Under the pieces are notes generated by a model, which saw only the letters and a program-made list of their open reading frames with translations, was not told where the DNA came from and searched no databases. Source: Bryobacterales bacterium (GTDB lineage: Bacteria > Acidobacteriota > Terriglobia > Bryobacterales > UBA6623). Taken from it: 64,000 nucleotides of DNA. How positions within the stretch are numbered: position 1 is the stretch's first letter; every line of letters begins with the position of its first letter. Shown piece by piece: positions 1-64,000 of the stretch. The position numbers and the translations under genes are program-made. Where the stretch lies: NCBI GenBank assembly GCA_022826925.1, contig JAJDTX010000070.1, forward strand, positions 1 through 64,000. The letters are read 5' to 3'.

Positions 1-89
1 CCCCCACAGACTGCTGCCAAAACCCTTCCCAACCGCTCCGTCTGCCCCTGCTGCAAATCACAAATAATCCGGCAAAACGCCCCCTCCTG

Positions 90-129
90 CCGCCGGAATA
101 TTCCGAAAAACTACCGCCGGAATATTCCG
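90..129. repeat. Two tandem copies of a 16-bp element with a perfect 12-bp palindrome
   Basis: CCGCCGGAATATTCCG occurs at 90-105 and again at 114-129. Each copy contains the perfect palindrome CGGAATATTCCG (94-105 and 118-129), so the two centres are 24 bp apart. The A/T-rich core stands out in this GC-rich sequence. The pair lies just downstream of the EF-hand gene, with no T-run to suggest a terminator. Two palindromes on a common helical face could be a repressor operator for a gene beyond the left edge; that role is inference. Confidence 0.6.
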
Positions 130-134
130 CCTCT

Positions 135-1037
135 CTACACCCGCAACCGCCTGCTCGGATCTCGGGTCGCCCGCTCAGCAATCTCGCCCAGCGTGAGCAC
201 GCCATTGCGGTCGAAGTCCTCGCGCTCAAAGTGTCCGCGGGCATGCCCGTCCAGACCGTCCGCATCAACCTCGCGTCCCGTCGAGGGTTGGGACAGACCG
301 TACTCTCGCGCCGAGATCTCCCCGTCCTGATTCACGTCCAGACTCACGCGTGTATCCATCGCTTCCTCGATTTCAGCCTCGATCGCGGCCCTCGCCTCGT
401 GGGCCGTCAACTCGCGATCACCGTTCGCATCGAGCGCAGCCAAAAATTCGATATCACTTGACTGGCCTCCCCCGCCACGGCCGCCTCCGCCGCTACGGCC
501 GGAACCGCGACCACCGCCTCCACGGGCGCCGCCACCTCGACCGCCGCGACGAGCCGCCAGTTCGGCCCAAGCCTTCTGGTATTCCTCCCAGGTCACCTCG
601 CCGTCTTGGAAATACTCGGTGCCCCGCACGTACGGACCCGCCTCGTCTTCGCGCAAGATCCCATCCCCGTCCGCATCAGCCCGCTCGAACAGCTCGAACG
701 GATCGGCTCCGCCGCCCCGCCCCCGTCGGATGGGCTGGGCCTGGCCATACCCGACCGCCTTCAGTGCCTGGATCATGACTGCCACATCCACCTTGCCGTC
801 CTGGTCGTCGTCCATGGCTCGGAAGCCCTTCATGAACTCCTCGGTCAGGGTATCGACGAGTCCCGCGGAGACGGAGGTGGCCTTCGGACTGTCGGCGAAT
901 AGCCCAACACCGACACCGGCCAAGTAGACGGCGGCGACTGACAAACGCAGCAGAATTGGGACGATCGCGGCGAAGCGAGTGCGAGCGCCAGCGCCCATCT
1001 GCGTGAAACGACCCCTATGGAGACTGGTATGCAGCAT
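135..1037 (-). CDS. Secreted EF-hand calcium-binding protein with a Gly/Arg-rich linker
   Basis: This 300-residue protein has an N-terminal hydrophobic segment (about residues 22-48) that looks like a signal peptide or anchor, so it probably acts outside the cytoplasm. EF-hand loops are visible near residues 76-87, 121-132, 203-214, 234-245 and 274-285, and a partial one near 145-152. Most have Asp/Asn at positions 1, 3 and 5 and Glu at 12; the first lacks the final Glu. A low-complexity Gly/Arg stretch (about 163-191) separates the two EF-hand groups. The start at 1037 is favoured by a TGnTAnnnT element ending 9 bases upstream; an ATG at 998 is the alternative. It follows the DUF1592/DUF1552 pair on the same strand. 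The partner and cellular role are unknown. Confidence 0.8.
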   Translation of the reverse strand: MLHTSLHRGRFTQMGAGARTRFAAIVPILLRLSVAAVYLAGVGVGLFADSPKATSVSAGLVDTLTEEFMKGFRAMDDDQDGKVDVAVMIQALKAVGYGQAQPIRRGRGGGADPFELFERADADGDGILREDEAGPYVRGTEYFQDGEVTWEEYQKAWAELAARRGGRGGGARGGGGRGSGRSGGGGRGGGGQSSDIEFLAALDANGDRELTAHEARAAIEAEIEEAMDTRVSLDVNQDGEISAREYGLSQPSTGREVDADGLDGHARGHFEREDFDRNGVLTLGEIAERATRDPSRRLRV

Positions 1038-1046
1038 GACCCCACT

Positions 1047-1055
1047 AGGCTAGCA
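1047..1055 (-). promoter_or_regulatory. Extended -10 promoter element for the EF-hand gene
   Basis: TGCTAGCCT reads on the minus strand and ends 9 bases before the ATG at 1037. Transcription would begin at or next to the start codon. No good -35 box is seen. The assignment rests on similarity to other elements in this window. Confidence 0.4.
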
Positions 1056-1223
1056 CGACAATGAGGCCGTCTTGCAAACCGCTTGCATTTGCACGAATCT
1101 TGGCGTCGCACGCACCGGGCGGCTGGCAAAGCGAGAACCTGGCGGACTAATGGCAGCTCGGCCGCTTGAGCGCCAAACGCGCGGTGCTCTTGCAGGGCCC
1201 GAGCTCTGCGCCGGGTCGGCCGC

Positions 1224-2558
1224 CTAGGCCAAGATCTCGTCCAGCGCACCAGTGCTGTCGGCGAACGAATCGACAGGAGCGCCAAGGCGGTCCAGCAGCG
1301 TCACGTACAGGTTCGCAAGCGGGACCTCGGCCCCGAACTTGCGGAAGCTGCCGTGCGCAAGCCCCATGTCGCCGCCGCCCGCCAGCAGCAGCGGGTAGTT
1401 CAGGTTGACGTGCGTCTGGCAGTTGCTGCTGCCGTAAAGCACCAAGGTGCTGTCCAGCAGAGTGCCGTCGCCCTCGGGCGTCTGGCGCAGCCTTTCGATG
1501 AAGTAGGCGAGTTGCTCGGTCAGGAACAGGTCCCACCGGCCGAGCGGCTCCGCGCCCGCATCGTTCTTGCGGGCACCATGCGCCAAGCTGTGCATGTTGT
1601 CGGCCAAGCCCAATAGCTGCGGAAACTTGCCCGCGATCGAGGTGGCCCCGTTCATGTTGCCGACCTGGTACGTCGCGATGCGCGTGGAGTCCGTGCGAAA
1701 CGCCAGGTAGATCAAGTCGTACATCGTCTTGATCAATTCCCCCGGAGTCGTGTCGTCCGCGTCCAAATGCAGGCCCGTGGCGTGAACGCGAGGCTTCGGC
1801 ACTTCGAGCCACTGCTGCGATTTCTCGACGCGGCGCTCGATCTGGCGAACCGATTCCAAGTACTCGTCCAGCTTGACGCGGTCGTGGCTGCCAAGCCGGC
1901 CGCGCACGGAAGCGGAATGCTCCATGACAAGATCGAGCATGCTGCGCGAGCTGTCCAAGCTCTGGCGTTGCGCCTCGAGCGAGCGAGGATCGACTCCGAA
2001 CAGGCGATTGAACACCTGCTTCGGCTTGTTCTCGGCAGGCACGGGCTGGCCCGTGCGGCTGAACGAAAGAGTGCTCGACCGGGTCGGTTCGCCAACCCCG
2101 CCATCGCTGGAAAGCACCAGCGACGGATAACGCGTGCGATCCCCGTACCGCATGGCCGCGATCTGATCGATCGAGACCGTGTTTTCCAAGTGGCCCTCTT
2201 TGAGCTCTGCCCCGGTGAGCCAGGTGTCCGCGGTGTCGTGACCGCCCATGTTGCGGCCCTTGGGGTGCGACAGGCCGCCCAAGATCGTCAGATCGGAGCG
2301 AAGCGGCTCCAACGGCGCCAAGCTCTTGTTGAAGCCGAAATGCCTGCCGGAACCGGTCGGAAACCAATTCCACTGCGCAGCCTCGCTGTCGGCGGCGCGG
2401 TCGACGATGCCGTACGGAAAGTAGCCCGCGAAGAAGCGCTTGGGTCGCCCGGCGGGCCCGCCGTCGGCGGCCATGCACTCCAAGACAGGCAGCCCAAGCG
2501 CTACTCCCGCCCCGTGGAGGAACGTGCGCCGGTCCAGATGCCAAGACTTGCGCGCCAT
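1224..2558 (-). CDS. DUF1552 domain protein with Tat signal
   Basis: This 444-residue protein begins with a twin-arginine signal (DRRTFLHGAG followed by a hydrophobic stretch ending near CMAADG), so it is probably exported folded. The rest matches the DUF1552 family, which in Acidobacteria and Planctomycetes is almost always encoded beside DUF1592 cytochrome-like proteins. Its biochemical activity is not established. The reading frame stays open further upstream, but the Tat motif places the start at 2558. Only 14 bp separate it from the DUF1592 gene on the same strand, so the two are surely cotranscribed and probably act together in the periplasm or at the cell surface. Confidence 0.88.
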   Translation of the reverse strand: MARKSWHLDRRTFLHGAGVALGLPVLECMAADGGPAGRPKRFFAGYFPYGIVDRAADSEAAQWNWFPTGSGRHFGFNKSLAPLEPLRSDLTILGGLSHPKGRNMGGHDTADTWLTGAELKEGHLENTVSIDQIAAMRYGDRTRYPSLVLSSDGGVGEPTRSSTLSFSRTGQPVPAENKPKQVFNRLFGVDPRSLEAQRQSLDSSRSMLDLVMEHSASVRGRLGSHDRVKLDEYLESVRQIERRVEKSQQWLEVPKPRVHATGLHLDADDTTPGELIKTMYDLIYLAFRTDSTRIATYQVGNMNGATSIAGKFPQLLGLADNMHSLAHGARKNDAGAEPLGRWDLFLTEQLAYFIERLRQTPEGDGTLLDSTLVLYGSSNCQTHVNLNYPLLLAGGGDMGLAHGSFRKFGAEVPLANLYVTLLDRLGAPVDSFADSTGALDEILA

Positions 2559-2572
2559 GGGTGTCTCGCAGG

Positions 2573-4984
2573 TCAGCGGCTCCGAAACGAGTCGCTGGTC
2601 ACAATGATTGTACAAAGCTCCCGCAGGCGATAGTCCGCTTTCTCGAAGGCCTTCGCCAACTCGTCCACGGCGGACTGGTCCGTCGCGATCAGGCTGCGAC
2701 CCACGGCATAGGCCAGCAGCTTCGCCGTCAGGGCGCGGGCAAATACGCCGCGCTGGCTGTCCAGCATGTAGTCCGCGAGCGCCTCGGCACCATCCACGCG
2801 CTGTCCATCGGGCAGCTCGGCGGCTGCGTCCACCGCGTGCTCTACCGCTTGGTCGCCAGAGCGCCGCAGCACGCTCGAGCGCGTGAGCCCGACGGCATCG
2901 AACTCCTCCAGCGCGACTCCCCACGGATCGATCCCACTGTGGCAGTGGGCGCAGGCCGCGCTGTCTTGATGGAGTTCGAGCTGCCGCTTCAGTGGCAGCA
3001 GGGTAGCGTCGACATCGCCGCTGGCCAAGTTCGGCACGGAGGGCGGCGGCGAGGCGGGCGGGTCGCCCAGCAGCGCCGTGCGGATCCACACTCCGCGCTC
3101 GACCGGGTGGGAATCCTCGCCCGTGGAGTTGGCCAGCAGGATGCTGGCGTGGGTGGCCACGCCGCCGGGACGCCCGGCCCCGGCCAGGGAAACGCGCTCG
3201 AATGCCCCGCCGCGCGGCCCGGCGATGCCGTAATGCCGCGCCATCCTGTGATTGAGGACGGAGAAATCGGACCGCAGGAAGTTCAGTGCGCTGAGGTTCT
3301 CCCGCAACAGGTAAGCGAAGAAGTGCTGCGTCTCGCGCCGCATGTCCTGCTTCAGCGAGGGATCGAAGTCCGGGTAATAGTTCGGGTTGATCGCCACGCG
3401 ATGCACGCCCGCCAGATCCAGCCACTGGTCGCTGAACTGCTCGACGAACTCCCACGAGCGGGGGTCATCGAGCAGGCGCTCCGTTTCGGCCAGCAGGGTG
3501 CCGCGTTCTGCTAACTTGCCTCGATCCGCGAGCTCCATCAAGCGCTGGTCCGGCATCGTGCCCCAAAGGAAATACGACAGCCTCGACGCGAGTTCGTGAT
3601 CGTCGACGTAGCGGCTCTCGCCATCTTGGCGTTCGATCCTGTACAGGAAGTCCGGCGAGACGAGCACCATGGCCAGGGTCTCCCGCACGGCCTGCTCGAA
3701 GCTCTCGACCCGCGGCCGGACCTTGCCGAAGAACCGCAGCATGGGGGCGACGTCAGAGTCGTCAACCGGGCGGCGGTAGGCGCGGCGCATGAATCGGCGC
3801 AGCACCGACGCAGCGCTTCCGGCCTCGTCCTCTCGCGCCGACGGCGCATCCGCAACCAGCTGGCGGTGATGCTCGGGCGGCCAAGCCGCGTATGCGGGCG
3901 CTTTGAACTCCAGCGCTTCGACGATGATCGCGGGGAACTCGGGGTCAACCGGCCAGACCCACTTCTGCTGGAGCTTGCCGTCCTCCTCGAAGTCGACCTT
4001 CTCGCCGAGCGGAGCGGGCTTGCCGTCCGAATAGGTGTTGCTCACCCAGACCAGCATTCCCGGGTACTTGCTCTGCGCCCGGCTCTGGATCGGGAACTCT
4101 TCGATGCGCCCGCGGAATTCGAACGTCCGGGCCGGGCCGTCGGGAACATCGACCTCGGCTATGTCGCGGGAGGGCGTCTGCGTGTCGGCGCGGTAGCCGA
4201 GCCTGACATGCATGCGCGGATGCGGCGCGCCGGGCGGCGCTGCGCTTCGTGCGCGGATCCGCAGGACGAACTCGCCCTCGTCGGGGAACTCGGGGATGCG
4301 TGCCACGAACGTGCCGGTGCGACCCAGGCGGTTCGACCAATGCACCGTCTTCAACTTGTCGACCACGGTTTCGACAGCGCGGTGTTCAAAGACGGGCGGG
4401 GCCGGCCCCTCGACGATCGCGCGTGCAAGCCCGTTCTGCGCAGCCCGAAGGTAGTGCTCAAGTTGCAGGGCCGACATTCGCAGCGAGGCGCCGTTGTTCG
4501 TGAATCCGTCCGGGCTGACTTCGTCAGGCGGCAGGTTCTTGACGAAATCGATGTCAAGGCCCAGCAGGTCCCGCATGGTGTTCTGGTACTCGCTGCGGTT
4601 CAGGCGGCGCATGACGACACGTCCCGCAGCGCGCGAGGCAAGGTCGCCGCGCTCGCTCAGCGCGGCGTCGAGCCAGCCAAGCAGGGTCGTTCGATCTGAC
4701 GGCGAAAGCTGTGGCGCTTCCTTGGGCGGCATTTCGCCCCGATTCAGCGCGTTACGCACATCGTGCCAAGTCTCGGCGGCCCGGCGATCCGCGGTTGTGT
4801 CCGCCGAGAGGTTGTCCAGGCGGACATCGGCATTCTGCACCTGTGCACCGTGGCAGGCAACGCAGTGGCGCTCGAGAATCGCCGACACCGAAGCGTCGAC
4901 TTCAACGGCGCTCAGAGGTCCGGCAGCCGCTAAAGTGGCAGCCGCAAGCGCGTGGGCGGGTGCATGTCGGCACATACGGCGCAT
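2573..4984 (-). CDS. DUF1592 multidomain protein with c-type heme motifs (PSCyt family)
   Basis: This 803-residue exported protein has a signal-like N-terminus (about residues 8-27) followed by a cytochrome-like motif, CVACH, at residues 41-45. The order then matches the usual DUF1587 (RLNRSEYQNTMRDLLGLD), DUF1595, DUF1592, DUF1588 and DUF1585 arrangement. A second CxxCH, CAHCH, sits at residues 678-682 in the DUF1588 part. Two heme c groups are therefore predicted, giving an electron-transfer or oxidoreductase role outside the cytoplasm. The family is abundant in Planctomycetes and Acidobacteria and lacks a proven substrate. It is the first gene of a minus-strand unit with the DUF1552 gene, diverging from the NHL gene. 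Confidence 0.9.
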   Translation of the reverse strand: MRRMCRHAPAHALAAATLAAAGPLSAVEVDASVSAILERHCVACHGAQVQNADVRLDNLSADTTADRRAAETWHDVRNALNRGEMPPKEAPQLSPSDRTTLLGWLDAALSERGDLASRAAGRVVMRRLNRSEYQNTMRDLLGLDIDFVKNLPPDEVSPDGFTNNGASLRMSALQLEHYLRAAQNGLARAIVEGPAPPVFEHRAVETVVDKLKTVHWSNRLGRTGTFVARIPEFPDEGEFVLRIRARSAAPPGAPHPRMHVRLGYRADTQTPSRDIAEVDVPDGPARTFEFRGRIEEFPIQSRAQSKYPGMLVWVSNTYSDGKPAPLGEKVDFEEDGKLQQKWVWPVDPEFPAIIVEALEFKAPAYAAWPPEHHRQLVADAPSAREDEAGSAASVLRRFMRRAYRRPVDDSDVAPMLRFFGKVRPRVESFEQAVRETLAMVLVSPDFLYRIERQDGESRYVDDHELASRLSYFLWGTMPDQRLMELADRGKLAERGTLLAETERLLDDPRSWEFVEQFSDQWLDLAGVHRVAINPNYYPDFDPSLKQDMRRETQHFFAYLLRENLSALNFLRSDFSVLNHRMARHYGIAGPRGGAFERVSLAGAGRPGGVATHASILLANSTGEDSHPVERGVWIRTALLGDPPASPPPSVPNLASGDVDATLLPLKRQLELHQDSAACAHCHSGIDPWGVALEEFDAVGLTRSSVLRRSGDQAVEHAVDAAAELPDGQRVDGAEALADYMLDSQRGVFARALTAKLLAYAVGRSLIATDQSAVDELAKAFEKADYRLRELCTIIVTSDSFRSR

Positions 4985-5155
4985 AGGAGTGGTATTGCAG
5001 CCGATTGGGCAAACTGCCCGAGCTCAGCCCTAGTGTAGCCGTCACTGGCTGTGTCGCAAAGCACTCAACCATTCGGAACGGTACTGTCGGCCGGGCCCGA
5101 CCTTGCCTAGAATATGGGGTTAGATCTGCCTGCCGAGGCGGAACGAGGTGAATTC

Positions 5156-6202
5156 ATGCTCAGATCAAATCGATGCGCGCTGGCACTGACGCTGCTGATA
5201 GCAGTCGCGGCGGGCGCGCCGCTGTTAGCGCAACCATATCCGGACCCCTACCGCATGGTGGAGGGCTGGGCAAAGCTGCCCGAGGGACGAAATCCCGGCG
5301 CCATCGGCGGCGTCATCGTTGATCCCGACGGCAAGCACCTGTGGGCCGTGATCCGCTGCGACGCAGGGGCGGACAAGTTCGGCTACGAATGCCTGGAGTC
5401 GGACCTGGACGCAGTGGTGAAGTTCAATCTGGAGACCGGCGAGGCCGTTGAGAGCTTCGGTGGCGGCATGTTCATCTGGCCGCACGGCATCGACGTGGAT
5501 CCGGACGGAAACGTGTGGGTGACTGACGCGGCACGTCCCGACCGCGTGCCGAAAGGCGAGCGCGGGCACCGCGTGATCAAGTTCAGCCCGACCGGCGAAG
5601 TGCTGATGACGCTGGGAACGCCGGGGGTGCCAGGCGACAGCCCGAAGCACTTCATTTCCCCCGCTGATGTGGTGGTCGCCGACGATGGCACGATCTTCGT
5701 GGCCGATGGTCACAACCGTGACGGCAACAACCGCATCATGAAGTTCGCCAGCGATGGCACCTTCATCAAGTCGTGGGGCAAGACCGGCTACGGCCCCGGC
5801 GAATTCCACGTGCTGCACGCGCTGGCGATCGACAAGCGCGGGCGTCTGTTCGTGGCCGACCGCGAGAACAATCGCATTCAGATCTTTGACCAAGAGGGAA
5901 AGCATCTGGCCAGCTGGACCCAGTTCGGACGACCCAGCGGGATCTACTTCGACGGCCATGACAACATCTACGTGGCCGATTCCGAATCCGACGACGTCCA
6001 GAACCCCGGCTGGGAAATGGGCCTGCGGATCGGCGACGCCAAGGCTGGCTGGGTTCGCTACTTCGTGCGCTTTCCTTGGGGCGATCCGCGCTACACGCGC
6101 GGCAGCGGAGCAGAATTCGTGGCGGCCGATGACGAGGGCAACCTCTACGCGGGCGAGCCGTTCCGCCGCCTGTTGCAGAAATACGTTCGAGTGATGCCGT
6201 AA
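5156..6202 (+). CDS. Secreted NHL-repeat six-bladed beta-propeller protein
   Basis: This 348-residue protein has a clear signal peptide (about residues 1-26, ending LLAQ). Repeated NHL-type blades follow, each with a hydrophobic-D-x-x-G-x-hydrophobic-hydrophobic-V-A/T-D pattern, for example IDVDPDGNVWVTDAA and LAIDKRGRLFVADREN. Relatives include peptidyl-alpha-hydroxyglycine lyase-like propellers, but no specific enzyme activity can be read from the sequence. I chose the ATG at 5156 because it directly precedes the signal peptide and has GAGGTG 6 bases upstream; the frame extends to 5114 without a signal. A TAGAAT element at 5108-5113 may be its -10. It diverges from the DUF1592 gene. Confidence 0.85.
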   Translation: MLRSNRCALALTLLIAVAAGAPLLAQPYPDPYRMVEGWAKLPEGRNPGAIGGVIVDPDGKHLWAVIRCDAGADKFGYECLESDLDAVVKFNLETGEAVESFGGGMFIWPHGIDVDPDGNVWVTDAARPDRVPKGERGHRVIKFSPTGEVLMTLGTPGVPGDSPKHFISPADVVVADDGTIFVADGHNRDGNNRIMKFASDGTFIKSWGKTGYGPGEFHVLHALAIDKRGRLFVADRENNRIQIFDQEGKHLASWTQFGRPSGIYFDGHDNIYVADSESDDVQNPGWEMGLRIGDAKAGWVRYFVRFPWGDPRYTRGSGAEFVAADDEGNLYAGEPFRRLLQKYVRVMP

Positions 6203-6292
6203 CGAGCCAACCCCCGCAGCGGCTGCGTCCAGCGGCAACCCGGCTGGCCTTTCGACCTGCCTAATGCCCGGCGCGCAGGCGGGCGAGGAAGG

Positions 6293-6320
6293 GTGTCAGT
6301 CCCCCGCGACGGGCTATAGT
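6293..6320 (+). promoter_or_regulatory. Predicted sigma-70-type promoter upstream of the DUF5916 gene
   Basis: GTGTCA (6293-6298), a 16-base spacer and TATAGT (6315-6320) form a reasonable housekeeping promoter, leaving a leader of roughly 100 bases before the ATG at 6426. This is pattern recognition only. Confidence 0.4.
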
Positions 6321-6425
6321 AACGGTCGGGTCAGGGACCTCCTCTAGCCAGCCGACACCGAAGTCGGACCATGTGCCTTGTGTCGCGCCCCGGCGCGCGA
6401 ACGAATCTGAGCTTGGAATCGCAAC

Positions 6426-8717
6426 GTGCAGACTGCCCGCCCACTTACGAACCACCAAGCGGGCCTGCTGCGGATCACGATCTGTGCGTGCCAGCTGTTG
6501 ACGGCGGGACTCTGGTGCGCGGCCTCCGCCCAGCAGCCCGGTACGCCGCAAGCTTCGCGCTCGGCCGTGGTGACCAAGATCACTTCCTCGATCGTCATTG
6601 ACGGGAACCTCGACGAGGCACCGTGGCGACGCGCGCCGAAGATCGGCGAACTGGTTCAGAGGATCCCGCGGGCTGGGCAGAGGCCGACCGAGCGGACCGA
6701 CGTCACGCTGCTCTACGACAAGAACAACCTCTACATCGGCGTGATGTGCTACGACTCCGAGCCGCAGCGCGTGCTGGCTTCGCAAATGGCGCGCGACGCG
6801 AGCCTGAACCCTGACGACCGGCTGAGCATCATCCTCGACACATTTCGCGACCAGAGCAACGCGTTCCACTTCTCCACGAATCCCAACGGGGCGCTTGTGG
6901 ACGGGTTGGTGTTCGCGAACGGCGAGACCAACGACGACTGGGACGCGATCTGGATCGTCAAGACCAGGCGCTCCTCCGAGGGCTGGAGCGCCGAGTTCGC
7001 GATCCCGTTCAAGAGCCTGGCCTTTCCTTCCGGCCAGAGCGTCTGGGGCTTCAACATCAGCCGCATCATCCAGCGGAAGCTGGAGGAAGTGCGCTGGACC
7101 GGAGCACGCTTCCAAACGCAATTCTTCCAAGTCTCGGAAGCGGGAGAGATCACGAACCTCGAGAACATGGAGCAGGGCGTCGGCCTCGACGTGCGCCCGT
7201 TCATCGCACAGCGCTGGTTCCATTCCGGAGTCACGGGCAACGATATCGTCCGCGGCAAGCCGGGACTCGACCTGTTCTACAACCTGACGCCGAGCCTGCG
7301 CCTGTCTACCACTGTCAACACGGACTTCGGCGAGACAGAAGTCGACGATCGCCAGATCAACCTGACCCGGTTTTCGATCTTCTTCCCCGAGAAACGGTCC
7401 TTCTTCCTGCAGGACGCCGGCGTGTTCAATTTCGCCACGACCGGCATCGATCAGCCCGGTGGCATTCCCAGCCCCGGGGCCGAGATCTTCCCCTTCTTTA
7501 GCCGCCGCGTCGGGTTGCTGCGCGGGCAAGAGGTGCCCATCGACTATGGCCTCAAGCTTACGGGCAGAGCCGGGCGCACCGAGATCGGCGTGCTGAACGT
7601 GCGCACTCGCGAGACACCGGGCGTCTTCGACAGCAACATGTTTGTCGGGCGCGTGCGACAGAACTTCCTCGAGCAGTCATACGTCGGCGCGATCTTCACC
7701 GGCGGAGATCCTGCCAGACCGGCCTCAAGCGACGATCCCTTCACCCCGGCGCGCGCGTCCATGAGCACCACGGCCGGCATGGACATTCGCCTCGCCACCT
7801 CGAATTTCTTGGGAACCAACCGCAACATGCTCTTCAACGCATGGGGCCTGAAGACCAGAAAGGATGGCGTCGAGGACAAGAACGCATCGTACGGATTCGG
7901 AGCGCACTATAACAACGACAGATTCCAAGGACAGTTTCAGTGGCGGGAGATCCAGGAGAACTTCGACCCAGAATTGGGATTCGTGCAGCGTTCGAACGTG
8001 AGAATGCTGCGGCTCGGAGCCAGCTACAATCCGCGCCCCAACCCGTCGACGGGCATTCAGCAGATATTTCACGACGTTTTCTACACCCGCTTCACGCGGC
8101 TTGACAACGGCCTCGTCGAGACTTGGAAGCTCTATTTCACGCTCGTCGACTGGCACTTCATGTCGGGAGACTCGCTGCACAGCCTGTTCGACCTGAACCC
8201 GACGTACGAGCGCCTGTTCGAGCCGTTCGAGATCTCTCCGGGAGTGGTTCTGCCGCCTGGCGAGTATCGGTTCACGCCGATGCGCATCTTCTTCACGTCG
8301 GCGCAGAAACGCAAGCTACAAGGCAGCATCGGCTACACGTTTGGGAACTTCTGGTCTGGCACTGCCAATACGGTACAGACGGGCCTGCGTTACCAGCTGC
8401 CGCCGAAGTTCGTGATCAGCCTCAATTCGAACCAGACGTTCGCGCGGCTGCCGCAGGGGAACTTTATCGCCCGGATCTTCAGCACGCAGATCAACTACGC
8501 CGTCTCGCCCTTCCTGTCGTTCTCCAACCTCATTCAGTTCGACAACCGGTCAGGCAACCTCGGCTTGCAGAGCCGAGTGCGCTGGACGCTGGAGCCCGGC
8601 AATGACCTGTTCTTCATATTCGGCCAAGGTTGGATCCAGGAGCTGGGCGGCTTCTACGACTTCCGCCAGCAGGACTCGCGGCTAGCGACCAAGCTGCAGT
8701 ACACGTTCCGGTTCTGA
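6426..8717 (+). CDS. DUF5916 outer-membrane protein with N-terminal CBM9-like domain
   Basis: This 763-residue protein has a signal peptide (about residues 1-36, ending ASAQ). A CBM9-like sugar-binding domain follows (about 45-230), with the typical opening IVIDGNLDEAPWRRA. The remainder (about 240-763) matches DUF5916 and is rich in alternating aromatic/polar strands. It ends in a terminal Phe (TFRF), as outer-membrane beta-barrels do. The family is common in Acidobacteria and Bacteroidota and is thought to work in carbohydrate binding or uptake at the outer membrane; the ligand is unknown. The next gene on this strand is a sulfatase, which fits use of a sulfated glycan, but the 196-bp gap leaves cotranscription uncertain. 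Confidence 0.87.
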   Translation: MQTARPLTNHQAGLLRITICACQLLTAGLWCAASAQQPGTPQASRSAVVTKITSSIVIDGNLDEAPWRRAPKIGELVQRIPRAGQRPTERTDVTLLYDKNNLYIGVMCYDSEPQRVLASQMARDASLNPDDRLSIILDTFRDQSNAFHFSTNPNGALVDGLVFANGETNDDWDAIWIVKTRRSSEGWSAEFAIPFKSLAFPSGQSVWGFNISRIIQRKLEEVRWTGARFQTQFFQVSEAGEITNLENMEQGVGLDVRPFIAQRWFHSGVTGNDIVRGKPGLDLFYNLTPSLRLSTTVNTDFGETEVDDRQINLTRFSIFFPEKRSFFLQDAGVFNFATTGIDQPGGIPSPGAEIFPFFSRRVGLLRGQEVPIDYGLKLTGRAGRTEIGVLNVRTRETPGVFDSNMFVGRVRQNFLEQSYVGAIFTGGDPARPASSDDPFTPARASMSTTAGMDIRLATSNFLGTNRNMLFNAWGLKTRKDGVEDKNASYGFGAHYNNDRFQGQFQWREIQENFDPELGFVQRSNVRMLRLGASYNPRPNPSTGIQQIFHDVFYTRFTRLDNGLVETWKLYFTLVDWHFMSGDSLHSLFDLNPTYERLFEPFEISPGVVLPPGEYRFTPMRIFFTSAQKRKLQGSIGYTFGNFWSGTANTVQTGLRYQLPPKFVISLNSNQTFARLPQGNFIARIFSTQINYAVSPFLSFSNLIQFDNRSGNLGLQSRVRWTLEPGNDLFFIFGQGWIQELGGFYDFRQQDSRLATKLQYTFRF

Positions 8718-8913
8718 TCGCACATGGGTTGACGGCGCGCACGAGGCAGCAGCCCGGCGAGAGTGTCATGTGGCCCACCGCCTCCCGCATGGTTTTCTGC
8801 ACAGCTGCCGGACAGGTCCGGCCGGGCAGGGTGAGTCGCTCTAGTCCGACGGATCGCATTCATTCACCTGCGATTGCGAGCGGGATGGGAATCGGCCACA
8901 TTGGAAAGCAACC

Positions 8914-10296
8914 ATGACTGCATCGACGAATCTCGACAGGCGGTCACTGCTACAGACCGCCGGACTGGCAAGCGTGAGCCTGCTCGGCTGTCGGCAGGGA
9001 TCCGCTCCGGATCGCCCCAACGTGCTGCTGGTGATGACTGACCAGCAAACCGACGAGGCGATGAGCTGTACAGGCAACCCGCACATCAGCACGCCCGCAA
9101 TGGATCGAATCGCCGCACGGGGAGTCCGGTTCACGCGGAGCTACGTCACCCAGCCTCTGTGCTTGCCGTGCCGCTCCAGCATCCAGACGGGGCGCTATCC
9201 ACACGAGATCGGCACATCCACGAACGGCGTCGAGCTAAACGGCGAGTATCCGATGCTCGGCAACCTGATGCAGGCCGGCGGCTACGACACGGCCTATTTC
9301 GGCAAGTGGCATGTCGGGACGTCTTTTGCAGCAGCAGGCTACTCCTCCGCGGCGGAAGAGACCCGCAGCGATAGCGTCGCTGCCGACAAGGCGATCGAAT
9401 ACTTGCGGGCTCCACGCGACAAGCCGTTCTTCCTGACGCTATCTGTGCGCAACCCTCACGACGTGTGCCAGCTCGCACGGCGACAGGACCTGCCGCAAGG
9501 CCCGATCCCGTCGGTTCCAGACGACGCGGCCCAGCTTCCCCCGCTGCCCGCGAACTTCGCCATTCCCGAGAACGAGCCGACAGCCGTTCGCATGAGCCAA
9601 GAGAGGAATCGGGACTTCCACTACCCCACGAGCGACTGGACCGACTTGGAATGGCGACAGTATCTTTGGGGCTACTACCGGCTGGTCGAGAAAGCCGACC
9701 GGGAAATCGGCAGGGTGCTGGACGCCCTCCGCGATTCCGGCCACGAGGACAACACGGTCATCATCTTCACCAGCGACCATGGCGAGGGCGTCGCCAGTCA
9801 CCACTGGAACCAAAAGCAGATCCTCTACGAACAGGCTGTGCGCGTCCCGCTCCTCATCACCGACCCGCAAGCAAGCAGTCCGGGAAGCACATCGAATGCA
9901 CTGGTTTCGACGGGCATCGACCTGATGCCGACGATATTGGACGCCGCCGGACTCCCCGGTGCTCCGGGACTGGTGCACGGCCGATCTCTGCAACCGCTCG
10001 CTCGAGGATCCGCGCTAGCTTGGGACCGGCCTTACGTGATCGCTGAAACGACCTTCGGGCGCGGGCGAGAGGGCGGCGCGACGGGTCGCATGGTGAGAAC
10101 AGAGCGCTACAAGTACGTCGTTTATGACACAGGTAGCCGCCGCGAGCAATTGTTCGATCTCGAAACCGATCCGGATGAGATCAACAGCCTAGCAGGGGCT
10201 CCGGAATATCAGGCCGAGGTGAACCGACACCGCAAGCTATTGCTCGAATGGGCCGCCAGAACGGACGATGCGTTTCCGCTGGTACCGCCTGCGTAG
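8914..10296 (+). CDS. Sulfatase (formylglycine-dependent, Tat/lipoprotein signal)
   Basis: This 460-residue S1-type sulfatase hydrolyses sulfate esters. The catalytic signature C83-L-P-C-R87 followed by SSIQTGR is present, with C83 the residue to be converted to formylglycine. Metal-binding residues are seen at MTDQQ near residues 45-50 and in the C-terminal TSDHGEG segment. The N-terminus combines a twin-arginine motif (LDRRSLLQTAGL) with a lipobox-like LLGC, so it is probably exported by Tat and lipid-anchored. GGAAAG lies just upstream of the ATG. The TDQQ form of the metal motif is common in choline-sulfatase-like members. The substrate cannot be told from sequence, and no formylglycine-generating enzyme is in the window. 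Confidence 0.93.
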   Translation: MTASTNLDRRSLLQTAGLASVSLLGCRQGSAPDRPNVLLVMTDQQTDEAMSCTGNPHISTPAMDRIAARGVRFTRSYVTQPLCLPCRSSIQTGRYPHEIGTSTNGVELNGEYPMLGNLMQAGGYDTAYFGKWHVGTSFAAAGYSSAAEETRSDSVAADKAIEYLRAPRDKPFFLTLSVRNPHDVCQLARRQDLPQGPIPSVPDDAAQLPPLPANFAIPENEPTAVRMSQERNRDFHYPTSDWTDLEWRQYLWGYYRLVEKADREIGRVLDALRDSGHEDNTVIIFTSDHGEGVASHHWNQKQILYEQAVRVPLLITDPQASSPGSTSNALVSTGIDLMPTILDAAGLPGAPGLVHGRSLQPLARGSALAWDRPYVIAETTFGRGREGGATGRMVRTERYKYVVYDTGSRREQLFDLETDPDEINSLAGAPEYQAEVNRHRKLLLEWAARTDDAFPLVPPA

Positions 10297-10301
10297 ACTG
10301 G

Positions 10302-10323
10302 CGCCAAGTTGCCACACTTGGCG
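10302..10323 (+). terminator. Hairpin directly after the sulfatase stop codon
   Basis: CGCCAAG (10302-10308) and CTTGGCG (10317-10323) form a perfect 7-bp stem with an 8-base loop, starting 5 bases after the sulfatase stop. There is no U-tract, so it could be a weak terminator or an mRNA 3' stabiliser. Confidence 0.4.
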
Positions 10324-10489
10324 ATCCGCCCAGCGTCGGCGAGGCCCTCAGGGGCTCCAAGCGCGGCGGGTTCTGGCAGCAGCGGGCAGGCGACGACCAC
10401 GTCATCGCTCGGATTGCTGTGGCCGGGAGCAAGCCTCGTCGATCTTCATCGACCGGCCCAGCCCGCATCTTGGGCTGTCGCCCGGCTGG

Positions 10490-10495
10490 TAGAAT
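10490..10495 (+). promoter_or_regulatory. -10 element placed for a leaderless transcript
   Basis: TAGAAT ends 7 bases before the ATG at 10503, so the transcript would start at about the start codon. No clear -35 or Shine-Dalgarno sequence is seen. Confidence 0.4.
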
Positions 10496-10502
10496 CCCGG
10501 CC

Positions 10503-11300
10503 ATGCGCCTCGCAACGTGGTGTATCGGCGGCATCACTTCCAAGCTGCGCTACCTCTGCCACTGGCTGGACAGCAGGAAGCCGGATGTCGTGGCTCTCCA
10601 GAAGACCTTTGCGGCAACAGATCGCTTTCCAATAGAAGCGTTGCGAGAAGCCGGCTATGAATCCGCCGCCCACGCCCGGGACGGGGAGTTCCGGAACGGC
10701 TGGGGAGTCGCGGTATTGATTCGAAAGACGCTTCCCAAGCCGCAGGTCTTGCAGGTGGGCCTGCCCGGCCAGCGGGACCCAGGAGCGCGGTTCGTCACTG
10801 TCGCCGTGGGCGATCTAGAATTCTCTTCGATCTATGCCGTTTACGGGAATCCGGCCGCAAACGGATTCGAGGGAGCCATGGAACGCAAGATTGCGTGGAT
10901 GGAGCAATTGCAAGAACATGTCGGCAAGCGATCCAACCTCTCTGGAGGATGCGTGCTGGCGGGGGACTTTAACGTTGTTTCAGATGGACCTGCGTTGCCG
11001 AGAACGTTGAACTATACCTCCAGAGAACGACACGCGCTTGATGCCGTGCTTGGCCTAGGTCTAGTTGACTTGTACCGCCACCGCCATCCTGACATCGGGA
11101 CGGGTTTCAACTACGGATTCGACATTCACAAGCCCGTGACTGGGAGACTTCACCGCATCGTTGGAACCACACTCGTTGCGGATCAGATGCGCCGCGCCTG
11201 GGTTGACTTGGAGTACCGGAAAGCGGTCGAAGAGCTCCAAGGCTGTAAGTGGCCCCAATCAGCCCCCGTGATCGTGGATCTCTCCTGCGCATCGATCTGA
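10503..11300 (+). CDS. Exonuclease III-like protein with most catalytic residues replaced
   Basis: This 265-residue protein aligns along its whole length with E. coli exonuclease III (endonuclease/exonuclease/phosphatase fold), including MRLATW at the start, PDVVALQ, AGDFN and the closing APVIVDL. Several residues needed for metal binding and catalysis are changed: Asn7 is Cys7, Glu34 is Lys34 (QKT instead of QET), the RID aspartate (E. coli D229) is Val, and the Asp-His pair before APV (D258/H259) is Gln-Ser. Only the GDFN motif survives. It is therefore probably not an active AP endonuclease or exonuclease. The frame is intact and full length, which argues against simple decay. A DNA-binding or regulatory pseudoenzyme is possible. 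The start is the ATG matching the family N-terminus; the frame runs open further upstream. Confidence 0.8.
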   Translation: MRLATWCIGGITSKLRYLCHWLDSRKPDVVALQKTFAATDRFPIEALREAGYESAAHARDGEFRNGWGVAVLIRKTLPKPQVLQVGLPGQRDPGARFVTVAVGDLEFSSIYAVYGNPAANGFEGAMERKIAWMEQLQEHVGKRSNLSGGCVLAGDFNVVSDGPALPRTLNYTSRERHALDAVLGLGLVDLYRHRHPDIGTGFNYGFDIHKPVTGRLHRIVGTTLVADQMRRAWVDLEYRKAVEELQGCKWPQSAPVIVDLSCASI

Positions 11301-11307
11301 CGCGCCG

Positions 11308-11337
11308 TTTTCACCCCACTTCCCGTTGCGCTACAAT
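11308..11337 (+). promoter_or_regulatory. Predicted promoter of the cox-type operon
   Basis: TTTTCA (11308-11313), an 18-base spacer and TACAAT (11332-11337) lie about 58 bases before the GTG start of the first gene. GGGAGG at 11381-11386 is the ribosome binding site. Confidence 0.4.
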
Positions 11338-11394
11338 CTCTCAGCGCGTCTGCCGCGGCACCCTCCGCATCGGACGCCAGGGGAGGCATAGAGG

Positions 11395-11874
11395 GTGACG
11401 ATACCAGTCAGTATCTCGGTTAACGGCCGACGCTACGACAGAGAGGTCGAGCCGCGGCTGTTGCTAGTCCATTTCATTCGCGACGTGCTCGGGCTGACCG
11501 GCACCAAGGTCGGCTGCGACACGAGCCAGTGTGGTTCATGCACGATCTTGCTGGACGGCGTCTCGGCCAAGGCTTGCACCTGTCTGGCGGTGCAGGCCGA
11601 TGGCGCCTCGGTCACCACGATCGAGGGCTTGGCCGGCGACTCCGAGCTGCATCCGCTGCAAGAGTCCTTCTGGAACAAGCACGGCCTGCAGTGCGGCTAC
11701 TGCACGCCCGGCATGATCCTGGCGTCGCACGAATTGCTGCGCTGCAATTCGGATCCCTCTGCCGAGGAAATCCGCCACGGCCTCGAGGGCAACATGTGCC
11801 GCTGCACCGGCTACCAGAACATCGTCCGCGCCGTCCGAGACGCCGCGGAAACGATACAGGGAGGGACGTCATGA
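11395..11874 (+). CDS. coxS: Molybdenum hydroxylase small subunit, [2Fe-2S] protein (CoxS-like)
   Basis: This 159-residue subunit passes electrons from the molybdenum site to the flavin subunit through two [2Fe-2S] clusters. All eight cysteine ligands are present: C41, C46, C49 and C61 for the plant-ferredoxin-type N-terminal domain, and C100, C103, C135 and C137 for the helical domain, the last pair in the typical MCRCTGYQNIV context. Translation starts at GTG with GGGAGG 8 bases upstream. Its stop overlaps the start of the large subunit (ATGA). It opens a six-gene operon in the order S-L-M-D-E-G. No signal is present, so the complex is probably at the cytoplasmic face of the membrane. Confidence 0.95.
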   Translation: MTIPVSISVNGRRYDREVEPRLLLVHFIRDVLGLTGTKVGCDTSQCGSCTILLDGVSAKACTCLAVQADGASVTTIEGLAGDSELHPLQESFWNKHGLQCGYCTPGMILASHELLRCNSDPSAEEIRHGLEGNMCRCTGYQNIVRAVRDAAETIQGGTS

Positions 11875-14228
11875 GCGCATCGACTTTCGGCTCTGGCATC
11901 CGGCGGCGGGAAGACCCGCGGCTGATCACGGGCAGCGCGAGCTACACGGACGACATCACTCTGCCGGGCACGCTGCACGCAGCCTTGCTGCGCAGCCCCT
12001 ATGCCCACGCCCGCATTAACGGCATCGACACTTCGCAGGCCGCCGCCGCGCAGGGTGTGGTGGCGGTTTACACCAGCGCGGACACTGAGGGAGAGATCGC
12101 TCCCTCGCCGTGTGCCTGGCTGCTCCCCGACTCGGGGCTGACGATCGCCGACTATCACTGCGTGGCCAAGGACACGGTTCGCTATGTTGGCGACATTGTC
12201 GCGGTCGTGGTCGCCGAGACCCGTCACGAGGCATACGACGCGTTGGACCTGATCGAGGTCGACTACGAGCCGCTGGATGCCGTAGTCGAGCCCAAGAAGG
12301 CTGCCGCCGACGGGGCACCCCAGCTCCACGGCGAGATCGCGGGCAACCAAGCGTTCCATTGGACTGTCACCGGGGGCGGCGACATCGACGAGGCGTTTTC
12401 CGAGGCCGATGTGGTGGTCAAGGAGACGATCATCCAGCAGCGCTTGATCCCCAACGCGATGGAGCCGCGCGCCACGCTGGCCAGCTACACCGCTGCCACG
12501 GGCGAGCTGACCGTCTGGAACACCACGCAGAACCCCCACATCCTGCGTTTCCTGTCCTCGCTCGTCATCGGCGTCCCCGAGGACCGCCTGCGCGTGATCG
12601 CCCCCGAAGTCGGGGGAGGGTTCGGGAGCAAGATCGCGGCCTACCCGGCAGACTTCATCACGATGTTCTGCTCCAAGAAGCTGGGCGCACCGGTGAAATG
12701 GGTGGAATCGCGCAGCGAGAACTACCAAGCCACCACGCACGGCCGGGATCACGTGCAAGAGATCGAGCTCGCTGCCACCGCCGACGGCAAGATCAAGGGA
12801 CTTCGCGCCACGGTCTGGGCCGGCATGGGCGCATACCTGTCCACGGCGGCGCCGGGCATACCCACCATCCTGCACGGACTGATGCTCTCGGGCGTGTACG
12901 ACATCCCGGCCATCCACGAGGATGTCTACGGCCTGTACACCAACACGACTCCGGTAGAGGCCTATCGCGGGGCGGGCCGGCCAGAGGCCACCTTCATGGT
13001 CGAACGCCTGGTGGACCTGCTGGCAGCCAAGCTCGGGCTGGACCCGGCAGAAGTCCGCCGGCGCAACTTCATCCCGAAGTTCGACAACGGCCATGACGTG
13101 GTGACCGGCCTCACCTACGACAGCGGCAACTACGACGGCGCGCTGAGCAAGCTGCTGGCTGAGTCCGACTACCAGCAGCTGCGCGCCGAGCAGGCAGAGG
13201 CCCGCAAGAGCGGGCGCTACATCGGCCTGGGCCTGTCGACGTATGTCGAAATCTGCGGCCTGGGTCCTTCGCAAGTGGCCGGCGCGATCGGCTTCCAGGG
13301 CGGTCTTTGGGAGAGCGCCATCGTGCGCTTCCACCCCAGCGGCAAAGTCCACGTCATGATCGGAGCATCTCCGCACGGCCAAGGCGAGGAGACGACGTTC
13401 GCCCAGATCATCGCGGGCGAACTCGGCGTCTCGCCCGACGACGTGAAGGTGATCCACGGCGACACGGACAACACGCCCATGGGATGGGGCACCTACGGCA
13501 GTCGGACGACGGCGGTCGGCGGGGCGGCCTTGGCCCTGGCGGCGCGCAAGATCCGCGACAAGGCCAAGGTGATCGCCGCCCACCTGCTGGAAGCGGCGGT
13601 GGAGGACATGGATTACGACGACGGCAAGTTCTTTGTCAAGGGCTCGCCCGACTCCAGCAAGACGATCCAGGACATCGCGCTGATGGCCAACGTGGCCTGG
13701 AACATGCCCGAAGGCGTGGAAGCCGGGCTCGAGGCCACCACGTTCTACGACCCGCCGAACTTCGTCTTCCCGTATGGCGCGCACCTTGCCGTGGTCGAGG
13801 TCGACGCCGAGAGCGGGAACGTGGAGTTGAAGCGCTACGTGGCGGTCGACGACTGCGGGCCGCAGATCAATCCCGTGATCGTCGAGGGACAGGTTCACGG
13901 CGGCATCGTCCAAGGCATCGGACAGGCGCTTTGGGAAGAGGGGGTCTACGACGACGACGGCCAGTTGCTCACCGGCACGATGCTCGACTACGCACTGCCG
14001 CGTGCCGACCGGCTGCCGGATATCGAGGTCCACTCGACCGTCACGCCCTCGCCGCACCACCCGCTGGGGGTCAAGGGTATCGGCGAAGCCGGCACCATCG
14101 CATCCACCGCGGCCGTCTACAACGCCGTGATCGACGCCTTGGCGCCGCTCGGCGTGGAGGCTGTCAACATGCCGCTGACGCCGGAGCGCGTGTGGCGCTC
14201 CATCCAAGCAGCACAGGGGAGGAACTGA
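11871..14228 (+). CDS. coxL: Molybdenum hydroxylase large subunit (form II CoxL-like)
   Basis: This 785-residue catalytic subunit of the xanthine oxidase/CO dehydrogenase family binds molybdopterin-cytosine dinucleotide. The active-site loop reads AYRGAGR at residues 364-370. This is the form II signature, not the AYxCSFR loop with the copper-binding Cys of true aerobic CO dehydrogenase. The conserved catalytic Glu is present near the C-terminus in GVKGIGEAG, and the Mo-cofactor motif GGGFGSK is seen near residue 250. It is therefore an aerobic hydroxylase of unknown substrate, perhaps an aromatic or N-heterocycle, with CO oxidation possible but unproven. I placed the start at the ATG of the ATGA overlap with the small subunit, because the upstream open frame lacks homology. 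Confidence 0.94.
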   Translation: MSASTFGSGIRRREDPRLITGSASYTDDITLPGTLHAALLRSPYAHARINGIDTSQAAAAQGVVAVYTSADTEGEIAPSPCAWLLPDSGLTIADYHCVAKDTVRYVGDIVAVVVAETRHEAYDALDLIEVDYEPLDAVVEPKKAAADGAPQLHGEIAGNQAFHWTVTGGGDIDEAFSEADVVVKETIIQQRLIPNAMEPRATLASYTAATGELTVWNTTQNPHILRFLSSLVIGVPEDRLRVIAPEVGGGFGSKIAAYPADFITMFCSKKLGAPVKWVESRSENYQATTHGRDHVQEIELAATADGKIKGLRATVWAGMGAYLSTAAPGIPTILHGLMLSGVYDIPAIHEDVYGLYTNTTPVEAYRGAGRPEATFMVERLVDLLAAKLGLDPAEVRRRNFIPKFDNGHDVVTGLTYDSGNYDGALSKLLAESDYQQLRAEQAEARKSGRYIGLGLSTYVEICGLGPSQVAGAIGFQGGLWESAIVRFHPSGKVHVMIGASPHGQGEETTFAQIIAGELGVSPDDVKVIHGDTDNTPMGWGTYGSRTTAVGGAALALAARKIRDKAKVIAAHLLEAAVEDMDYDDGKFFVKGSPDSSKTIQDIALMANVAWNMPEGVEAGLEATTFYDPPNFVFPYGAHLAVVEVDAESGNVELKRYVAVDDCGPQINPVIVEGQVHGGIVQGIGQALWEEGVYDDDGQLLTGTMLDYALPRADRLPDIEVHSTVTPSPHHPLGVKGIGEAGTIASTAAVYNAVIDALAPLGVEAVNMPLTPERVWRSIQAAQGRN

Positions 14229-14231
14229 ATC

Positions 14232-15101
14232 ATGTTTGCACCACAGTTCGACTACTACCGGGCGAGTTCAGTGGCCGAGGCTGCGGCCTTGCTGGAGCAA
14301 CACCCTGACTCCAAGGTGCTGGCGGGCGGCCATAGCCTGATCCCCGTGCTGAAGCTGCGCCTAGCCGCTCCCTCGGCGCTAATCGACATCGGCCGGATCG
14401 ACGGGATCCGCGGCATCAGCGAGGAGGCTGGTCGAATCGTGATCGGCGCGCTCACGACGCATGCGGAAATCGCGGCGTCCGCGACGCTCCAATCCGGCGC
14501 GACCGCGCTGTCAGAGGCGGCTGGCATGATCGGCGATCCAGCCGTCCGCAACCGCGGGACCATCGGGGGCAACGTGGCGCACGCCGATCCGGCATCGGAT
14601 CTGCCGGCCGTGCTCCGCTGCTTAGGGGCGGAGTTTTCCATCGCGGGCTCCTCTGGCACCCGCACCGTTGACGCCGCGGACTTCTTCGAGGGACTGATGA
14701 CGACGGCCGTGGAGGAACACGAGATTCTGACGGCCATCAGCTTGCCCTCCGGCAGCAGCGGGCAGGGTTCGGCCTACGCCAAGTTCTCGCATCCGGCATC
14801 GCGCTACGCGGTCATAGGAGCGGCCGCTTCGGTGACGGTCGCGGACGGCGTGTGCAGCGCCGCGAGCGTGGCACTGGGCGGCCTCGTGCCCGCCCCGGTT
14901 CGGGCGGCGGCTGTCGAAGACGCCTTGGCGGGCAAGGCCCTCAGCGCCGGCGCGATCGCTGACGCCGCGCGCTGCGTCGGCGATTCGCTGGACGATGACG
15001 AGGTGCTTGGGGACGTATACGCCTCGGCGGAGTACCGCAGCGCCGTGGCCCATGTGTGGGTGGGCCGGGCGCTGACTGCCGCAGCCGCGCGCTGCGGCTG
15101 A
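14232..15101 (+). CDS. coxM: Molybdenum hydroxylase FAD-binding medium subunit (CoxM-like)
   Basis: This 289-residue subunit takes electrons from the iron-sulfur subunit to FAD and on to the acceptor. Both flavin-binding motifs are present: AGGHSLI at residues 31-37 and TIGGN at 110-114 in the context RGTIGGNVAHADPASDLPA. The C-terminal CoxM-type domain follows (about 180-285). It starts three bases after the large-subunit stop codon, with GGGGAGG just before it, so the three subunits are made in a coupled way. Its length is normal for the family. Confidence 0.95.
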   Translation: MFAPQFDYYRASSVAEAAALLEQHPDSKVLAGGHSLIPVLKLRLAAPSALIDIGRIDGIRGISEEAGRIVIGALTTHAEIAASATLQSGATALSEAAGMIGDPAVRNRGTIGGNVAHADPASDLPAVLRCLGAEFSIAGSSGTRTVDAADFFEGLMTTAVEEHEILTAISLPSGSSGQGSAYAKFSHPASRYAVIGAAASVTVADGVCSAASVALGGLVPAPVRAAAVEDALAGKALSAGAIADAARCVGDSLDDDEVLGDVYASAEYRSAVAHVWVGRALTAAAARCG

Positions 15102-15117
15102 CAGGCGGCCCGCAGGC

Positions 15118-16077
15118 ATGTCCGCCCACAGGCCGATACCGGACTCGATCGACGAGCTGCAGGCGACGCTGGCCGGGGAGGACTACGTCTGCGACCGCGC
15201 CCTGGCGACCTCTGTCTACTTGGCGCTCAAGCTCCAGCGCCCCGTCCTGCTCGAAGGCGAGGCCGGTGTCGGCAAGACCGAGGTCGCCAAGGCCCTCGCG
15301 GCCGCCCTCGGGCGCGATCTCATCCGCATGCAGTGCTACGAGGGGCTCGACATCAGCCACGCGGTCTACGAATGGAACTACACGCGCCAGATCCTCGAGA
15401 TCCAGCTGATGCGGAACGGCGGCGGCTTGGACCGGCGCGAGGCCGCCAAGGAACTGTTTCGGCGGGAATTCCTGCTCGAGCGCCCGTTGCTGCAGGCGCT
15501 CGAGCACCGCGGCCCTGCGCCCGTGCTGCTGATCGACGAGCTGGACCGGGCCGACGACGAATTCGAGGGCTACCTGCTGGAAATGCTGTCAGACTTCCAG
15601 GTCACGATCCCGGAACTCGGCACGATCCGGGCGGCCCAGCCGCCAATCGTGCTGATCACGTCGAACCGCACGCGGGAGCTGCACGATGCGTTGAAGCGGC
15701 GCTGCCTGTACTGCTGGATCGACTACCCCGATTTCGACAAGGAGCTGCGCATCGTCAACCTGAAGGTCCCCGGCGCTTCCCAGGCGCTGAGCGAGAGTGC
15801 CACCGCCTTCGTGCAGGAACTGCGCGACGCCGAGCTGTACAAGACCTCGGGAGTGTCGGAGACGCTCGATTGGGTAGCCGCGCTAGTCGCCTTGGACTGC
15901 GAACGCTTGGACGAGCGGCGCGTGGACGAGACCCTGGGCATCCTGCTCAAGAACCAGGAGGACATCGCCGCCGTGCGCGGCGAGCCGGTCAAGGCGATGC
16001 TTGACCGGGCCGCCCACCGCGGGATTCGCAGCAGCAGGGCGGGACAGGCGGCCGACTCGCCATGGGCCACCTCCTAG
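15118..16077 (+). CDS. coxD: MoxR-type AAA+ ATPase (CoxD-like)
   Basis: This 319-residue ATPase has Walker A GEAGVGKT at residues 47-54, Walker B VLLIDELD at 136-143 and a sensor segment ITSNRTREL. In Oligotropha, CoxD is needed to insert the active-site sulfur and copper into CO dehydrogenase, and a maturation role for this form II enzyme is the natural inference. MoxR ATPases work together with von Willebrand factor A proteins, and the next gene, overlapping by 16 bases, encodes one. The last 20 or so residues are low in similarity to the family. Confidence 0.92.
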   Translation: MSAHRPIPDSIDELQATLAGEDYVCDRALATSVYLALKLQRPVLLEGEAGVGKTEVAKALAAALGRDLIRMQCYEGLDISHAVYEWNYTRQILEIQLMRNGGGLDRREAAKELFRREFLLERPLLQALEHRGPAPVLLIDELDRADDEFEGYLLEMLSDFQVTIPELGTIRAAQPPIVLITSNRTRELHDALKRRCLYCWIDYPDFDKELRIVNLKVPGASQALSESATAFVQELRDAELYKTSGVSETLDWVAALVALDCERLDERRVDETLGILLKNQEDIAAVRGEPVKAMLDRAAHRGIRSSRAGQAADSPWATS

Positions 16078-17225
16078 ATAACCTGACCCAGTTCGCCCGG
16101 GTGCTGCGCTCGGCCGGCCTGCCGGTGCCGGCCGGGGCCACCATCGCAGCCGCGCGCGCGCTGGAGCACGTCGACATCGGCCGCAGGCAGGACTTCCGGC
16201 TTGCGCTGCGGGCCGCTCTGGTCAGCCGGGCGGAAGACTTGCCGGTGTTCGACCGTGCCTTCCGCCTGTTCTGGAGCGGGCCCTCGGGCGCAGGCACCAA
16301 GCTCGACCTGCGACCGCTGGGCAGCGAGCAGCGGTTCGGCGATCCAGTGGTCGAAATGGAATCGCTCTCAGGCACCGCTCGGTCTGACAGCCAAGCCGGC
16401 GAAGCGGCCCTCGAACGAGTGCAAATCAGCACCTACAGCGACCGGGAGGTCTTGCGCGAAAAGGACTTCAAGAGTCTCAGCGCCGAGGAACTGTCCCAAG
16501 CGGTGGACATGCTGCGCGAACTGCGCTGGCGCCCGGCCCCGCGGCGGACGAAGCGCTGGCAGCGCGGCGCGGGAGAAGCACCCGACATCCGCGCCCTGCT
16601 CGGACGGCTGGCGCGACGGGAGACCGATCCGGGCGAAATCCCGACCCGCGGCCCGAAGCCCGCCCCGCGCCGCCTGGTGCTGCTGTGCGACATCAGCGGA
16701 TCGATGGAGCGCTACACGCGGATGCTGCTGTGGTTCGCGTGCTGCCTGAGCGGGAATCTGGAGCGCGTCGAATCGTTCCTGTTCGCGACGCGCTTGACTC
16801 GGATCACCAAGAAGCTGCGCGGGCGGCGCGGCTCCAACCCGCTGCAAGAGGTGGCGCGGCTGGTGCCCGATTGGTCCGGCGGTACCCGCATCGGCGATGC
16901 CTTGCGCACCTTCAATGTCGAGTGGGCCAGGCGCGTCTTGGGACGGGGAGCCGTGGTTCTGGTGGTCTCCGACGGCTGGGACAGGGGCGAGCCGGAGGCG
17001 CTGCGTCGCGAGATTTCCAGGCTGCAACGATCCTGCCACCGGCTGGTCTGGCTCAGCCCGCTACTGGGGGACGCAGCCTACGAGCCGCTCACGCGCGGCT
17101 TGCAAGCGGCACTGCCCTACGTGGATGACTTTCTCCCGGCCCACAATCTGGCCAGCTTGGAGCACCTGGCGGAGCACTTGAACAGCCTCGAGTCCAGTTC
17201 AAGACCCGTGCCGGTACGCCGATAG
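16062..17225 (+). CDS. coxE: VWA domain protein (CoxE-like)
   Basis: This 387-residue protein carries a C-terminal von Willebrand factor A domain whose metal-binding MIDAS begins D210-x-S212-x-S214 (CDISGSM). The N-terminal half is the alpha-helical region typical of CoxE/MadC-type proteins, with an arginine-rich stretch near residues 155-170. It is the expected partner of the MoxR ATPase encoded just upstream, whose gene it overlaps by 16 bases. Together they probably act as a chaperone pair that matures the molybdenum enzyme. No signal peptide or membrane segment is seen, so it is likely cytoplasmic. Confidence 0.92.
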   Translation: MGHLLDNLTQFARVLRSAGLPVPAGATIAAARALEHVDIGRRQDFRLALRAALVSRAEDLPVFDRAFRLFWSGPSGAGTKLDLRPLGSEQRFGDPVVEMESLSGTARSDSQAGEAALERVQISTYSDREVLREKDFKSLSAEELSQAVDMLRELRWRPAPRRTKRWQRGAGEAPDIRALLGRLARRETDPGEIPTRGPKPAPRRLVLLCDISGSMERYTRMLLWFACCLSGNLERVESFLFATRLTRITKKLRGRRGSNPLQEVARLVPDWSGGTRIGDALRTFNVEWARRVLGRGAVVLVVSDGWDRGEPEALRREISRLQRSCHRLVWLSPLLGDAAYEPLTRGLQAALPYVDDFLPAHNLASLEHLAEHLNSLESSSRPVPVRR

Positions 17226-17259
17226 CAGCCTCTGGTAGTCTTGCGGAAGCGGCTGCAGA

Positions 17260-17712
17260 ATGGACTTTAACAGCGAATACGAATTCGAGGCGCCTCCCGA
17301 GGCCGTCTTCGACGCCCTGACCACGCCGGAGACAGTGGCCGGCTGCCTGCCCGGATGCGAAGCGCTCACACCCCTCGGAGACGACCGCTACGAGGCAGCG
17401 ATGACGATCGGCGTGGCTGCCATCAAGGGCAGGTTTCGCGGGACCGTGGCTATGCGCGACATGCAGCGCCCGGACTCGTTCACCCTGCAGGTCGACGGCA
17501 AGGGCAGCACCGGCTTCGCCAAGGGCGAGGCTAGCATCGAGATTTCGCCGAACGGAACCGGCAGTACTGTCGCGGTGCAATCTTCGGCCAAGGTCGGCGG
17601 CCCGATCGCCCGTGTCGGCCAGCGGCTGCTAGTGGGCACGGCCAAGATGGTGGCGGACAAGTTCTTTGCGTGCCTGCGCAGGCAGGTGGACGGGAATCCA
17701 AGCCCATCCTGA
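17260..17712 (+). CDS. coxG: CoxG-like SRPBCC protein
   Basis: This 150-residue protein belongs to the START/SRPBCC fold group. It opens with a strand and the motif APPEAVFDALTTPETVAGCLPG, where CLPG is typical of CoxG, and it has the later strand pattern of the family. In Oligotropha, CoxG helps attach CO dehydrogenase to the membrane; more recent work on other CoxG proteins supports binding of hydrophobic ligands such as quinones. The C-terminal extension that usually anchors CoxG is missing, so this is a short form. It is the last gene of the operon. A CoxF or XdhC-like maturation gene is not present here. Confidence 0.9.
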   Translation: MDFNSEYEFEAPPEAVFDALTTPETVAGCLPGCEALTPLGDDRYEAAMTIGVAAIKGRFRGTVAMRDMQRPDSFTLQVDGKGSTGFAKGEASIEISPNGTGSTVAVQSSAKVGGPIARVGQRLLVGTAKMVADKFFACLRRQVDGNPSPS

Positions 17713-17860
17713 CTCCCCTGCCCGCCGAGGCAGCCTCCCCTCGCAGGCGCCGGGAAGGCTTCGATCCTCGGCACGGCCTCATGGCCCGAAATCGAGCAAC
17801 AGCCGAATCTGGCGGCTCGGCCATCTTAGATGCCCCCTTCGGGTGACTTCACATCTCAGG

Positions 17861-18706
17861 CTACAGCGAGGCGCGGAGTTGATACTTGCCTTCAGTGTGC
17901 AGATAGAGGATGCACTCCTCGTCCGAGTCGCACGAGAGCCGGTGCGCCGCCTCTCCCTTCGAGCCGAAATAGCTGCCCGGGTCCAGGCTGTGGGTGTCGG
18001 ATTCGCCTGACAGCTGGATGGTGGCCCGGCCTTGGATCGTCACAGCGCGCATCATCGGGGCGCTAGTGCTGAGTTCACCGCCGTAACCGGACGGCAGTTT
18101 GACGAAGGTGCCGTTCTTCTCGTTTTCCTCGACGCTGCCCCAGAGGTAGGCCATCTCGGGGCCTTCGTCGTCGACCCACTCTGCGTCCTCCGCCTCCAGC
18201 CACATGATGTTTCGCGCTGCGACGTTGATCGGGCGCTCGCCGCTGTCGAACGCTTCATCCGCGGGCTTGACGAGATAGGGGCCCGACAGGATCTCCAAGA
18301 AGATCAAGGAGTTCTCGCCCTTCGCGGCGGTGATGTGGGTTTCCCCCGGCGGCTGCGTCCAGAAGGAGCCGGACTCCATCCACATCTTCTCGGCAGCAGG
18401 GTCGTCGTTGTGAACGGCACCGCTGATCACGACCGCACGGTAGGTGATGTTGTGAATATGCGGCGGCGACTGAAAGCCGTCCACGAACTTGACAAGGACC
18501 CCGGACGGCACGTCTGTCCGGATGTCACCCCAGAGCTTTCCCGCCTTGGGGCCGAGTTCACCGCGCGCGGGATTCAGGGGAATGAACTCAACGTCCGATC
18601 GCTTGACGAGTTTGTTCTCAGGACGCCCGCTGGCCGCGGCCTGCGCCGTTCCCAAGCCAGCAACGGCGACCAACGTCGCGGCCAGCCTAGCTATGCTTCT
18701 CCTCAC
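17861..18706 (-). CDS. Secreted cupin protein (DUF4437-like)
   Basis: This 281-residue protein has a signal peptide (about residues 1-25, ending AQAAA) and two cupin-like halves. The first half carries a metal-binding pattern around PHIHNITYRAVVISG (near residues 82-96) and a second His in GETHITA. It looks like the DUF4437/ChrR-type cupin family, whose members bind a metal but have no agreed reaction. I chose the GTG at 18706 because GGGAGGA lies 8 bases upstream and the signal peptide follows at once; the frame is open to 18766 without a binding site. It converges with the cox operon. Confidence 0.78.
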   Translation of the reverse strand: MRRSIARLAATLVAVAGLGTAQAAASGRPENKLVKRSDVEFIPLNPARGELGPKAGKLWGDIRTDVPSGVLVKFVDGFQSPPHIHNITYRAVVISGAVHNDDPAAEKMWMESGSFWTQPPGETHITAAKGENSLIFLEILSGPYLVKPADEAFDSGERPINVAARNIMWLEAEDAEWVDDEGPEMAYLWGSVEENEKNGTFVKLPSGYGGELSTSAPMMRAVTIQGRATIQLSGESDTHSLDPGSYFGSKGEAAHRLSCDSDEECILYLHTEGKYQLRASL

Positions 18707-19075
18707 GGAAGTTCCTCCCGACTGCCGGCACCTGCTCGCATGGGAATTGGCATGCCCCACCAGCATGCCCCTTCGAAGAATAGCAACGCAGGAAACGCGG
18801 ACGCTTGCGACCGTCCCTGCGATCTACCCGGCGGCAGTTCACGCCCGGCGCCGCAAGATAGCACCCAGCGCAATGGCCAGACCCGGCTTGTGACCGGCGG
18901 CGGCCGTTCCTGTGCTCGCGCCGACCGGTATAGGTCAACTGTCCCGCTGCCCCGTTGCGCGTGGTCCCTGACACCCGCGCCTTTCCAAGCGTGCCGACGG
19001 CACCGCACACCCGTGCGAACGGCGGCATCAGGAGCGGCGGTTCGCTGTGCTACCGTCAAGGCAATAGCCCTCTGG
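18707..19075. other. Divergent intergenic region, 369 bp
   Basis: This gap lies between the cupin gene (minus) and the ABC ATPase gene (plus) and must hold both promoters. It contains GGGAGGA, the ribosome binding site of the cupin gene, at the left end. Open frames across it on both strands show no recognisable protein. I see no RNA gene or strong hairpin. Confidence 0.5.
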
Positions 19076-20023
19076 ATGCCCGCGCCCGCTGCAGTAGAAA
19101 TCTCGGAATGCACCTACAGCTACGGCGAGACTCGGGCGCTAGACGCTGTCAGCTTCCAAGTCGCGCCGCGGTCTATCTTCGGCCTGCTCGGGCCGAACGG
19201 CAGTGGCAAGACCACGCTGTTCCGCATCCTCTCCACCCTGCTCGCGCCCGAAAGCGGCAGCGCCAAGCTGTTCGGCGTCGATGTCACCGAGCGACCGATC
19301 GAGGCCCGGCGCCAAGTCGGCGTTGTCTTCCAGTCCCAGAGCTTGGACTCCCGGCTGACCGTCGAGGAAAACCTGGTGCACCAAGGCCACATGTATGGCC
19401 TGCGCGGGCACGACCTGGCCGAGCGCATCGGAGAAGTGCTGGAAAGGGTCGGCCTGGGGGACCGACGCAAGGACCGCGTGCAGACCCTGTCGGGCGGACT
19501 GCGCCGCCGGGCGGATCTGGCCAAGGGGCTGCTGCACGGCCCGAAGCTGTTGCTGCTCGACGAGCCGAGCACCGGAGTCGATCCCGTGGCCCGGCTGGCC
19601 TTCTGGCGCTACTTGGAGCAGTTGCGGTCTGCCGCCGGCGTCACGGTACTGCTGACCACGCATCTGCTGGAAGAGGCCGATGCTTGCGACGAGCTCGCGA
19701 TCCTGGATCGCGGCAAGTTGATCCGCCAGGGCACGCCCGCCGACCTCAAGGCCGAGATCGGCGGCGAAGTCGTCACGCTGGCTACCGGCGGCACAGCCGC
19801 TGTCGCGGCGGCGCTGGCCGAAGAATTCGCGGTTCAAGACGCCCGCGTCAACGGCGACGAGATTCGCTTCGAACACCCCGAGGGATCGAAATGGGCAGCC
19901 CGCCTGATGACTCGCTTCGGAACTCAGATCGAATCCGTGAAGATCTCGCGGCCCAGCCTCGAAGACGTCTTCCTGCACCACGCCGGGTACGGGTTCTACG
20001 CGGATAGCGACCAGCGGCGCTGA
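19076..20023 (+). CDS. ABC transporter ATP-binding protein (ABC-2 type), no permease nearby
   Basis: This 315-residue ATPase has Walker A GPNGSGKT at residues 39-46, the Q-loop VVFQSQ, a signature LSGGL (normally LSGGQ), Walker B LLLLDEPSTGVDP and the switch His in TTHLLEEAD. The C-terminal tail (about 220-315) matches the regulatory extension of drug-resistance and Nod-type ABC-2 exporters. Such ATPases nearly always have the permease gene next to them, but here the next gene is convergent and unrelated, so its partner is elsewhere or lost. The ATG at 19076 fits the family N-terminus; the long upstream open frame is antisense to the cupin gene. Confidence 0.88.
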   Translation: MPAPAAVEISECTYSYGETRALDAVSFQVAPRSIFGLLGPNGSGKTTLFRILSTLLAPESGSAKLFGVDVTERPIEARRQVGVVFQSQSLDSRLTVEENLVHQGHMYGLRGHDLAERIGEVLERVGLGDRRKDRVQTLSGGLRRRADLAKGLLHGPKLLLLDEPSTGVDPVARLAFWRYLEQLRSAAGVTVLLTTHLLEEADACDELAILDRGKLIRQGTPADLKAEIGGEVVTLATGGTAAVAAALAEEFAVQDARVNGDEIRFEHPEGSKWAARLMTRFGTQIESVKISRPSLEDVFLHHAGYGFYADSDQRR

Positions 20024-20051
20024 CTGCGCGGCGCCCGTCGCTTGGAACCGG

Positions 20052-21023
20052 CTAGATCGCGTCGGCGTAGTAGCCGTTCCGCGCTTGGATCTTCAGGCCC
20101 TTGCCAGCGGCCTTGAGCGAGATCTTGCGAAATCCGGGACTGTCGAGCCCGCGCTTGGGAGTGTAGCCGATGCTGTACTGGCCGCGCAGTTCATCCTCGA
20201 TCTGCTGGAAGATCCCCGCCAGACGGATCCCCCGCGAGACCCGGAATGCGCTGCCGCCGGTTTGCTCGGACATCTTCTTGAGCGTCCCTGCCCCGGAGCC
20301 GACATTGAAGTACGCCCGGCCTGCGAAGTGCCGGTCCACGTATTGGATGGTGTACACCACGATGTCGGCGCGCTGAGCCGCCTCGATGGCCTTCTTCAGG
20401 CTGGTCTTGCTGCCGTAGTCATAGCCGTCGGAGATCACCACCACCGCCTTTCGACCGACCTGATTGCGGAACATCTCGTCGGCGGCTAGGTACAGCGCAT
20501 CGTTGAGGGCCGTGCTGGTCGGCTGCTTGTCGCCGCTGGGGCCGGGATGCAGCCCGCTGGTGGGAACTTCGACCTGCAACCCGTCCAAGCCGCGCTCGAG
20601 CAGTCCCAGAGAGGCGGTGTAGTCCTGCAGCAGCTCGACATTGCGGTCGAAGCTCATCAGGAACGCGAGATCCTTGTCCTTGCGCAGGATCGAGCGGAAG
20701 AACATCAGTCCCGCGCTGCGCTCGTCTCTGATCAGCGCGCGCTGGCTGCCGCTGGTGTCGATCAGCAGGCCGATCGTCAGCGGCAAGTCCGTCTGGTGCG
20801 CGAAATAGCGGATCTCCTGCCTGACGCCGTCTTCGGAAAGGATGAAATCGTCCTTCGTCAGGGTGCTGAGCAGGCGCCCGTTGCGATCCTTGACCGTGGC
20901 GAGCAAGTTGACCACCCTGACGTCGAGCGAGAACGTGGGCCCGTCGGCAGCGGTTTCAGCATCTTGCGCGACAACCGGCAACAGCGCCAGCAGGGCCGGA
21001 AGCAGCAAGGCGAGCGGTTTCAT
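20052..21023 (-). CDS. VWFA-related acidobacterial-type secreted protein
   Basis: This 323-residue protein has a signal peptide (about residues 1-19, ending PVVAQ), then a von Willebrand factor A domain whose MIDAS begins IDTSGSQ (D-x-S-x-S). The preceding segment VVNLLATVKDRNGRLLSTLT and the following LTKDDFILSEDG are hallmarks of the VWFA-related family known mainly from Acidobacteria, so it is also a lineage marker. Function is unknown; an adhesive or scaffold role outside the cytoplasm is likely. The start at 21023 lies one base after the stop codon of the CvpA gene, showing translational coupling. Confidence 0.9.
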   Translation of the reverse strand: MKPLALLLPALLALLPVVAQDAETAADGPTFSLDVRVVNLLATVKDRNGRLLSTLTKDDFILSEDGVRQEIRYFAHQTDLPLTIGLLIDTSGSQRALIRDERSAGLMFFRSILRKDKDLAFLMSFDRNVELLQDYTASLGLLERGLDGLQVEVPTSGLHPGPSGDKQPTSTALNDALYLAADEMFRNQVGRKAVVVISDGYDYGSKTSLKKAIEAAQRADIVVYTIQYVDRHFAGRAYFNVGSGAGTLKKMSEQTGGSAFRVSRGIRLAGIFQQIEDELRGQYSIGYTPKRGLDSPGFRKISLKAAGKGLKIQARNGYYADAI

Positions 21024-21024
21024 C

Positions 21025-21639
21025 CTACATCGAGAGACGGAGGGTCCCGTGATCCGGTTTCTCCCCTGCGACGACTGGTGCGCGGCTGAAGGAGCGCGAC
21101 CGGGTCGCTGCGGGGTCGCCTCCGGCAATGTCCCGGACGCGGGCCAGGCCGTCTTGGTACGCCTCGCGCAGCGCTTCCGGGGCCACGGCAGCGGCGGTGC
21201 GGGCCAGATTGAGCACGAACGGGGCGATGCGCGAATCAGCGACTAGGCCCGCGGTGTCAGCGACGGGTTGAAAGGCCACCAGCGCTAGCAACAGCACAGC
21301 TGCCAAGAGCAGGCCGCGCAGGGCGCCGAACGCGGCACCCAGCAGCCTGTCGAGCAAGCCCAGGCCCGCCAAGGACCAGATCCCGGCCAGCAGGCGGGCC
21401 AGCAGCGCGCCCGTGATCAGACACCCGATGAAGAGCAGCGCGAAGGCCGCGGCAGAGGCGACCTTCGCGTTAGAGATCCACTGGGCCAGATAGCCGGCCA
21501 AGAGGCCGTAGCCCCACATCGCGACGAGCAGGCCGACGACAAGCGAGGCGATCCTGAGCAATTCCTTGGTCAATCCGTTGAGGGTCGCGCCGATCACGGA
21601 GGCCAGCAGGATGGCTCCCAGCACGATGTCGAGCACCAT
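21025..21639 (-). CDS. cvpA: CvpA family membrane protein
   Basis: This 204-residue protein has four predicted membrane helices (about residues 3-20, 27-50, 63-88 and 100-122) and the typical CvpA pattern with GLTKELLRIASLVVG near residue 22 and LDRLLGAAFGALRGLL near 97. CvpA proteins are named for colicin V production; in Enterobacteria cvpA is linked to purF and to envelope stress resistance, but the molecular role is unsettled. The C-terminal 45 residues are hydrophilic. It is upstream of, and coupled to, the VWFA-related gene. Confidence 0.88.
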   Translation of the reverse strand: MVLDIVLGAILLASVIGATLNGLTKELLRIASLVVGLLVAMWGYGLLAGYLAQWISNAKVASAAAFALLFIGCLITGALLARLLAGIWSLAGLGLLDRLLGAAFGALRGLLLAAVLLLALVAFQPVADTAGLVADSRIAPFVLNLARTAAAVAPEALREAYQDGLARVRDIAGGDPAATRSRSFSRAPVVAGEKPDHGTLRLSM

Positions 21640-21717
21640 CAGGCTTCCTCCGGCATCCGAAGAAGGCGCTTGGCTCGATTCGGCTGCGCGAGAATCTCCG
21701 ACGCTGCCGGCATCGGA

Positions 21718-22338
21718 TCAGCCATGCGCTGGCGAGACATCGGTCAACGCCCCCCGGCAGGTGATCACGTAGGCCGGCGGGAAGTTCAGCCAGACGCGGG
21801 TCGAGCGCACCTTGGAAAAGTAGCGTCGCATCAGACTGCCCGTGTTGAAGTACTCGACGCGGCCCTGGTCGAGCTTGATGCGGTAAAAGTACTGGAACTG
21901 GGTGATGGCGCCCTGCGGGTTCAAGTATGGCCGCAGCGGCCGGAAGACCGCATCGACGGCCGCGGAATCCATGTTCGCGATGCCCAGCGAGGAAACGACT
22001 GCATCCACGTCGGCGATGCCGCGCCGATCCAGTTCAGCGGTCGCGGTCTCGGCACCGGCGGCCACCACCTGCAGGCGTTCGTCCGGGATTTCCGAGCGCA
22101 GATAGTCGACGAACTGCGGATTGATCTCGAACGCCAACAGGATGCTGTCAGCGGGCATGCAGCGCAGGATCTCGCGGGTCACGACCCCCGTGCCGGGCCC
22201 GAATTCGATCACGCAGCGACGCGCCGTGGATCGCAGCGGCTCCACCATCGCCTTGGCGAGGTGCTTGGAACTCGGCGCGACCGCCGCGGTCTGCTTCAGG
22301 TTCCCCAATGCACCCGTGGCGAATCTGACTAGGCTCAT
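21718..22338 (-). CDS. SAM-dependent methyltransferase, phospholipid N-methyltransferase-like
   Basis: This 206-residue class I methyltransferase has the SAM-binding motif EFGPGTG at residues 45-51 and the acidic residue after strand 2 in LAFEINPQF. The N-terminal KQTAAVAPSSKHLAKAM and the FQYFYRIKLDQ segment resemble PmtA-type phosphatidylethanolamine N-methyltransferases and related rRNA adenine dimethylase-like enzymes. A role in making methylated phospholipids is likely but not certain. It lies upstream of the CvpA and VWFA genes on the same strand with a 78-bp gap, and diverges from the TPR gene. Confidence 0.72.
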   Translation of the reverse strand: MSLVRFATGALGNLKQTAAVAPSSKHLAKAMVEPLRSTARRCVIEFGPGTGVVTREILRCMPADSILLAFEINPQFVDYLRSEIPDERLQVVAAGAETATAELDRRGIADVDAVVSSLGIANMDSAAVDAVFRPLRPYLNPQGAITQFQYFYRIKLDQGRVEYFNTGSLMRRYFSKVRSTRVWLNFPPAYVITCRGALTDVSPAHG

Positions 22339-22394
22339 GTGCTGGTAGTTCCAAGCGCGGACGCGGGCTGCCGGAAGAGTAGAGCTAACATTAT

Positions 22395-23438
22395 ATGGCG
22401 TTGCTCAGGCCCTGCACATTCAGGCTCGCGCCGGGGCGCAAGCGCCTGTCATTGGTGCCGCCCGGGCTGATCGCGGCGTTCGCGCTGTGGCCGCTGGCGG
22501 CTAGCTTGACGGCGGCGGAAACGCTCGACTTGATCGGCAAGGTCAGTCCGTCCCTTGAGCGCGGCCGGGCCATGCTATCGGCGGTCCAAAGCCCGTTCCA
22601 CGTCGAGTCCCCTGTGCGCCAGAGCCGGTTCGCGTTCCGCTCCCTAGTGCCCGGCGGCTACACCCTCGTCGTAATGGACCCCAGCTGGGGGCTGACGCGG
22701 CAGACCGTCCAAGTCACCGAGTCCTTTGCAGACAAGCGGGGCCGCGTCCATGTCGAGGTCGACTTGGATCGCTCGGCAGTCACCCGGGCGCGCCGCGTGG
22801 AGGACCAAGGCACCGTCTCGGTCGCGGCGCTCAAGGTCACGCCTAAGGCGCGGGCGGCGGTGCGCAAGGCGCACGCGCGATTCGGCAAGGGCGACCAGGA
22901 GGGCGGGATCGCCCTGCTGCACAAGGCCGTGGAGATCTCGCCCTCCTTCACGCAAGCTTGGAACGAACTTGGCACGGTGGCGTACAAGGCGGGGCGCTAC
23001 GTCGAGGCGGAAGAGCACTTTCGCACGGCGCTTGACCACGACCCGCTCGCGTTCGAGCCGCTGGTGAACCTGGGCGGCGCGCTGCTGTCGCAGGACCGTT
23101 TCGACGACGCATTGAACTTCAATCTCGCGGCCCAGGGCATGCGTCCCGACAGTGCCCTGGCCAACTCGCAGCTAGGCATAAACTTCTTCTACAAGGGCCA
23201 GTTCCAAAAGGCGCGCGAGTTCCTGCTGCGGGCCAAGTCGGCCGATCCGTCGCACTTCAGCTACCCGCAGCTGTTCCTCGCCGAGATCTACGGCAAGCAG
23301 GGCAGGCTGGACGAGGCGCGGGACGAGCTGGACGAAATGCTGCGCCTGCACCCAGACTCTCCCGTCACCGAATTGGCGAGGAACGCGCTGCGCCAGCTAG
23401 CCCCGGCCGCCGCCGAGGCAGACAAGGGAGCGCCGTAG
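22395..23438 (+). CDS. Secreted tetratricopeptide repeat protein
   Basis: This 347-residue protein has a hydrophobic signal-like segment (about residues 22-41) and a short beta-type domain (about 44-120). About five TPR units follow (about 148-335), with the expected small residues, as in AWNELGTVAYKAGRYVEAEE and PLVNLGGALLSQDRFDDAL. TPRs form a protein-binding scaffold, and the partner is unknown. The first domain resembles the carboxypeptidase-regulatory-type beta-sandwiches common in Acidobacteria. Two hairpins follow its stop codon. Confidence 0.82.
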   Translation: MALLRPCTFRLAPGRKRLSLVPPGLIAAFALWPLAASLTAAETLDLIGKVSPSLERGRAMLSAVQSPFHVESPVRQSRFAFRSLVPGGYTLVVMDPSWGLTRQTVQVTESFADKRGRVHVEVDLDRSAVTRARRVEDQGTVSVAALKVTPKARAAVRKAHARFGKGDQEGGIALLHKAVEISPSFTQAWNELGTVAYKAGRYVEAEEHFRTALDHDPLAFEPLVNLGGALLSQDRFDDALNFNLAAQGMRPDSALANSQLGINFFYKGQFQKAREFLLRAKSADPSHFSYPQLFLAEIYGKQGRLDEARDELDEMLRLHPDSPVTELARNALRQLAPAAAEADKGAP

Positions 23439-23443
23439 CGCCA

Positions 23444-23494
23444 CGCGGGCTACGTCCCGCGCAGAGTCATTGCGCCGAAGCGGGCGCGACCCGC
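23444..23494 (+). terminator. Two consecutive hairpins after the TPR gene
   Basis: CGCGGG (23444-23449) pairs with CCCGCG (23456-23461) around a 6-base loop, and GCGGG (23480-23484) pairs with CCCGC (23490-23494). The first begins 6 bases after the stop codon. Neither is followed by a T-run, so a non-canonical or Rho-dependent end is possible. Confidence 0.35.
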
Positions 23495-23538
23495 GGCGTT
23501 CGTGCGGAACAGAGAGGCCGCAGTCGGGCACCGGGTGG

Positions 23539-23544
23539 TAGTCT
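23539..23544 (+). promoter_or_regulatory. -10 element 7 bases before the GH2 start codon
   Basis: TAGTCT is followed by exactly 7 bases and then the ATG at 23552. This is the same geometry as several other genes here and predicts a leaderless mRNA. Confidence 0.4.
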
Positions 23545-23551
23545 GGGACCA

Positions 23552-25843
23552 ATGTTCGCTCACCTAGTTCCGAGATTCCTTTCCGCCGCCGTGGTCGTCG
23601 CGGCGGTCGCCATCGCAGCTGGGTGCGGCCAAGCGCCGCCCGAAACCTCGATGGTGAGCCGCTTCGCGGCGGACGTGGACCAAGAACTCCCTTGGCCGGA
23701 ATATCCGCGCCCGCAACTGGTCCGCAGCCGCTGGCTCAACCTCAACGGCCAATGGGACTACGCCCTTACCGACAGGGGCGCCGCCCAGCCGGCAACCTTT
23801 GCCGGGCAGATCTTGGTGCCGTTCGCAATCGAGTCGACGCTGTCCGGTGTCGGCCAAGCGCCCACGGAGGAGCAAACGCTCTGGTACAGGCGCTCGTTCG
23901 AGGTGCCCGCAGAGTGGAGCGGCGAACGCGTGTTGCTGCACTTTGGCGCGGTCGACTTTCACGCCTCCGTGTTTGTCAACGGCCAGCTCGCGGGCGAGCA
24001 CAAGGGCGGCTACACCCCGTTCAGCTTCGATGTCACCGACTTGCTGGCCGATGCCGGACAGCAGGAGCTGGCCGTGTCGGTCTGGGATCCCACGGACACC
24101 TGGACGCAGGCGCGTGGCAAGCAGGTGCGCGAGCCGAGCGGGATCTGGTACACCTCCGTGACCGGAATCTGGCAAACCGTTTGGCTAGAGCCCGTGCCAA
24201 GCGCCGGCTCGATCGAAGGGCTGGATGTTGAATCTGACCGGGAGGCCGGCGCGGCGGCCCTGACTGTCCGCACGCGCGGGGACTGCGCCGATTGCGAGGT
24301 CCGGCTGACCGCCTATCTCGGAGACACCGCCGTGGCCGAGGCCGCCGGAGACGCCGCAACAGCGCTCAAGCTCGAGCCGAGCGATCTCCAGCTGTGGACA
24401 CCCGACACGCCAGCACTCTACGACCTAGACATCGTCTTGCTGCAAGGCGACCAAACCTTGGACAGGGCCAGCAGCTACTTCGCCATACGGGACATCGCGC
24501 TGGGCCAGGACGAGCGAGGCTTCACGCGCTTGCTGCTCAACGGGGAGCCGATCTTCATGTTCGGCCCGCTGGACCAGGGCTGGTGGCCCGACGGCCTGTA
24601 TACCGCGCCGACCGACGAGGCCCTGCAATACGACATCGAAGTGACCAAGATGCTCGGATTCAACATGGCCCGCAAGCATGTCAAGGTCGAGCCCGCCCGC
24701 TGGTACTACCATTGCGACCGGCTGGGCCTGCTGGTCTGGCAGGACATGCCCAACGGCAACCTGCGGCGCGGCTCTCCCAACAGCCTGCTGGTAGGCTCCA
24801 CCGATGCCGAGGACGCGCAGCGCCCGGCCGATTCCGCGGAACAATTCGAATCCGAGCTGGCCGAGCTCGTCGACACGTTCAAGTTCTTCCCCTCGATCGT
24901 CATGTGGGTTCCCTTCAACGAGGGCTGGGGCCAGTACGACGTGGAGCGCATCGACTCGTTCGTCCGCGAGCGCGACCCGACGCGGCTGGTGAACACTACC
25001 AGCGGCTGGACCGACCGCGGCATCGGCGATGTATTCGACGCGCACATGTACCCGGGCCCGGGCATGGAGCGCGTGCCGGCCGACAGGGCCACGCTGCTGG
25101 GGGAATTCGGCGGCCTGGGCTGGCCGGTCGACGAGCACCTGTGGTGGACGGACAAGCGCAACTGGGGCTACCGCACCTATTTCAGCCGGGAGGACCTCAA
25201 CGCCAAGTACCAAGAGGTCGTCGGCAACCTCGTCGGGCCGCGCGCGTTGGGACTGGCCGCCGCGATCTATACCCAGACGAGTGACGTGGAGGGCGAAGTC
25301 AACGGCTTGATGACGTATGACCGCGAGCTGGTGAAGTTCGACGAAGAGAGCGTCAACGCGCTGCACCGCCGCATCTACGAGGCCCAAGGCGTGGCACGCT
25401 CGCTGCTCCCCACCTCCGAGCACGCGCCCCAACAATGGGAATTCCGCCTGGACGCGCCCCCGGACGATTGGACGGGTGGCGAGGACAGCGACGGGTGGCA
25501 GGACGGGGCGGCGCCGTTCCAGTCGGGGGACAATGCCAATTTCCCGACCGGCACCGTCTGGTCGGGCGGCCAGATCTGGTTGCGGAATTCGTTCGAGCTC
25601 GAGGAGGTGCCGGAAAATCTCTGGATCGAGGCATACCATGCGATCGACCAGGGCGAGGTTTACCTTAACGGCCAGCTGGTCCTCGATTTCGCCGGCACGC
25701 GGTCCGGCGGGAGGCACTATCACCACATGGACCTCAGCGCCCACGCGGCCGCGCTGCGCCCCGGCCGGAACGTGCTGGCGGCCACCGGCGACTTCGCCGG
25801 CGACCTGCGAGGCGTGGATTTCGGCCTGTACGCCGTCGAATAA
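23552..25843 (+). CDS. Glycoside hydrolase family 2 lipoprotein (beta-galactosidase/glucuronidase type)
   Basis: This 763-residue lipoprotein has a signal ending in the lipobox AAGC (C25). A GH2 sugar-binding domain follows (about 45-210: LNLNGQWDYAL, FVNGQLAGEHKGGYTPFSFD), then an immunoglobulin-like domain (about 215-320) and a TIM barrel (about 325-600). The acid/base is E457 in FNEGW and the nucleophile is E518 in LLGEFGG. A C-terminal jelly-roll domain (about 630-760) with a second NGQLVLDF motif probably binds carbohydrate. GH2 enzymes remove beta-galactose, glucuronic acid or mannose from glycans by a retaining mechanism; which sugar is cut cannot be read here. The convergent neighbour is a sulfatase, fitting attack on a sulfated glycan outside the cell. 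Confidence 0.92.
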   Translation: MFAHLVPRFLSAAVVVAAVAIAAGCGQAPPETSMVSRFAADVDQELPWPEYPRPQLVRSRWLNLNGQWDYALTDRGAAQPATFAGQILVPFAIESTLSGVGQAPTEEQTLWYRRSFEVPAEWSGERVLLHFGAVDFHASVFVNGQLAGEHKGGYTPFSFDVTDLLADAGQQELAVSVWDPTDTWTQARGKQVREPSGIWYTSVTGIWQTVWLEPVPSAGSIEGLDVESDREAGAAALTVRTRGDCADCEVRLTAYLGDTAVAEAAGDAATALKLEPSDLQLWTPDTPALYDLDIVLLQGDQTLDRASSYFAIRDIALGQDERGFTRLLLNGEPIFMFGPLDQGWWPDGLYTAPTDEALQYDIEVTKMLGFNMARKHVKVEPARWYYHCDRLGLLVWQDMPNGNLRRGSPNSLLVGSTDAEDAQRPADSAEQFESELAELVDTFKFFPSIVMWVPFNEGWGQYDVERIDSFVRERDPTRLVNTTSGWTDRGIGDVFDAHMYPGPGMERVPADRATLLGEFGGLGWPVDEHLWWTDKRNWGYRTYFSREDLNAKYQEVVGNLVGPRALGLAAAIYTQTSDVEGEVNGLMTYDRELVKFDEESVNALHRRIYEAQGVARSLLPTSEHAPQQWEFRLDAPPDDWTGGEDSDGWQDGAAPFQSGDNANFPTGTVWSGGQIWLRNSFELEEVPENLWIEAYHAIDQGEVYLNGQLVLDFAGTRSGGRHYHHMDLSAHAAALRPGRNVLAATGDFAGDLRGVDFGLYAVE

Positions 25844-25860
25844 GGCGGCCGGGCGGGGGC

Positions 25861-27339
25861 TCAGTCGGCCAAGCGTCCCAAGGGACGGGTGTCGCCGCGC
25901 AGGCCGTTGCTGAAGGACTGCGCCTGCCTGGTGAGCCGTGCGACCACGTCCGGATGCTTGTCCGCAACGTCGCGCGATTCGCTCGGATCCCACTGGATCT
26001 GGTACAGTTCGCCGGGCACGATCTTGACGCGCTCGCCGTCAGACTCGGTCCCGAGGTGCAGCTTCCACGGGCCGTCCCGCACCGCGCGCAAGAGCGGATT
26101 GTTTTCCGGGGGGCCGTCTTCAGCCCGGTAGCGGAAGGCGCCCTCAAAAAAGTACAGCGTCTCGTGCCCGCTGGCCTTGTCCGGAGAGGACCATAGCGGC
26201 TCCAAGTCGCGGCCATCGATCGTGCGATCCCGTGGTGGTTCGCCGCCGGCCAGCTGCGCCAAGGTCGGCAGGATGTCCATCACGGAGGCGACCTTCGACG
26301 AGACGAGGCCCGCCGGGATGCGCCCGGGCCAGCGCAGGATCGCCGGGACCCGGATGCCGCCCTCGTATACCGTGCCCTTGCTGCCGCGCAGCAGGCCCGC
26401 CGAGCCCGAATCAATGCCGTAGCCGGACCACGGTCCGTTGTCCGAGGTAAAGATGACCAGCGTTTGCTCGTCAAGGCCCAGTTCGTCCAGAGTGTCGAGC
26501 AAGCGGCCGGTGTGGTGGTCGATCTCCTCGATCACGTCGCCATACAGGCCGCGCAGCGACTTGTCGCGGAATGCCCGGCCGCGGAACAGCGGAACGTGTG
26601 GCATGGTGTGCGCGATGTAGACGAAGAACGGCCCTTCGCGGTTTGCGCGGATGAACTCGATGGCCCGGTCCGTGTAGGCCGCGGTCAGCAGTTCCTGGCG
26701 AGGGTTGTGCTCGATGACCCTTCCGTTCTCGATTAGCGGCAGGGGTGGGAACCAATCGAGCGGGTAGGTTTCATCGGATTGCGCATAGCCTGTGTAGGCC
26801 GTGCGCTCGCGGGTGTAGCGCATGCGCTCGCCTTCATCGGGACGCCGTTCGATCTTGGGGTGGAACGGCCACATGTCATTGGAGTAAGGGATGCCATAGT
26901 AGGTGTCGAAGCCGTTGCGTGTCGGCAGGAACTCAGGCGCGTCGCCTAGGTGCCACTTGCCCAGCATGGCGGTGGCGTAGCCGCGGTCGCGCAGCAGTTC
27001 GGCGATGGTCACCTCGTTCGGGTGAATGCCCGTGCGGGCTCTCGGGATGTGGTTGAACATCAGGCTGTTGCGCGGCGGATAGGTGCCGGTCATCAAGGCT
27101 GCCCGGGCCGGGCCGCAAAACGGCTGAGCATAGTAGTCCGTCAGGCGCAGGCCCTCGGCGGCCATGCGGTCGATGCGGGGCGTGCGGATCGAGGGGTGGC
27201 CCTGCACTCCCAGGTCGCCATATCCTTGGTCGTCAGTCATGATGACCACGAAATTCGGCAGGTCGACGGCCGCCACCGGCACCTGCACAGCGACAGCAAG
27301 CCCGGCGAGCGCGGTAAGCAATGGAAGTGCGCGCGTCAT
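25861..27339 (-). CDS. Secreted sulfatase (formylglycine-dependent)
   Basis: This 492-residue arylsulfatase-like enzyme has a signal peptide (about residues 1-24). The catalytic motif is C75-G-P-A-R79 followed by AALMTGTYP, with C75 the formylglycine precursor. The first metal-binding Asp pair is in MTDDQGYGD, LGKWHLGD carries a conserved Lys-His, and FTSDNGPWS supplies the C-terminal Asp-Asn metal ligands. This motif set is typical of the large S1 group acting on sulfated polysaccharides. It converges with the GH2 gene, ending 17 bp away, so the two share a locus but not a transcript. Confidence 0.93.
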   Translation of the reverse strand: MTRALPLLTALAGLAVAVQVPVAAVDLPNFVVIMTDDQGYGDLGVQGHPSIRTPRIDRMAAEGLRLTDYYAQPFCGPARAALMTGTYPPRNSLMFNHIPRARTGIHPNEVTIAELLRDRGYATAMLGKWHLGDAPEFLPTRNGFDTYYGIPYSNDMWPFHPKIERRPDEGERMRYTRERTAYTGYAQSDETYPLDWFPPLPLIENGRVIEHNPRQELLTAAYTDRAIEFIRANREGPFFVYIAHTMPHVPLFRGRAFRDKSLRGLYGDVIEEIDHHTGRLLDTLDELGLDEQTLVIFTSDNGPWSGYGIDSGSAGLLRGSKGTVYEGGIRVPAILRWPGRIPAGLVSSKVASVMDILPTLAQLAGGEPPRDRTIDGRDLEPLWSSPDKASGHETLYFFEGAFRYRAEDGPPENNPLLRAVRDGPWKLHLGTESDGERVKIVPGELYQIQWDPSESRDVADKHPDVVARLTRQAQSFSNGLRGDTRPLGRLAD

Positions 27340-27576
27340 AGTTCGTCTCTTGTTGTTGGGGAATTGCAGTGCTCCAAGGCTTGCCCTGACGCACTACAAT
27401 CCATCATCCCACTTGCGCTTCAGGGCGTTACCCTCGGCACCGTCCAAGTGGCTCGGCAATGGCTGCGGCGGGCCCGCCATCCTCAGGCCCGGACCCGGAA
27501 TCCGGGGCGCACTCGGCGCTGGGAAACGACAGCCCTTCCTGTCGCCGGCAATCTGTCGAAGAATGGCGGAGCTGCG

Positions 27577-28791
27577 CTATGGCTTGCTCGCGATCCGCAC
27601 CAGCCGATTCCCCGTCCGAACCACAAACGACGCGTCCGCGGCCGCCACCCCGTAGACCCGACCCTCGGTGCTGAGCCGGTTCGTGGCCACGATCTCGCCA
27701 CTGGACTGGGACAGGACTGCGGCCGTTCCGTCGACACCGAAGAAGTAGAGGCGTTCTCCGTCCGTGATCCCGGTCGCCCAGCATCCGGACGGAAGCCGCT
27801 TCGTCGAGATCTGCTCTCCCGTGCGCAGGTCCAGTTCGAAGAGGACGCCGACAGAATTGACGAGCCACGCGCGCCCTCCGGCGATCAGGGGAGAGCTGAA
27901 CTCGGTCGTGGCCTTGTCAGCCGTCCAGAAGGTCGCGTTCGGGGTATCCAGTCGGAATGCGTGCGTCCCGCCAGCGTCACCCGCGCCAATCACGATCAGG
28001 CTCCCGGCCACGCTGGCCGACGGAACCGCATATCCGCGGCCGCCTCGGGCGGGACGCCGGAACACCTCCTCGCCGTTGTTCATGTCGTGCGCCGCCGCTC
28101 CGCCCCCGGCGGTTGTCAGTAACAGCGAGCGTCCCCCGTGCTCGATCATCACGGGCGTTGAGAAGGACGGGGCCGGAGGCAGCCCCCGCACCCAAACATC
28201 GCGGCCGTCTTCGGCGGCGATCGCGTATAGGCGCCCCTCTCCGAACGGAGCAACGTGCAGGAAGAGACGGTCCCCGGACAGCACGGGCGAGCCGCCGATG
28301 CCGTGGCGCCCGACCCAGTCATCGCCGCTCCGGGCCAGGTATCGAGCCCAGCGCTCCCTCCCAGTGTGGTCCAGCGCGACCAAGTCGCCACTTTCGAAGA
28401 ACGCATAGATGCCATCCTTGTCCGCAACGGGTGTGGGCGCGGCGTTCGACATGCGCTCGTGCGCGTCCGTGGGCGCAGAAGACGGCCTCCGGTCCATCCA
28501 CTCCAGTTCGCCGCCCGAGAGCCGGTATGCCGCGACCACCAAGGTCTCCTTGCGGCTGCCCACCGTGGAAGTGACGTACACCGTGCCGTCCCGGATGACC
28601 GGACTCGACTGTCCGTAGCCCTCGAGCCCGACAGACCAAGCCACGTTGGAGTCGTCAGACCAAGCCACGGGCAAGTCACGAGCCGAGGTGAGGCTCGATC
28701 CGTCTCCTCGAAATCCAGGCCAGCTGTCTCCGGCCAGCAGGCGGACGGCCATCAGGGCGGCGAGGGGAATTGCCTTTCGCATCGTCGGCAC
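27577..28791 (-). CDS. Exported PQQ-type beta-propeller protein (BamB-like fold)
   Basis: This protein of about 400 residues has a signal peptide, then repeated propeller blades with the PQQ-like pattern: SSPVIRDGTVYVTSTV, LVALDHTGRERW, SPVLSGDRLFLHV and SPLIAGGRAWLVNS. No quinone-dependent dehydrogenase residues are apparent, so it is more likely a BamB-like scaffold or binding protein in the periplasm. A GTG start at 28791 directly follows the stop codon of the TonB receptor; an ATG at 28782 is equally possible. Either way translation is coupled to the receptor, making it the last gene of the CobN/ExbB/TonB unit. Its role there may be binding or handing over the imported compound, which is inference. 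Confidence 0.8.
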   Translation of the reverse strand: MPTMRKAIPLAALMAVRLLAGDSWPGFRGDGSSLTSARDLPVAWSDDSNVAWSVGLEGYGQSSPVIRDGTVYVTSTVGSRKETLVVAAYRLSGGELEWMDRRPSSAPTDAHERMSNAAPTPVADKDGIYAFFESGDLVALDHTGRERWARYLARSGDDWVGRHGIGGSPVLSGDRLFLHVAPFGEGRLYAIAAEDGRDVWVRGLPPAPSFSTPVMIEHGGRSLLLTTAGGGAAAHDMNNGEEVFRRPARGGRGYAVPSASVAGSLIVIGAGDAGGTHAFRLDTPNATFWTADKATTEFSSPLIAGGRAWLVNSVGVLFELDLRTGEQISTKRLPSGCWATGITDGERLYFFGVDGTAAVLSQSSGEIVATNRLSTEGRVYGVAAADASFVVRTGNRLVRIASKP

Positions 28792-31680
28792 CTAGAAGGT
28801 CACTCGCAGCGAGAGCTGGAACTGGCGCGGCTCGTACGTCCTCACGGCCTGGCCGAACCGCCCGTCACCGAGGTTGTTGATCGGCTGGTGGTAGTTCACC
28901 CGGTTCAGGATGTTGAAGGCCTCCACCCGGAACCGGACGCTCATGGCTTCCCCAACCAGAACCTCCTTCTCCAACGTCACATGGAGGTCGAAGTAGGACG
29001 GGCCCAGTTCGGAATTGCGGGCCAGCGAGCCCACGGTGCCGGCTGCCGGCAGGATCTGGTCCGGCGTCGCGCCTTCGGCCAGCCGGAACTGCACGCTGCC
29101 CATGGACGAGCGATCAATCGTCCCCGCAACATCGTTGATCCGGTTGATCCGCGAGCCGTTCGGATTGTCCGTGTTCGACAGGAGCGAGAACGGGCTGCCG
29201 CTGCGCGCCCACAGGAGCGTGCCGACCTGCCAGCCTCCCAGCAGGCGGTTTCGCCGGGCGAACGGCAGTTCGTAGGTGCCGAAGGCAGTCAGGATATGCG
29301 GCTGGTGGAAATCGGCGAACGAGCGATCCACGTTCCAGTCGGACTGGTCGGTCGGCACGGCGTTGGAGCTCGAAGCCACGTCGATGGTCCGCGAGAAGGT
29401 GTAGGCCAAGCGGTACGCGAGGCCTCGCCCCAAGCGCGCCCGGATCGAAGCCTGCAGGGAGTCGTAATCCGAGTACGCGCCGCCGGTCAGGTAGCTCACC
29501 ACGCCGCGGCTGGGGTCGGGTCGAAACGGCGCGCGCAGGTTCGGCCCGCCGTTCGGCAGGGAGGTCCTGGCCAGCTTGAGCCCCCGGTTCCCGACGTAGG
29601 CAACACTCCCGACAGAACCGATGCCCCACAACTGGCGTTCGAGGGTGAGGTTCCAGTTCTGCACGTAAGGGTTGACCAACCCGCGGTCCAAGACGTATTC
29701 ATCGGAACCGACCCGGGCACCCTCTAGAGGGTCAGGCAACCTGGGCCGGAACCGGGAGTAGGTCGTGACACTTGGCGGCGCGAACCGCGACTGGGCGATG
29801 AAGCCCATCTGCAGGGGGCTGAAGAAAAACCCGTAGCCGCCGCGCAGGACTGTCTTGTCCTGCCCGCCGACGTTCCATGCGAAGCCGGCCCGAGGTGCGA
29901 TGTTGTTCGGATCGGAGCCGTAGTCCTGATCGAGCCGGCCGTACTTGTCGCCCGGAACGCCGTAGAACTCATAGCGGACGCCCAGATTGAGCGTCAGGCT
30001 GGGGGTGACCCGCCAGTCGTCCTGCGCATAGAGGCTGAATTCGTGGTTGCGCTGGTCGATGCGCGAGTCGCCGAATGCGCGGGAGTAGATCAGCGGCTGC
30101 CCGCCCAGGAACGCCCCGATCGAGGGGAAGATCATCAGCCCGTTGAAGTTGCGGTCGCTGATGGAGTTGTATTGGATGTGACGTCCGATCACTCCCGCTT
30201 TCAGCGAGTGCTTGCCGGTAACCAACGTGAAATCGTTGGAGTACGTGTAGTTGTGGAAGCGGGTCTGGGTCAGCGGAATGAACGTGCCCAAGCGGGGCAG
30301 GCCGGTCACCAGGATGACTCCCGCCTGTCCGTTGATTGCCGGATCACCCAGGGAGGGAGTGCCGGGGCTGACATGCGCGTAATAGGTCGAGTACGTCCCG
30401 CGGAACTGGTTAAACGCCCTCCGGGACAGGGACGACTCCAAGCTGACGACGGCGGAGCGGGAGAAGTTGTCGGTGCTCGCGTTGCCGGCGGGGAGGCGAG
30501 ACCGCGTCGGGCCGATCGCGTTGACCCAGTTGCCCCTGGCGCCGAGTCGGTGCCGGTCGCCGGGCTGCCAATCGAGCCGGAGCAGTCCTGTCTGGCTAGT
30601 CTGCGGACTCGGCACTGCCGCGCTGTGAAGGTTCGTTCCCGGAACGTTCGGCTCCGGGTAGTGTTGCAGCAGGGCGCGGACGCTCGGGGCAGCCCTCGCG
30701 CGCTGTTCGGCAGTCAGCGTCTGGACCGTCGACGAGGCGCGGTACTGGTTGCGCACACCAAGCTCGTATCCGCCGTAGAAGAACAGGGAGTTGCGGCGAA
30801 TCGGCCCGCCCAGCGTGACGCCGGGCATGTTGAGCCGCCGCTCCGGGCGCTGGGAGAGCAACGCCCCTCGTGCGTTCAGTTTCTCGTTCTGAAAGAAGTG
30901 ATAGGCGGATCCGTGCCACTCGTTCCCGCCACGCTTGGTGACGAGGTTGACGACCGCCCCGGAAGCCCGTCCGAACTCAGCCTTGAAGTTCGACGTCTGG
31001 ATCTCGAACGCCTCGACAGTCTCCATCGAGACAGGCTGCTCGGTCAGTCCTCGCCCGAGCAGGTTGCCGGCGACCGGATCGTTGTACTCGGCAGAATCGA
31101 CCATCGTGTTCACGGCGCCGAGCGGGCGGTTGCCGTTGACGGTGAACGGCGCGTGGCTCGACCGCGCGAAGCCGACGCCGGGAGTCTGGAAAGAGATGGC
31201 CCGATAGTTCCGGCCCACGTTGTTGGCCACCATCGGGATGCTGGCGACCTCCGGCGGCGCATAGCTGGAGCCGCGCACCCCGCTGGAGGCGACCCGCTCG
31301 ATTTCGGCGAAGGAGCCGACCACCGTGATTTCCTCGGAGACGGTGCCGAGTTCGAGGCGGATGTTGTGCACGACCTCCTGACCGGCGACCAATTGAATGC
31401 TCTCGGCTTGGTAGGCCCGGAAACCTTCCTTCTCAGATACCAGCCTGTAGGCGCCCGTGTCGAGGCCGGCCAGCCGATAGAGTCCGGCGCCAGAGCTGAG
31501 GGACTCCGTAACCGCTCCCGTCCGCAGAGATTCGAGCGCGACAGGCGCGTCGCCGACAGGCGCTCCCGACGGATCGAGAACCGTTCCAGTCAGCGTGGCA
31601 GATCCGACCTGAGCGCTTGACTGGCCAGTGCCGAACAGGCACAAGGAGATGAGGATTGCTGTGCGAATTATCGTCTTCAT
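28792..31680 (-). CDS. Oar-like TonB-dependent outer-membrane receptor in the CobN unit
   Basis: This 962-residue receptor has a signal peptide (about residues 1-24), a carboxypeptidase-regulatory domain (about 27-112, TATLTGTVLDPSGAPVGD), a plug domain (about 125-260, with SGAVVNLVTKRGGNEWHGSA) and a long 22-strand-type barrel ending in the outer-membrane Phe (LSLRVTF). This Oar/CarO-like architecture is the commonest receptor type in Acidobacteria. It would import a ligand using TonB energy; the ligand is not evident. Its start lies 46 bases after the CobN-like gene, with GAAAGGAAG before the ATG. A small hairpin (GCGGA/TCCGC, 31709-31722) sits in the gap. The context suggests a tetrapyrrole, metal-complex or corrinoid substrate. 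Confidence 0.92.
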   Translation of the reverse strand: MKTIIRTAILISLCLFGTGQSSAQVGSATLTGTVLDPSGAPVGDAPVALESLRTGAVTESLSSGAGLYRLAGLDTGAYRLVSEKEGFRAYQAESIQLVAGQEVVHNIRLELGTVSEEITVVGSFAEIERVASSGVRGSSYAPPEVASIPMVANNVGRNYRAISFQTPGVGFARSSHAPFTVNGNRPLGAVNTMVDSAEYNDPVAGNLLGRGLTEQPVSMETVEAFEIQTSNFKAEFGRASGAVVNLVTKRGGNEWHGSAYHFFQNEKLNARGALLSQRPERRLNMPGVTLGGPIRRNSLFFYGGYELGVRNQYRASSTVQTLTAEQRARAAPSVRALLQHYPEPNVPGTNLHSAAVPSPQTSQTGLLRLDWQPGDRHRLGARGNWVNAIGPTRSRLPAGNASTDNFSRSAVVSLESSLSRRAFNQFRGTYSTYYAHVSPGTPSLGDPAINGQAGVILVTGLPRLGTFIPLTQTRFHNYTYSNDFTLVTGKHSLKAGVIGRHIQYNSISDRNFNGLMIFPSIGAFLGGQPLIYSRAFGDSRIDQRNHEFSLYAQDDWRVTPSLTLNLGVRYEFYGVPGDKYGRLDQDYGSDPNNIAPRAGFAWNVGGQDKTVLRGGYGFFFSPLQMGFIAQSRFAPPSVTTYSRFRPRLPDPLEGARVGSDEYVLDRGLVNPYVQNWNLTLERQLWGIGSVGSVAYVGNRGLKLARTSLPNGGPNLRAPFRPDPSRGVVSYLTGGAYSDYDSLQASIRARLGRGLAYRLAYTFSRTIDVASSSNAVPTDQSDWNVDRSFADFHQPHILTAFGTYELPFARRNRLLGGWQVGTLLWARSGSPFSLLSNTDNPNGSRINRINDVAGTIDRSSMGSVQFRLAEGATPDQILPAAGTVGSLARNSELGPSYFDLHVTLEKEVLVGEAMSVRFRVEAFNILNRVNYHQPINNLGDGRFGQAVRTYEPRQFQLSLRVTF

Positions 31681-31726
31681 GGTTTCTTCCTTTCAATTGC
31701 TGTGCCACGCGGAGGGTTCCGCACGG

Positions 31727-34700
31727 CTAGGGCTGCTTGCGGAGTCTTAGGCCGATGAGAAGCGCTGTTCCCAAGACCGCCAACCCCAGCAGCAGCCAAC
31801 TGTCGAGACCGCTGCTGTCGGATTCGGGCGCGGAACTGTCCTCGCTGGTCCGAACGAGCCTGCGGCCTTGGACGATCTCGGCCCCCGCCAAGCCTGCGCT
31901 CCGGTCGACAGAGCTCTGGTAGGAGGTCAGGATCGTGGCGCCTTCGACATTGCCCGGCGCCGTCAGGGCTTGACCCAGAAATTCCTGGAACGCGGCATTG
32001 TCAACGGTCCGGGAGTCCCCGGCCGGTCCGTAGTCCGCGACCGAGAGCGCGTACCGATTCGCGACGCGGCGAAGGGTCTCCTCGTCAGCGTCCCAGTAGC
32101 CCTTGCGAGCGGCCTCGATCAGCACGGCGGTCACGTTCTGGAGCGCGTACGGGTTCTCCTGATCGAACCACTCGGGAATACCCAGCTCCAAGGAATCCTC
32201 CACGTAGACCCGCTCGACCTCGTCCCAGACGTAGTCGTCGATCGCCTCGGGCTTGGTCACCTGCCAGCCGAACAGGTTGGTGGCGGTTTGCGAGATCTCG
32301 ACCGCTCCGGAGAATCCCTCCTCCTGCTGCTCCCGGATCCAGCGCGGGTTCCAATACTTGCCGCGCAGGTCGCGGGTCAGCGTCTCCCGAACGGTCTCCA
32401 AGCGGCCGCGCTCGACGTCGCGCACGTCCGAGACATAGGTCTCCGGCGACGTCCCGGTTGTGTCGCGCACGGCCATGGTCATACCCCCGAGATACTCGAA
32501 ATAGTGATCCAGCGTCAGCGGGCTGATGACGTTGGTGGAGCGGCTTAGGGAGACGGCCTCGGTGCCGGCCAGGGCCTGCGCGTAGAGTCCCTCTACGTTC
32601 GCGCCCCACTCGGCGCCCTCTGTGTAAACCGCTCCGACCCGCGCCAGGTACTCCTCGGTCAGCCCCGCGGTGTCCTCGAAGTCGCCACTGCGGATGGTGT
32701 TGTCGATAACGCCCGTGCCGTAGCCCCCGACGTTGTTGCTGAAGACCCGAGCGCCGGCGTACAGCCGGGCGTCCTCGGCCGACATTCCGGCGCGCTTCAA
32801 TGCGATCTGCGACTCCTCGACGTGATCCGCGATGAAGTTATCGCCGTCGGCGGCTGCGGCAGCCAGCCGGACCGCCTTGTCCAGGAACTCCATGCGGTCC
32901 GGGAAGGTGTCCCGGAACAGGGAGGCCGCCTGGATGACCACGTCGATCCGGGGCCGGCCAAGTTCCTCGACTGGCACCAGATCCAAGTCGGCGACGATCC
33001 CGTTGTGGTCCCAGACCGGGCGCACGCCGATCAGGTGCAGGATCTGCGCCAAGTCCGTGCCGTAGTGCCGGATCAATTCGGTGTTCCAGAGCGTGAAGCC
33101 GATCTTCTTGGGGTAGCGCCCGAGCCGTTCCCGCTCGGCATCGAGGAGCGCATCCGCCAGCGACACCCCGACCTCCCACGCGGCCCGCGTGGGCACCTCC
33201 TGCGGGTTGATGCCGTACAGGTTGCGGGCAGTCGGAAGCGCCGCGGGGTTCCGGACCGGATCGCCGCCCGCGCCGGGAGGGATGTAGCCGCCCTCCAAGG
33301 CGTGCAGCGTCTGGGGGATCTCGCGAGAGGTGAGCCGCAGCGACGCGAAAATAGTCCTGACTCGGTCCTCGTCCGGACGCAACGCCGCAGCGACCCGTCG
33401 ACCTTCCAGGGCTGCCTCGACATGATGGACAGCTCTCTGCTTGGCAGCCTCCCAGCGCGTGCCACTCTCCACCTGCAGCCCCATCTCGTCGGAGGCCACG
33501 CGTCGGACGTAGTCGCTGCCGACCATCGATGTCACCAGCTGAGCCGCCTCGCTGGCAGGATTGTTCTGGGAATGAACATGCAACCCGAGCGGAATCCGGT
33601 CCTCGTTGATCAGGTGGATGTGGAGCTTCAGCTCGGCAACTTCCTCGTCCGTCGGCAGCCTCTCGGTCCAGTCGAGGCCCAGATCCTCGTCCAGCGCGCG
33701 GGCCTTGCCTAGCTTGGCGATCTGCTCGCGCAAGCGCTCCTTCAGGCTGCCCTCCTCCTGATCGACGAACTGCTCGGCCGCGCGGTACAGCTCGCCGATT
33801 TCGGGATCGGCCTCGGACAGCGAAGCCGCCCCGATGGGCGGGACTTGGTGGTCGACGGTCACGGCCGAGCCCCTGCGCTTGGCGATCAAGGCCTCGCCGA
33901 CGTTGTCCATGATGTAGACGTAAACGTTCGGCATGCGCCCGAGCGTGATGTCGGACCAGTCGTCGGCGAGCTGCCCGAGCGGGCGCCCAGGCAGGAACTC
34001 GTGCGTCCCGTGCGTGCCGTAGTTGACGATCGCGTCAGCTTCGAACTCGCGCTGCAACCACCAGTACGCAGCCAGGTACTGGTGGTTCGGAGGCACCCGG
34101 TCGTTGTGCTGGAGTCGGGCGTCCATGTTGGCGCCGCGGGCCGGCTGCGGCATCAGGATCACGTTGCCGAACTCGAGCTTGGGCAAGACGAGCTGCCGGC
34201 GGCCGTCTCGCTCGACCGTCATGAACTGGCCCGGGGGCGGGCCGAACGAGCCGACAACCTCCTCGCGCAAGGCCTCGGGCAGGGACGCGAACCAATCCAG
34301 ATAGTCCGCTTCGTCGATCAGGGAGACGCCTTCGAGGGAGGCCAGCTCCTCGAGCTCCCCGCGCTGGCTCTCGCTGATGTTGCGCCCCTTGTGCAGCATC
34401 TCGGCCAGCAGCGCGTCCGCGTCCGATACGAGGCCTTCCACGCCGTAGCCGGCCTCCTGCATGCCCCTGAGGAAGCGGATCAGGCTCCTGGGAACGTTCA
34501 GGCTGGCCGCAGTGATCTTGCCCTTCCCGATACCCGCGACATAGATGATTGCGACCTTCTTCTCGGAATTGGGCTTGGCCCGGAGCCGGACCCAGCGCAG
34601 GGCGCGGTCGGCCAGGCGGCCGATGCGCTCCCGCTCCACGGCTTCGAAGCGGCGGCCGGTCCATTCGGCACGCATCCCCTCGATCAGGGTCGGCTCGATC

Positions 34701-35671
34701 GCCCCGTCGATCTCGGGCACGATCGCTCCCATGGCGAGGCCGACCCCGCGGAGCCCGTTCTTGGTCTGGCGGTACTCCTCGAAGGTCTCGCCGGTAAACA
34801 TCAGCGACGCACCCCGCATTACCGGAATGTCGAACTCGGATTCGAGCAGCTCGACGCCGCGCGGGCCTTGGAACCAGCGGCCATGGCGCCGCGAGATCAC
34901 CAGGTCGGGCCGGAACTCCCGCACGAACTGCGGCGTCTTCTGGCCCCCGAAGATCGCGGCGACGTTCGCGCCTCGGGCTTCGAACGCCTCCAGCAAGGCA
35001 CCGGTTCCGGTCGTCATGCCGAGCCGCCAGCCATCGGCGAAGTCCAGCAGGATGCGGGGTCCCGACTCGCGGTGCCGTCCCGACTCGCGCATCCATTGGA
35101 CGTACTTCTCCGTCGACAGCATCAGGTCGGGAGCCTCGGGGTGGTAATAGCCGTCCTCCGGCGTGGGCTGAGGATCCTCGTAGGGCTCGCCGCTCCCGAG
35201 GTAGTGACTGGCCGCGTACCGGAACAGGTTGGCCATGTTGCGCGGCCCGCTGTGCTCCCAATACGCGCTGACCTGCTCGGCGTGGGCAGGGTTTCCGTGG
35301 CTGGCTAGGAGCCGGTTGTTCCGATCGGCTGGGACGAAAAACACCCCGGCACCTCGCGCAGCAGCTGCGGCCAAGCCGTCTTGGACAGGCCGCGTCAGCG
35401 GCTCCATGCGGCGACTCGAGATGAAGATCGCGTCGTAGCGGGAGAAGTCGGCCGTCTCAAGCTCCGGGTCGTCCATTTCTTCGCGCGACCAGAACCAAAA
35501 GCGGATGCCGGTAGCATCGGCGGCATCGGCTAGCAGGAACAGCTGCTGAGGGGGCACGCCGAGGAAAAGCATCTTCGGCATCAGCAGGTGGTAGGCAACG
35601 CCCCCTGCCAAGAACAGCGCGGCCGCCACGGCGGCGAGCCACTTCAAGAGTTTCCTGTGTCGAGGCGTCAT
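31727..35671 (-). CDS. cobN: CobN/BchH-type chelatase large subunit, membrane-anchored at both ends (HmuS-like)
   Basis: This 1314-residue protein matches the CobN/magnesium-chelatase H family over most of its length (about 190-1240), with family segments such as YGTHGTHEFLPGRP, HVHSQNNPASEAAQ and FSNNVGGYGTG. Classic CobN is cytoplasmic and works with the ATPases CobS and CobT to insert cobalt into a corrin. This one instead has an N-terminal anchor (about residues 9-31, preceded by RHRKLLK) and a C-terminal membrane helix (about 1287-1308, followed by RLRKQP), so the large domain should face the periplasm, away from ATP. No CobS/CobT is encoded nearby; the same operon has an ExbB-like channel and a TonB receptor. 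HmuS of Bacteroides, a CobN relative that releases iron from heme, is the closest precedent. I predict metal removal from, or processing of, an imported tetrapyrrole. The ATG overlaps the upstream stop (TGATG); GTG at 35674 is an alternative. Confidence 0.85.
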   Translation of the reverse strand: MTPRHRKLLKWLAAVAAALFLAGGVAYHLLMPKMLFLGVPPQQLFLLADAADATGIRFWFWSREEMDDPELETADFSRYDAIFISSRRMEPLTRPVQDGLAAAAARGAGVFFVPADRNNRLLASHGNPAHAEQVSAYWEHSGPRNMANLFRYAASHYLGSGEPYEDPQPTPEDGYYHPEAPDLMLSTEKYVQWMRESGRHRESGPRILLDFADGWRLGMTTGTGALLEAFEARGANVAAIFGGQKTPQFVREFRPDLVISRRHGRWFQGPRGVELLESEFDIPVMRGASLMFTGETFEEYRQTKNGLRGVGLAMGAIVPEIDGAIEPTLIEGMRAEWTGRRFEAVERERIGRLADRALRWVRLRAKPNSEKKVAIIYVAGIGKGKITAASLNVPRSLIRFLRGMQEAGYGVEGLVSDADALLAEMLHKGRNISESQRGELEELASLEGVSLIDEADYLDWFASLPEALREEVVGSFGPPPGQFMTVERDGRRQLVLPKLEFGNVILMPQPARGANMDARLQHNDRVPPNHQYLAAYWWLQREFEADAIVNYGTHGTHEFLPGRPLGQLADDWSDITLGRMPNVYVYIMDNVGEALIAKRRGSAVTVDHQVPPIGAASLSEADPEIGELYRAAEQFVDQEEGSLKERLREQIAKLGKARALDEDLGLDWTERLPTDEEVAELKLHIHLINEDRIPLGLHVHSQNNPASEAAQLVTSMVGSDYVRRVASDEMGLQVESGTRWEAAKQRAVHHVEAALEGRRVAAALRPDEDRVRTIFASLRLTSREIPQTLHALEGGYIPPGAGGDPVRNPAALPTARNLYGINPQEVPTRAAWEVGVSLADALLDAERERLGRYPKKIGFTLWNTELIRHYGTDLAQILHLIGVRPVWDHNGIVADLDLVPVEELGRPRIDVVIQAASLFRDTFPDRMEFLDKAVRLAAAAADGDNFIADHVEESQIALKRAGMSAEDARLYAGARVFSNNVGGYGTGVIDNTIRSGDFEDTAGLTEEYLARVGAVYTEGAEWGANVEGLYAQALAGTEAVSLSRSTNVISPLTLDHYFEYLGGMTMAVRDTTGTSPETYVSDVRDVERGRLETVRETLTRDLRGKYWNPRWIREQQEEGFSGAVEISQTATNLFGWQVTKPEAIDDYVWDEVERVYVEDSLELGIPEWFDQENPYALQNVTAVLIEAARKGYWDADEETLRRVANRYALSVADYGPAGDSRTVDNAAFQEFLGQALTAPGNVEGATILTSYQSSVDRSAGLAGAEIVQGRRLVRTSEDSSAPESDSSGLDSWLLLGLAVLGTALLIGLRLRKQP

Positions 35672-36069
35672 CACTCCCCCATCGCGGAGGGCACACCCTC
35701 CGGCACGTACACGACTTCCCCGCTCTCCAGCCGGTATGCCACGCCTAGGCGCGTGCCCCTTCCCGCCCCTCGCAGCTCGGAAGACTCGAGCTTCTCCATG
35801 CGCTCGCCGCGCTTGACGATCATTTCCATGTCCGGCTTTCCGGGATTCGTCACGATCGTGATGTCCTTCTGGCTCATTCGCGCCGCGATCTCGGCGAGGC
35901 TGTCCGCTCCAGCGAGAGCCAGCAGCAGGGCGACCACGAGGACCATCGACGCATCAAAGAGGTTGACCACGCCGACGAGCGGGTCGCCGGATCCGCCTGC
36001 GCCAGCGAGCGGATCAGCTGCCGAGTTCCAGTCCCGCAGCCGCGAGCGCTGCGGTCGATTGCTGTCCAT
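35671..36069 (-). CDS. DUF2149 protein with ExbD-like topology
   Basis: This 132-residue protein has a short charged N-terminus, one membrane helix (about residues 36-56) and an extracytoplasmic C-terminal domain. The C-terminal pattern NPGKPDMEMIVKRGE and GVAYRLESGEVVYVPEG fits DUF2149. The helix begins NLFDASMVLVVALLLAL, with Asp39 placed like the proton-carrying Asp of ExbD/TolR (FIDVMLVLL). Together with the neighbouring ExbB-like gene, which it overlaps by 56 bases, this suggests an ExbB/ExbD-type motor. Its stop codon overlaps the start of the CobN-like gene, so all three are made together. DUF2149 is otherwise uncharacterised; the ExbD comparison is mine. GGAG lies 7 bases before the ATG. 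Confidence 0.78.
   Translation of the reverse strand: MDSNRPQRSRLRDWNSAADPLAGAGGSGDPLVGVVNLFDASMVLVVALLLALAGADSLAEIAARMSQKDITIVTNPGKPDMEMIVKRGERMEKLESSELRGAGRGTRLGVAYRLESGEVVYVPEGVPSAMGE
35685..35702 (-). promoter_or_regulatory. Perfect hairpin just before the CobN start
   Basis: CGGAGGG and CCCTCCG form a 7-bp stem with a 4-base loop inside the last codons of the DUF2149 gene, ending about 14 bases before the CobN ATG. It includes a Shine-Dalgarno-like GGAGGG. It could tune translation of the much larger CobN-like protein relative to the motor subunits. Confidence 0.35.
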
Positions 36070-36655
36070 ACACTTGCTCCTCTTCTTCGCGCCAACGCTC
36101 GAGCAGGAACCGGATCTCGATCAAGTCCGCGCGTCCCCAGATCCTCGTGATGGTTCCAAGCCCGAACGCAACCCCTCCGATCACCAGGCCGATCACAGTC
36201 GTGGTGAATCCCAGCAGCAGGTTCGAGGCCATTTGCTGCATATTTCCCTCGGCAAGTCCCGCAAGAGCGGGTTGCAGGGGAATGAGCGTTCCGATCAAGC
36301 CCAGCATCGGGCCCGCCCGGGACACGATTGAGAGTTTTTCGATCCGGGCACGCAGGGCCGTCTCGATGTCGGTGACCTGCCTGTCGACGAAAACGCTTTG
36401 GAGTCCATGGGCTTCCAGCGCGCTCCGCACGGCCCCGAACCGGCCTCGCCACGACTGCAGCAGGAACCCGTTCAGGGACAATCCCTCCGCCCGGCACGCG
36501 GTCAGGCTCGCTCGATTGGCGCGCCGGTCGACAGCCTCGGAGAGCAACTGCCCGACGAGGTAAGTCATGCCAACGAATAGTGCGAGAACGGCAACCAGCG
36601 TGGGCACGAGGAACGCGCTGGAGAGGGAGTAGAGGATTCCCGACAGGACTTCCAT
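36014..36655 (-). CDS. MotA/TolQ/ExbB-type proton channel protein
   Basis: This 213-residue membrane protein has an N-terminal helix (about residues 8-38), a cytoplasmic middle part and two closely spaced helices (about 112-135 and 145-175). The last region, GPMLGLIGTLIPLQPAL and LGFTTTVIGLVIGG, carries the conserved Gly/Thr pattern of TolQ/ExbB/MotA channels. Such channels use the proton motive force to drive a partner that spans the periplasm. No standard ExbD or TolR is beside it; the overlapping DUF2149 gene probably fills that role. Sitting with a periplasmic CobN-like protein, it may power that enzyme or the TonB receptor downstream. Confidence 0.88.
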   Translation of the reverse strand: MEVLSGILYSLSSAFLVPTLVAVLALFVGMTYLVGQLLSEAVDRRANRASLTACRAEGLSLNGFLLQSWRGRFGAVRSALEAHGLQSVFVDRQVTDIETALRARIEKLSIVSRAGPMLGLIGTLIPLQPALAGLAEGNMQQMASNLLLGFTTTVIGLVIGGVAFGLGTITRIWGRADLIEIRFLLERWREEEEQVYGQQSTAALAAAGLELGS

Positions 36656-36676
36656 CGCTAGTTACGCCTAGGGGGA

Positions 36677-37336
36677 CTAGTAGGACCTTGTACGGCGGGC
36701 GACCAAGAACGAGAGACCAACCATCAACGCAACAATGCCAAGAACGGAGAGCGACTCGACCCAGTCGATGTGCTGGGCCAAGATTCGCGGGGTCTGTGAC
36801 TGGTGCGGAAGCAAGACCAGCAGCAGGGCGCTCATATTCGACACCGCGGCAAACCCCAGCGCGGCGCCGACGCTCGCGTCAAGTTTGGCCCGGCGGCGGG
36901 CTGCAAACGCAGCGGCAAGGACGACCCCGCCATAGACGGACATGACCGAAACTCCGGCCAAGAACCCCGGCAGGTTGGACCAGCGAAGGGCCTGCCAAGT
37001 AGCGGCACCTGCCGCGTAGAGCAGCAGCGGCGACGGGATCGCGAACAGCCACCCAGACCGCGATTGGGGACGGCTCGATCGCCTCGCTCGCTCGAACAGG
37101 ATCCACAAGAGGCCGTGTACGCCGATCGCGGCGGCCCACGCGGAGGGCTCGTTGACGAGCGCCCGCGCTTCGGCTTGCGACAATCTCTCGGTTAGGAGGC
37201 CGAGAACCGCGCCGGCAGCGAGCAATGACGTCGCATACGCCAAGCGCAAGCCGCGATTTCGAAACGCGGCCAGCCCTAGGGAATCTCTCGCGGCGAACAG
37301 TCCCAATGCAAGCAGAATTAGCAGCAACCAATCCAC
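36677..37336 (-). CDS. Seven-helix membrane protein, first gene of the CobN unit
   Basis: This 219-residue protein is almost entirely hydrophobic, with about seven predicted helices (near residues 2-17, 33-50, 67-85, 96-115, 123-146, 154-177 and 189-212). I cannot assign a family with certainty. Its place beside DUF2149, an ExbB-like channel and CobN matches the position taken by the predicted transporter family DUF2162 in some archaeal and bacterial CobN clusters, so an inner-membrane transport role is possible. It starts at GTG and is followed after 21 bases by the ExbB-like gene. No promoter was identified with confidence in the 213 bp upstream. Confidence 0.65.
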   Translation of the reverse strand: MDWLLLILLALGLFAARDSLGLAAFRNRGLRLAYATSLLAAGAVLGLLTERLSQAEARALVNEPSAWAAAIGVHGLLWILFERARRSSRPQSRSGWLFAIPSPLLLYAAGAATWQALRWSNLPGFLAGVSVMSVYGGVVLAAAFAARRRAKLDASVGAALGFAAVSNMSALLLVLLPHQSQTPRILAQHIDWVESLSVLGIVALMVGLSFLVARRTRSY

Positions 37337-37469
37337 GACGCGCCCAACCTGCTGATGCTAGGGAAATCGGATTCGAATTCCGAGAAATACCCGGCAAGCA
37401 GGTACGTTTCGCTCGCCAGCGGCGCTGAATTTCGCGCTAGCGGGCCTGCCCGAGCCTCGCGAGCCGCGT

Positions 37470-37502
37470 CTGTCGAGCAAGCCGCAAACCACTGATCGAC
37501 AG
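37470..37502. repeat. Inverted repeat upstream of the CobN unit
   Basis: CTGTCGA (37470-37476) and TCGACAG (37496-37502) are perfect inverted 7-mers separated by 19 bases, about 135-165 bases before the first gene of the CobN unit. It could be an operator for a dimeric regulator or a hairpin after the PqiC-like gene. I looked for cobalamin riboswitch features here and did not find them. Confidence 0.4.
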
Positions 37503-37549
37503 GTCTTTAGCTTCGCACGGCGCGGCCGCAGCGCGATCCTGCCGGAGTT

Positions 37550-38158
37550 CTAACCGGGCGGGCGCAGATGACGGTCCAGTTCGCCGGAGAGCTGCCGGAT
37601 CGCCTGCTCGGCCGCGGCGCTGAGACCCGCAACCACGGAGCGCACCTCGCTAGCGGACACCTGCTCGTTCTTCTCGGCGGTGCCGGCCCAGACCACGCGC
37701 GCGGTCGCAGATTCAACTAGCTCCAGCGAGATTTCGACGGCGGCCCGCACGCCGCCGCCGTGGTCTACCTCCTCGAGACGCCGCAACTCCCCGCGCAGCA
37801 CGTAGTCCGCGGCCGTGCGGCCATCGAAGTGGTCCAGGCGCGCGAACGTTCCCAATGCCAGCACCTGCTCGCGCAGGGCGCGCGAAACGCTTTCCTGCGG
37901 ATCCTCGGCCCAGCGGTGGTACTCGTAGTAGCCCACTTCCACCGGGGACTCGCGGTAGATGATGCGGCCTTGGCGAATCACGCCGCCCACCCGGATGGGC
38001 ATCAGGATGGCAGTGTGTTCCAGCGGCGCAGCAGCCGGGGCCAAAGCCGGCAGGTCGAGCACGTAGTAGTTGGTTGGCGGCACGGCACCGCCACAGGCCC
38101 AACACGCCACGGCGAGGCAGGCCAGGCCCAACCGCCGTCGCTGGAGGGCAATTTTCAT
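37550..38158 (-). CDS. ABC-transport auxiliary lipoprotein (PqiC-like, DUF330)
   Basis: This 202-residue lipoprotein has a short signal with cysteines at a lipobox-like position (LAVAC or WAC near residues 16-22), followed at once by NYYVLDLPAL, the characteristic start of the PqiC/ABC auxiliary family. Conserved LMPIRVGGVIRQGRIIYRES and the acidic EYHRWAEDPQESV segment fit the same family. These lipoproteins work in the outer membrane with MCE proteins that move lipids between the membranes, but no MCE gene lies nearby. I placed the start at the ATG at 38158, before the signal. It diverges from the zinc-ribbon gene with only 24 bp between start codons. Confidence 0.82.
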   Translation of the reverse strand: MKIALQRRRLGLACLAVACWACGGAVPPTNYYVLDLPALAPAAAPLEHTAILMPIRVGGVIRQGRIIYRESPVEVGYYEYHRWAEDPQESVSRALREQVLALGTFARLDHFDGRTAADYVLRGELRRLEEVDHGGGVRAAVEISLELVESATARVVWAGTAEKNEQVSASEVRSVVAGLSAAAEQAIRQLSGELDRHLRPPG

Positions 38159-38166
38159 GCTAATCT
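38158..38166 (+). promoter_or_regulatory. Extended -10 element for the zinc-ribbon gene
   Basis: TGCTAATCT ends 16 bases before the ATG at 38183, and so overlaps the start of the divergent lipoprotein gene. A leader of about 9 bases would result. Confidence 0.4.
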
Positions 38167-38182
38167 GATCCAGGCCGTTATT

Positions 38183-38494
38183 ATGACGGATCGATCCCTC
38201 TCCTGTTATCGCTGCGGGCACACCCTACGCTTGATGCCGCGCGAGAGGATTGAGCGCAACGCGACCTGCTCGTCGTGCGGCGCCGACTGGCATTCCTGCG
38301 TCCATTGCAGATTCTTCGATCCGGGCCGCAACAACCAATGCTCCGAACCTCAGGCGGAGTGGGTCCGGGACAAGGAGCGCTCCAACTTCTGCGGCTACTT
38401 CGAGCCTCGCTCGTCGGTCAACCTCACCGCCCGCGGCGGCCGGAACCCCGCCGCGGATGCGCGAGAGGCATTCCACAACTTGTTCAAGAAGTAG
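38183..38494 (+). CDS. Small cysteine-rich zinc-ribbon protein, function unknown
   Basis: This 103-residue protein has CxxC pairs at CYRC (residues 8-11), CSSC (29-32) and CVHC (39-42), plus single Cys in QCSEP and NFCGYF, enough for two zinc sites. The closing pattern EPQAEWVRDKERSNFCGYF recurs in uncharacterised proteins of many Proteobacteria, so this is a conserved family rather than a chance frame. No catalytic motif, signal or membrane segment is seen, and a nucleic-acid or protein-binding role is only a guess. The ATG at 38183 begins right before the first CxxC; the open frame upstream is antisense to the lipoprotein gene. Confidence 0.78.
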   Translation: MTDRSLSCYRCGHTLRLMPRERIERNATCSSCGADWHSCVHCRFFDPGRNNQCSEPQAEWVRDKERSNFCGYFEPRSSVNLTARGGRNPAADAREAFHNLFKK

Positions 38495-38625
38495 TCTCGG
38501 TCCCGTACCGGCTCTCCAAGTCGTGTCCACACTGCTGGCCCTGTCTCCCGTAGCAGGAACCCCAGCAACGGACGGAACTTCAGGCAGTCCTGCAAGGACC
38601 CCGAAGAGGATCTGCGGCAAGGGAG

Positions 38626-39429
38626 CTAGCGGCCGTGGTAATCGGTCCTCTCGCCTCGGGGGCGGTTCTTGAACTCCCGGGCCAGCCGCACGAAAGCGTC
38701 AACCACGGCTTCGAAGATCGGACGGCCCTTCGCAGCCGAGGCGATCGTCGCATCCCCGTATGTGCCGGTCTTGCTGAATCGCGTCCATTCATCCATCACG
38801 TGCACGGGCGACCCGTCCATCAGGTCCATCCAGATGAACTCGGACTCGGGCATCCCGATCTCCTTGACCGCCTTTTCCATCTGCACCTTGTCCGGGGCCA
38901 GATGGAGATAGACCGACGTCTCGAGTTCCCCGGCGTGCGACATTCCGCCGCGCCCGGACTCCCGCTGCATGCGGATCTCCTCGCGGGCCAGGCCGGGCCA
39001 GATGAACGTTCCGCAAAGCGCGTCCGTCTCTAGGATCGTGCGCCGCGCGACGAGATCCAAGACGGGCATGTTCGACCCGTGCCCGTCGGCGATCAGAATC
39101 CGCCGGAAGCCGTGGTGCGCAACGCTCTTGGTCACGTCCAAGACGAAATGCAGGAGATGCTCCTGCTGGATGTCAATCGTGCCGGTGAAGTCCATGTGGT
39201 GCGTCTCGAATCCGTACGGGATCAACGGCAGCAGCAGGATGTCGCCATCCGCTCGTTTCGCCGCCTCCTCGCAAATGCTCCAAATCAGGAAGTTGTCCGT
39301 GTCGAGAGGCAAGTGGTGTCCGTGGTCCTCCACGGAACCGATCGGCAGCACGATGACAGGTTGCTCGCCGACCCTGCCGCCGAGTTCCTGCCACGTGTGG
39401 TGGTGGTAGAGATACGAGATCTTGGGCAT
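38626..39429 (-). CDS. Creatininase-family amidohydrolase
   Basis: This 267-residue enzyme belongs to the creatininase family, which opens cyclic or linear amides with two metal ions. The metal residues fall at the same numbers as in Pseudomonas creatininase: E34, H36 and D45 in GSVEDHGHHLPLDTD. The segments ADGHGSN and SHAGELETS supply the later His and Glu ligands. Relatives act on creatinine, pterin precursors (ArfB) or mycofactocin peptides (MftE); the substrate here is unknown. It lies 4 bp downstream of an MFS transporter gene on the same strand, suggesting uptake and hydrolysis of one compound. Confidence 0.87.
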   Translation of the reverse strand: MPKISYLYHHHTWQELGGRVGEQPVIVLPIGSVEDHGHHLPLDTDNFLIWSICEEAAKRADGDILLLPLIPYGFETHHMDFTGTIDIQQEHLLHFVLDVTKSVAHHGFRRILIADGHGSNMPVLDLVARRTILETDALCGTFIWPGLAREEIRMQRESGRGGMSHAGELETSVYLHLAPDKVQMEKAVKEIGMPESEFIWMDLMDGSPVHVMDEWTRFSKTGTYGDATIASAAKGRPIFEAVVDAFVRLAREFKNRPRGERTDYHGR

Positions 39430-39433
39430 CGAT

Positions 39434-40684
39434 TCAGTCTTGGACGCGCCGTTCCGGATCGATCAAGAACCACAACACCGCCCCCATACCATACACAACG
39501 GTCGCGGCCCAGAACATTGACTCGAACGAGCCGAACCGCGAAGCGAGCCACGCGGCGGAAATCGGCGAGATGACTGCGGACGCGCTCGATGCCGTGTTCA
39601 TGAATCCGGTTGCCGTCCCGCCATAGCGGTGGCCGACATCCACGCAAACCGCCCATGCCACGGGCAGCGTGAGGTCCTGCGCCCCTTGCGCGAAGGCCAT
39701 CCACAACACCGCCGCCAAAGGCTCTCCGGCGACCGCCGCCATGGCGAAGCCCACCGCGGCCAACGCGAACCCCCCGATCCCGACCGCCCTGCGCCCCCAG
39801 CGCAGGCCCGCCCGCCGGACCAGCCAGTCGGAGAAGGTGCCGCCGGCCACGCAGGCAGCCGCGCCCACCAGCAACGGGATCGCCGAGTAGAGGCCGGAGC
39901 GCTCCAGAGTCAGGCCGTGCTCGTCCATGAGGTACGTCGGGAGCCAGGTGACGAAGAAATAGAACCCGTATGCGGAGCAGAAGTACATGCCGAACAGGGC
40001 CCAGAGGTTGCCGTCGGCGAGCATGCGCCGCCACGGGACCACCGAAGCCTCGGCCGGCGGAATGCCCTCCGAGCGGATGTACGCCAGTTCAGACTCCCCG
40101 ACTTCTGGATGATCGGCCGGATCGTCCGTGTACCATCGCCAGAACAGCCAACACCAGAACAACCCGATGGTCCCGAGCACCGCAAAGGTGGGGCGCCATC
40201 CGATCAGGGCAATTAGAAGCGCCGCGATGGGAGGAGCCGCAGACCCACCCAGGCGGGCTCCCATCCACATCAGACCGGTGGTGCGGCCTCGCTCGCTGGC
40301 CGGGAACCACCGGGCGAGGGCCCGGGTCAGGGTCGGAAAGGCGCCGGCCTGTGCGGCGCCAAACAAGAAGCGAATTCCGGCCAGCGTTGCAAATCCCCGC
40401 ACTGCCCCGGTCAGGATTGTGAGCAGCGACCATGCGGCAACGATCGGGGCCATCAGCCGCTTTTGGCCGAAGCGGTCGCCGATCCATCCCGTTGGAATCT
40501 CGAACAGACCGTAGGCTAGGGCGAATGCGCTGAAGACATAGCCCATGCGGACGCTGCTCAGCCCAAGGTCCTCGACCATGAACGGCGCGGCAACGGAAAT
40601 GCAGACCCGGTCGAGGTAGGTGACGAACGCCACCGTGACCGCGAATACCAAAGTGAGGTTGCGGGCGTTGGTGTCGGTCCTCAC
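39434..40684 (-). CDS. MFS transporter (anion:cation symporter type)
   Basis: This 416-residue protein has 12 predicted membrane helices with the MFS loop motif GWIGDRFGQKR between helices 2 and 3 and RFLFGAAQAGAFPTLTRALARWFP, which is typical of the ACS subfamily that moves sugar acids, phthalate-like acids and similar organic anions with protons. A second loop (about residues 190-215) is cytoplasmic. The start is GTG with an extended -10 twelve bases upstream. The creatininase-family gene follows after 4 bp, so the two are one operon and the cargo may be the amide or acid that enzyme uses. Confidence 0.88.
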   Translation of the reverse strand: MRTDTNARNLTLVFAVTVAFVTYLDRVCISVAAPFMVEDLGLSSVRMGYVFSAFALAYGLFEIPTGWIGDRFGQKRLMAPIVAAWSLLTILTGAVRGFATLAGIRFLFGAAQAGAFPTLTRALARWFPASERGRTTGLMWMGARLGGSAAPPIAALLIALIGWRPTFAVLGTIGLFWCWLFWRWYTDDPADHPEVGESELAYIRSEGIPPAEASVVPWRRMLADGNLWALFGMYFCSAYGFYFFVTWLPTYLMDEHGLTLERSGLYSAIPLLVGAAACVAGGTFSDWLVRRAGLRWGRRAVGIGGFALAAVGFAMAAVAGEPLAAVLWMAFAQGAQDLTLPVAWAVCVDVGHRYGGTATGFMNTASSASAVISPISAAWLASRFGSFESMFWAATVVYGMGAVLWFLIDPERRVQD

Positions 40685-41099
40685 GGAGGCTGCTGAATTC
40701 TAGCACCGCCATTCCAGCCGGCGGGCTCAGCTCAACAGGGCTTCCGTAGCGTCTAGGCCCGTCCCGCGCAGCACCCCTGGAATCTCTGTCACGAAAGGGC
40801 GGAGCGTAAGTGATGCGTGGGGGAGCAGCCGGCTTCTTGGGCGCGGAGACGGGATTCTGTATTTTGAAATGCGGGATCTGCCGACCTTCGCAAGCACCGC
40901 GAGCGCACCGCAAGCAAGCTGGCCGTGGTAATCGATGCCGTGGTTGTTAAGGTTGCGGCGGCGACCCAGCAGGCTCTTGGATAGGCCCGGCGCCGAGATG
41001 CATCCAGCAAGCTACAGTAGCAACTCATCCCAAAGGCCTAAGAATCGCGCGCGAATAGCGCCAAGCGAAAGCGCCTGAACCCGTTCGAGGACTCCCCGC
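40685..41099. other. Divergent intergenic region, 415 bp
   Basis: This gap separates the MFS gene (minus) from speA (plus). Short open frames on both strands show nothing recognisable. GAGGA about 8 bases before the speA ATG is its likely ribosome binding site, and GCGC repeats flanking a short loop near 41050-41075 could form a weak hairpin. I see no RNA gene. Confidence 0.5.
40697..40705 (-). promoter_or_regulatory. Extended -10 element for the MFS/creatininase operon
   Basis: TGCTAGAAT on the minus strand lies 12 bases before the GTG at 40684, predicting a 5- to 6-base leader. No clear ribosome binding site is seen. Confidence 0.45.
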
Positions 41100-43034
41100 A
41101 TGCCCCTAGCAGAACAGCCTTCCGTCGATGCCGGCGCCGAACCTTCGGCCATCGAGCGCGTCTCGCGGATCTATGGCTTGGACAACTGGGGCTTCGGCTA
41201 TTTCGGCGTGAACCCGTCCGGCCATCTCAGCGTTACGCCACACAAGATTCCCGGCCTCGCGGTAGATGTCTACGAGGCCGTGCGGGACCAAGTGGGCAAT
41301 CAGCTCTCGCCCCCCTTCCTGCTGCGCTTCCCGCAGATCTTGGACGAGAGGCTGGCGTCGCTGCACCAAGCCTTCTCCACTGCCATCGCGGAGTTCGACT
41401 ACGGCGGGCGCCACATCGGCGCCTACCCGGTCAAGGTCAACCAGCGACCCGAAGTTCTGGGCCGCTTGGTGGAATCGGGCCGTCGCTACGACTACGGCCT
41501 CGAAGTCGGCAGCAAGGCCGAGTTGATCGCGGCCCTGTCCATGCCGCTGGCGGAAGGGTCTCTGATCATTTGCAACGGCCTCAAGGACGACCTGTACCTG
41601 CGCTTGGCCATGGCCGCTGCCAAGCTCGGGCGCAAGGCCGTGATTGTCGTGGAAGACCTCCAGGACTTGCAGCTGACACTCAAGCTGGCCCGCGCCCAAG
41701 GCCTGCTGCCGCCGATCGGACTGCGGGTCAAGCTAGGCGCTCGGGGGAGCGGCAAGTGGGAGGACTCTTGCGGCGAGTTCGCCAAGTTCGGTATGAGCAC
41801 GATCGCCCTGGTGCGGGCCTTGGACCTGATCAAGGAATGGGGCGCGGCGAGCCAGCTCACGATGCTGCATTTCCACGTCGGCTCTCAGGTCAACGATATC
41901 CGCCGGGCCAAGCAGGCCTTCAAGGAGGCCGCGCGCGTCTACGCCAAGGCGCGCAAGGCGGGCTTCGACATCGCCTACCTCAACGTGGGCGGCGGCCTCG
42001 GCGTCGATTACGACGGCTCGCGCACCGCCAGCGAGTTCTCGATGAACTACTCGGTCCAAGAGTTCGCCAACGACATCGTCTACACGCTGGGAGAGGTCTG
42101 CGCCGGCGAGGAAGTGTCCGCGCCCACCATCGTCACCGAGCACGGCCGGGCGATGGTGGCCTACCACTCGATGCTGGTCACCGACGTGCGCAAGGTGGTC
42201 ACGCCTGGCCTAGTCGCCGACGGCGAGTTCGCCGAGGTCGAATCGGACGCCCCGCCGGTGCTGGAACTGGTCGACATCGCCGAGGGCATCAACGCCAAGA
42301 ACTTTCGCGAGCGCTACCACGACGCCGTGCAACAGCGCGGCGACATGAATTCGCTGTTCGAACTCGGATATCTGGGCCTGCGCGACAAGGCCAAGGGAGA
42401 GGCCCTGTTCTGGAAGATCTGCCGCCGCGTCGCACGCCTTTCGCGCCAGATGAAGCACCGCCCCAAGGAACTGCAGGATCTGGATCAGATGCTGGCGTCG
42501 AGATTCGTCTGCAACTTCTCGATGTTCCAGTCGATCCCGGATTTCTGGGCGTTCGACCAGCTGTTCCCGATCATCCCCATACACCGCTTGAACGAGATCC
42601 CGACCGAACGCGGCGTGCTGTGCGATATCACCTGCGACTCCGACGGCACCGTCGACCGCTTCGTGGATACCAAGCACTTCAAGGAATCGCTCGAGTTGCA
42701 CGCCCCGCGGCCCGACGAGCCGTACTATCTGGGCATCCTGCTGTTGGGCGCCTACCAAGAGACGCTGGGGGATATTCACAACCTGTTCGGAACGGTCACG
42801 GAGCTCAACGTGGCGGTCGGGACGGACGGGCGGCGCGTCGTCAGCCAGCCGATCCGGGGCGACAACGTGCGGGACGTGCTCGGCGATTTCGGCTACCAGC
42901 CCGAGGCCCTGCGCGAAGCGCTGGCGCGCCGGCTGGCCGAGCGCAAGCAAGCGGGGCTGATCGGTGACCAGGACGAGCACGAGGTGCTGGCCACTTCGTC
43001 GCGGGTCTTGGACGACTATACTTACCTGGTCTAG
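41100..43034 (+). CDS. speA: Biosynthetic arginine decarboxylase
   Basis: This 644-residue enzyme converts arginine to agmatine, the first step of polyamine synthesis by the agmatine route. The pyridoxal phosphate lysine is K112 in AYPVKVNQ. LHFHVGSQV, the glycine-rich NVGGGLGVDYDG and the catalytic Cys in CDITCDSDG are all present, as are the SpeA-specific helical insertions. Its length is normal for SpeA and much longer than lysine or diaminopimelate decarboxylases. It stands alone; agmatine-processing genes are not in the window. An acyl-CoA synthetase gene follows after 21 bp and may be cotranscribed. Confidence 0.96.
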   Translation: MPLAEQPSVDAGAEPSAIERVSRIYGLDNWGFGYFGVNPSGHLSVTPHKIPGLAVDVYEAVRDQVGNQLSPPFLLRFPQILDERLASLHQAFSTAIAEFDYGGRHIGAYPVKVNQRPEVLGRLVESGRRYDYGLEVGSKAELIAALSMPLAEGSLIICNGLKDDLYLRLAMAAAKLGRKAVIVVEDLQDLQLTLKLARAQGLLPPIGLRVKLGARGSGKWEDSCGEFAKFGMSTIALVRALDLIKEWGAASQLTMLHFHVGSQVNDIRRAKQAFKEAARVYAKARKAGFDIAYLNVGGGLGVDYDGSRTASEFSMNYSVQEFANDIVYTLGEVCAGEEVSAPTIVTEHGRAMVAYHSMLVTDVRKVVTPGLVADGEFAEVESDAPPVLELVDIAEGINAKNFRERYHDAVQQRGDMNSLFELGYLGLRDKAKGEALFWKICRRVARLSRQMKHRPKELQDLDQMLASRFVCNFSMFQSIPDFWAFDQLFPIIPIHRLNEIPTERGVLCDITCDSDGTVDRFVDTKHFKESLELHAPRPDEPYYLGILLLGAYQETLGDIHNLFGTVTELNVAVGTDGRRVVSQPIRGDNVRDVLGDFGYQPEALREALARRLAERKQAGLIGDQDEHEVLATSSRVLDDYTYLV

Positions 43035-43055
43035 GGCCAGTCTGATCGCTCTCCG

Positions 43056-44585
43056 ATGCCGTACCCGACCAGCGCCCAAGCCACCACGATCGCGGGACTA
43101 TTGGCGGGACAAGACGGGTCCCTGCCAGCGCTGCGCAGCGAGTCTGGCGCGCGCATGTCCTACGGGGAATTGCGCCAGCAAGCCGAACGGACCGCCGCTG
43201 CGCTGAACGCCAACGGCATCGGGCGAGGCGACGCCGTTGCCATGGTCCTTGAGAACGGATCCCACATGGCGGCGGCGTTTGTAGCCGTGGCGGCCGCGGC
43301 AGCTGCAGCGCCGCTCCACCCGGGGCTGCGCGAGCGAGAGCTCAGAGACAGCTTGGAGAGCCTGCGGGCGCGGGCCTTGATCGTGACGGCGGGCAGCGAG
43401 ACTCCCGCAACCAAGGTGGCGCAGCGACTGTCCGTCCCTATCCTGCAGTTGGAAGCGATCGATCCCGCGGGCGGCTTCCGGCTCGTGGGCGGCCCGGCTG
43501 CGGGCGGAGACCTGCCGGACGCGGCAAGACCGGAAGATACCGCGCTGCTGCTGCACACCTCCGGCACGACGGCCAAGCCGAAGCTGGTGCCGCTCACGCA
43601 GGGAAACCTGGCCGCGTCGGCGGCCAATATCGCATCGACCTTGCGGCTTGGGCCCGAAGACACGTGCCTGAACATCATGCCGCTGTTTCACATCCACGGC
43701 TTGATCGGGGCGCTGCTGTCGTCGCTTTGCGCCGGCGCGTCGGTGGCTGCGACGCCGGGCTTCGCGCCGATGCGCTTCTTCAAGTGGCTGGACGAGTTGC
43801 GGCCCACCTGGTACAGCGCCGTGCCGACCATGCACCAGGCGATCTTGCAACGCTCGGCCAGGAACGCCGCCAGCCTGGGCCGGAGCCGGTTGCGGCTGAT
43901 CCGCTCGTCGTCGGCCGCCTTGCCGCCGTCCGTCCTCGCGGCCCTAGAGGAGGCCTTTGGCTGCCCGGTGGTCGAATCCTACGGCATGACAGAGGCATCG
44001 CACCAAATGGCTAGCAATCCCCTGCCCCCCGCCGCGCGGAAGCCCGGCACGGTCGGGCTCGCGGCCGGGCCGGAGGTGGCGATCATGGACGGCGCGGGCG
44101 GCCTGCTGCCCGTCGGCGCAACAGGCGAGGTCGTGATTCGGGGCGCGAACGTGATGGCCGGCTACGTGGACAATCCGCAGGCCAATGCCAGCGCTTTCCA
44201 CGGGCAGTGGTTCCGCACGGGGGACCAAGGCCACTGCGACAGCGATGGCTACTTCACGATCACGGGCAGGTTGAAGGAGCTCATCAACCGGGGCGGCGAG
44301 AAAATCTCCCCGCGCGAGATCGACGAAGCGCTCCTGGAACATCCCGCTGTCGCGCAAGCCGTGGCCTTCGCGATGCCCCACGCGAAGCTCGGCGAGGAAG
44401 TGGCGGCCGCCGTAGTGCTCGAGGAGGGTTCCGATCTGACGCAGCGGGCGCTGGGCCAGTTCGCCGCCGAGCGGCTGGCCGCGCACAAGGTGCCCCGCGT
44501 GGTGCGCTTCGTCGAGGCCATCCCCAAGGGTCCCAGCGGCAAGCTGAAGCGCGTGGGCCTGGCCAAGGACCTCGGTCTTGGCTAG
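43056..44585 (+). CDS. AMP-dependent CoA ligase, oxalate-CoA ligase-like
   Basis: This 509-residue adenylate-forming enzyme has the ATP motif LLHTSGTTAKPKLV (near residue 166), the YGMTEASHQM motif, TGDQGHCDSDGYF and the C-terminal hinge GRLKELINRGGEKISP with the catalytic Lys in PKGPSGKLKR. The phrases PLFHIHGLIG, SSAALPPSVL and ASHQMASNPLPP closely match plant and yeast oxalyl-CoA synthetases (AAE3/Pcs60), so oxalate is the best-guess substrate; other short acids are possible. An oxalyl-CoA decarboxylase would complete oxalate breakdown but is not seen here. It lies 21 bp after speA. Confidence 0.85.
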   Translation: MPYPTSAQATTIAGLLAGQDGSLPALRSESGARMSYGELRQQAERTAAALNANGIGRGDAVAMVLENGSHMAAAFVAVAAAAAAAPLHPGLRERELRDSLESLRARALIVTAGSETPATKVAQRLSVPILQLEAIDPAGGFRLVGGPAAGGDLPDAARPEDTALLLHTSGTTAKPKLVPLTQGNLAASAANIASTLRLGPEDTCLNIMPLFHIHGLIGALLSSLCAGASVAATPGFAPMRFFKWLDELRPTWYSAVPTMHQAILQRSARNAASLGRSRLRLIRSSSAALPPSVLAALEEAFGCPVVESYGMTEASHQMASNPLPPAARKPGTVGLAAGPEVAIMDGAGGLLPVGATGEVVIRGANVMAGYVDNPQANASAFHGQWFRTGDQGHCDSDGYFTITGRLKELINRGGEKISPREIDEALLEHPAVAQAVAFAMPHAKLGEEVAAAVVLEEGSDLTQRALGQFAAERLAAHKVPRVVRFVEAIPKGPSGKLKRVGLAKDLGLG

Positions 44586-45087
44586 GTCGATGTATTCAGA
44601 GGTCTCCCCAGTCGGCACCGCTGTAGCAGCGTGCGCTTGAACCCCTCCGTACGGTCGGAGTCAAGACAGACGATCGCGTAACCAAGCCGTCACTACTTGA
44701 GCAAGCCGATCAAGAGCGCCGAAGCCGCCAATATGCCACCCATTAGGCCGATAAACTCGTTGCGCCAGGCCCGAGCCTGGGTGGGTGTCGAGTGGAACAG
44801 GCATCGATTTCCAGTCAGAGGACATTCATGGCTAGTCATAGACTCAAAGTAACGGATTTCCGCGCACACTGCTCCACTCCGATGAACACAGCACGGGAGT
44901 GTTCAAATCCTGTCTCGAGACGACGGGAATTCGTGGCAGCAGGAACCGCTCCTTGCTGTGAGCGTGTATCTGGCAAGCCTGCTCGGGCCGCGGTCCTACT
45001 CGGAGGGGGCGAGAGAGGGTGAAAGCCGGAGGGGACTCCTCCACACCGTACTCGGTCGGTACGCCGGGAGAGGTTGCCGAAGTGTCC
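44586..45087. other. Convergent intergenic region, 502 bp, with two hairpins
   Basis: Nothing recognisable as protein is found on either strand between the CoA ligase and pyrF. CTCCG/CGGAG (44645-44660) and CCAGGC/GCCTGG (44765-44780, loop CCGA) form hairpins that could end transcription from the left. A T-loop-like GTTCAAATCC near 44907 was checked and has no tRNA arms around it. The length is large for a convergent gap in this dense window. Confidence 0.5.
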
Positions 45088-45807
45088 TCAGTCGGCGAAG
45101 ACATCGGCGATCGTGCGCTGAATCGACTCGGCGGCCGCGCTTGGGTCGGCAGCGTTCCGGATCGGCCGACCCACCACGATGTGGTCGGCTCCGTTCAAGA
45201 ATGCTTGGCGCACATCGACAGTGCGCTTTTGGTCGTCTACGGGCCGGTTTTCCACGGGCCGAATGCCGGGAGTGACGACTAGCAGGCGGCTATCCACGTG
45301 TTGGCGCAGCGCCGGTGCCTCCAAGCCCGACGATATTACCCCGTCACAGCCGATCTCGAACGCGCGCCGCGCCCGCGAGAGGACGAGTTCCCGGGGGTTG
45401 CAGGCGAAGCCGAGATCGTCCAAGTCGCCCCGGTCAAGGCTCGTCAGCGCCGTCACCGCCAAGATCTTGACATCGCCGCGATTGGAGCAGGCCGCGGCCA
45501 GCATCGCGTCGTTGCCGTGGACCGTGCAAAACGTCACGCCCCGGCCGCCAAGGCGACGGACCGCTCGCCCGACGGTCTCGGGCACGTCGAAGAACTTCAG
45601 ATCCACGAACACCTTCTTGCCCGAGGACGTGAGCCGGTCGACGAGCTGGAAATAGCCGCCGTCCATGAACAGTTCGAGCCCCAGCTTGTAGAAGCAGACC
45701 GAATCGCCGAGTCGATCCGCCAAGGCTAGCGCCGAGGACGTGTCGGGCACGTCCATGGCGAAGATGAGCCGTTCGCGCAACGGGACCGCATTCGGAGAGA
45801 GAGGCAT
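45088..45807 (-). CDS. pyrF: Orotidine 5'-phosphate decarboxylase
   Basis: This 239-residue enzyme removes CO2 from orotidine monophosphate to give UMP, the last step of pyrimidine synthesis. The catalytic tetrad motif is D69-L-K71-F-F-D74 in VDLKFFDVPETV, the N-terminal substrate Asp is in FAMDVPD, and the phosphate-binding end VTPGIRP and HIVVGRPI are intact. Length and motif order are typical of the bacterial short form. It stands alone, with no other pyrimidine gene near. Confidence 0.96.
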   Translation of the reverse strand: MPLSPNAVPLRERLIFAMDVPDTSSALALADRLGDSVCFYKLGLELFMDGGYFQLVDRLTSSGKKVFVDLKFFDVPETVGRAVRRLGGRGVTFCTVHGNDAMLAAACSNRGDVKILAVTALTSLDRGDLDDLGFACNPRELVLSRARRAFEIGCDGVISSGLEAPALRQHVDSRLLVVTPGIRPVENRPVDDQKRTVDVRQAFLNGADHIVVGRPIRNAADPSAAAESIQRTIADVFAD

Positions 45808-45815
45808 CTGCGTCT

Positions 45816-45821
45816 AGGCTA
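45816..45821 (-). promoter_or_regulatory. -10-like element 8 bases before pyrF
   Basis: TAGCCT on the minus strand is followed by 8 bases and the ATG at 45807, matching the short-leader geometry seen elsewhere. No Shine-Dalgarno sequence is visible. Confidence 0.35.
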
Positions 45822-45849
45822 GCGCGGAGCCGGCAGTACGGCCGGGCGC

Positions 45850-46938
45850 TCAGGCCTGGCTGGCCTGAGACACCACCCCCGACACGGGACCGATCAGCAG
45901 CTTGTTCGCCACCGTGTTGGGCAATGTGGTCAGCAGCACGAAGCGCACCCCGGACTGCGGATCAGCCCAAGCGAGCGTGCCGGTGGCGCCGCCGTGCCAC
46001 GCGGTGCGCTCCGAGCAGCCAGCGCCGGCACCAACGCCAAGAGCGAAGCCAAGGCCTCGCGGCCTGCCCAGCTTGGGCGTGTGGTTGCGCACCATCAGCG
46101 CCGCGGTCGCCGGCCGCAGCACCTCGGCTCGTTCCGGCGCCAGGAACTCGAGAAAGAACCTCGACACGTCCCCCGCGCTGGAATGGGCCCCGCCCCACGG
46201 GGACGCCAGCTCGCGCCAGTAGCGGCTGTTCCAATCCCAGTGCGCGGCCTCGGACCTGCCTTGCCCGCCGTGCGGCGGGCCCTGCTCGACTTGGCTGCGC
46301 TGCGTCTCTTCCAAGCGGATTCGGCCCAGACCCAGGGCGGTGCGCTCCATCCCGAGCGGCCGGTACAGGCTCTGTTCCAAGTAATCGGGAAACGCCGTGC
46401 CCGTGATACGCTCGCAAATCTCGGCCAGCAACAGGATGCCCATGCTCTGGTAGGAGTAGCGCGTGCCCGGCTCGAACAGCAGGGGCGTGCGGATCGTCCG
46501 CTCGACAAATTCGCTCAAGGGAGCGTTTCGCTTGCGCAGCTCGACGTTCTCGGGAAGCTGGTCCGGCAAGCCGGACGTGTGCGTCAGCAAGTGCTTGACG
46601 GTCACGCGGGAGCGCGCCCCTCCGCTGAACTCCGGAACGAAGCGCCTGACCGGATCGGCCAGTTTCAGCTCCCCGCGGTCGGCCAGCAGCATCGCGCCAG
46701 CGGCCGTCATCGGCTTGGTAATCGAAGCCAGCAAGAATATCGCGTCCACTGTCAAGGCACTGCCGAAGTGGCGCTGAAACACGTCCCCGCCGCGGCGGAC
46801 GTCAAGCACGGCGCCCTTGACCGCGCCGCCAGCAACCTGGGCGTCGACCAAGCCCGCGGCCGCCTCAAGGTCGTCGCGGCGAGCGGCGCTCGCAATCGAG
46901 CCCGCCAGCGCCGCAGTCAAGAAAGTCCTGCGCCTCAT
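45850..46938 (-). CDS. Exported serine hydrolase, beta-lactamase/esterase (class C-like) family
   Basis: This 362-residue protein begins RRRTFLTAALAG, a twin-arginine-type signal. It has the S72-x-x-K75 catalytic motif (ASITKPM) of class C beta-lactamase-like esterases, D-alanyl-D-alanine peptidases and related hydrolases. The usual YxN is Y163-Q-S165, with Asn replaced by Ser, which is common among esterase-type members and argues against true beta-lactamase. The third motif is replaced by a His-Gly segment (WHGGATGT). The natural substrate is unknown. A TGCTAGGAT element lies 9 bases before the start. Confidence 0.87.
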   Translation of the reverse strand: MRRRTFLTAALAGSIASAARRDDLEAAAGLVDAQVAGGAVKGAVLDVRRGGDVFQRHFGSALTVDAIFLLASITKPMTAAGAMLLADRGELKLADPVRRFVPEFSGGARSRVTVKHLLTHTSGLPDQLPENVELRKRNAPLSEFVERTIRTPLLFEPGTRYSYQSMGILLLAEICERITGTAFPDYLEQSLYRPLGMERTALGLGRIRLEETQRSQVEQGPPHGGQGRSEAAHWDWNSRYWRELASPWGGAHSSAGDVSRFFLEFLAPERAEVLRPATAALMVRNHTPKLGRPRGLGFALGVGAGAGCSERTAWHGGATGTLAWADPQSGVRFVLLTTLPNTVANKLLIGPVSGVVSQASQA

Positions 46939-46947
46939 CCGCGGAAA

Positions 46948-46956
46948 ATCCTAGCA
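46948..46956 (-). promoter_or_regulatory. Extended -10 element 9 bases before the serine hydrolase gene
   Basis: TGCTAGGAT reads on the minus strand and leaves 9 bases to the ATG at 46938. This is the same form as the element before the EF-hand gene. Confidence 0.4.
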
Positions 46957-46981
46957 AAGGTCCGCAAGCCTACGGCGCGGC

Positions 46982-48823
46982 CTACTCTGCATCGGCCCGG
47001 ATCTTGCCGACCAAGTTCGGCAGGTAAGCGCCGAAGCGCCGGTCGTAGCGCGGATCTCTCTGCGGCACGGCCAAGATCCTCTCAAGGGCAGGGTTGGCTC
47101 GCTCGTCCATGTAATCCAGCGCGTTGAGGGCGGCCATTGCAACGAACAAGCCGTTTTCGCTCGTATCGGCGTGCTGTACGAGCACTTCAAGCGCGCGCCC
47201 GGCGTCGGCATCGCTGCCATAACGACCCAGCGCCTCGCCCGCGGCGATCCGCACGGTCGGATCCGCGTCGCCCAGCGCCGTCCGCAAAGGGCCAGCCAAG
47301 GCTTGGACGCCGTCACGGCCGCGCATCAGGGCGCCTAGGGCCGCCCAATAGCGCACTGCGCTGTCGGGGTCGTCGAAGCCCTGGCGCAAGTCGGCCTCCG
47401 CCCCGGCCTCCATGGAGGATGCCAGCTCCGCCATGCGCATGATGCGCCCGATCGGAAAGCGCATGGGGTTGGCACCCATCGAATGCGGCGCGTCATCTCC
47501 GGCGCGCTCGTGAATCGCATTCTCTGGCAGAAAGCCAAGGTCGCGGATCGACAGCGACCACTCTCGGCGTGCCGCCCGCAAGCGCTCGAGATCCTTGCGG
47601 TGCTCGGGACTGGAAGCCAGGTTCTGCGTCTCGTCGGGGTCCCGCTCCAGATCGTAGAGCTCTTCGGCGGGCTTGGTCTCCCAGAAGTGCGTCCGGGGTC
47701 GCTGGAGCTTGCCCGCGTGGTAAAGGCGGTGCCACACGGCAGTGGTTGGGGTCTGGAACATGTACTGGATGTACTGCCCGTAGATGCGGTGCGGCATGAA
47801 GTTGCGGATGTACATGAAGCGGCCGTCGGTCACGCTGCGAACCATGTCGTAGCGTTCGTCCATCCTGCCGCGAAAGCCGTAGATATACGGCTGGGGCGGC
47901 GCTTCGAACTCACCGGCGAAGGCGTAGCCCTGGAAGTGGTCGGGCGGCTCGACGCCGGCCAAGCTCAGCACAGTCGGCGCGAGGTCAACGAACCCAACCA
48001 AGCGCTCGCTCGCGCCGCCGACCGCGTACTCGGCGGGCCGCAAGTGCTTGAACTTCTCCGGTATGTGCAGGATCAGCGGGACGTGGAGGCCGGAATTGTA
48101 CGTCCAGCGCTTGCCGCGCGGCATGCCCGGCCCGTGATCGGCCCAGTAGAACACGATCGTGTCCTCTTCGAGGCCGTCCTCGCGCAGCTCGGCCAGCACC
48201 TTGCCCGCCATTGCGTCCATCTCGCTGATCTTGTCGTGATACTGGGCCCAGTCGGTGCGGCTTTCCTCGGTGTCGGGATGGTAGGCCGGCACCCGCACCT
48301 GGGCGGGATCGTGGACCGGCGTGTGGGGCCGGCGGCGAATCTGGGATTCGTGGGTGACCGTGAAATTGAACACCGCGAAGAACGGCTGGCCCGGCGCGCG
48401 CTTGCGCCAGTGCGCCTGGCGGCTCGACTCGTCCCAGACCTGGCCGGGCTTCTTCAGGTTGTAGTCTTCCTTGGCGTTGTTCGAGACGTAATAGCCGGCG
48501 TCGCTGAGGTATTGGGGGAACATGCGCATCGAAGAGGGCAGCTGCGTCATCGAGCGCATGTGCTGGGCGCCGGTCGACGGTGGGTACATCCCGCTGATGA
48601 TGGTGGTGCGCGCCGGAGCGCAAACCGGCGCGGTTGACCAAGCGCGGCGGTAAATCATGCCCTTGGCGCCGAGGGCGTCGAGATTGGGCGTGTCCGCGTA
48701 GGAGTCCCCGTAAGCCCCGAGGTGCGGGCCGTTGTCCTCCGAGCTGATCCACAAGATGTTGGGGCTGTCGGCGCCGACAGCCGTCGCGGCTAGGGCAGCC
48801 AGCAGCGCGATCCTAGAGAGCAT
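46982..48823 (-). CDS. Secreted sulfatase with C-terminal HEAT-repeat-like extension
   Basis: This 613-residue protein has a signal peptide (about residues 1-18) and a sulfatase domain (about 20-440). The catalytic motif is C68-A-P-A-R72 followed by TTIISGMYP, with C68 the formylglycine precursor. The metal site is SSEDNG in place of the usual DDQ, a variant seen in heparan-N-sulfatase-like enzymes. The C-terminal part (about 480-610) has repeated helical units, such as DPDSAVRYWAALGALMRG and DADPTVRIAAGEALGRYG, which match HEAT/PBS-lyase repeats and probably bind a protein or glycan. Its substrate is not evident; the N-sulfatase resemblance is suggestive only. Confidence 0.9.
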   Translation of the reverse strand: MLSRIALLAALAATAVGADSPNILWISSEDNGPHLGAYGDSYADTPNLDALGAKGMIYRRAWSTAPVCAPARTTIISGMYPPSTGAQHMRSMTQLPSSMRMFPQYLSDAGYYVSNNAKEDYNLKKPGQVWDESSRQAHWRKRAPGQPFFAVFNFTVTHESQIRRRPHTPVHDPAQVRVPAYHPDTEESRTDWAQYHDKISEMDAMAGKVLAELREDGLEEDTIVFYWADHGPGMPRGKRWTYNSGLHVPLILHIPEKFKHLRPAEYAVGGASERLVGFVDLAPTVLSLAGVEPPDHFQGYAFAGEFEAPPQPYIYGFRGRMDERYDMVRSVTDGRFMYIRNFMPHRIYGQYIQYMFQTPTTAVWHRLYHAGKLQRPRTHFWETKPAEELYDLERDPDETQNLASSPEHRKDLERLRAARREWSLSIRDLGFLPENAIHERAGDDAPHSMGANPMRFPIGRIMRMAELASSMEAGAEADLRQGFDDPDSAVRYWAALGALMRGRDGVQALAGPLRTALGDADPTVRIAAGEALGRYGSDADAGRALEVLVQHADTSENGLFVAMAALNALDYMDERANPALERILAVPQRDPRYDRRFGAYLPNLVGKIRADAE

Positions 48824-48830
48824 GCCCCAA

Positions 48831-48836
48831 AGTATA
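48831..48836 (-). promoter_or_regulatory. -10 element 7 bases before the sulfatase gene
   Basis: TATACT on the minus strand is followed by exactly 7 bases and the ATG at 48823, predicting a leaderless transcript. No Shine-Dalgarno sequence is present. Confidence 0.45.
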
Positions 48837-48852
48837 GCGAGGCGCTAACGGT

Positions 48853-48858
48853 TAGAAT
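48853..48858 (+). promoter_or_regulatory. -10-like element upstream of nrdR
   Basis: TAGAAT lies 31 bases before the GTG at 48890, giving a short leader. It sits back to back with the promoter of the divergent sulfatase. The inverted repeat GGCGCGC/GCCGGCC downstream is GC-rich and of uncertain meaning. Confidence 0.35.
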
Positions 48859-48889
48859 CGTAGGTCCGGCGCGCTTCGCCGGCCCGACC

Positions 48890-49345
48890 GTGCTCTGCCC
48901 GTACTGCGGCCACCTGAAGAACAAAGTGATCGACTCCCGCACTACCAAGGGGGAGGAGGTGATCCGGCGCCGTCGCGACTGCTTGTTATGCAAGCGCCGT
49001 TTCACCACCTACGAGCGGGTCGAAGAACTGCCCGTCATGGTCGTGAAGAAGGATCAGCACCGCGAGCGCTTCGACCGCAAGAAGGTGCTGCAAGGGCTGA
49101 TGCGGGCATGCGAGAAGCGGCCCGTCTCGATGGCGGCAATCGAAGCCATGGTGGGCGCCGCCGAGTCCGAGGTGATGGGATCGCCCGAGGGCGAGTGCCC
49201 CACGAGCAGGATCGGCGAGGTGCTCATGCAGGAGCTGAAGCGGGTCGACCGGGTGGCCTATGTGCGTTTCGCATCGGTCTACCGCGATTTCCAGGACGAA
49301 CAACAGTTCGTGAAGGAGATCCACTCGCTCCAGTTGGAGCCGTAG
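48890..49345 (+). CDS. nrdR: Transcriptional repressor NrdR
   Basis: This 151-residue protein represses ribonucleotide reductase genes by sensing ATP/dATP. The zinc finger uses C3, C6, C31 and C34 (LCPYCGH and DCLLCKRRFTTYE). The ATP-cone domain (about residues 49-140) has the typical VVKKDQHRERFDRKK and the later AYVRFASVYRDF. It starts at GTG, matching the normal MxCPxC N-terminus. No ribonucleotide reductase gene or clear NrdR box is seen in the window. Confidence 0.96.
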   Translation: MLCPYCGHLKNKVIDSRTTKGEEVIRRRRDCLLCKRRFTTYERVEELPVMVVKKDQHRERFDRKKVLQGLMRACEKRPVSMAAIEAMVGAAESEVMGSPEGECPTSRIGEVLMQELKRVDRVAYVRFASVYRDFQDEQQFVKEIHSLQLEP

Positions 49346-49363
49346 CAGACGCTGCTCCCGTCG

Positions 49364-49379
49364 CGCCCGTCCGCGGGCG
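49364..49379. terminator. Convergent hairpin between nrdR and the BNR gene
   Basis: CGCCCG (49364-49369) and CGGGCG (49374-49379) pair around a 4-base loop, placed between two convergent genes, so it could act on both. No T-run follows on either strand. Confidence 0.4.
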
Positions 49380-49397
49380 GCGCGTTCGTTGCCCAGA

Positions 49398-50738
49398 CTA
49401 GTCGCGCTCGTCCAGCAAGTATGCCGAGCCCTTGCCGGCACCCTGCCAGGCGTAGAACAGTAGCAGGTCGTCTACGCTCTGCCCGTCCTCGCCGCGCACG
49501 AACTTGACGCTCTGGTAGCGCAATCCGTTCTTGGGCGTCAGGTCGCGGGAGCGCTTCCAGTGGGCGCCCGAAACGTCAGAGACCCATTCCTCGACACGGT
49601 CGCCCCAGCCATAGCTGTTCATGAGCGTGTCCTCGTTCGCCTCGCCGTCGCCGGCGATCAAGAAGGCCTGGAAGGACCCGTCCGGGCGCGCTACCAAGTG
49701 AGTCGAGTTGAACGGATGCCCGGTTCCCGTCAGGGCTGTCTTCTCCCACTTACCCGCGCGCAGGCGGACGAAATAGAACGTCGAAGCGTAGGGCGTCTCG
49801 CCCGATACCGGCAGCAGGAAGTTCGGCTCGCCGCCCGGCCCGAGCGCGATCGAGGGGCCCACGGACGCACTGCCGCCTTCTGTGTCCAGCACCAAGCAGT
49901 CGCGCTGGGCGCTTGCAAAGTTCACCGGCCTGGCGAGTTCCTTGCCGTGCGCGTTGAAGACCTTCCCGCTTGCGAGGTCGGCCCGGACATAGTAGAGGTT
50001 GTGGCGTCGGGTGTAGTCATGCAGCACCGATCCGTAGCGCTGGCTCGCGATGGGCTCCTCGACCTTCCAGATGAAGGCGATGTGCAGCGCGCTCCCGTCT
50101 GCGCTCACCCGTGTCGTCTGATACGAGCCGGCGTGGGACGCGAGTGGTGACTCCTGCGGGGGTGCGTCCATATCGATCACCGGGCTCTTCGGCTTGTCCC
50201 AAGTGCGGCCCCCGTCGGCGGAGGTGCGATAGGTCCAGAAGCCCAAGTGGCCGCTCTCGCGGAAATAGACAAGCGTCCTGCCATCGGCGAGACGGTGGAC
50301 TTGCGGGTAGGACACTGACTGCGAAATCTCGGCGAGCCGCTCCCATGCGTCCGTGGCGCCGGGCCGCTTCGTCGCTAGGTGGTATCCCGGGGTGCGATGG
50401 AAGCCGAAAGCGACGTGCACGCGGCCGTCGGACTCGGCCCACACGACCGGCGCGTAGTGTTGGTCCCGCTCGAAGCGCTGGGCATCGATCTCGATGCCGG
50501 TTCCGGAAAGCAGCATGCGGGGCTCGGAGAACTTGCGCTCGGCGAGGTCATAGGAGCGAATCCAAGGCAGCCCCTTGTCGCCGCGCCAGACCATGTGCAG
50601 CTGGCCCTGGCTGACAACCGCTTGAGGGTACATGCGGTTGTCATAGAGCATCTTCAGCGCTCCGTCTCCGGCGAAGCGCGCAACCTGGGCTGCCAACGGG
50701 CAGCCAGCCAGTAGCAACGTGAACAGGAGCGGCCTCAT
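49398..50738 (-). CDS. BNR-repeat (sialidase-like propeller) lipoprotein
   Basis: This 446-residue protein has a short signal with a lipobox-like LAGC at residues 10-13. It then has the fold pattern of BNR_4/sialidase-type propellers, with an Asp-box-like motif SADGGRTWDKPKSP and repeated strand pairs such as HVAFGFHRTPGYHL and LHIAFIWKVEEP. It may cleave or bind a glycan, but no catalytic set is clear. The ATG at 50738 comes directly before the signal, with a TATGCT element 10 bases upstream; the frame is open far upstream without homology. It is downstream of a hydrolase remnant on the same strand. Confidence 0.75.
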   Translation of the reverse strand: MRPLLFTLLLAGCPLAAQVARFAGDGALKMLYDNRMYPQAVVSQGQLHMVWRGDKGLPWIRSYDLAERKFSEPRMLLSGTGIEIDAQRFERDQHYAPVVWAESDGRVHVAFGFHRTPGYHLATKRPGATDAWERLAEISQSVSYPQVHRLADGRTLVYFRESGHLGFWTYRTSADGGRTWDKPKSPVIDMDAPPQESPLASHAGSYQTTRVSADGSALHIAFIWKVEEPIASQRYGSVLHDYTRRHNLYYVRADLASGKVFNAHGKELARPVNFASAQRDCLVLDTEGGSASVGPSIALGPGGEPNFLLPVSGETPYASTFYFVRLRAGKWEKTALTGTGHPFNSTHLVARPDGSFQAFLIAGDGEANEDTLMNSYGWGDRVEEWVSDVSGAHWKRSRDLTPKNGLRYQSVKFVRGEDGQSVDDLLLFYAWQGAGKGSAYLLDERD

Positions 50739-50853
50739 GAGAGCATCCAGCATAGCCCGGCCCCGAGAACCGCGCAAATCCAACGGCAGCACGCCCTGAA
50801 TCGCGAGCTCATACCGCGCCATGAGAGGGAACAGTTCCCCCGAATACCTCCGG

Positions 50854-51189
50854 TCAAATCCCGCATGACGCGAGAAAGCTACTGACCACTCTCGTTCGCG
50901 CCTCGTCGTAGAACACCTTCCCACCATGGGCAGCCCCGTGCAATTCGTGGAGAGCGACCGACAGCCCGAGGCCCTTGAACTTGCCATGCAGCTCACGCGA
51001 CTGGTTGATGGGCATCTGCGGATCTTGATCTCCGTGCAGCAAGAGCGACGGCGGGTCCGAGCTGTCGACATGAAAGACCGGGCTCGCCAACATCGCCAGT
51101 TGCCGCTGTTGCTCGGGCTGGCCGCCGAGCAAGAGCTGCAAAGCCGGTTTCCGGACACTCAAGCGGCCTGAGCATGGTGCTTGGCTCAG
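50854..51189 (-). pseudogene. Remnant of an alpha/beta-hydrolase (esterase/dienelactone hydrolase type), C-terminal part only
   Basis: The frame is open from just after a stop codon at 51190-51192 to a stop at 50854, giving about 111 residues. They match the C-terminal third of BD-FAE/dienelactone-hydrolase-type esterases: LLLGGQPEQQRQLAMLASP, then SDPPSLLLHGDQDPQMPINQ with the catalytic Asp, and HELHGAAHGG with the catalytic His. The part with the nucleophile Ser and oxyanion hole is missing, and only 57 bp remain before the next gene. It has no clear start. It is most simply a 5'-truncated pseudogene left by a deletion, perhaps when the receptor gene upstream was acquired. Confidence 0.65.
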
Positions 51190-51248
51190 CTACTCCCGGC
51201 GAGCGGCAGGGCGCCGGCGCCCCGCCGCTGCGCGAGTTCCGAAGGCAG

Positions 51249-54200
51249 CTAGAACGTGATTCGCACGGCCATCTGCATCTGACGCATGGGCCCAGCATTA
51301 TCGAGGGTCCCGAAGTCGCGGTTCTCCACATTCCCGTTCAAGGACCTGAGATTCACGTGGTTCAGCGCGTTGAACATGTCCGCCCGGACCTGAAGCCGCG
51401 AGGATTCGGTCAAGCTGAAGCTCTTCGACAGGGAGAAATCCACAGTCCACTGGCCCAGGCCGCGGATCCTCCCGACACCGACATTCCCCGGCCGCTGGGC
51501 TATGCCGCGGACCTCCTCGACCCTGGCGAAAGCGGCCGGGTTGAGAAACTGCACATCCTGATGCGAGCCGACGCGCGGGCTGCCGAAAGTCGTGCCGGGC
51601 GGAGCATGGATGTTGCCGCCGACGTAGTCCGCTCGGCAGACCCAAGACTGCGAACAGCCCTGATCGATCCTATCCTCGGGCCGCCCGGTCGTCCCGGAAT
51701 ATATGCCGGAAACCTGCCATCCCCCGAGGATGCCTCGAACGAGCCCATTGGAATTGGGGAACTTAGGAAGCTCGTAGATCAAGTCTCCCACGGCCCGGTG
51801 CGCTGTGTCGAAGTCGGGCGGGCCGCGCTCGATCGACAGATCGAAGAAGTCCTGAATGGAGTTTTCCGCATCGGTTCCGTAGTACACGCCGACATCGCCG
51901 CCGGTGAACGCGAGTGTCTTGCCCCAGGTGTAGTGAAAGTCGAACGACAAGTTGCGCGAGAAGCGCTTGCGCAACGACGTCTGCAGGGAGTGATTGATCA
52001 CGCTCTCTCCCATGTCGACGAAATACCCGCCGGGTATGAGCGTGGGATTGGGCCGGATCCCGGTCTGACGGTCGGGCAGGTTGAACCGCCGATGCATCGG
52101 AAACTTCACGCCGCGCGTCCCCACGTAGCCGATCTCCCACATCAGGTTGGATGTGAGCTGGCGTTGGATGTTGAACTGGTAGTTGATCGTGTAGGGGTTC
52201 TGAAGGTCGGGCGTGATGAGCGAGAACACCAATTCGTTTCCGCTCTGTTCGATGTCCTGCTGTGCGAGTGGCACGATCTCTTCATTGGTGAATGGGTACA
52301 TCACACCCAGCCGGTTCGCTTCGACCGCGCTGTACCGGACGCGGAATGGAATGTCCGGTCCAGCGACGCTCTGCCTCAGGATTGCCGGCACCTGCGCGGC
52401 GAACATGACCCCGACCCCGCCTCTGATGACGGCGCTGCCCTCATCATCGAGACGGTAAGCGAAGCCAAGCCGCGGGCCGAGATTGACCCAGCCGTCATGG
52501 TCGATCGGCATGCTGCGCGGGCGACGGGCACCGAAGGCGAAGTTCGTGAAGTCGGCGCCCGGCGGCAGCTCTAGATTCTTGTTGGTGACATCGATCTTGC
52601 CGGTCGGCTCCACCGTGTTGTTGGAGTAGAAGTCGTAGCGCAGGCCCATGTTCAGCGTCAGCCTGTCGCTGGCGCGCCAGTCGTCCTGGACGAAGCCGCC
52701 GACCTCGTACATTCGAGAAGTGTGCGGCCCGTTCGAGCCGAACGAGATCACGGCCGAGTTGATTCGATTGGCCTGCATTTCCTCGATGTTGAGGAACTCA
52801 TAGAGAGGATTCTCGGGATTCGTGCGCGCTCCGCCGTAGTTCACGACCCGGGCTCCGACCTTGATGGTGTGGCTGCCTCGGTTGAGTGTGAATTTCTGAT
52901 CGAACGTGGTCGTCGTGCCCTCCATCAGCCAGACCTCGCCGCTGCCCAACGTGAGCGTTCCGCCGACATTGCGAAGCCGAAACCTCGGGATCCGGTTTTG
53001 CCAGTCGATCGTCTCCTCGCGGTCAGGGTCGACCAGCGTGAAAATGTTGTCGAGCCTCTCCATGTCGGCGTAGTTGGAGCCGAAGCGCGTTTCCGACACC
53101 CAAGTCACGCCGGTCTTGGTGTATTGCAAGTTGTAGCGGTCCTGCACGTACTTGTATTCGCGGTCGTTGGCTCCGTTCAGGTTGTATCTCGGATCCAGGC
53201 CGAACGGACGATTGCGCGTGTAGGTGAACGACAGGTTGCTGGTGTTGGTGACGCGATAGTCCCCCCTGGCAATCACGTGGTTCTCGCTCCGTTCCCGAGA
53301 CCCGACCGTCTCGGTTCGCCCGCGGTACTCGTCAAACAGCAAGGTCGGCTCAGGAATGGTGTCCATCAGCATCCTGATTTCCTGGAACGGAAGCGCGTTG
53401 AGGATGGTGGTTCGCAACTCCGGCGTCGGGACGGTTCCAGTCACACGCCGCGAGGCGTATTCGCGGTATCCCTCGTAGGTGGCGAAGAAGAACAGCCTGT
53501 TTTGCTTGATCGGACCACCCAGTGACCCCCCGAACTGATTGAACACCTCGCGGTTCTTCGCAATCTGGGAGCCGTCCGAGTTGTAGTTCGTCTGGAACGG
53601 ATTCCGCGCATTGAACACATGCGAGCGATAGTTCTCGAACACGCTGCCGTGGAGTTCATTCGTGCCTTGCTTGCTGATGAGATTGATGGTCCCGCTAACC
53701 ACTCCCCCGTTCTCGGCTTTCATGATTCCGCGCATGACCTGCACTTCGTCCACAGCTTCGATGCTCATCACGTCCATGTAATTGCGGCCGCCATACTGTT
53801 GCAGCGCACGGCCCTCGGACGGATTGGAGTTGGCATCAGTTCCATTGACGGTGACTCCCGTGCCGCTCTTGCCGAGCCCATTGATCCGCAGGCTTCCGCC
53901 TCCCACGTCGACGCCGCTGGAGAGCCTGAGGACATTCGTGATGTTGCGGCGCCCCAACGGCAGCTCGCTGATCTTCATGGAGTTCAAGCTCTCGCTCTGC
54001 TCGGAGGCCTGGGTATTGACCAAGGGCGGACGGCCCTCGACCGTGACGGTTTCGGTCAGGCTGCCGATTTCGAGGGTGTGCGTCTGGCGCACAACCTGCG
54101 ATGCGATCAAGGCGATGCCAGTGCTCTCGTACGTCTTGAAGCCATCAGATTCGACCCTGAGCGTGTAGGTGCCAACCGGCAAGACGTTAAACACGAAGTC

Positions 54201-54401
54201 ACCAGTCGCGCTGATCGGGGCAACATAGACGAGCCCCGTGTCATCGTTGGTGAGAGTCGCCTCACCACCCGGAATGACCGCGCCGGACGAGTCCTGCACA
54301 GTCCCGTACAGCGTCGCCGTCGTTACCTGGCCCCAAATGACGGTCGTCGAGCACAGCAACAATGCCAGCGCGAGACGGAACGCAAGCGATCCTGATTTCA
54401 T
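51249..54401 (-). CDS. Oar-like TonB-dependent outer-membrane receptor
   Basis: This 1050-residue receptor has a signal peptide (about residues 1-24, ending VIWGQ), a carboxypeptidase-regulatory domain (about 26-112, TATLYGTVQDSSGAVIPG), a plug domain (about 120-245) with NGLGKSGTGVTVNGTDANS and SGTINLISKQGTNELHGS, and a long barrel ending in Phe (MAVRITF). Its architecture parallels the receptor in the CobN unit, but the two share only family-level similarity. The ligand is unknown. The ATG at 54401 has GAAGGGGGGAG upstream; the open frame further upstream encodes no signal. It is alone, with a structured leader. Confidence 0.92.
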   Translation of the reverse strand: MKSGSLAFRLALALLLCSTTVIWGQVTTATLYGTVQDSSGAVIPGGEATLTNDDTGLVYVAPISATGDFVFNVLPVGTYTLRVESDGFKTYESTGIALIASQVVRQTHTLEIGSLTETVTVEGRPPLVNTQASEQSESLNSMKISELPLGRRNITNVLRLSSGVDVGGGSLRINGLGKSGTGVTVNGTDANSNPSEGRALQQYGGRNYMDVMSIEAVDEVQVMRGIMKAENGGVVSGTINLISKQGTNELHGSVFENYRSHVFNARNPFQTNYNSDGSQIAKNREVFNQFGGSLGGPIKQNRLFFFATYEGYREYASRRVTGTVPTPELRTTILNALPFQEIRMLMDTIPEPTLLFDEYRGRTETVGSRERSENHVIARGDYRVTNTSNLSFTYTRNRPFGLDPRYNLNGANDREYKYVQDRYNLQYTKTGVTWVSETRFGSNYADMERLDNIFTLVDPDREETIDWQNRIPRFRLRNVGGTLTLGSGEVWLMEGTTTTFDQKFTLNRGSHTIKVGARVVNYGGARTNPENPLYEFLNIEEMQANRINSAVISFGSNGPHTSRMYEVGGFVQDDWRASDRLTLNMGLRYDFYSNNTVEPTGKIDVTNKNLELPPGADFTNFAFGARRPRSMPIDHDGWVNLGPRLGFAYRLDDEGSAVIRGGVGVMFAAQVPAILRQSVAGPDIPFRVRYSAVEANRLGVMYPFTNEEIVPLAQQDIEQSGNELVFSLITPDLQNPYTINYQFNIQRQLTSNLMWEIGYVGTRGVKFPMHRRFNLPDRQTGIRPNPTLIPGGYFVDMGESVINHSLQTSLRKRFSRNLSFDFHYTWGKTLAFTGGDVGVYYGTDAENSIQDFFDLSIERGPPDFDTAHRAVGDLIYELPKFPNSNGLVRGILGGWQVSGIYSGTTGRPEDRIDQGCSQSWVCRADYVGGNIHAPPGTTFGSPRVGSHQDVQFLNPAAFARVEEVRGIAQRPGNVGVGRIRGLGQWTVDFSLSKSFSLTESSRLQVRADMFNALNHVNLRSLNGNVENRDFGTLDNAGPMRQMQMAVRITF

Positions 54402-54457
54402 GGCTCCCCCCTTCGGGCACAGCCCGGACGCCCCACTTCGGGCCTTGTACGTCCCGC

Positions 54458-54508
54458 GGCTTACCCTTTCCGGGTAGGCCCGCAGGCCAGCAACCTGGCC
54501 CGGCCAGG
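54458..54508 (-). promoter_or_regulatory. Structured leader of the second TonB receptor gene
   Basis: On the minus strand two perfect stems precede the receptor gene by about 57-107 bases: CCTGGCC/GGCCAGG (54494-54508, one-base centre) and TACCC/GGGTA (54462-54476, loop GGAAA), the latter extended by GGC/GCC. They may be an attenuator, a protein-binding site or part of a cis-regulatory RNA. I do not recognise a named riboswitch. Confidence 0.4.
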
Positions 54509-54984
54509 CCCTGTGCCATGAGGCACCCTGCTCGCGCCCGCTGGATCTCCAGCACGACGGCGGAGGGCAGGCACTAACGAACATTAGGGCCCGCTGTGAT
54601 CCTAAGGGCCGGAAAGCGCGCTGGCAAGGAAGAAACCTGCCTTTTCCTGAGAATTCCCGGGAAATCCCTCTCGCGGAACCGTTTGGCGCCGATGGCGCAC
54701 AGGGACTGGCCCATCCCGGGTTACGCTCGGGACAGGGACCGAGGCTGACACAAGGTCAGGCGGCGCTTGGCCTTGCCGTCCCGTCTGCCCTTACGCGGCC
54801 AAACCGTTTCCGGGCCGGCCCAGTCTCCAGGGTGCAGGTCAGTCTCTTGAGATTCGGGTCAGCCGGATCGGCGCCACGCTCGGCCTCCCGCCGCACGCGC
54901 CGGGGGCCGCCCGTCTTTGCATGGAGCGACTGCGCCGTCCACGCGCGGGCCAGCTTGGCGGCGAGTCTCTCTCCGCCGACCCTG

Positions 54985-54993
54985 TGCTAGACT
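54985..54993 (+). promoter_or_regulatory. Extended -10 element upstream of rpmH
   Basis: TGCTAGACT lies 60 bases before the rpmH start and has the same TGnTAnnnT form as other elements here. The -35 region is weak. GAAGGGG just before the ATG is the ribosome binding site. Confidence 0.4.
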
Positions 54994-55053
54994 GAGGTTT
55001 CAGGCTCTTCGGGACCCTGCGGCCCAAGAGACACCCTACGGAAGGGGCAGCGC

Positions 55054-55218
55054 ATGCCGAAGAGAACATACCAGCCGAATCGGCGCAAGAGAGCGAAGAC
55101 GCACGGGTTCCGCATTCGGATGAGGACAGCGGGAGGCCGACGTGTGCTCAAAGCTCGCCGCGCCAAGGGGCGCAAGCGCCTCACCGTCAGCGACGAGAAA
55201 CGCGGAATTCGCTCCTGA
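55054..55218 (+). CDS. rpmH: 50S ribosomal protein L34
   Basis: This 54-residue, very basic protein begins [20 protein letters not shown], the standard L34 start, and continues with [20 protein letters not shown]. It is part of the large ribosomal subunit. It is slightly longer than usual because of the C-terminal tail [16 protein letters not shown] lies 8 bases before the ATG. The 3' half of the gene is overlapped by the next frame, rnpA, so the pair is coupled. Confidence 0.96.
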
Positions 55219-55579
55219 TCTAGCCGTCGGCAGGGCGTTCCCGCGGCAACGGCGCATCCTCAAGCGCGCTGACTTCCAAGCAGTCTATGATGGAGGTGTT
55301 CGGGTCGGAGCCCGGCTAGTCACGATCTTTGCGATGGCAACGGGTGCGGACCGTCCCGCCCGCGTCGGCCTGACAGTCACCCGCAAGATCGGCAACTCCG
55401 TAGTCAGGAACCGCTGCAAGCGCTTGCTCCGCGAGGCCGTTCGCCAGCACTGGCGCTCGTTGCCGACCGGCACGGACGTGGTGCTGCTCGCCCGCTACGG
55501 GCTCGCCACGGCACAGGCCCGAGAGGTGGAGAGAGAGATTGCCCGAATGCTGCCCAAGGCCGCGCAAAGGCTCGGCTGA
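55142..55579 (+). CDS. rnpA: Ribonuclease P protein component, overlapping rpmH
   Basis: This protein helps the RNase P RNA process the 5' ends of tRNAs. The core (about residues 32-145) has the expected [16 protein letters not shown] and the RNR signature [15 protein letters not shown]. From the first in-frame start, GTG at 55142, it carries about 32 extra residues, and this start lies inside rpmH, overlapping it by 77 bases. No ATG, GTG, TTG or CTG occurs in this frame between there and the core, so either the extension is real or an unusual codon is used. A deeper rnpA/rpmH overlap is known in Thermus. Confidence 0.9.
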
Positions 55580-55841
55580 GCCATCCGAGCGGCGCCGGCG
55601 CAGTGTCCCGCAAGCGATCGCGCTGGCGATCCTGCGGGTCTACAAGGTGGCTATATCGCCGCTAGTGCCGCCCTCATGCAGATTCCACCCGACCTGCTCG
55701 GACTATGCGCGCGAAGCCATCGAGTGTCACGGGATTGCCCGCGGCGCTGTGTTGGCGGCCAAGCGGCTGCTGCGCTGCCACCCGTTCTCGCCCGGCGGAA
55801 TCGACCTAGTCCCGAAGGCCGTCCGGCGAGTGGACCACTAA
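55539..55841 (+). CDS. yidD: Membrane protein insertion efficiency factor YidD
   Basis: This small protein (100 residues from the TTG at 55539) contains the YidD core: [20 protein letters not shown], then [14 protein letters not shown] and [12 protein letters not shown], with the family's conserved cysteines. It helps YidC insert proteins into the inner membrane and sits at its cytoplasmic face. The exact start is uncertain: YidD normally begins about 12 residues before the LRVY segment, but no ATG or GTG is present, so the TTG inside rnpA or a CTG near 55620 may be used. It overlaps rnpA by 41 bases, and yidC follows after 4. Confidence 0.9.
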
Positions 55842-55845
55842 GCCC

Positions 55846-57561
55846 GTGAACGACGAACAATTTATCCAACGCCGAATGCTCATGGCAGCGGTCCTTTCGG
55901 CCGTGGTGATGGGCCTGTACATCTATCTGGCTCCGCGCCCCGAACCTCCGCCGCAACCCGCGCAGGACACGCTCGAGGAGACCACCGCAGCCCCCGCCGA
56001 GGCTGGCGGCCAGGCCGAGGCGGAGCAGCGGCGAGCGACTGCCGCCGAGGAGGCCGACGACACCGACGTCGAAGCCGAGACGGAGCAAACGGTGGTGGTC
56101 GAGAACGAGAACTACCGCGTGGAGTTCACCAACCGCGGGGCCGTGGTGACCAGTTGGCAACTCAAGCAATACAACGACTCGCTCGGCGAGCCGCTCGACC
56201 TAGTCCATGCTGACGGGGCCAAGCGCTACGGCATGCCGTTCCGGCTGGTGCGGCCCGGCGGCGACCCGATCGAGGGCACCGACGAGGCGCTGTTCGCGTT
56301 CAACCGCGGCCGAAACGTGCGCAACGCGCCGGAGACCCTGACCTTCGAATACGCAAAGCCCGGGCTGCGAGTCCTCAAGCGCTTCGCGTTTGGGGCCTCC
56401 GGCCACGTCGTGCAGGTCGAGACCCAAGTCGTGGAAGCGGACCGCCCGCAGCGCCACCTGCTGTCCTGGGGCGGAGGATTCGGCGACACGGCCCAAGCGG
56501 GCAACTCCGTGCACAGCCAGACCTATTACTACACGGACGGCGATATCGAGTACGTGCCCGCAGACGACGCCGAGGACGAGCGCATCACCCATTCCGGGCC
56601 GTTCCCTTTCGTGGGCATCGGCGACCTGTTCTTCACCGCGGCCGCCATCCCCGAGCCCGGGCAGGACATCCGGATCGAGACCAGCGCCATCGAGATCGTG
56701 CCGGCGGGCGCTGAGCCCGGCGACCAGCAGACCTACGTGGCTGGCGCCTTCGGCGGCGCCACGGACAACCGTTTCCGGCTGTACGTGGGCCCGAAGAGCC
56801 GCTCATCCCTGGCCGAAGTGGGAGAGGTCGGCAACGCGTTTCGCGGCATTGTCGATTACGGCTTCTTCGCCTTCATCGCCGAGCCAATCTTTCTCATGCT
56901 GCGCTGGGTGCACTCCAACGTCGTCGCCAACTGGGGCTGGAGCATCGTGATCGTCACGGTCTTCATCAACACGATCCTGTTTCCGCTCAAGTACAAGAGC
57001 ACCAAGTCGATGCGCAAGATGCAGCAGCTGCAGCCGCTCGTGAAGGAGATCAACAACCGCTACAAGGGCGTGACGATGCGCGACCCGCGCAAGGCCAAGC
57101 AAAACGAAGAGCTGCAGGCCCTTTACAAGAAACACAACGCGAACCCCATGGGCGGCTGCCTGCCGATCCTGCTGCAGATGCCCATCCTCTTCGCCTTCTA
57201 CAAGCTGCTCACAGTGGCGATCGAGATCCGGCATGCGGAGTGGCTGTGGGTGTCCGACCTGTCCAACCCCGAGACCCTGGCGATCCGCGTGCTGCCACTG
57301 GCCATGGTGGCCACCCAGTTCTGGTCGCAATCGCTCACGCCGACGCCGACCGCGGACGCCATGCAGGCCCGCATGATGAAGTTCATGCCGCTGGTGTTCG
57401 GATTCATCTTCTACCAGTTCCAAGCCGGCCTAGTGCTATACTGGCTGACCAGCAATTGTGTGGGCATAGCGCAGCAACTCGTGCTGAACCGGCTACCGCA
57501 AGAGCAATTGGAACTGGACCGCAAGCCGCAGCGGGGCAAGCGGAAAAAGCGCGGCAAGTAG
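55846..57561 (+). CDS. yidC: Membrane protein insertase YidC
   Basis: This 571-residue insertase has an N-terminal helix (about residues 9-27), a large periplasmic domain (about 80-330) and the conserved core of helices from about 345 onward, including NWGWSIVIVTVFINTILFPL. It folds membrane proteins into the inner membrane with or without SecYEG. The conserved Arg of the hydrophilic groove lies in this core. An acidic, Ala/Glu-rich linker (about 35-80) is longer than in E. coli. It starts at GTG 4 bases after yidD. The C-terminal tail RKPQRGKRKKRGK is basic, as usual for ribosome contact. Confidence 0.95.
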   Translation: MNDEQFIQRRMLMAAVLSAVVMGLYIYLAPRPEPPPQPAQDTLEETTAAPAEAGGQAEAEQRRATAAEEADDTDVEAETEQTVVVENENYRVEFTNRGAVVTSWQLKQYNDSLGEPLDLVHADGAKRYGMPFRLVRPGGDPIEGTDEALFAFNRGRNVRNAPETLTFEYAKPGLRVLKRFAFGASGHVVQVETQVVEADRPQRHLLSWGGGFGDTAQAGNSVHSQTYYYTDGDIEYVPADDAEDERITHSGPFPFVGIGDLFFTAAAIPEPGQDIRIETSAIEIVPAGAEPGDQQTYVAGAFGGATDNRFRLYVGPKSRSSLAEVGEVGNAFRGIVDYGFFAFIAEPIFLMLRWVHSNVVANWGWSIVIVTVFINTILFPLKYKSTKSMRKMQQLQPLVKEINNRYKGVTMRDPRKAKQNEELQALYKKHNANPMGGCLPILLQMPILFAFYKLLTVAIEIRHAEWLWVSDLSNPETLAIRVLPLAMVATQFWSQSLTPTPTADAMQARMMKFMPLVFGFIFYQFQAGLVLYWLTSNCVGIAQQLVLNRLPQEQLELDRKPQRGKRKKRGK

Positions 57562-57597
57562 TGCGCCGCGGTTCCCGAGCGGCGCGGCAAAACGACC

Positions 57598-58104
57598 ATG
57601 GCAGACATCGAATGGACCGTTGAATCCCTCGGCCCGCTAATCGATGATTTTCTCAACCCCGTCCTCGACGCGGCCGACTTCGACATCGACTACGACATAT
57701 TCGAGGTGAAGGGCAAGCTCGCCGTGATCGGCCCCGAGCTGATGGTCGATTTCGAGGGCAACGACGCGCGCATGCTCCTGCACCGCCGGGCCGAGCTGCT
57801 CCTGGCCTTGGAGCAGCTGACTCTCGAGGCCCTGCGCATCCCGCACCAAGATCGCTACCGGCTGATCTTCGATGTGAACGACTACCGCATGCACCGCATC
57901 GAAGAGCTGTGCTTGAAGGCCAAGGCCGCGGCGGATCAAGTCAAGCAGACCGGCAAGCCGTACAAGTTCCGCCCGATGACTTCTCGCGAGCGGCGCATCG
58001 TTCATGTCACGCTCAGCGACGACGATGAGATCACGACCCTCTCCGAGGGCACTCCGCCCAACCGCTACACGGTGGTCGAGCCACGCGCCGACGCAGACAG
58101 CTAG
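57598..58104 (+). CDS. khpB: KhpB/Jag RNA-binding protein
   Basis: This 168-residue protein has a KH-like segment (about residues 45-85) and a C-terminal R3H domain (about 95-155). The R3H part shows RIEELCLKAKAAADQV, then FRPMTSRERRIVH and SEGTPPNRYTVVEP, all typical of Jag/KhpB. With KhpA it forms a small RNA-binding pair in many bacteria. The N-terminal Jag_N domain is shortened. Its place between yidC and mnmE is the standard gene order. Confidence 0.9.
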   Translation: MADIEWTVESLGPLIDDFLNPVLDAADFDIDYDIFEVKGKLAVIGPELMVDFEGNDARMLLHRRAELLLALEQLTLEALRIPHQDRYRLIFDVNDYRMHRIEELCLKAKAAADQVKQTGKPYKFRPMTSRERRIVHVTLSDDDEITTLSEGTPPNRYTVVEPRADADS

Positions 58105-58149
58105 CGGCGGCCAGCGATCGGCAGCCCCGGACAGCCCCTTGAATCGGCC

Positions 58150-59520
58150 GTGCCCCCGCTTGATCCGCATCTGTCCGCGCTGGCGGCGGATACCATCGTC
58201 GCGCCGGCCACGCCAGCCGGGCGGTCGGCCGTGGGGGTGGTCAGGCTGTCGGGCGAGCAGGCGGTTGAGATCGCCGGCGGCCTCTTGCGGCGACGGCGCT
58301 GGCGTCCGCGCGAGGCAGTCCTAGACCACCTGGTCGATGCCGAAGGGGCACTGGTCGACCAAGTATTGGTAACGCTGTTCCAAGCGCCCGCCAGCTACAC
58401 GGGCGAAGACGTGGTCGAGATCTCCTGCCACGGCTCTCCCCCTGTGTTGCGGCACGCCGTCGAGCGAGCCGCCGAGCTAGGCGCCCGCCTAGCCGAGCCC
58501 GGAGAATTCACGCGGCGAGCCCGGCGCAACGGCCGCATGGACCTGGTCCAAGCCGAGGCGGTACGCGATCTGATCGACTCTGCGACGCTCTACCAAGCCC
58601 GAATTGCCGCGCGGCAGACAACCGGGGCGCTCTCCAAGCGGCTGCAAGCCGTCAAGCGGTCGCTGCTCACGCTGATCGCACGGCTGGAGGCAGGGATCGA
58701 CTTTGCGGAAGACGACATCGAGGTGGAAGACAGCGCGGCGATCGCGGCGGCGCTGGCGCCGCTGCGACAGCAGCTCGGCACGTTGGTCGAAGGGTTCACT
58801 GTCGGCAAGGTAGTGCGCAGCGGCCTGCGACTCGCCATCGTCGGCCGCCCGAACGTCGGCAAGTCCAGCCTGTTCAACCGCCTCTTGGAGCGCGAGCGAG
58901 CGATCGTCAACCCCGCCGCGGGCACGACGCGGGATGCGATCAGCGAGACTGCGTCATTTGACGGGATACCGGTGGACCTAGTGGACACCGCGGGCATCCG
59001 GGCGACCGGAGACGCGATCGAATCCGAGGGCGTCGAGCGGTCGTGGCAGAGCTTGCACGACGCCGATTGCGCCCTGGTCGTGGTGGACCTCTCGCAACCC
59101 GATGCGGGCGAAGACGACGAATTGTGGCGGCGCGCGAGGTCGGATTGCCCGGCGCTGCTGGTGGGCAACAAGCTGGACCTGCCGCGCCGGCGCGGCAAGT
59201 CTGAAGAGCTAATCGCCGTGTCGGCCAAGACCGGCGAGGGCATCGCGGATCTGCGCGAACGGATCCGCCAGCGCACCCTGCCCGGACTGGACACTCTGCA
59301 CGAGGGCTCGCTGGTCACCAATATCCGCCAGGAGCAACTGCTGCGCGAGGCGCTGCAGGCGCTCGAAAGGGCATCGGACGGCGTCCGGGCGAGGGTCCCC
59401 CACGAAATGCTGTTGCTCGATCTGTACGAAGCCCTGAGACCTCTCGATGCGATCACCGGAGCGACTTCGGTGGATGACATCTTGGACCAGATCTTCTCCA
59501 CGTTCTGCATCGGCAAATGA
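58150..59520 (+). CDS. mnmE: tRNA modification GTPase MnmE
   Basis: This 456-residue GTPase works with MnmG to put the carboxymethylaminomethyl group on U34 of certain tRNAs. The tetrahydrofolate-binding N-terminal domain (about residues 8-125) is followed by a helical domain and an inserted G domain with G1 G232-RPNVGKS, G3 DTAG and G4 NKLD. The C-terminal FCIGK carries the conserved Cys at residue 453. It starts at GTG. MnmG is not in the window. Confidence 0.96.
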   Translation: MPPLDPHLSALAADTIVAPATPAGRSAVGVVRLSGEQAVEIAGGLLRRRRWRPREAVLDHLVDAEGALVDQVLVTLFQAPASYTGEDVVEISCHGSPPVLRHAVERAAELGARLAEPGEFTRRARRNGRMDLVQAEAVRDLIDSATLYQARIAARQTTGALSKRLQAVKRSLLTLIARLEAGIDFAEDDIEVEDSAAIAAALAPLRQQLGTLVEGFTVGKVVRSGLRLAIVGRPNVGKSSLFNRLLERERAIVNPAAGTTRDAISETASFDGIPVDLVDTAGIRATGDAIESEGVERSWQSLHDADCALVVVDLSQPDAGEDDELWRRARSDCPALLVGNKLDLPRRRGKSEELIAVSAKTGEGIADLRERIRQRTLPGLDTLHEGSLVTNIRQEQLLREALQALERASDGVRARVPHEMLLLDLYEALRPLDAITGATSVDDILDQIFSTFCIGK

Positions 59521-59671
59521 ATCCCGTCGCGCGAGGCGCTGGTGGGTCCCCGGCCGCCGCTGCCCGCCAGCAGAAGCGTTCGCGACGTTCGCGTTGCGGT
59601 AGCGGACCCGCGCGTGGGAATCTCTTCGCTCTATCGGTCGGTGCGACCGTGTCGAGACTCGAACAGCCAAA

Positions 59672-59677
59672 TATAAT
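59672..59677 (+). promoter_or_regulatory. Perfect TATAAT -10 box next to the purS start
   Basis: TATAAT ends 5 bases before the TTG start of purS, so transcription should begin at or very near the start codon. The -35 region is weak. It is the best -10 match I noticed among the start-proximal elements. Confidence 0.5.
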
Positions 59678-59682
59678 GGGAC

Positions 59683-59934
59683 TTGAAGGCCATCATCCAA
59701 GTAGCTCCCAAAAAGACCGTGCTGGACCCGCAGGGACGCGCCATTACCAAGGCCCTCCAAGGCCACGGACACGAGGACATTGTCGACGTCCGGCAGGGCA
59801 AGTTCTTCGAGATTGAACTTGCGCAGGGGGACAGTCCCGAAGGAGTCCGGGAGCGCCTTGAGCGCCTAGCAGCGGAAGTGCTAGCCAACCCCGTGATCGA
59901 AGACTACGAAGTGACCGTGCTGGACGCGCCCTAG
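59683..59934 (+). CDS. purS: Phosphoribosylformylglycinamidine synthase subunit PurS
   Basis: This 83-residue protein matches PurS from end to end: VLDPQGRAITKALQGHGHED, then VRQGKFFEIEL and the closing ANPVIEDYEVTVLDAP. PurS joins PurL and PurQ in the fourth step of purine synthesis and may help ammonia pass between them. The start codon is TTG, since no ATG or GTG is available in frame. purL and purQ usually follow purS but are not in this window; a GlmS-like gene follows after 14 bp. Confidence 0.93.
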   Translation: MKAIIQVAPKKTVLDPQGRAITKALQGHGHEDIVDVRQGKFFEIELAQGDSPEGVRERLERLAAEVLANPVIEDYEVTVLDAP

Positions 59935-59948
59935 CCCGGACAAGCGCT

Positions 59949-61805
59949 ATGGCCGGAATCGTCGGATACGCGGGGCGCAAGCAGGCGGCCTCAGTCATAC
60001 TCGACGGTCTCCGGAGGCTCGAATACGGCGGCTACGACTCGGCCGGGCTCGCCATCGGATCGGCCAAGGGCGTGCAGTCGCGCCACACGACCGGCACTTT
60101 GCGCAATTTGGAGACCGCGGTCCGGCTCGATCCGGTTCGCGGCACGTTCGGCGTGGGGCACACCAGTTGGATCGCGCGACACCTCGCGCGACCGTCGCCA
60201 GCGGCGGCTGCCAAGCTGTCCAAGCGGGGCATTCTGGTCGCCGTTTCCGGCGAGCCCGGCAACCTCGACGCTCTTTGGGAGCGTCTGCCGGACGGCGCCG
60301 CGCGCAGGGAAGCCACCAGCACGCCCGAAGCCCTGGCGCTGCTGATTCGCAGCAACCGCAGGAAGGGCGACTCGCTCGAAGAAGCCGTCCGTCGCTCGAT
60401 CGTCGACATCGAGGGCATCTGCGCCATCGCGGCCATCGCCACCGACGAGCCCGGCAAGGTCGTGGCGGCCCGGCTGGGCCAGCCCACGCTGATCGGCCTG
60501 GGCAAGCAGGAGAACTTCATCGCCTCTGACAAGCCCGCCATCCTGCACAGGACCCGCGACATGATTCAGCTCGAGGACGGCGATATCGCGGTCGTGACTT
60601 CCCGCGGGGTGCAGATGATGGACTCGGACGGCAGTCGCCTGTCGCGCTCGGTGCATCACGTCCTGTGGGATCCGCTGATGGCCGAGAAGGGCGGCTACAA
60701 GCACTTCGTGCTGAAAGAGATCTTCGAGCAGCCGCGAGCCATCCGCGACACTGCCCTGGGCCGCTTGGACGAAGAGACCGGCAACGTGGTGCTCGACGAG
60801 CTGGGCGTGACCCTGCGCGAATTGCGGGCGGTGCGCCACTTGAACGTGATCGGTTCGGGCAGCTCGTGGCACGCAGGGTTGATCGCCAAGAACATCGTCG
60901 AGCACCTGGCGCGCGTGCCCGTGAACGTTGAGTTCGGCAGCGAGTTCCGCTACAGCGATCCAGTCATCGACGACCGGGTGCTCTCTCTGGTCGTGAGCAA
61001 GTCGGGCGAGACCGCGGACACCTTGGCCGCGCAACAGCTGGCACACGAGCTGGGCTCGAAGACCATCGCCATCTGCAACTCCATCGATTCGACGATGGCC
61101 CACAACGCCCGCGGGGCGATTCACACCCACGCCGGCCCGGAACTGGCGGCCGTTTCGACCAAGGCCTTCAGCGCACAGCTGACAGCGCTTTACCTGTTCG
61201 CGATGTATCTGGGCCAAGCCCGCGGCAGGCTCTCCGGCGAAGCGTCGCGACAATGCGCGCGCGACCTGCTGGAACTGCCCAGCAAGGTCGAGTCAGCTCT
61301 CGAACTGGCACCGGATTGCGAGCGGGTGGCGCGCCAGCTGGCGCACACGAACAAGGTCCTCTACCTCGGGCGCGGCATCCACTACCCGATCGCGCTCGAG
61401 GCGGCCCGCATGCTCAAGGAACTGTCGCTCATCCAGGCCGACGCCTGCGCGGCCGGGGAAATGCGCCACGGCCCCACGGCGCTGGTCGACTCCGACATGG
61501 TCGTAGTGGTGCTCGCCACCGTGGACCAGAGCTCTCCCTCCAGCCGCCTGCGCTACGAAAAGACACTCTCGCAGGTGCGAGAAGTGACGGCACGCCACGG
61601 GCGGGCGATCTGCATCGCGAACGAGGATGACGCTCGCATCGCGCAATACGCCCACGAAGTTATCCGCGTTCCGGCCATGCGCGAGCCGCTGCAGTCGGCA
61701 GTCTCGCACATCCCCCTGCAACTGCTGGCTTACTACACGGCCGTGCTGCGGGGTCGCGACGTGGACCAGCCACGCGACCTAGGTCGCAGCATCACTGCCG
61801 ACTGA
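59949..61805 (+). CDS. glmS: GlmS-family protein with inactivated glutaminase domain and changed isomerase lysine
   Basis: This 618-residue protein has the full layout of glucosamine-6-phosphate synthase: an N-terminal glutamine-amidotransferase domain (1-230) and two SIS sugar-isomerase domains (about 285-600). The SIS motifs are good: GSGSSWHAG, SKSGETADT, ELAAVSTKAFSAQ, GEMRHGPTALVD and RGRDVDQPRDLG. However, the catalytic Cys after the start Met is Ala (MAGIVGYAG). The glutamine-binding residues are also gone: HTRW is HTSW, the HNG loop is VSGEPGN, and the SDTE-type Asp is lost. The C-terminal lysine that forms the Schiff base with fructose 6-phosphate (E. coli K603, KSVTVE) is Arg in RSITAD. 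It is unlikely to be a normal glutamine-using GlmS. It may use ammonia, act on another sugar phosphate, or be regulatory. It follows purS by 14 bp. Confidence 0.87.
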   Translation: MAGIVGYAGRKQAASVILDGLRRLEYGGYDSAGLAIGSAKGVQSRHTTGTLRNLETAVRLDPVRGTFGVGHTSWIARHLARPSPAAAAKLSKRGILVAVSGEPGNLDALWERLPDGAARREATSTPEALALLIRSNRRKGDSLEEAVRRSIVDIEGICAIAAIATDEPGKVVAARLGQPTLIGLGKQENFIASDKPAILHRTRDMIQLEDGDIAVVTSRGVQMMDSDGSRLSRSVHHVLWDPLMAEKGGYKHFVLKEIFEQPRAIRDTALGRLDEETGNVVLDELGVTLRELRAVRHLNVIGSGSSWHAGLIAKNIVEHLARVPVNVEFGSEFRYSDPVIDDRVLSLVVSKSGETADTLAAQQLAHELGSKTIAICNSIDSTMAHNARGAIHTHAGPELAAVSTKAFSAQLTALYLFAMYLGQARGRLSGEASRQCARDLLELPSKVESALELAPDCERVARQLAHTNKVLYLGRGIHYPIALEAARMLKELSLIQADACAAGEMRHGPTALVDSDMVVVVLATVDQSSPSSRLRYEKTLSQVREVTARHGRAICIANEDDARIAQYAHEVIRVPAMREPLQSAVSHIPLQLLAYYTAVLRGRDVDQPRDLGRSITAD

Positions 61806-61821
61806 GCGCGGGCTAGACCGC

Positions 61822-62844
<1,023 letters not shown>

Positions 62845-62898
62845 GGCTGACGTCCCTCCATGAGGCCGGGCAGAACTGGGGTCTGGCTGGGCACGTTC

Positions 62899-62928
62899 AG
62901 TATAGCCCTGTTTGAAATTCTGTGCCCA
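62899..62928 (-). promoter_or_regulatory. Predicted promoter of the M48 protease gene
   Basis: On the minus strand TGGGCA (62928-62923), an 18-base spacer and TATACT (62904-62899) form a fair promoter, giving a leader of about 50 bases to the GTG at 62844, with GGAGGG as the ribosome binding site. Confidence 0.4.
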
Positions 62929-62986
62929 GCTACACCTTAAACTAAGCGGAATTGAGCGGGCGGTGGCTCTGGCCGCTCCGGCAACC

Positions 62987-64000
62987 ATGGACACGACGAC
63001 CATTCGAGCGCATTTCCCTGTCACCGGGAAATACGCATATTTCAACAACGCCGCCATCGGACCGCTGTCGAGGCCGGCTGCCCTGGCGATGCAGGGTCAG
63101 ATCGAATCCGCTCTCGCGAGCGGCGTGCACGGCTACGGCGCCTGGACCGAGGAATACGCCGGGCTGCGCGTGGAGACCGCTGCCATGCTCGGCTGCTCTC
63201 CAGACGAGGTTGCGATCACCAAGAACACCTCCGAGGGGCTCTGCGCGATCGCCAACGGGCTCGACTGGCGCAGCGGCGACATCGTGGTCGGGCTTGACAG
63301 CGACTTCCCGGCCAACTACGTGCCCTGGCGCGAATTGCAGCAGCGCCGCGGGGTGCGCTTCCGCAGCCTGGAGCTGCGCCGCGGCCTGCTGGATCTGGAA
63401 GACTTGGACCAAGCCTGCCGCGGCGCGCGGCTGGCCGCTCTCAGCTACGTCCATTTCCTGACCGGCTTTCGCTGGGACCTAGAGGCGGTCGGGGAGATCT
63501 GCCGCCGCCGCAACTGCCTGCTCGTGCTGGACGCCGTGCAAGGCATGGGCGCATTGCCGATCGACGTCAGGGCTTGCGGCGTCCATGCGCTAGCGGCATC
63601 CGCCCACAAATGGCTGGTCGGGCCGGAAGGCTGCGGCGTGCTGTATGTCGACCGCGACCTCATGCCGCAGGTCGAACCCGTCGAGTTTGGCTGGGCAAGC
63701 CTGGAGGGGTTCGAGGAATACCGCCACGACGGCGGCCTCCAACCGGATGCTCGCCGGTACGAATGCGGAACGTTGAACTCGGCGGGCTGCGCCGGACTGC
63801 GCGCATCGATCGCGCTGTTGAATCGCATCGGCCCGGACTTCGCCGCGCGCCATGTCCACGCCTTGGCCGAGCAGCTGCTCTCGGGTGCGCTAGAGAAGGG
63901 CTACGAGGCTGCTGCCGAGCGGACCTACGCAAGCGGCTCGGGGATCGTGTCGTTGCGCAAGCGCGGCTTGGACTCCGCCGCGGCCGTCCGAGCCCTGCTG
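62987..64000 (+). CDS. Class V aminotransferase (cysteine desulfurase-like fold), 3' end beyond the window
   Basis: This PLP enzyme runs from the ATG at 62987 through the right edge without a stop, showing about 338 residues. The start MDTTTIRAHFPVTGKYAYFN, the phosphate loop KNTSEGLCAIANGL, the Asp that pairs with the cofactor (LLVLDAVQGMG) and the PLP lysine in SAHKWLVGPEG are in family order. Relatives include SufS/CsdA, isopenicillin-N epimerase-like and kynureninase-like enzymes; no desulfurase Cys loop can be judged because the C-terminus is missing. It diverges from the M48 gene. The reaction is undetermined. Confidence 0.9.
   Translation, partial: MDTTTIRAHFPVTGKYAYFNNAAIGPLSRPAALAMQGQIESALASGVHGYGAWTEEYAGLRVETAAMLGCSPDEVAITKNTSEGLCAIANGLDWRSGDIVVGLDSDFPANYVPWRELQQRRGVRFRSLELRRGLLDLEDLDQACRGARLAALSYVHFLTGFRWDLEAVGEICRRRNCLLVLDAVQGMGALPIDVRACGVHALAASAHKWLVGPEGCGVLYVDRDLMPQVEPVEFGWASLEGFEEYRHDGGLQPDARRYECGTLNSAGCAGLRASIALLNRIGPDFAARHVHALAEQLLSGALEKGYEAAAERTYASGSGIVSLRKRGLDSAAAVRALL

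Follow-up and report, generated by a model that had tools for sequence, protein, structure and literature searches.

In the window, as we call the whole 64,000-nucleotide stretch of a Bryobacterales genome analysed here, six minus-strand genes are best read as an Hmu-like system, in which a metallo-tetrapyrrole would be taken up through a TonB-dependent receptor and demetallated in the periplasm, with an ExbB/ExbD-like motor serving the chelatase. We give this reading as a whole a probability of about 0.55. The large protein at its centre carries the automatic name CobN, but by family match, tree position and motifs it is a protein of the HmuS branch and not a B12 cobaltochelatase. The class I chelatases known as CobNST and ChlHID are cytoplasmic, ATP-driven enzymes that insert metal. 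If our reading is true, the system would be an ion-driven metal chelatase, in which an engine powered by the proton motive force (pmf) replaces the AAA+ ATPase of the cytoplasmic enzymes, and it would represent an acidobacterial variant, with a different receptor, of the machinery by which gut bacteria strip metal from heme-like molecules outside the cytoplasm. How a class I chelatase acts in the periplasm without ATP has been left open by the work on HmuS, in which the electron donor is uncertain (as described in PMC13227078).

Table 1. Genes of the cluster in order of transcription (window coordinates).
Feature	Coordinates	Strand	Evidence
Multi-pass membrane protein, DUF2162-like, in HmuT position	36677..37336	-	Pfam, hydropathy
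MotA/TolQ/ExbB-type channel subunit, HmuU counterpart	36014..36655	-	Pfam, conserved Thr123
DUF2149 protein, HmuV counterpart, one helix with membrane Asp, ExbD-like	35671..36069	-	Pfam, hydropathy
Class I chelatase-like protein, HmuS branch, membrane-anchored, annotated CobN, 1315 aa	31727..35674	-	Pfam, tree, motifs
Oar-type TonB-dependent outer-membrane receptor, 962 aa	28792..31680	-	Pfam, synteny
PQQ_2-type beta-propeller	27577..28791	-	Pfam; signal-like N-terminal stretch by eye

All six ORFs of the packed set described in the initial annotation were found at the same coordinates and on the same strand (27577-37336; Table 1). Transcription runs from the membrane protein through the MotA-like, DUF2149 and CobN-family proteins to the receptor and the propeller. 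By ORF coordinates, a gap of 21 bp separates the first two genes, the MotA-like and DUF2149 ORFs overlap by 56 bp and the DUF2149 and CobN-like ORFs by 4 bp, 46 bp lie between the latter and the receptor, and the receptor and propeller ORFs abut (0 bp). The cluster is seen again in 23 further loci, so the operon is more than a chance arrangement. A PHROGs search with three of its proteins gave zero matches.

The CobN-like protein matches PF02514 over residues 137-1201 (1.3e-296). Its top match among solved structures is HmuS, at 610 bits, followed by a CobN at 428 bits, and the alignment to HmuS extends through the C-terminal helix. By hydropathy the protein has a helix at either terminus, both bordered by K/R on their outer side, so that its body is predicted to face the periplasm, in agreement with what had been proposed at the outset. 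At the same threshold both end helices are detected in 6/14 rows of the clade formed by its closest relatives (at least one in 13/14) and in 3/4 HmuS-branch rows; since the scan sees both helices in just six of the clade rows, the topology of the clade rests on prediction. Motifs were compared in an alignment of 50 proteins, comprising 14 clade rows, three paralogues, four HmuS-branch proteins and 29 others, in which residues follow HmuS numbering and residue roles are those given for HmuS in PMC12583661. The superfamily histidine (His538) is present in all 50 rows. The HGR motif, which includes the HmuS heme ligand His254, occurs in 14/14 clade rows, 3/3 paralogues and 4/4 HmuS-branch rows and in 0/29 others, and the His1209/Glu1212 pair (LDHxxE) is distributed in the same way, save for 2/29 others; His538, His1209 and Glu1212 are all kept in every clade row. 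Other pocket residues have changed. The axial ligand Met79 is found in 0/14 clade rows, and Arg replaces it in the hmu operon of Aureibacter too, despite the HmuY encoded there. Ser1014, Ser1067 and Trp1202, predicted propionate contacts in HmuS, differ in 14/14 clade rows (at Ser1014, Ser1067, Gln1198 and Trp1202 the window protein has Asn, Ala, Ser and Ile), and one HmuS-branch row, G265a, likewise has neither serine. The Met-rich insertion is also absent, the window protein having 2 Met among the 61 residues of the corresponding stretch and Prevotella 31 Met among 230; in Aureibacter and G265a the insertions are long but contain few Met.

That the protein is an ordinary B12 cobaltochelatase CobN misplaced among transport genes is suggested by its automatic family name and by the PF02514 match, but this is very improbable. 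None of the nine listed NCBIfam CobN/BchH-type models is matched above its cut-off; the top CobN equivalog gives 833.5 bits where 1248 are required. Among eight B12 CobN rows none has the end helices, bar one N-terminal helix in Marinobacter, and all eight carry Asp in place of the HmuS-type His. The operon encodes no CobS/CobT or ChlID partner, as had been noted before, and a ChlID-type partner over cut-off was not found anywhere in the window's genome (93% complete), in which the best match to model TIGR02442 reaches 42.1 bits against a cut-off of 779.45. Moreover, the window protein falls outside the seven-row B12 CobN branch in a quick maximum-likelihood tree, computed without bootstrap and including 22 rows of unusual composition. 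The clade and its paralogues are grouped in this tree with an SH-aLRT of 100, and these together with the HmuS branch and one further row with an SH-aLRT of 99; neither the seven-row branch nor other CobN-like proteins with a linked motor fall within this HmuS-type group, and the Marinobacter B12 CobN forms a long branch of its own. On cut-offs, missing ChlID, tree, residues and end helices, the identity as a B12 cobaltochelatase was rejected, while the kinship with HmuS that had been suspected is borne out by structure match, tree and motifs. Judged by sequence, the window clade would constitute a sister clade of HmuS that was not previously known, and proteins that automatic annotation calls CobN in this lineage probably release metal in the periplasm rather than serve as B12 enzymes.

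The two proteins encoded just upstream have the marks of an ExbB/ExbD-type motor. The MotA-like protein matches PF01618 (MotA_ExbB, 1.2e-8), has three helices by hydropathy and contains, in an ExbB-like G-x-T/G-T motif, a threonine (Thr123) that is conserved in 46/46 non-identical MotA-type rows and in three ExbB proteins. The DUF2149 protein (PF09919, 1.7e-27) has one helix by hydropathy, at the start of which Asp39 is present in 49/50 rows, near-copies included, with Glu in the remaining one. The MotA_ExbB match, the conserved Thr and the membrane Asp together uphold the earlier assignment of an ExbB-type motor. In a comparison of DUF2149 with ExbD by hhalign Asp was aligned on Asp, but the probability of 2.7% is not significant, and a search of DUF2149 against solved structures returned no significant ExbD match; HmuV is called an ExbD homologue, and HmuU/V ExbB/ExbD-like, in PMC10100974. 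The membrane protein, to which seven helices had been ascribed, shows five clear ones at the hydropathy threshold used. Its full length is covered by a DUF2162 match that scores 24.1 bits, under the curated cut-off of 34.4, and 6/14 aligned members of its family match this model. Homology to HmuT was not detected (hhalign probability 0.2%); the two proteins share position and type. The membrane protein and the MotA-type protein form one ORF in 9/24 clade loci, and this fused ORF is matched directly by the window's membrane protein in four of the nine (L081, L092, L094 and L095); the other five are linked through relatives, L085 and L098 having matched queries drawn from themselves.

Relatives were collected by a scan of genome contigs whose sensitivity rests on two peptide patterns, and the best 80 of 120 were kept. 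Thirty of these 80 loci (L069-L098) belong to Acidobacteriota, are 43-97% identical and comprise 22 clade loci and eight stand-alone paralogue copies; the NCBI lineage gives Bryobacterales for 18 and Terriglobales for one (L094), and names no order for 11. The next match falls to 36%, in Rhodocyclales, and for this reason the clade appears to be confined, among the best 80 relatives scanned, to Acidobacteriota, for the most part to genomes named as Bryobacterales. Adding L042 and the window itself brings the clade to 24 loci, two of which (L093 and L096) share one MAG. The MotA-type gene is present in 24/24 of them and DUF2149 in 22/24, the two exceptions (L094 and L095) being cut by the contig end. 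The membrane protein is detected by tblastn in 23/24 and as an ORF in the remaining one (L089). The receptor is present in 21/24, and in L081, L093 and L094 the sequence stops within the chelatase gene or shortly beyond it; in 21/21 loci whose contig reaches that far, an Oar-type receptor lies directly downstream of the chelatase. The gene-order check in other Acidobacteriota proposed with the initial annotation has come out in its favour, with the MotA-type gene kept in all 24 loci and the receptor in every locus whose contig extends to it. In contrast, the eight stand-alone paralogue loci contain no match to the motor, the membrane protein, the receptor or the propeller. The receptor itself has the Pfam domains OMP_b-brl_4 and CarboxypepD_reg (Oar-type). 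It looks dedicated to the system, since its orthologues are 48-64% identical outside the window group, whereas other Oar-type matches in the same loci reach 26-31%, except for a 60-residue Oar-type fragment at 58% in L071.

The closest known system is the hmuYRSTUV operon, whose layout with HmuS, HmuU and HmuV has been published (PMC10434189, PMC12583661, PMC10100974) and which was reported to be about 99% Bacteroidetes among 4,490 genomes (PMC10100974). This operon of Bacteroidota and that of the window share a double-anchored CobN-like protein with HGR and LDHxxE motifs, a MotA-type protein, DUF2149, a multi-pass membrane protein and a TonB receptor. Because MotA and DUF2149 are counterparts of HmuU and HmuV, the pairing of the CobN-like protein with DUF2149 is not undescribed, as had been thought, although its association with an Oar-type receptor in an acidobacterial clade is new. 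The window operon differs from hmuYRSTUV in having no HmuY ORF, in its gene order (T-U-V-S-R), in its receptor (Oar-type, 962 aa, versus HmuR-type, 753 aa in B. finegoldii), in a membrane protein not detectably homologous to HmuT, in the altered pocket residues and in lacking the Met-rich insertion. What appears to be new, at the level of sequence, is thus an acidobacterial HmuS sister clade with these features of receptor, HmuY, pocket and insertion. PA1922-PA1925 of P. aeruginosa also encodes a TonB receptor, a CobN-like protein, a channel protein named ExbD and DUF2149, but it is zinc-regulated and part of the Zur regulon; here it is likened by its description in PMC9431628 alone. A cluster on the B12 plasmid of Trichlorobacter lovleyi (L153) has a TonB receptor, DUF2162, MotA, DUF2149 and a CobN noted as being without CobS/CobT (PMC3403914). 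It differs from the window in lying among B12 genes, in a CobN-like protein without HGR and the His/Glu pair, and in separate ExbB/ExbD/TonB proteins. CobNST and ChlHID belong to the same large-subunit family but are described as cytoplasmic, with ATP-driven partners and metal insertion as their reaction (PMC12583661). Within the literature covered (titles and abstracts, with few subscription papers), no acidobacterial Hmu-type system or motor-driven chelatase was found.

In the mechanism that we propose, the Oar-type receptor would bring the ligand to the periplasm by means of the genome's ordinary TonB/ExbB/ExbD. There the HmuS-like protein, anchored through its two terminal helices, would bind it and remove the metal in a cleft containing the histidine-histidine-glutamate set of HmuS. 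The MotA-like/DUF2149 pair would form an ExbB/ExbD-like proton motor that works on the chelatase, and also on the membrane protein, in the role played for cytoplasmic class I chelatases by the ATP-driven CobS/CobT or ChlI/ChlD. Either the membrane protein or FeoB could then pass the freed metal or tetrapyrrole across the inner membrane. We infer dechelation as the reaction and its direction, the chelatase as the target of the motor and a metallo-tetrapyrrole as the substrate.

The assignment of the motor to the chelatase draws mainly on genomes in which the two are encoded apart. The window's genome has exactly two PF02514 matches, the operon copy and a paralogue on contig C193 with 57% identity to it, and exactly two DUF2149 matches, the operon copy and one on contig C33 that lies behind its own MotA-type gene (53%). 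Within 20 kb of the paralogue there is no motor, membrane-protein or receptor match, and within 20 kb of the second motor pair no chelatase or receptor match. Among 61 related genomes, the DUF2149 copy number equals that of clade-or-paralogue chelatases in 16/16 genomes having any; these counts were entered by hand with clade assignment by identity, and G001 and one G056 copy are partial. In operon-only genomes this equality is a consequence of linkage. The telling cases are nine genomes with a stand-alone paralogue (G000, G004-G010 and G014); their additional MotA/DUF2149 locus lies on a different contig, 55-57 kb off (G008 and G006) or about 2 Mb off (G014). The remaining five genomes with DUF2149 comprise four (G019, G026, G046 and G058) that have a different CobN-like protein with DUF2149 adjoining, and G002, in which no chelatase accompanies DUF2149; a DUF2149 match below threshold in G018 was left out of the counts. 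Overall, copy numbers agree in 56/61 genomes, a level never reached in 100,000 shuffles, which does not amount to a probability because the genomes are related and their copy numbers phylogenetically non-independent. In seven of the 61 relatives every CobN-family protein falls outside the clade and DUF2149 is lacking. Of the B-type proteins examined in these seven genomes, 7/7 carry a membrane helix at one end or at both, so this motor is not needed by every anchored relative; most outside-clade proteins of these genomes adjoin a protein of 709-754 aa, which Pfam identified as a TonB receptor in the one case examined (L048). Methanosarcina acetivorans, which has no outer membrane, has matches for both DUF2149 and PF02514, and two archaeal controls have PF02514 without DUF2149. 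Clusters of HmuS and HmuV in Methanomicrobia are already in print (PMC10100974), and in P. gingivalis HmuS is reported to be stimulated by the inner-membrane fraction (PMC13227078).

In the published model, stated for HmuU/V of B. theta, these proteins power the receptor HmuR (PMC10100974). Transferred to the window, the MotA-like/DUF2149 pair would energise the TonB receptor, and the HmuS-like enzyme would demetallate heme with a reductant and without mechanical help. Receptor and motor do share one operon, R-T-U-V groups in 981 species and T-U-V groups in 337 are recorded without a detected S (PMC10100974), and purified HmuS turned over with NADH in the absence of HmuTUV, as described in PMC12583661. 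Nevertheless, the copy number of the motor tracks the chelatase, and no receptor adjoins either the stand-alone chelatase or the second pair of motor genes in the stretches examined. Furthermore, the genome has three ordinary ExbD matches beside ExbB-like ORFs, one of them adjoined by a TonB-like ORF (ORFs named by eye), and the Trichlorobacter cluster contains its own ExbB/ExbD/TonB in addition to a MotA/DUF2149 motor. We thus regard a motor that energises the receptor as unlikely. The broader proposal that MotA/DUF2149 is a dedicated pmf engine of periplasmic class I chelatases, both in the window and in Hmu systems generally, and not an energiser of receptors is put forward only tentatively. 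The acidobacterial genomes split enzyme, motor and receptor genetically, with a second enzyme and a second motor that are unlinked and a receptor beside neither, whereas the hmu operons examined do not separate them. This separation provides a clean genetic prediction, and as the motor genes track the chelatase across genomes, whether the motor powers the enzyme becomes a testable question.

As to the substrate, heme and Co/Ni tetrapyrroles are nearly even. Heme, from which iron would be obtained as in Bacteroidota, is plausible at somewhat less than an even chance. The HGR and LDHxxE motifs common to HmuS point to it, as do two strong FeoB_N matches in the genome, while the loss of Met79 throughout the clade counts against it less than it might, given the Arg of Aureibacter; the changes at Ser1014, Ser1067 and Trp1202 also argue against heme, but G265a has lost both serines within the HmuS branch. 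The lack of HmuY and two ferrochelatase matches suggestive of the bacterium's own heme synthesis speak against heme as well. Nor is there a clear Fur-like site: a simple consensus score, without control set, gave only weak partial Fur/Zur-like matches 5' of the first gene in 13 upstream regions (at best 8/14 and 7/12 positions). Genes of Co/Ni type, on the other hand, adjoin relatives of the operon, and a cobalt or nickel tetrapyrrole (a corrinoid, an F430-like compound or similar) or another Co/Ni chelate is a possible substrate, little less likely than heme. In two of the 24 loci (L084 and L091) the cluster is adjoined by a CbiM-CbiQ-CbiO-ferredoxin-CobW block, in which Pfam identified CbiM of L091 and both CobW, the other names coming from a tblastn comparison of one locus with the other and from inspection by eye. 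In 5/5 subtype-2 loci with sequence extending far enough, DUF2149 is adjoined by a DUF4198-type gene, of a kind that we take to go with cobalt/nickel uptake; the match exceeds the cut-off in L086, falls slightly short of it in L098 and is by similarity in the others. Distant relatives of the module lie near nikR in Azospirillum, B12 genes in Trichlorobacter and hydrogenase-maturation genes in Runella, but HGR is found in none of the three and the His/Glu pair in Azospirillum only. Against Co/Ni, moreover, neither the window nor any of 14 related loci yielded an Rfam riboswitch at the gathering threshold, and the sole match of Co/Ni type near the window operon is a 33% ABC-ATPase at 19094-19753.

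The propeller, matched by PQQ_2 in Pfam, had been counted as part of the system, but it is not conserved with the other operon genes. It occupies its operon position only in the window genus and in one genome of a sister genus, and the window's genome has 77 PQQ_2 matches; a role as a core part was rejected on these grounds. By its distribution it is a lineage-specific neighbour, possibly co-transcribed with the operon. Propellers are also seen at two other loci: L095 has a 26%-identical one upstream of the cluster, and in L164, an HmuS-branch locus from another acidobacterial lineage, a propeller protein lies between the chelatase and the motor.

On a Runella plasmid (L156), a TonB receptor, a 'urease accessory protein' that is permease-like, MotA, DUF2149 and a CobN-like protein are enclosed by a hyp hydrogenase-maturation cluster, and this setting suggests a nickel version of the chelatase-motor module. 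Next to the chelatase operon of two related acidobacterial genomes (L084 and L091) lies a block of cobalt/nickel-type genes, and in another acidobacterial lineage (L164) the HmuS-branch protein is 1601 aa long.

CobN-like proteins with a membrane helix also form a separate acidobacterial group (L048, L050, L059, L061, L062 and L065), in which the HmuS-type His (His1209) is replaced by Asp or Glu and whose genomes lack DUF2149. Each of these CobN-like genes adjoins one for a protein of 709-754 aa, which in L048, the one tested, is a TonB receptor according to Pfam.

The window's own genome contains a second HmuS-like protein (L033) and, unlinked, a second MotA-DUF2149 pair (L160), with no receptor match in the 20 kb searched at each. 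The MFS transporter and creatininase-family genes upstream of the window operon co-occur in several genomes of its genus.

Positions of the loci and neighbouring genes
Locus	Position	Genes
L156	5158-13192	hyp-enclosed set
L164	2-10182	HmuS-branch protein, TonB receptor, Kelch+PQQ propeller protein, MotA, DUF2149
L084	821-6053	CbiM-CbiQ-CbiO-ferredoxin-CobW-WD40
L091	154-5395	CbiM-CbiQ-CbiO-ferredoxin-CobW-WD40
L033 (contig C193)	4992-8897	HmuS-like; adjoins miaB-like gene (named by eye)
L160 (contig C33)	9762-10728	MotA-DUF2149; adjoins RpiB-like gene (named by eye)
Window	38626-40684	MFS transporter, creatininase family
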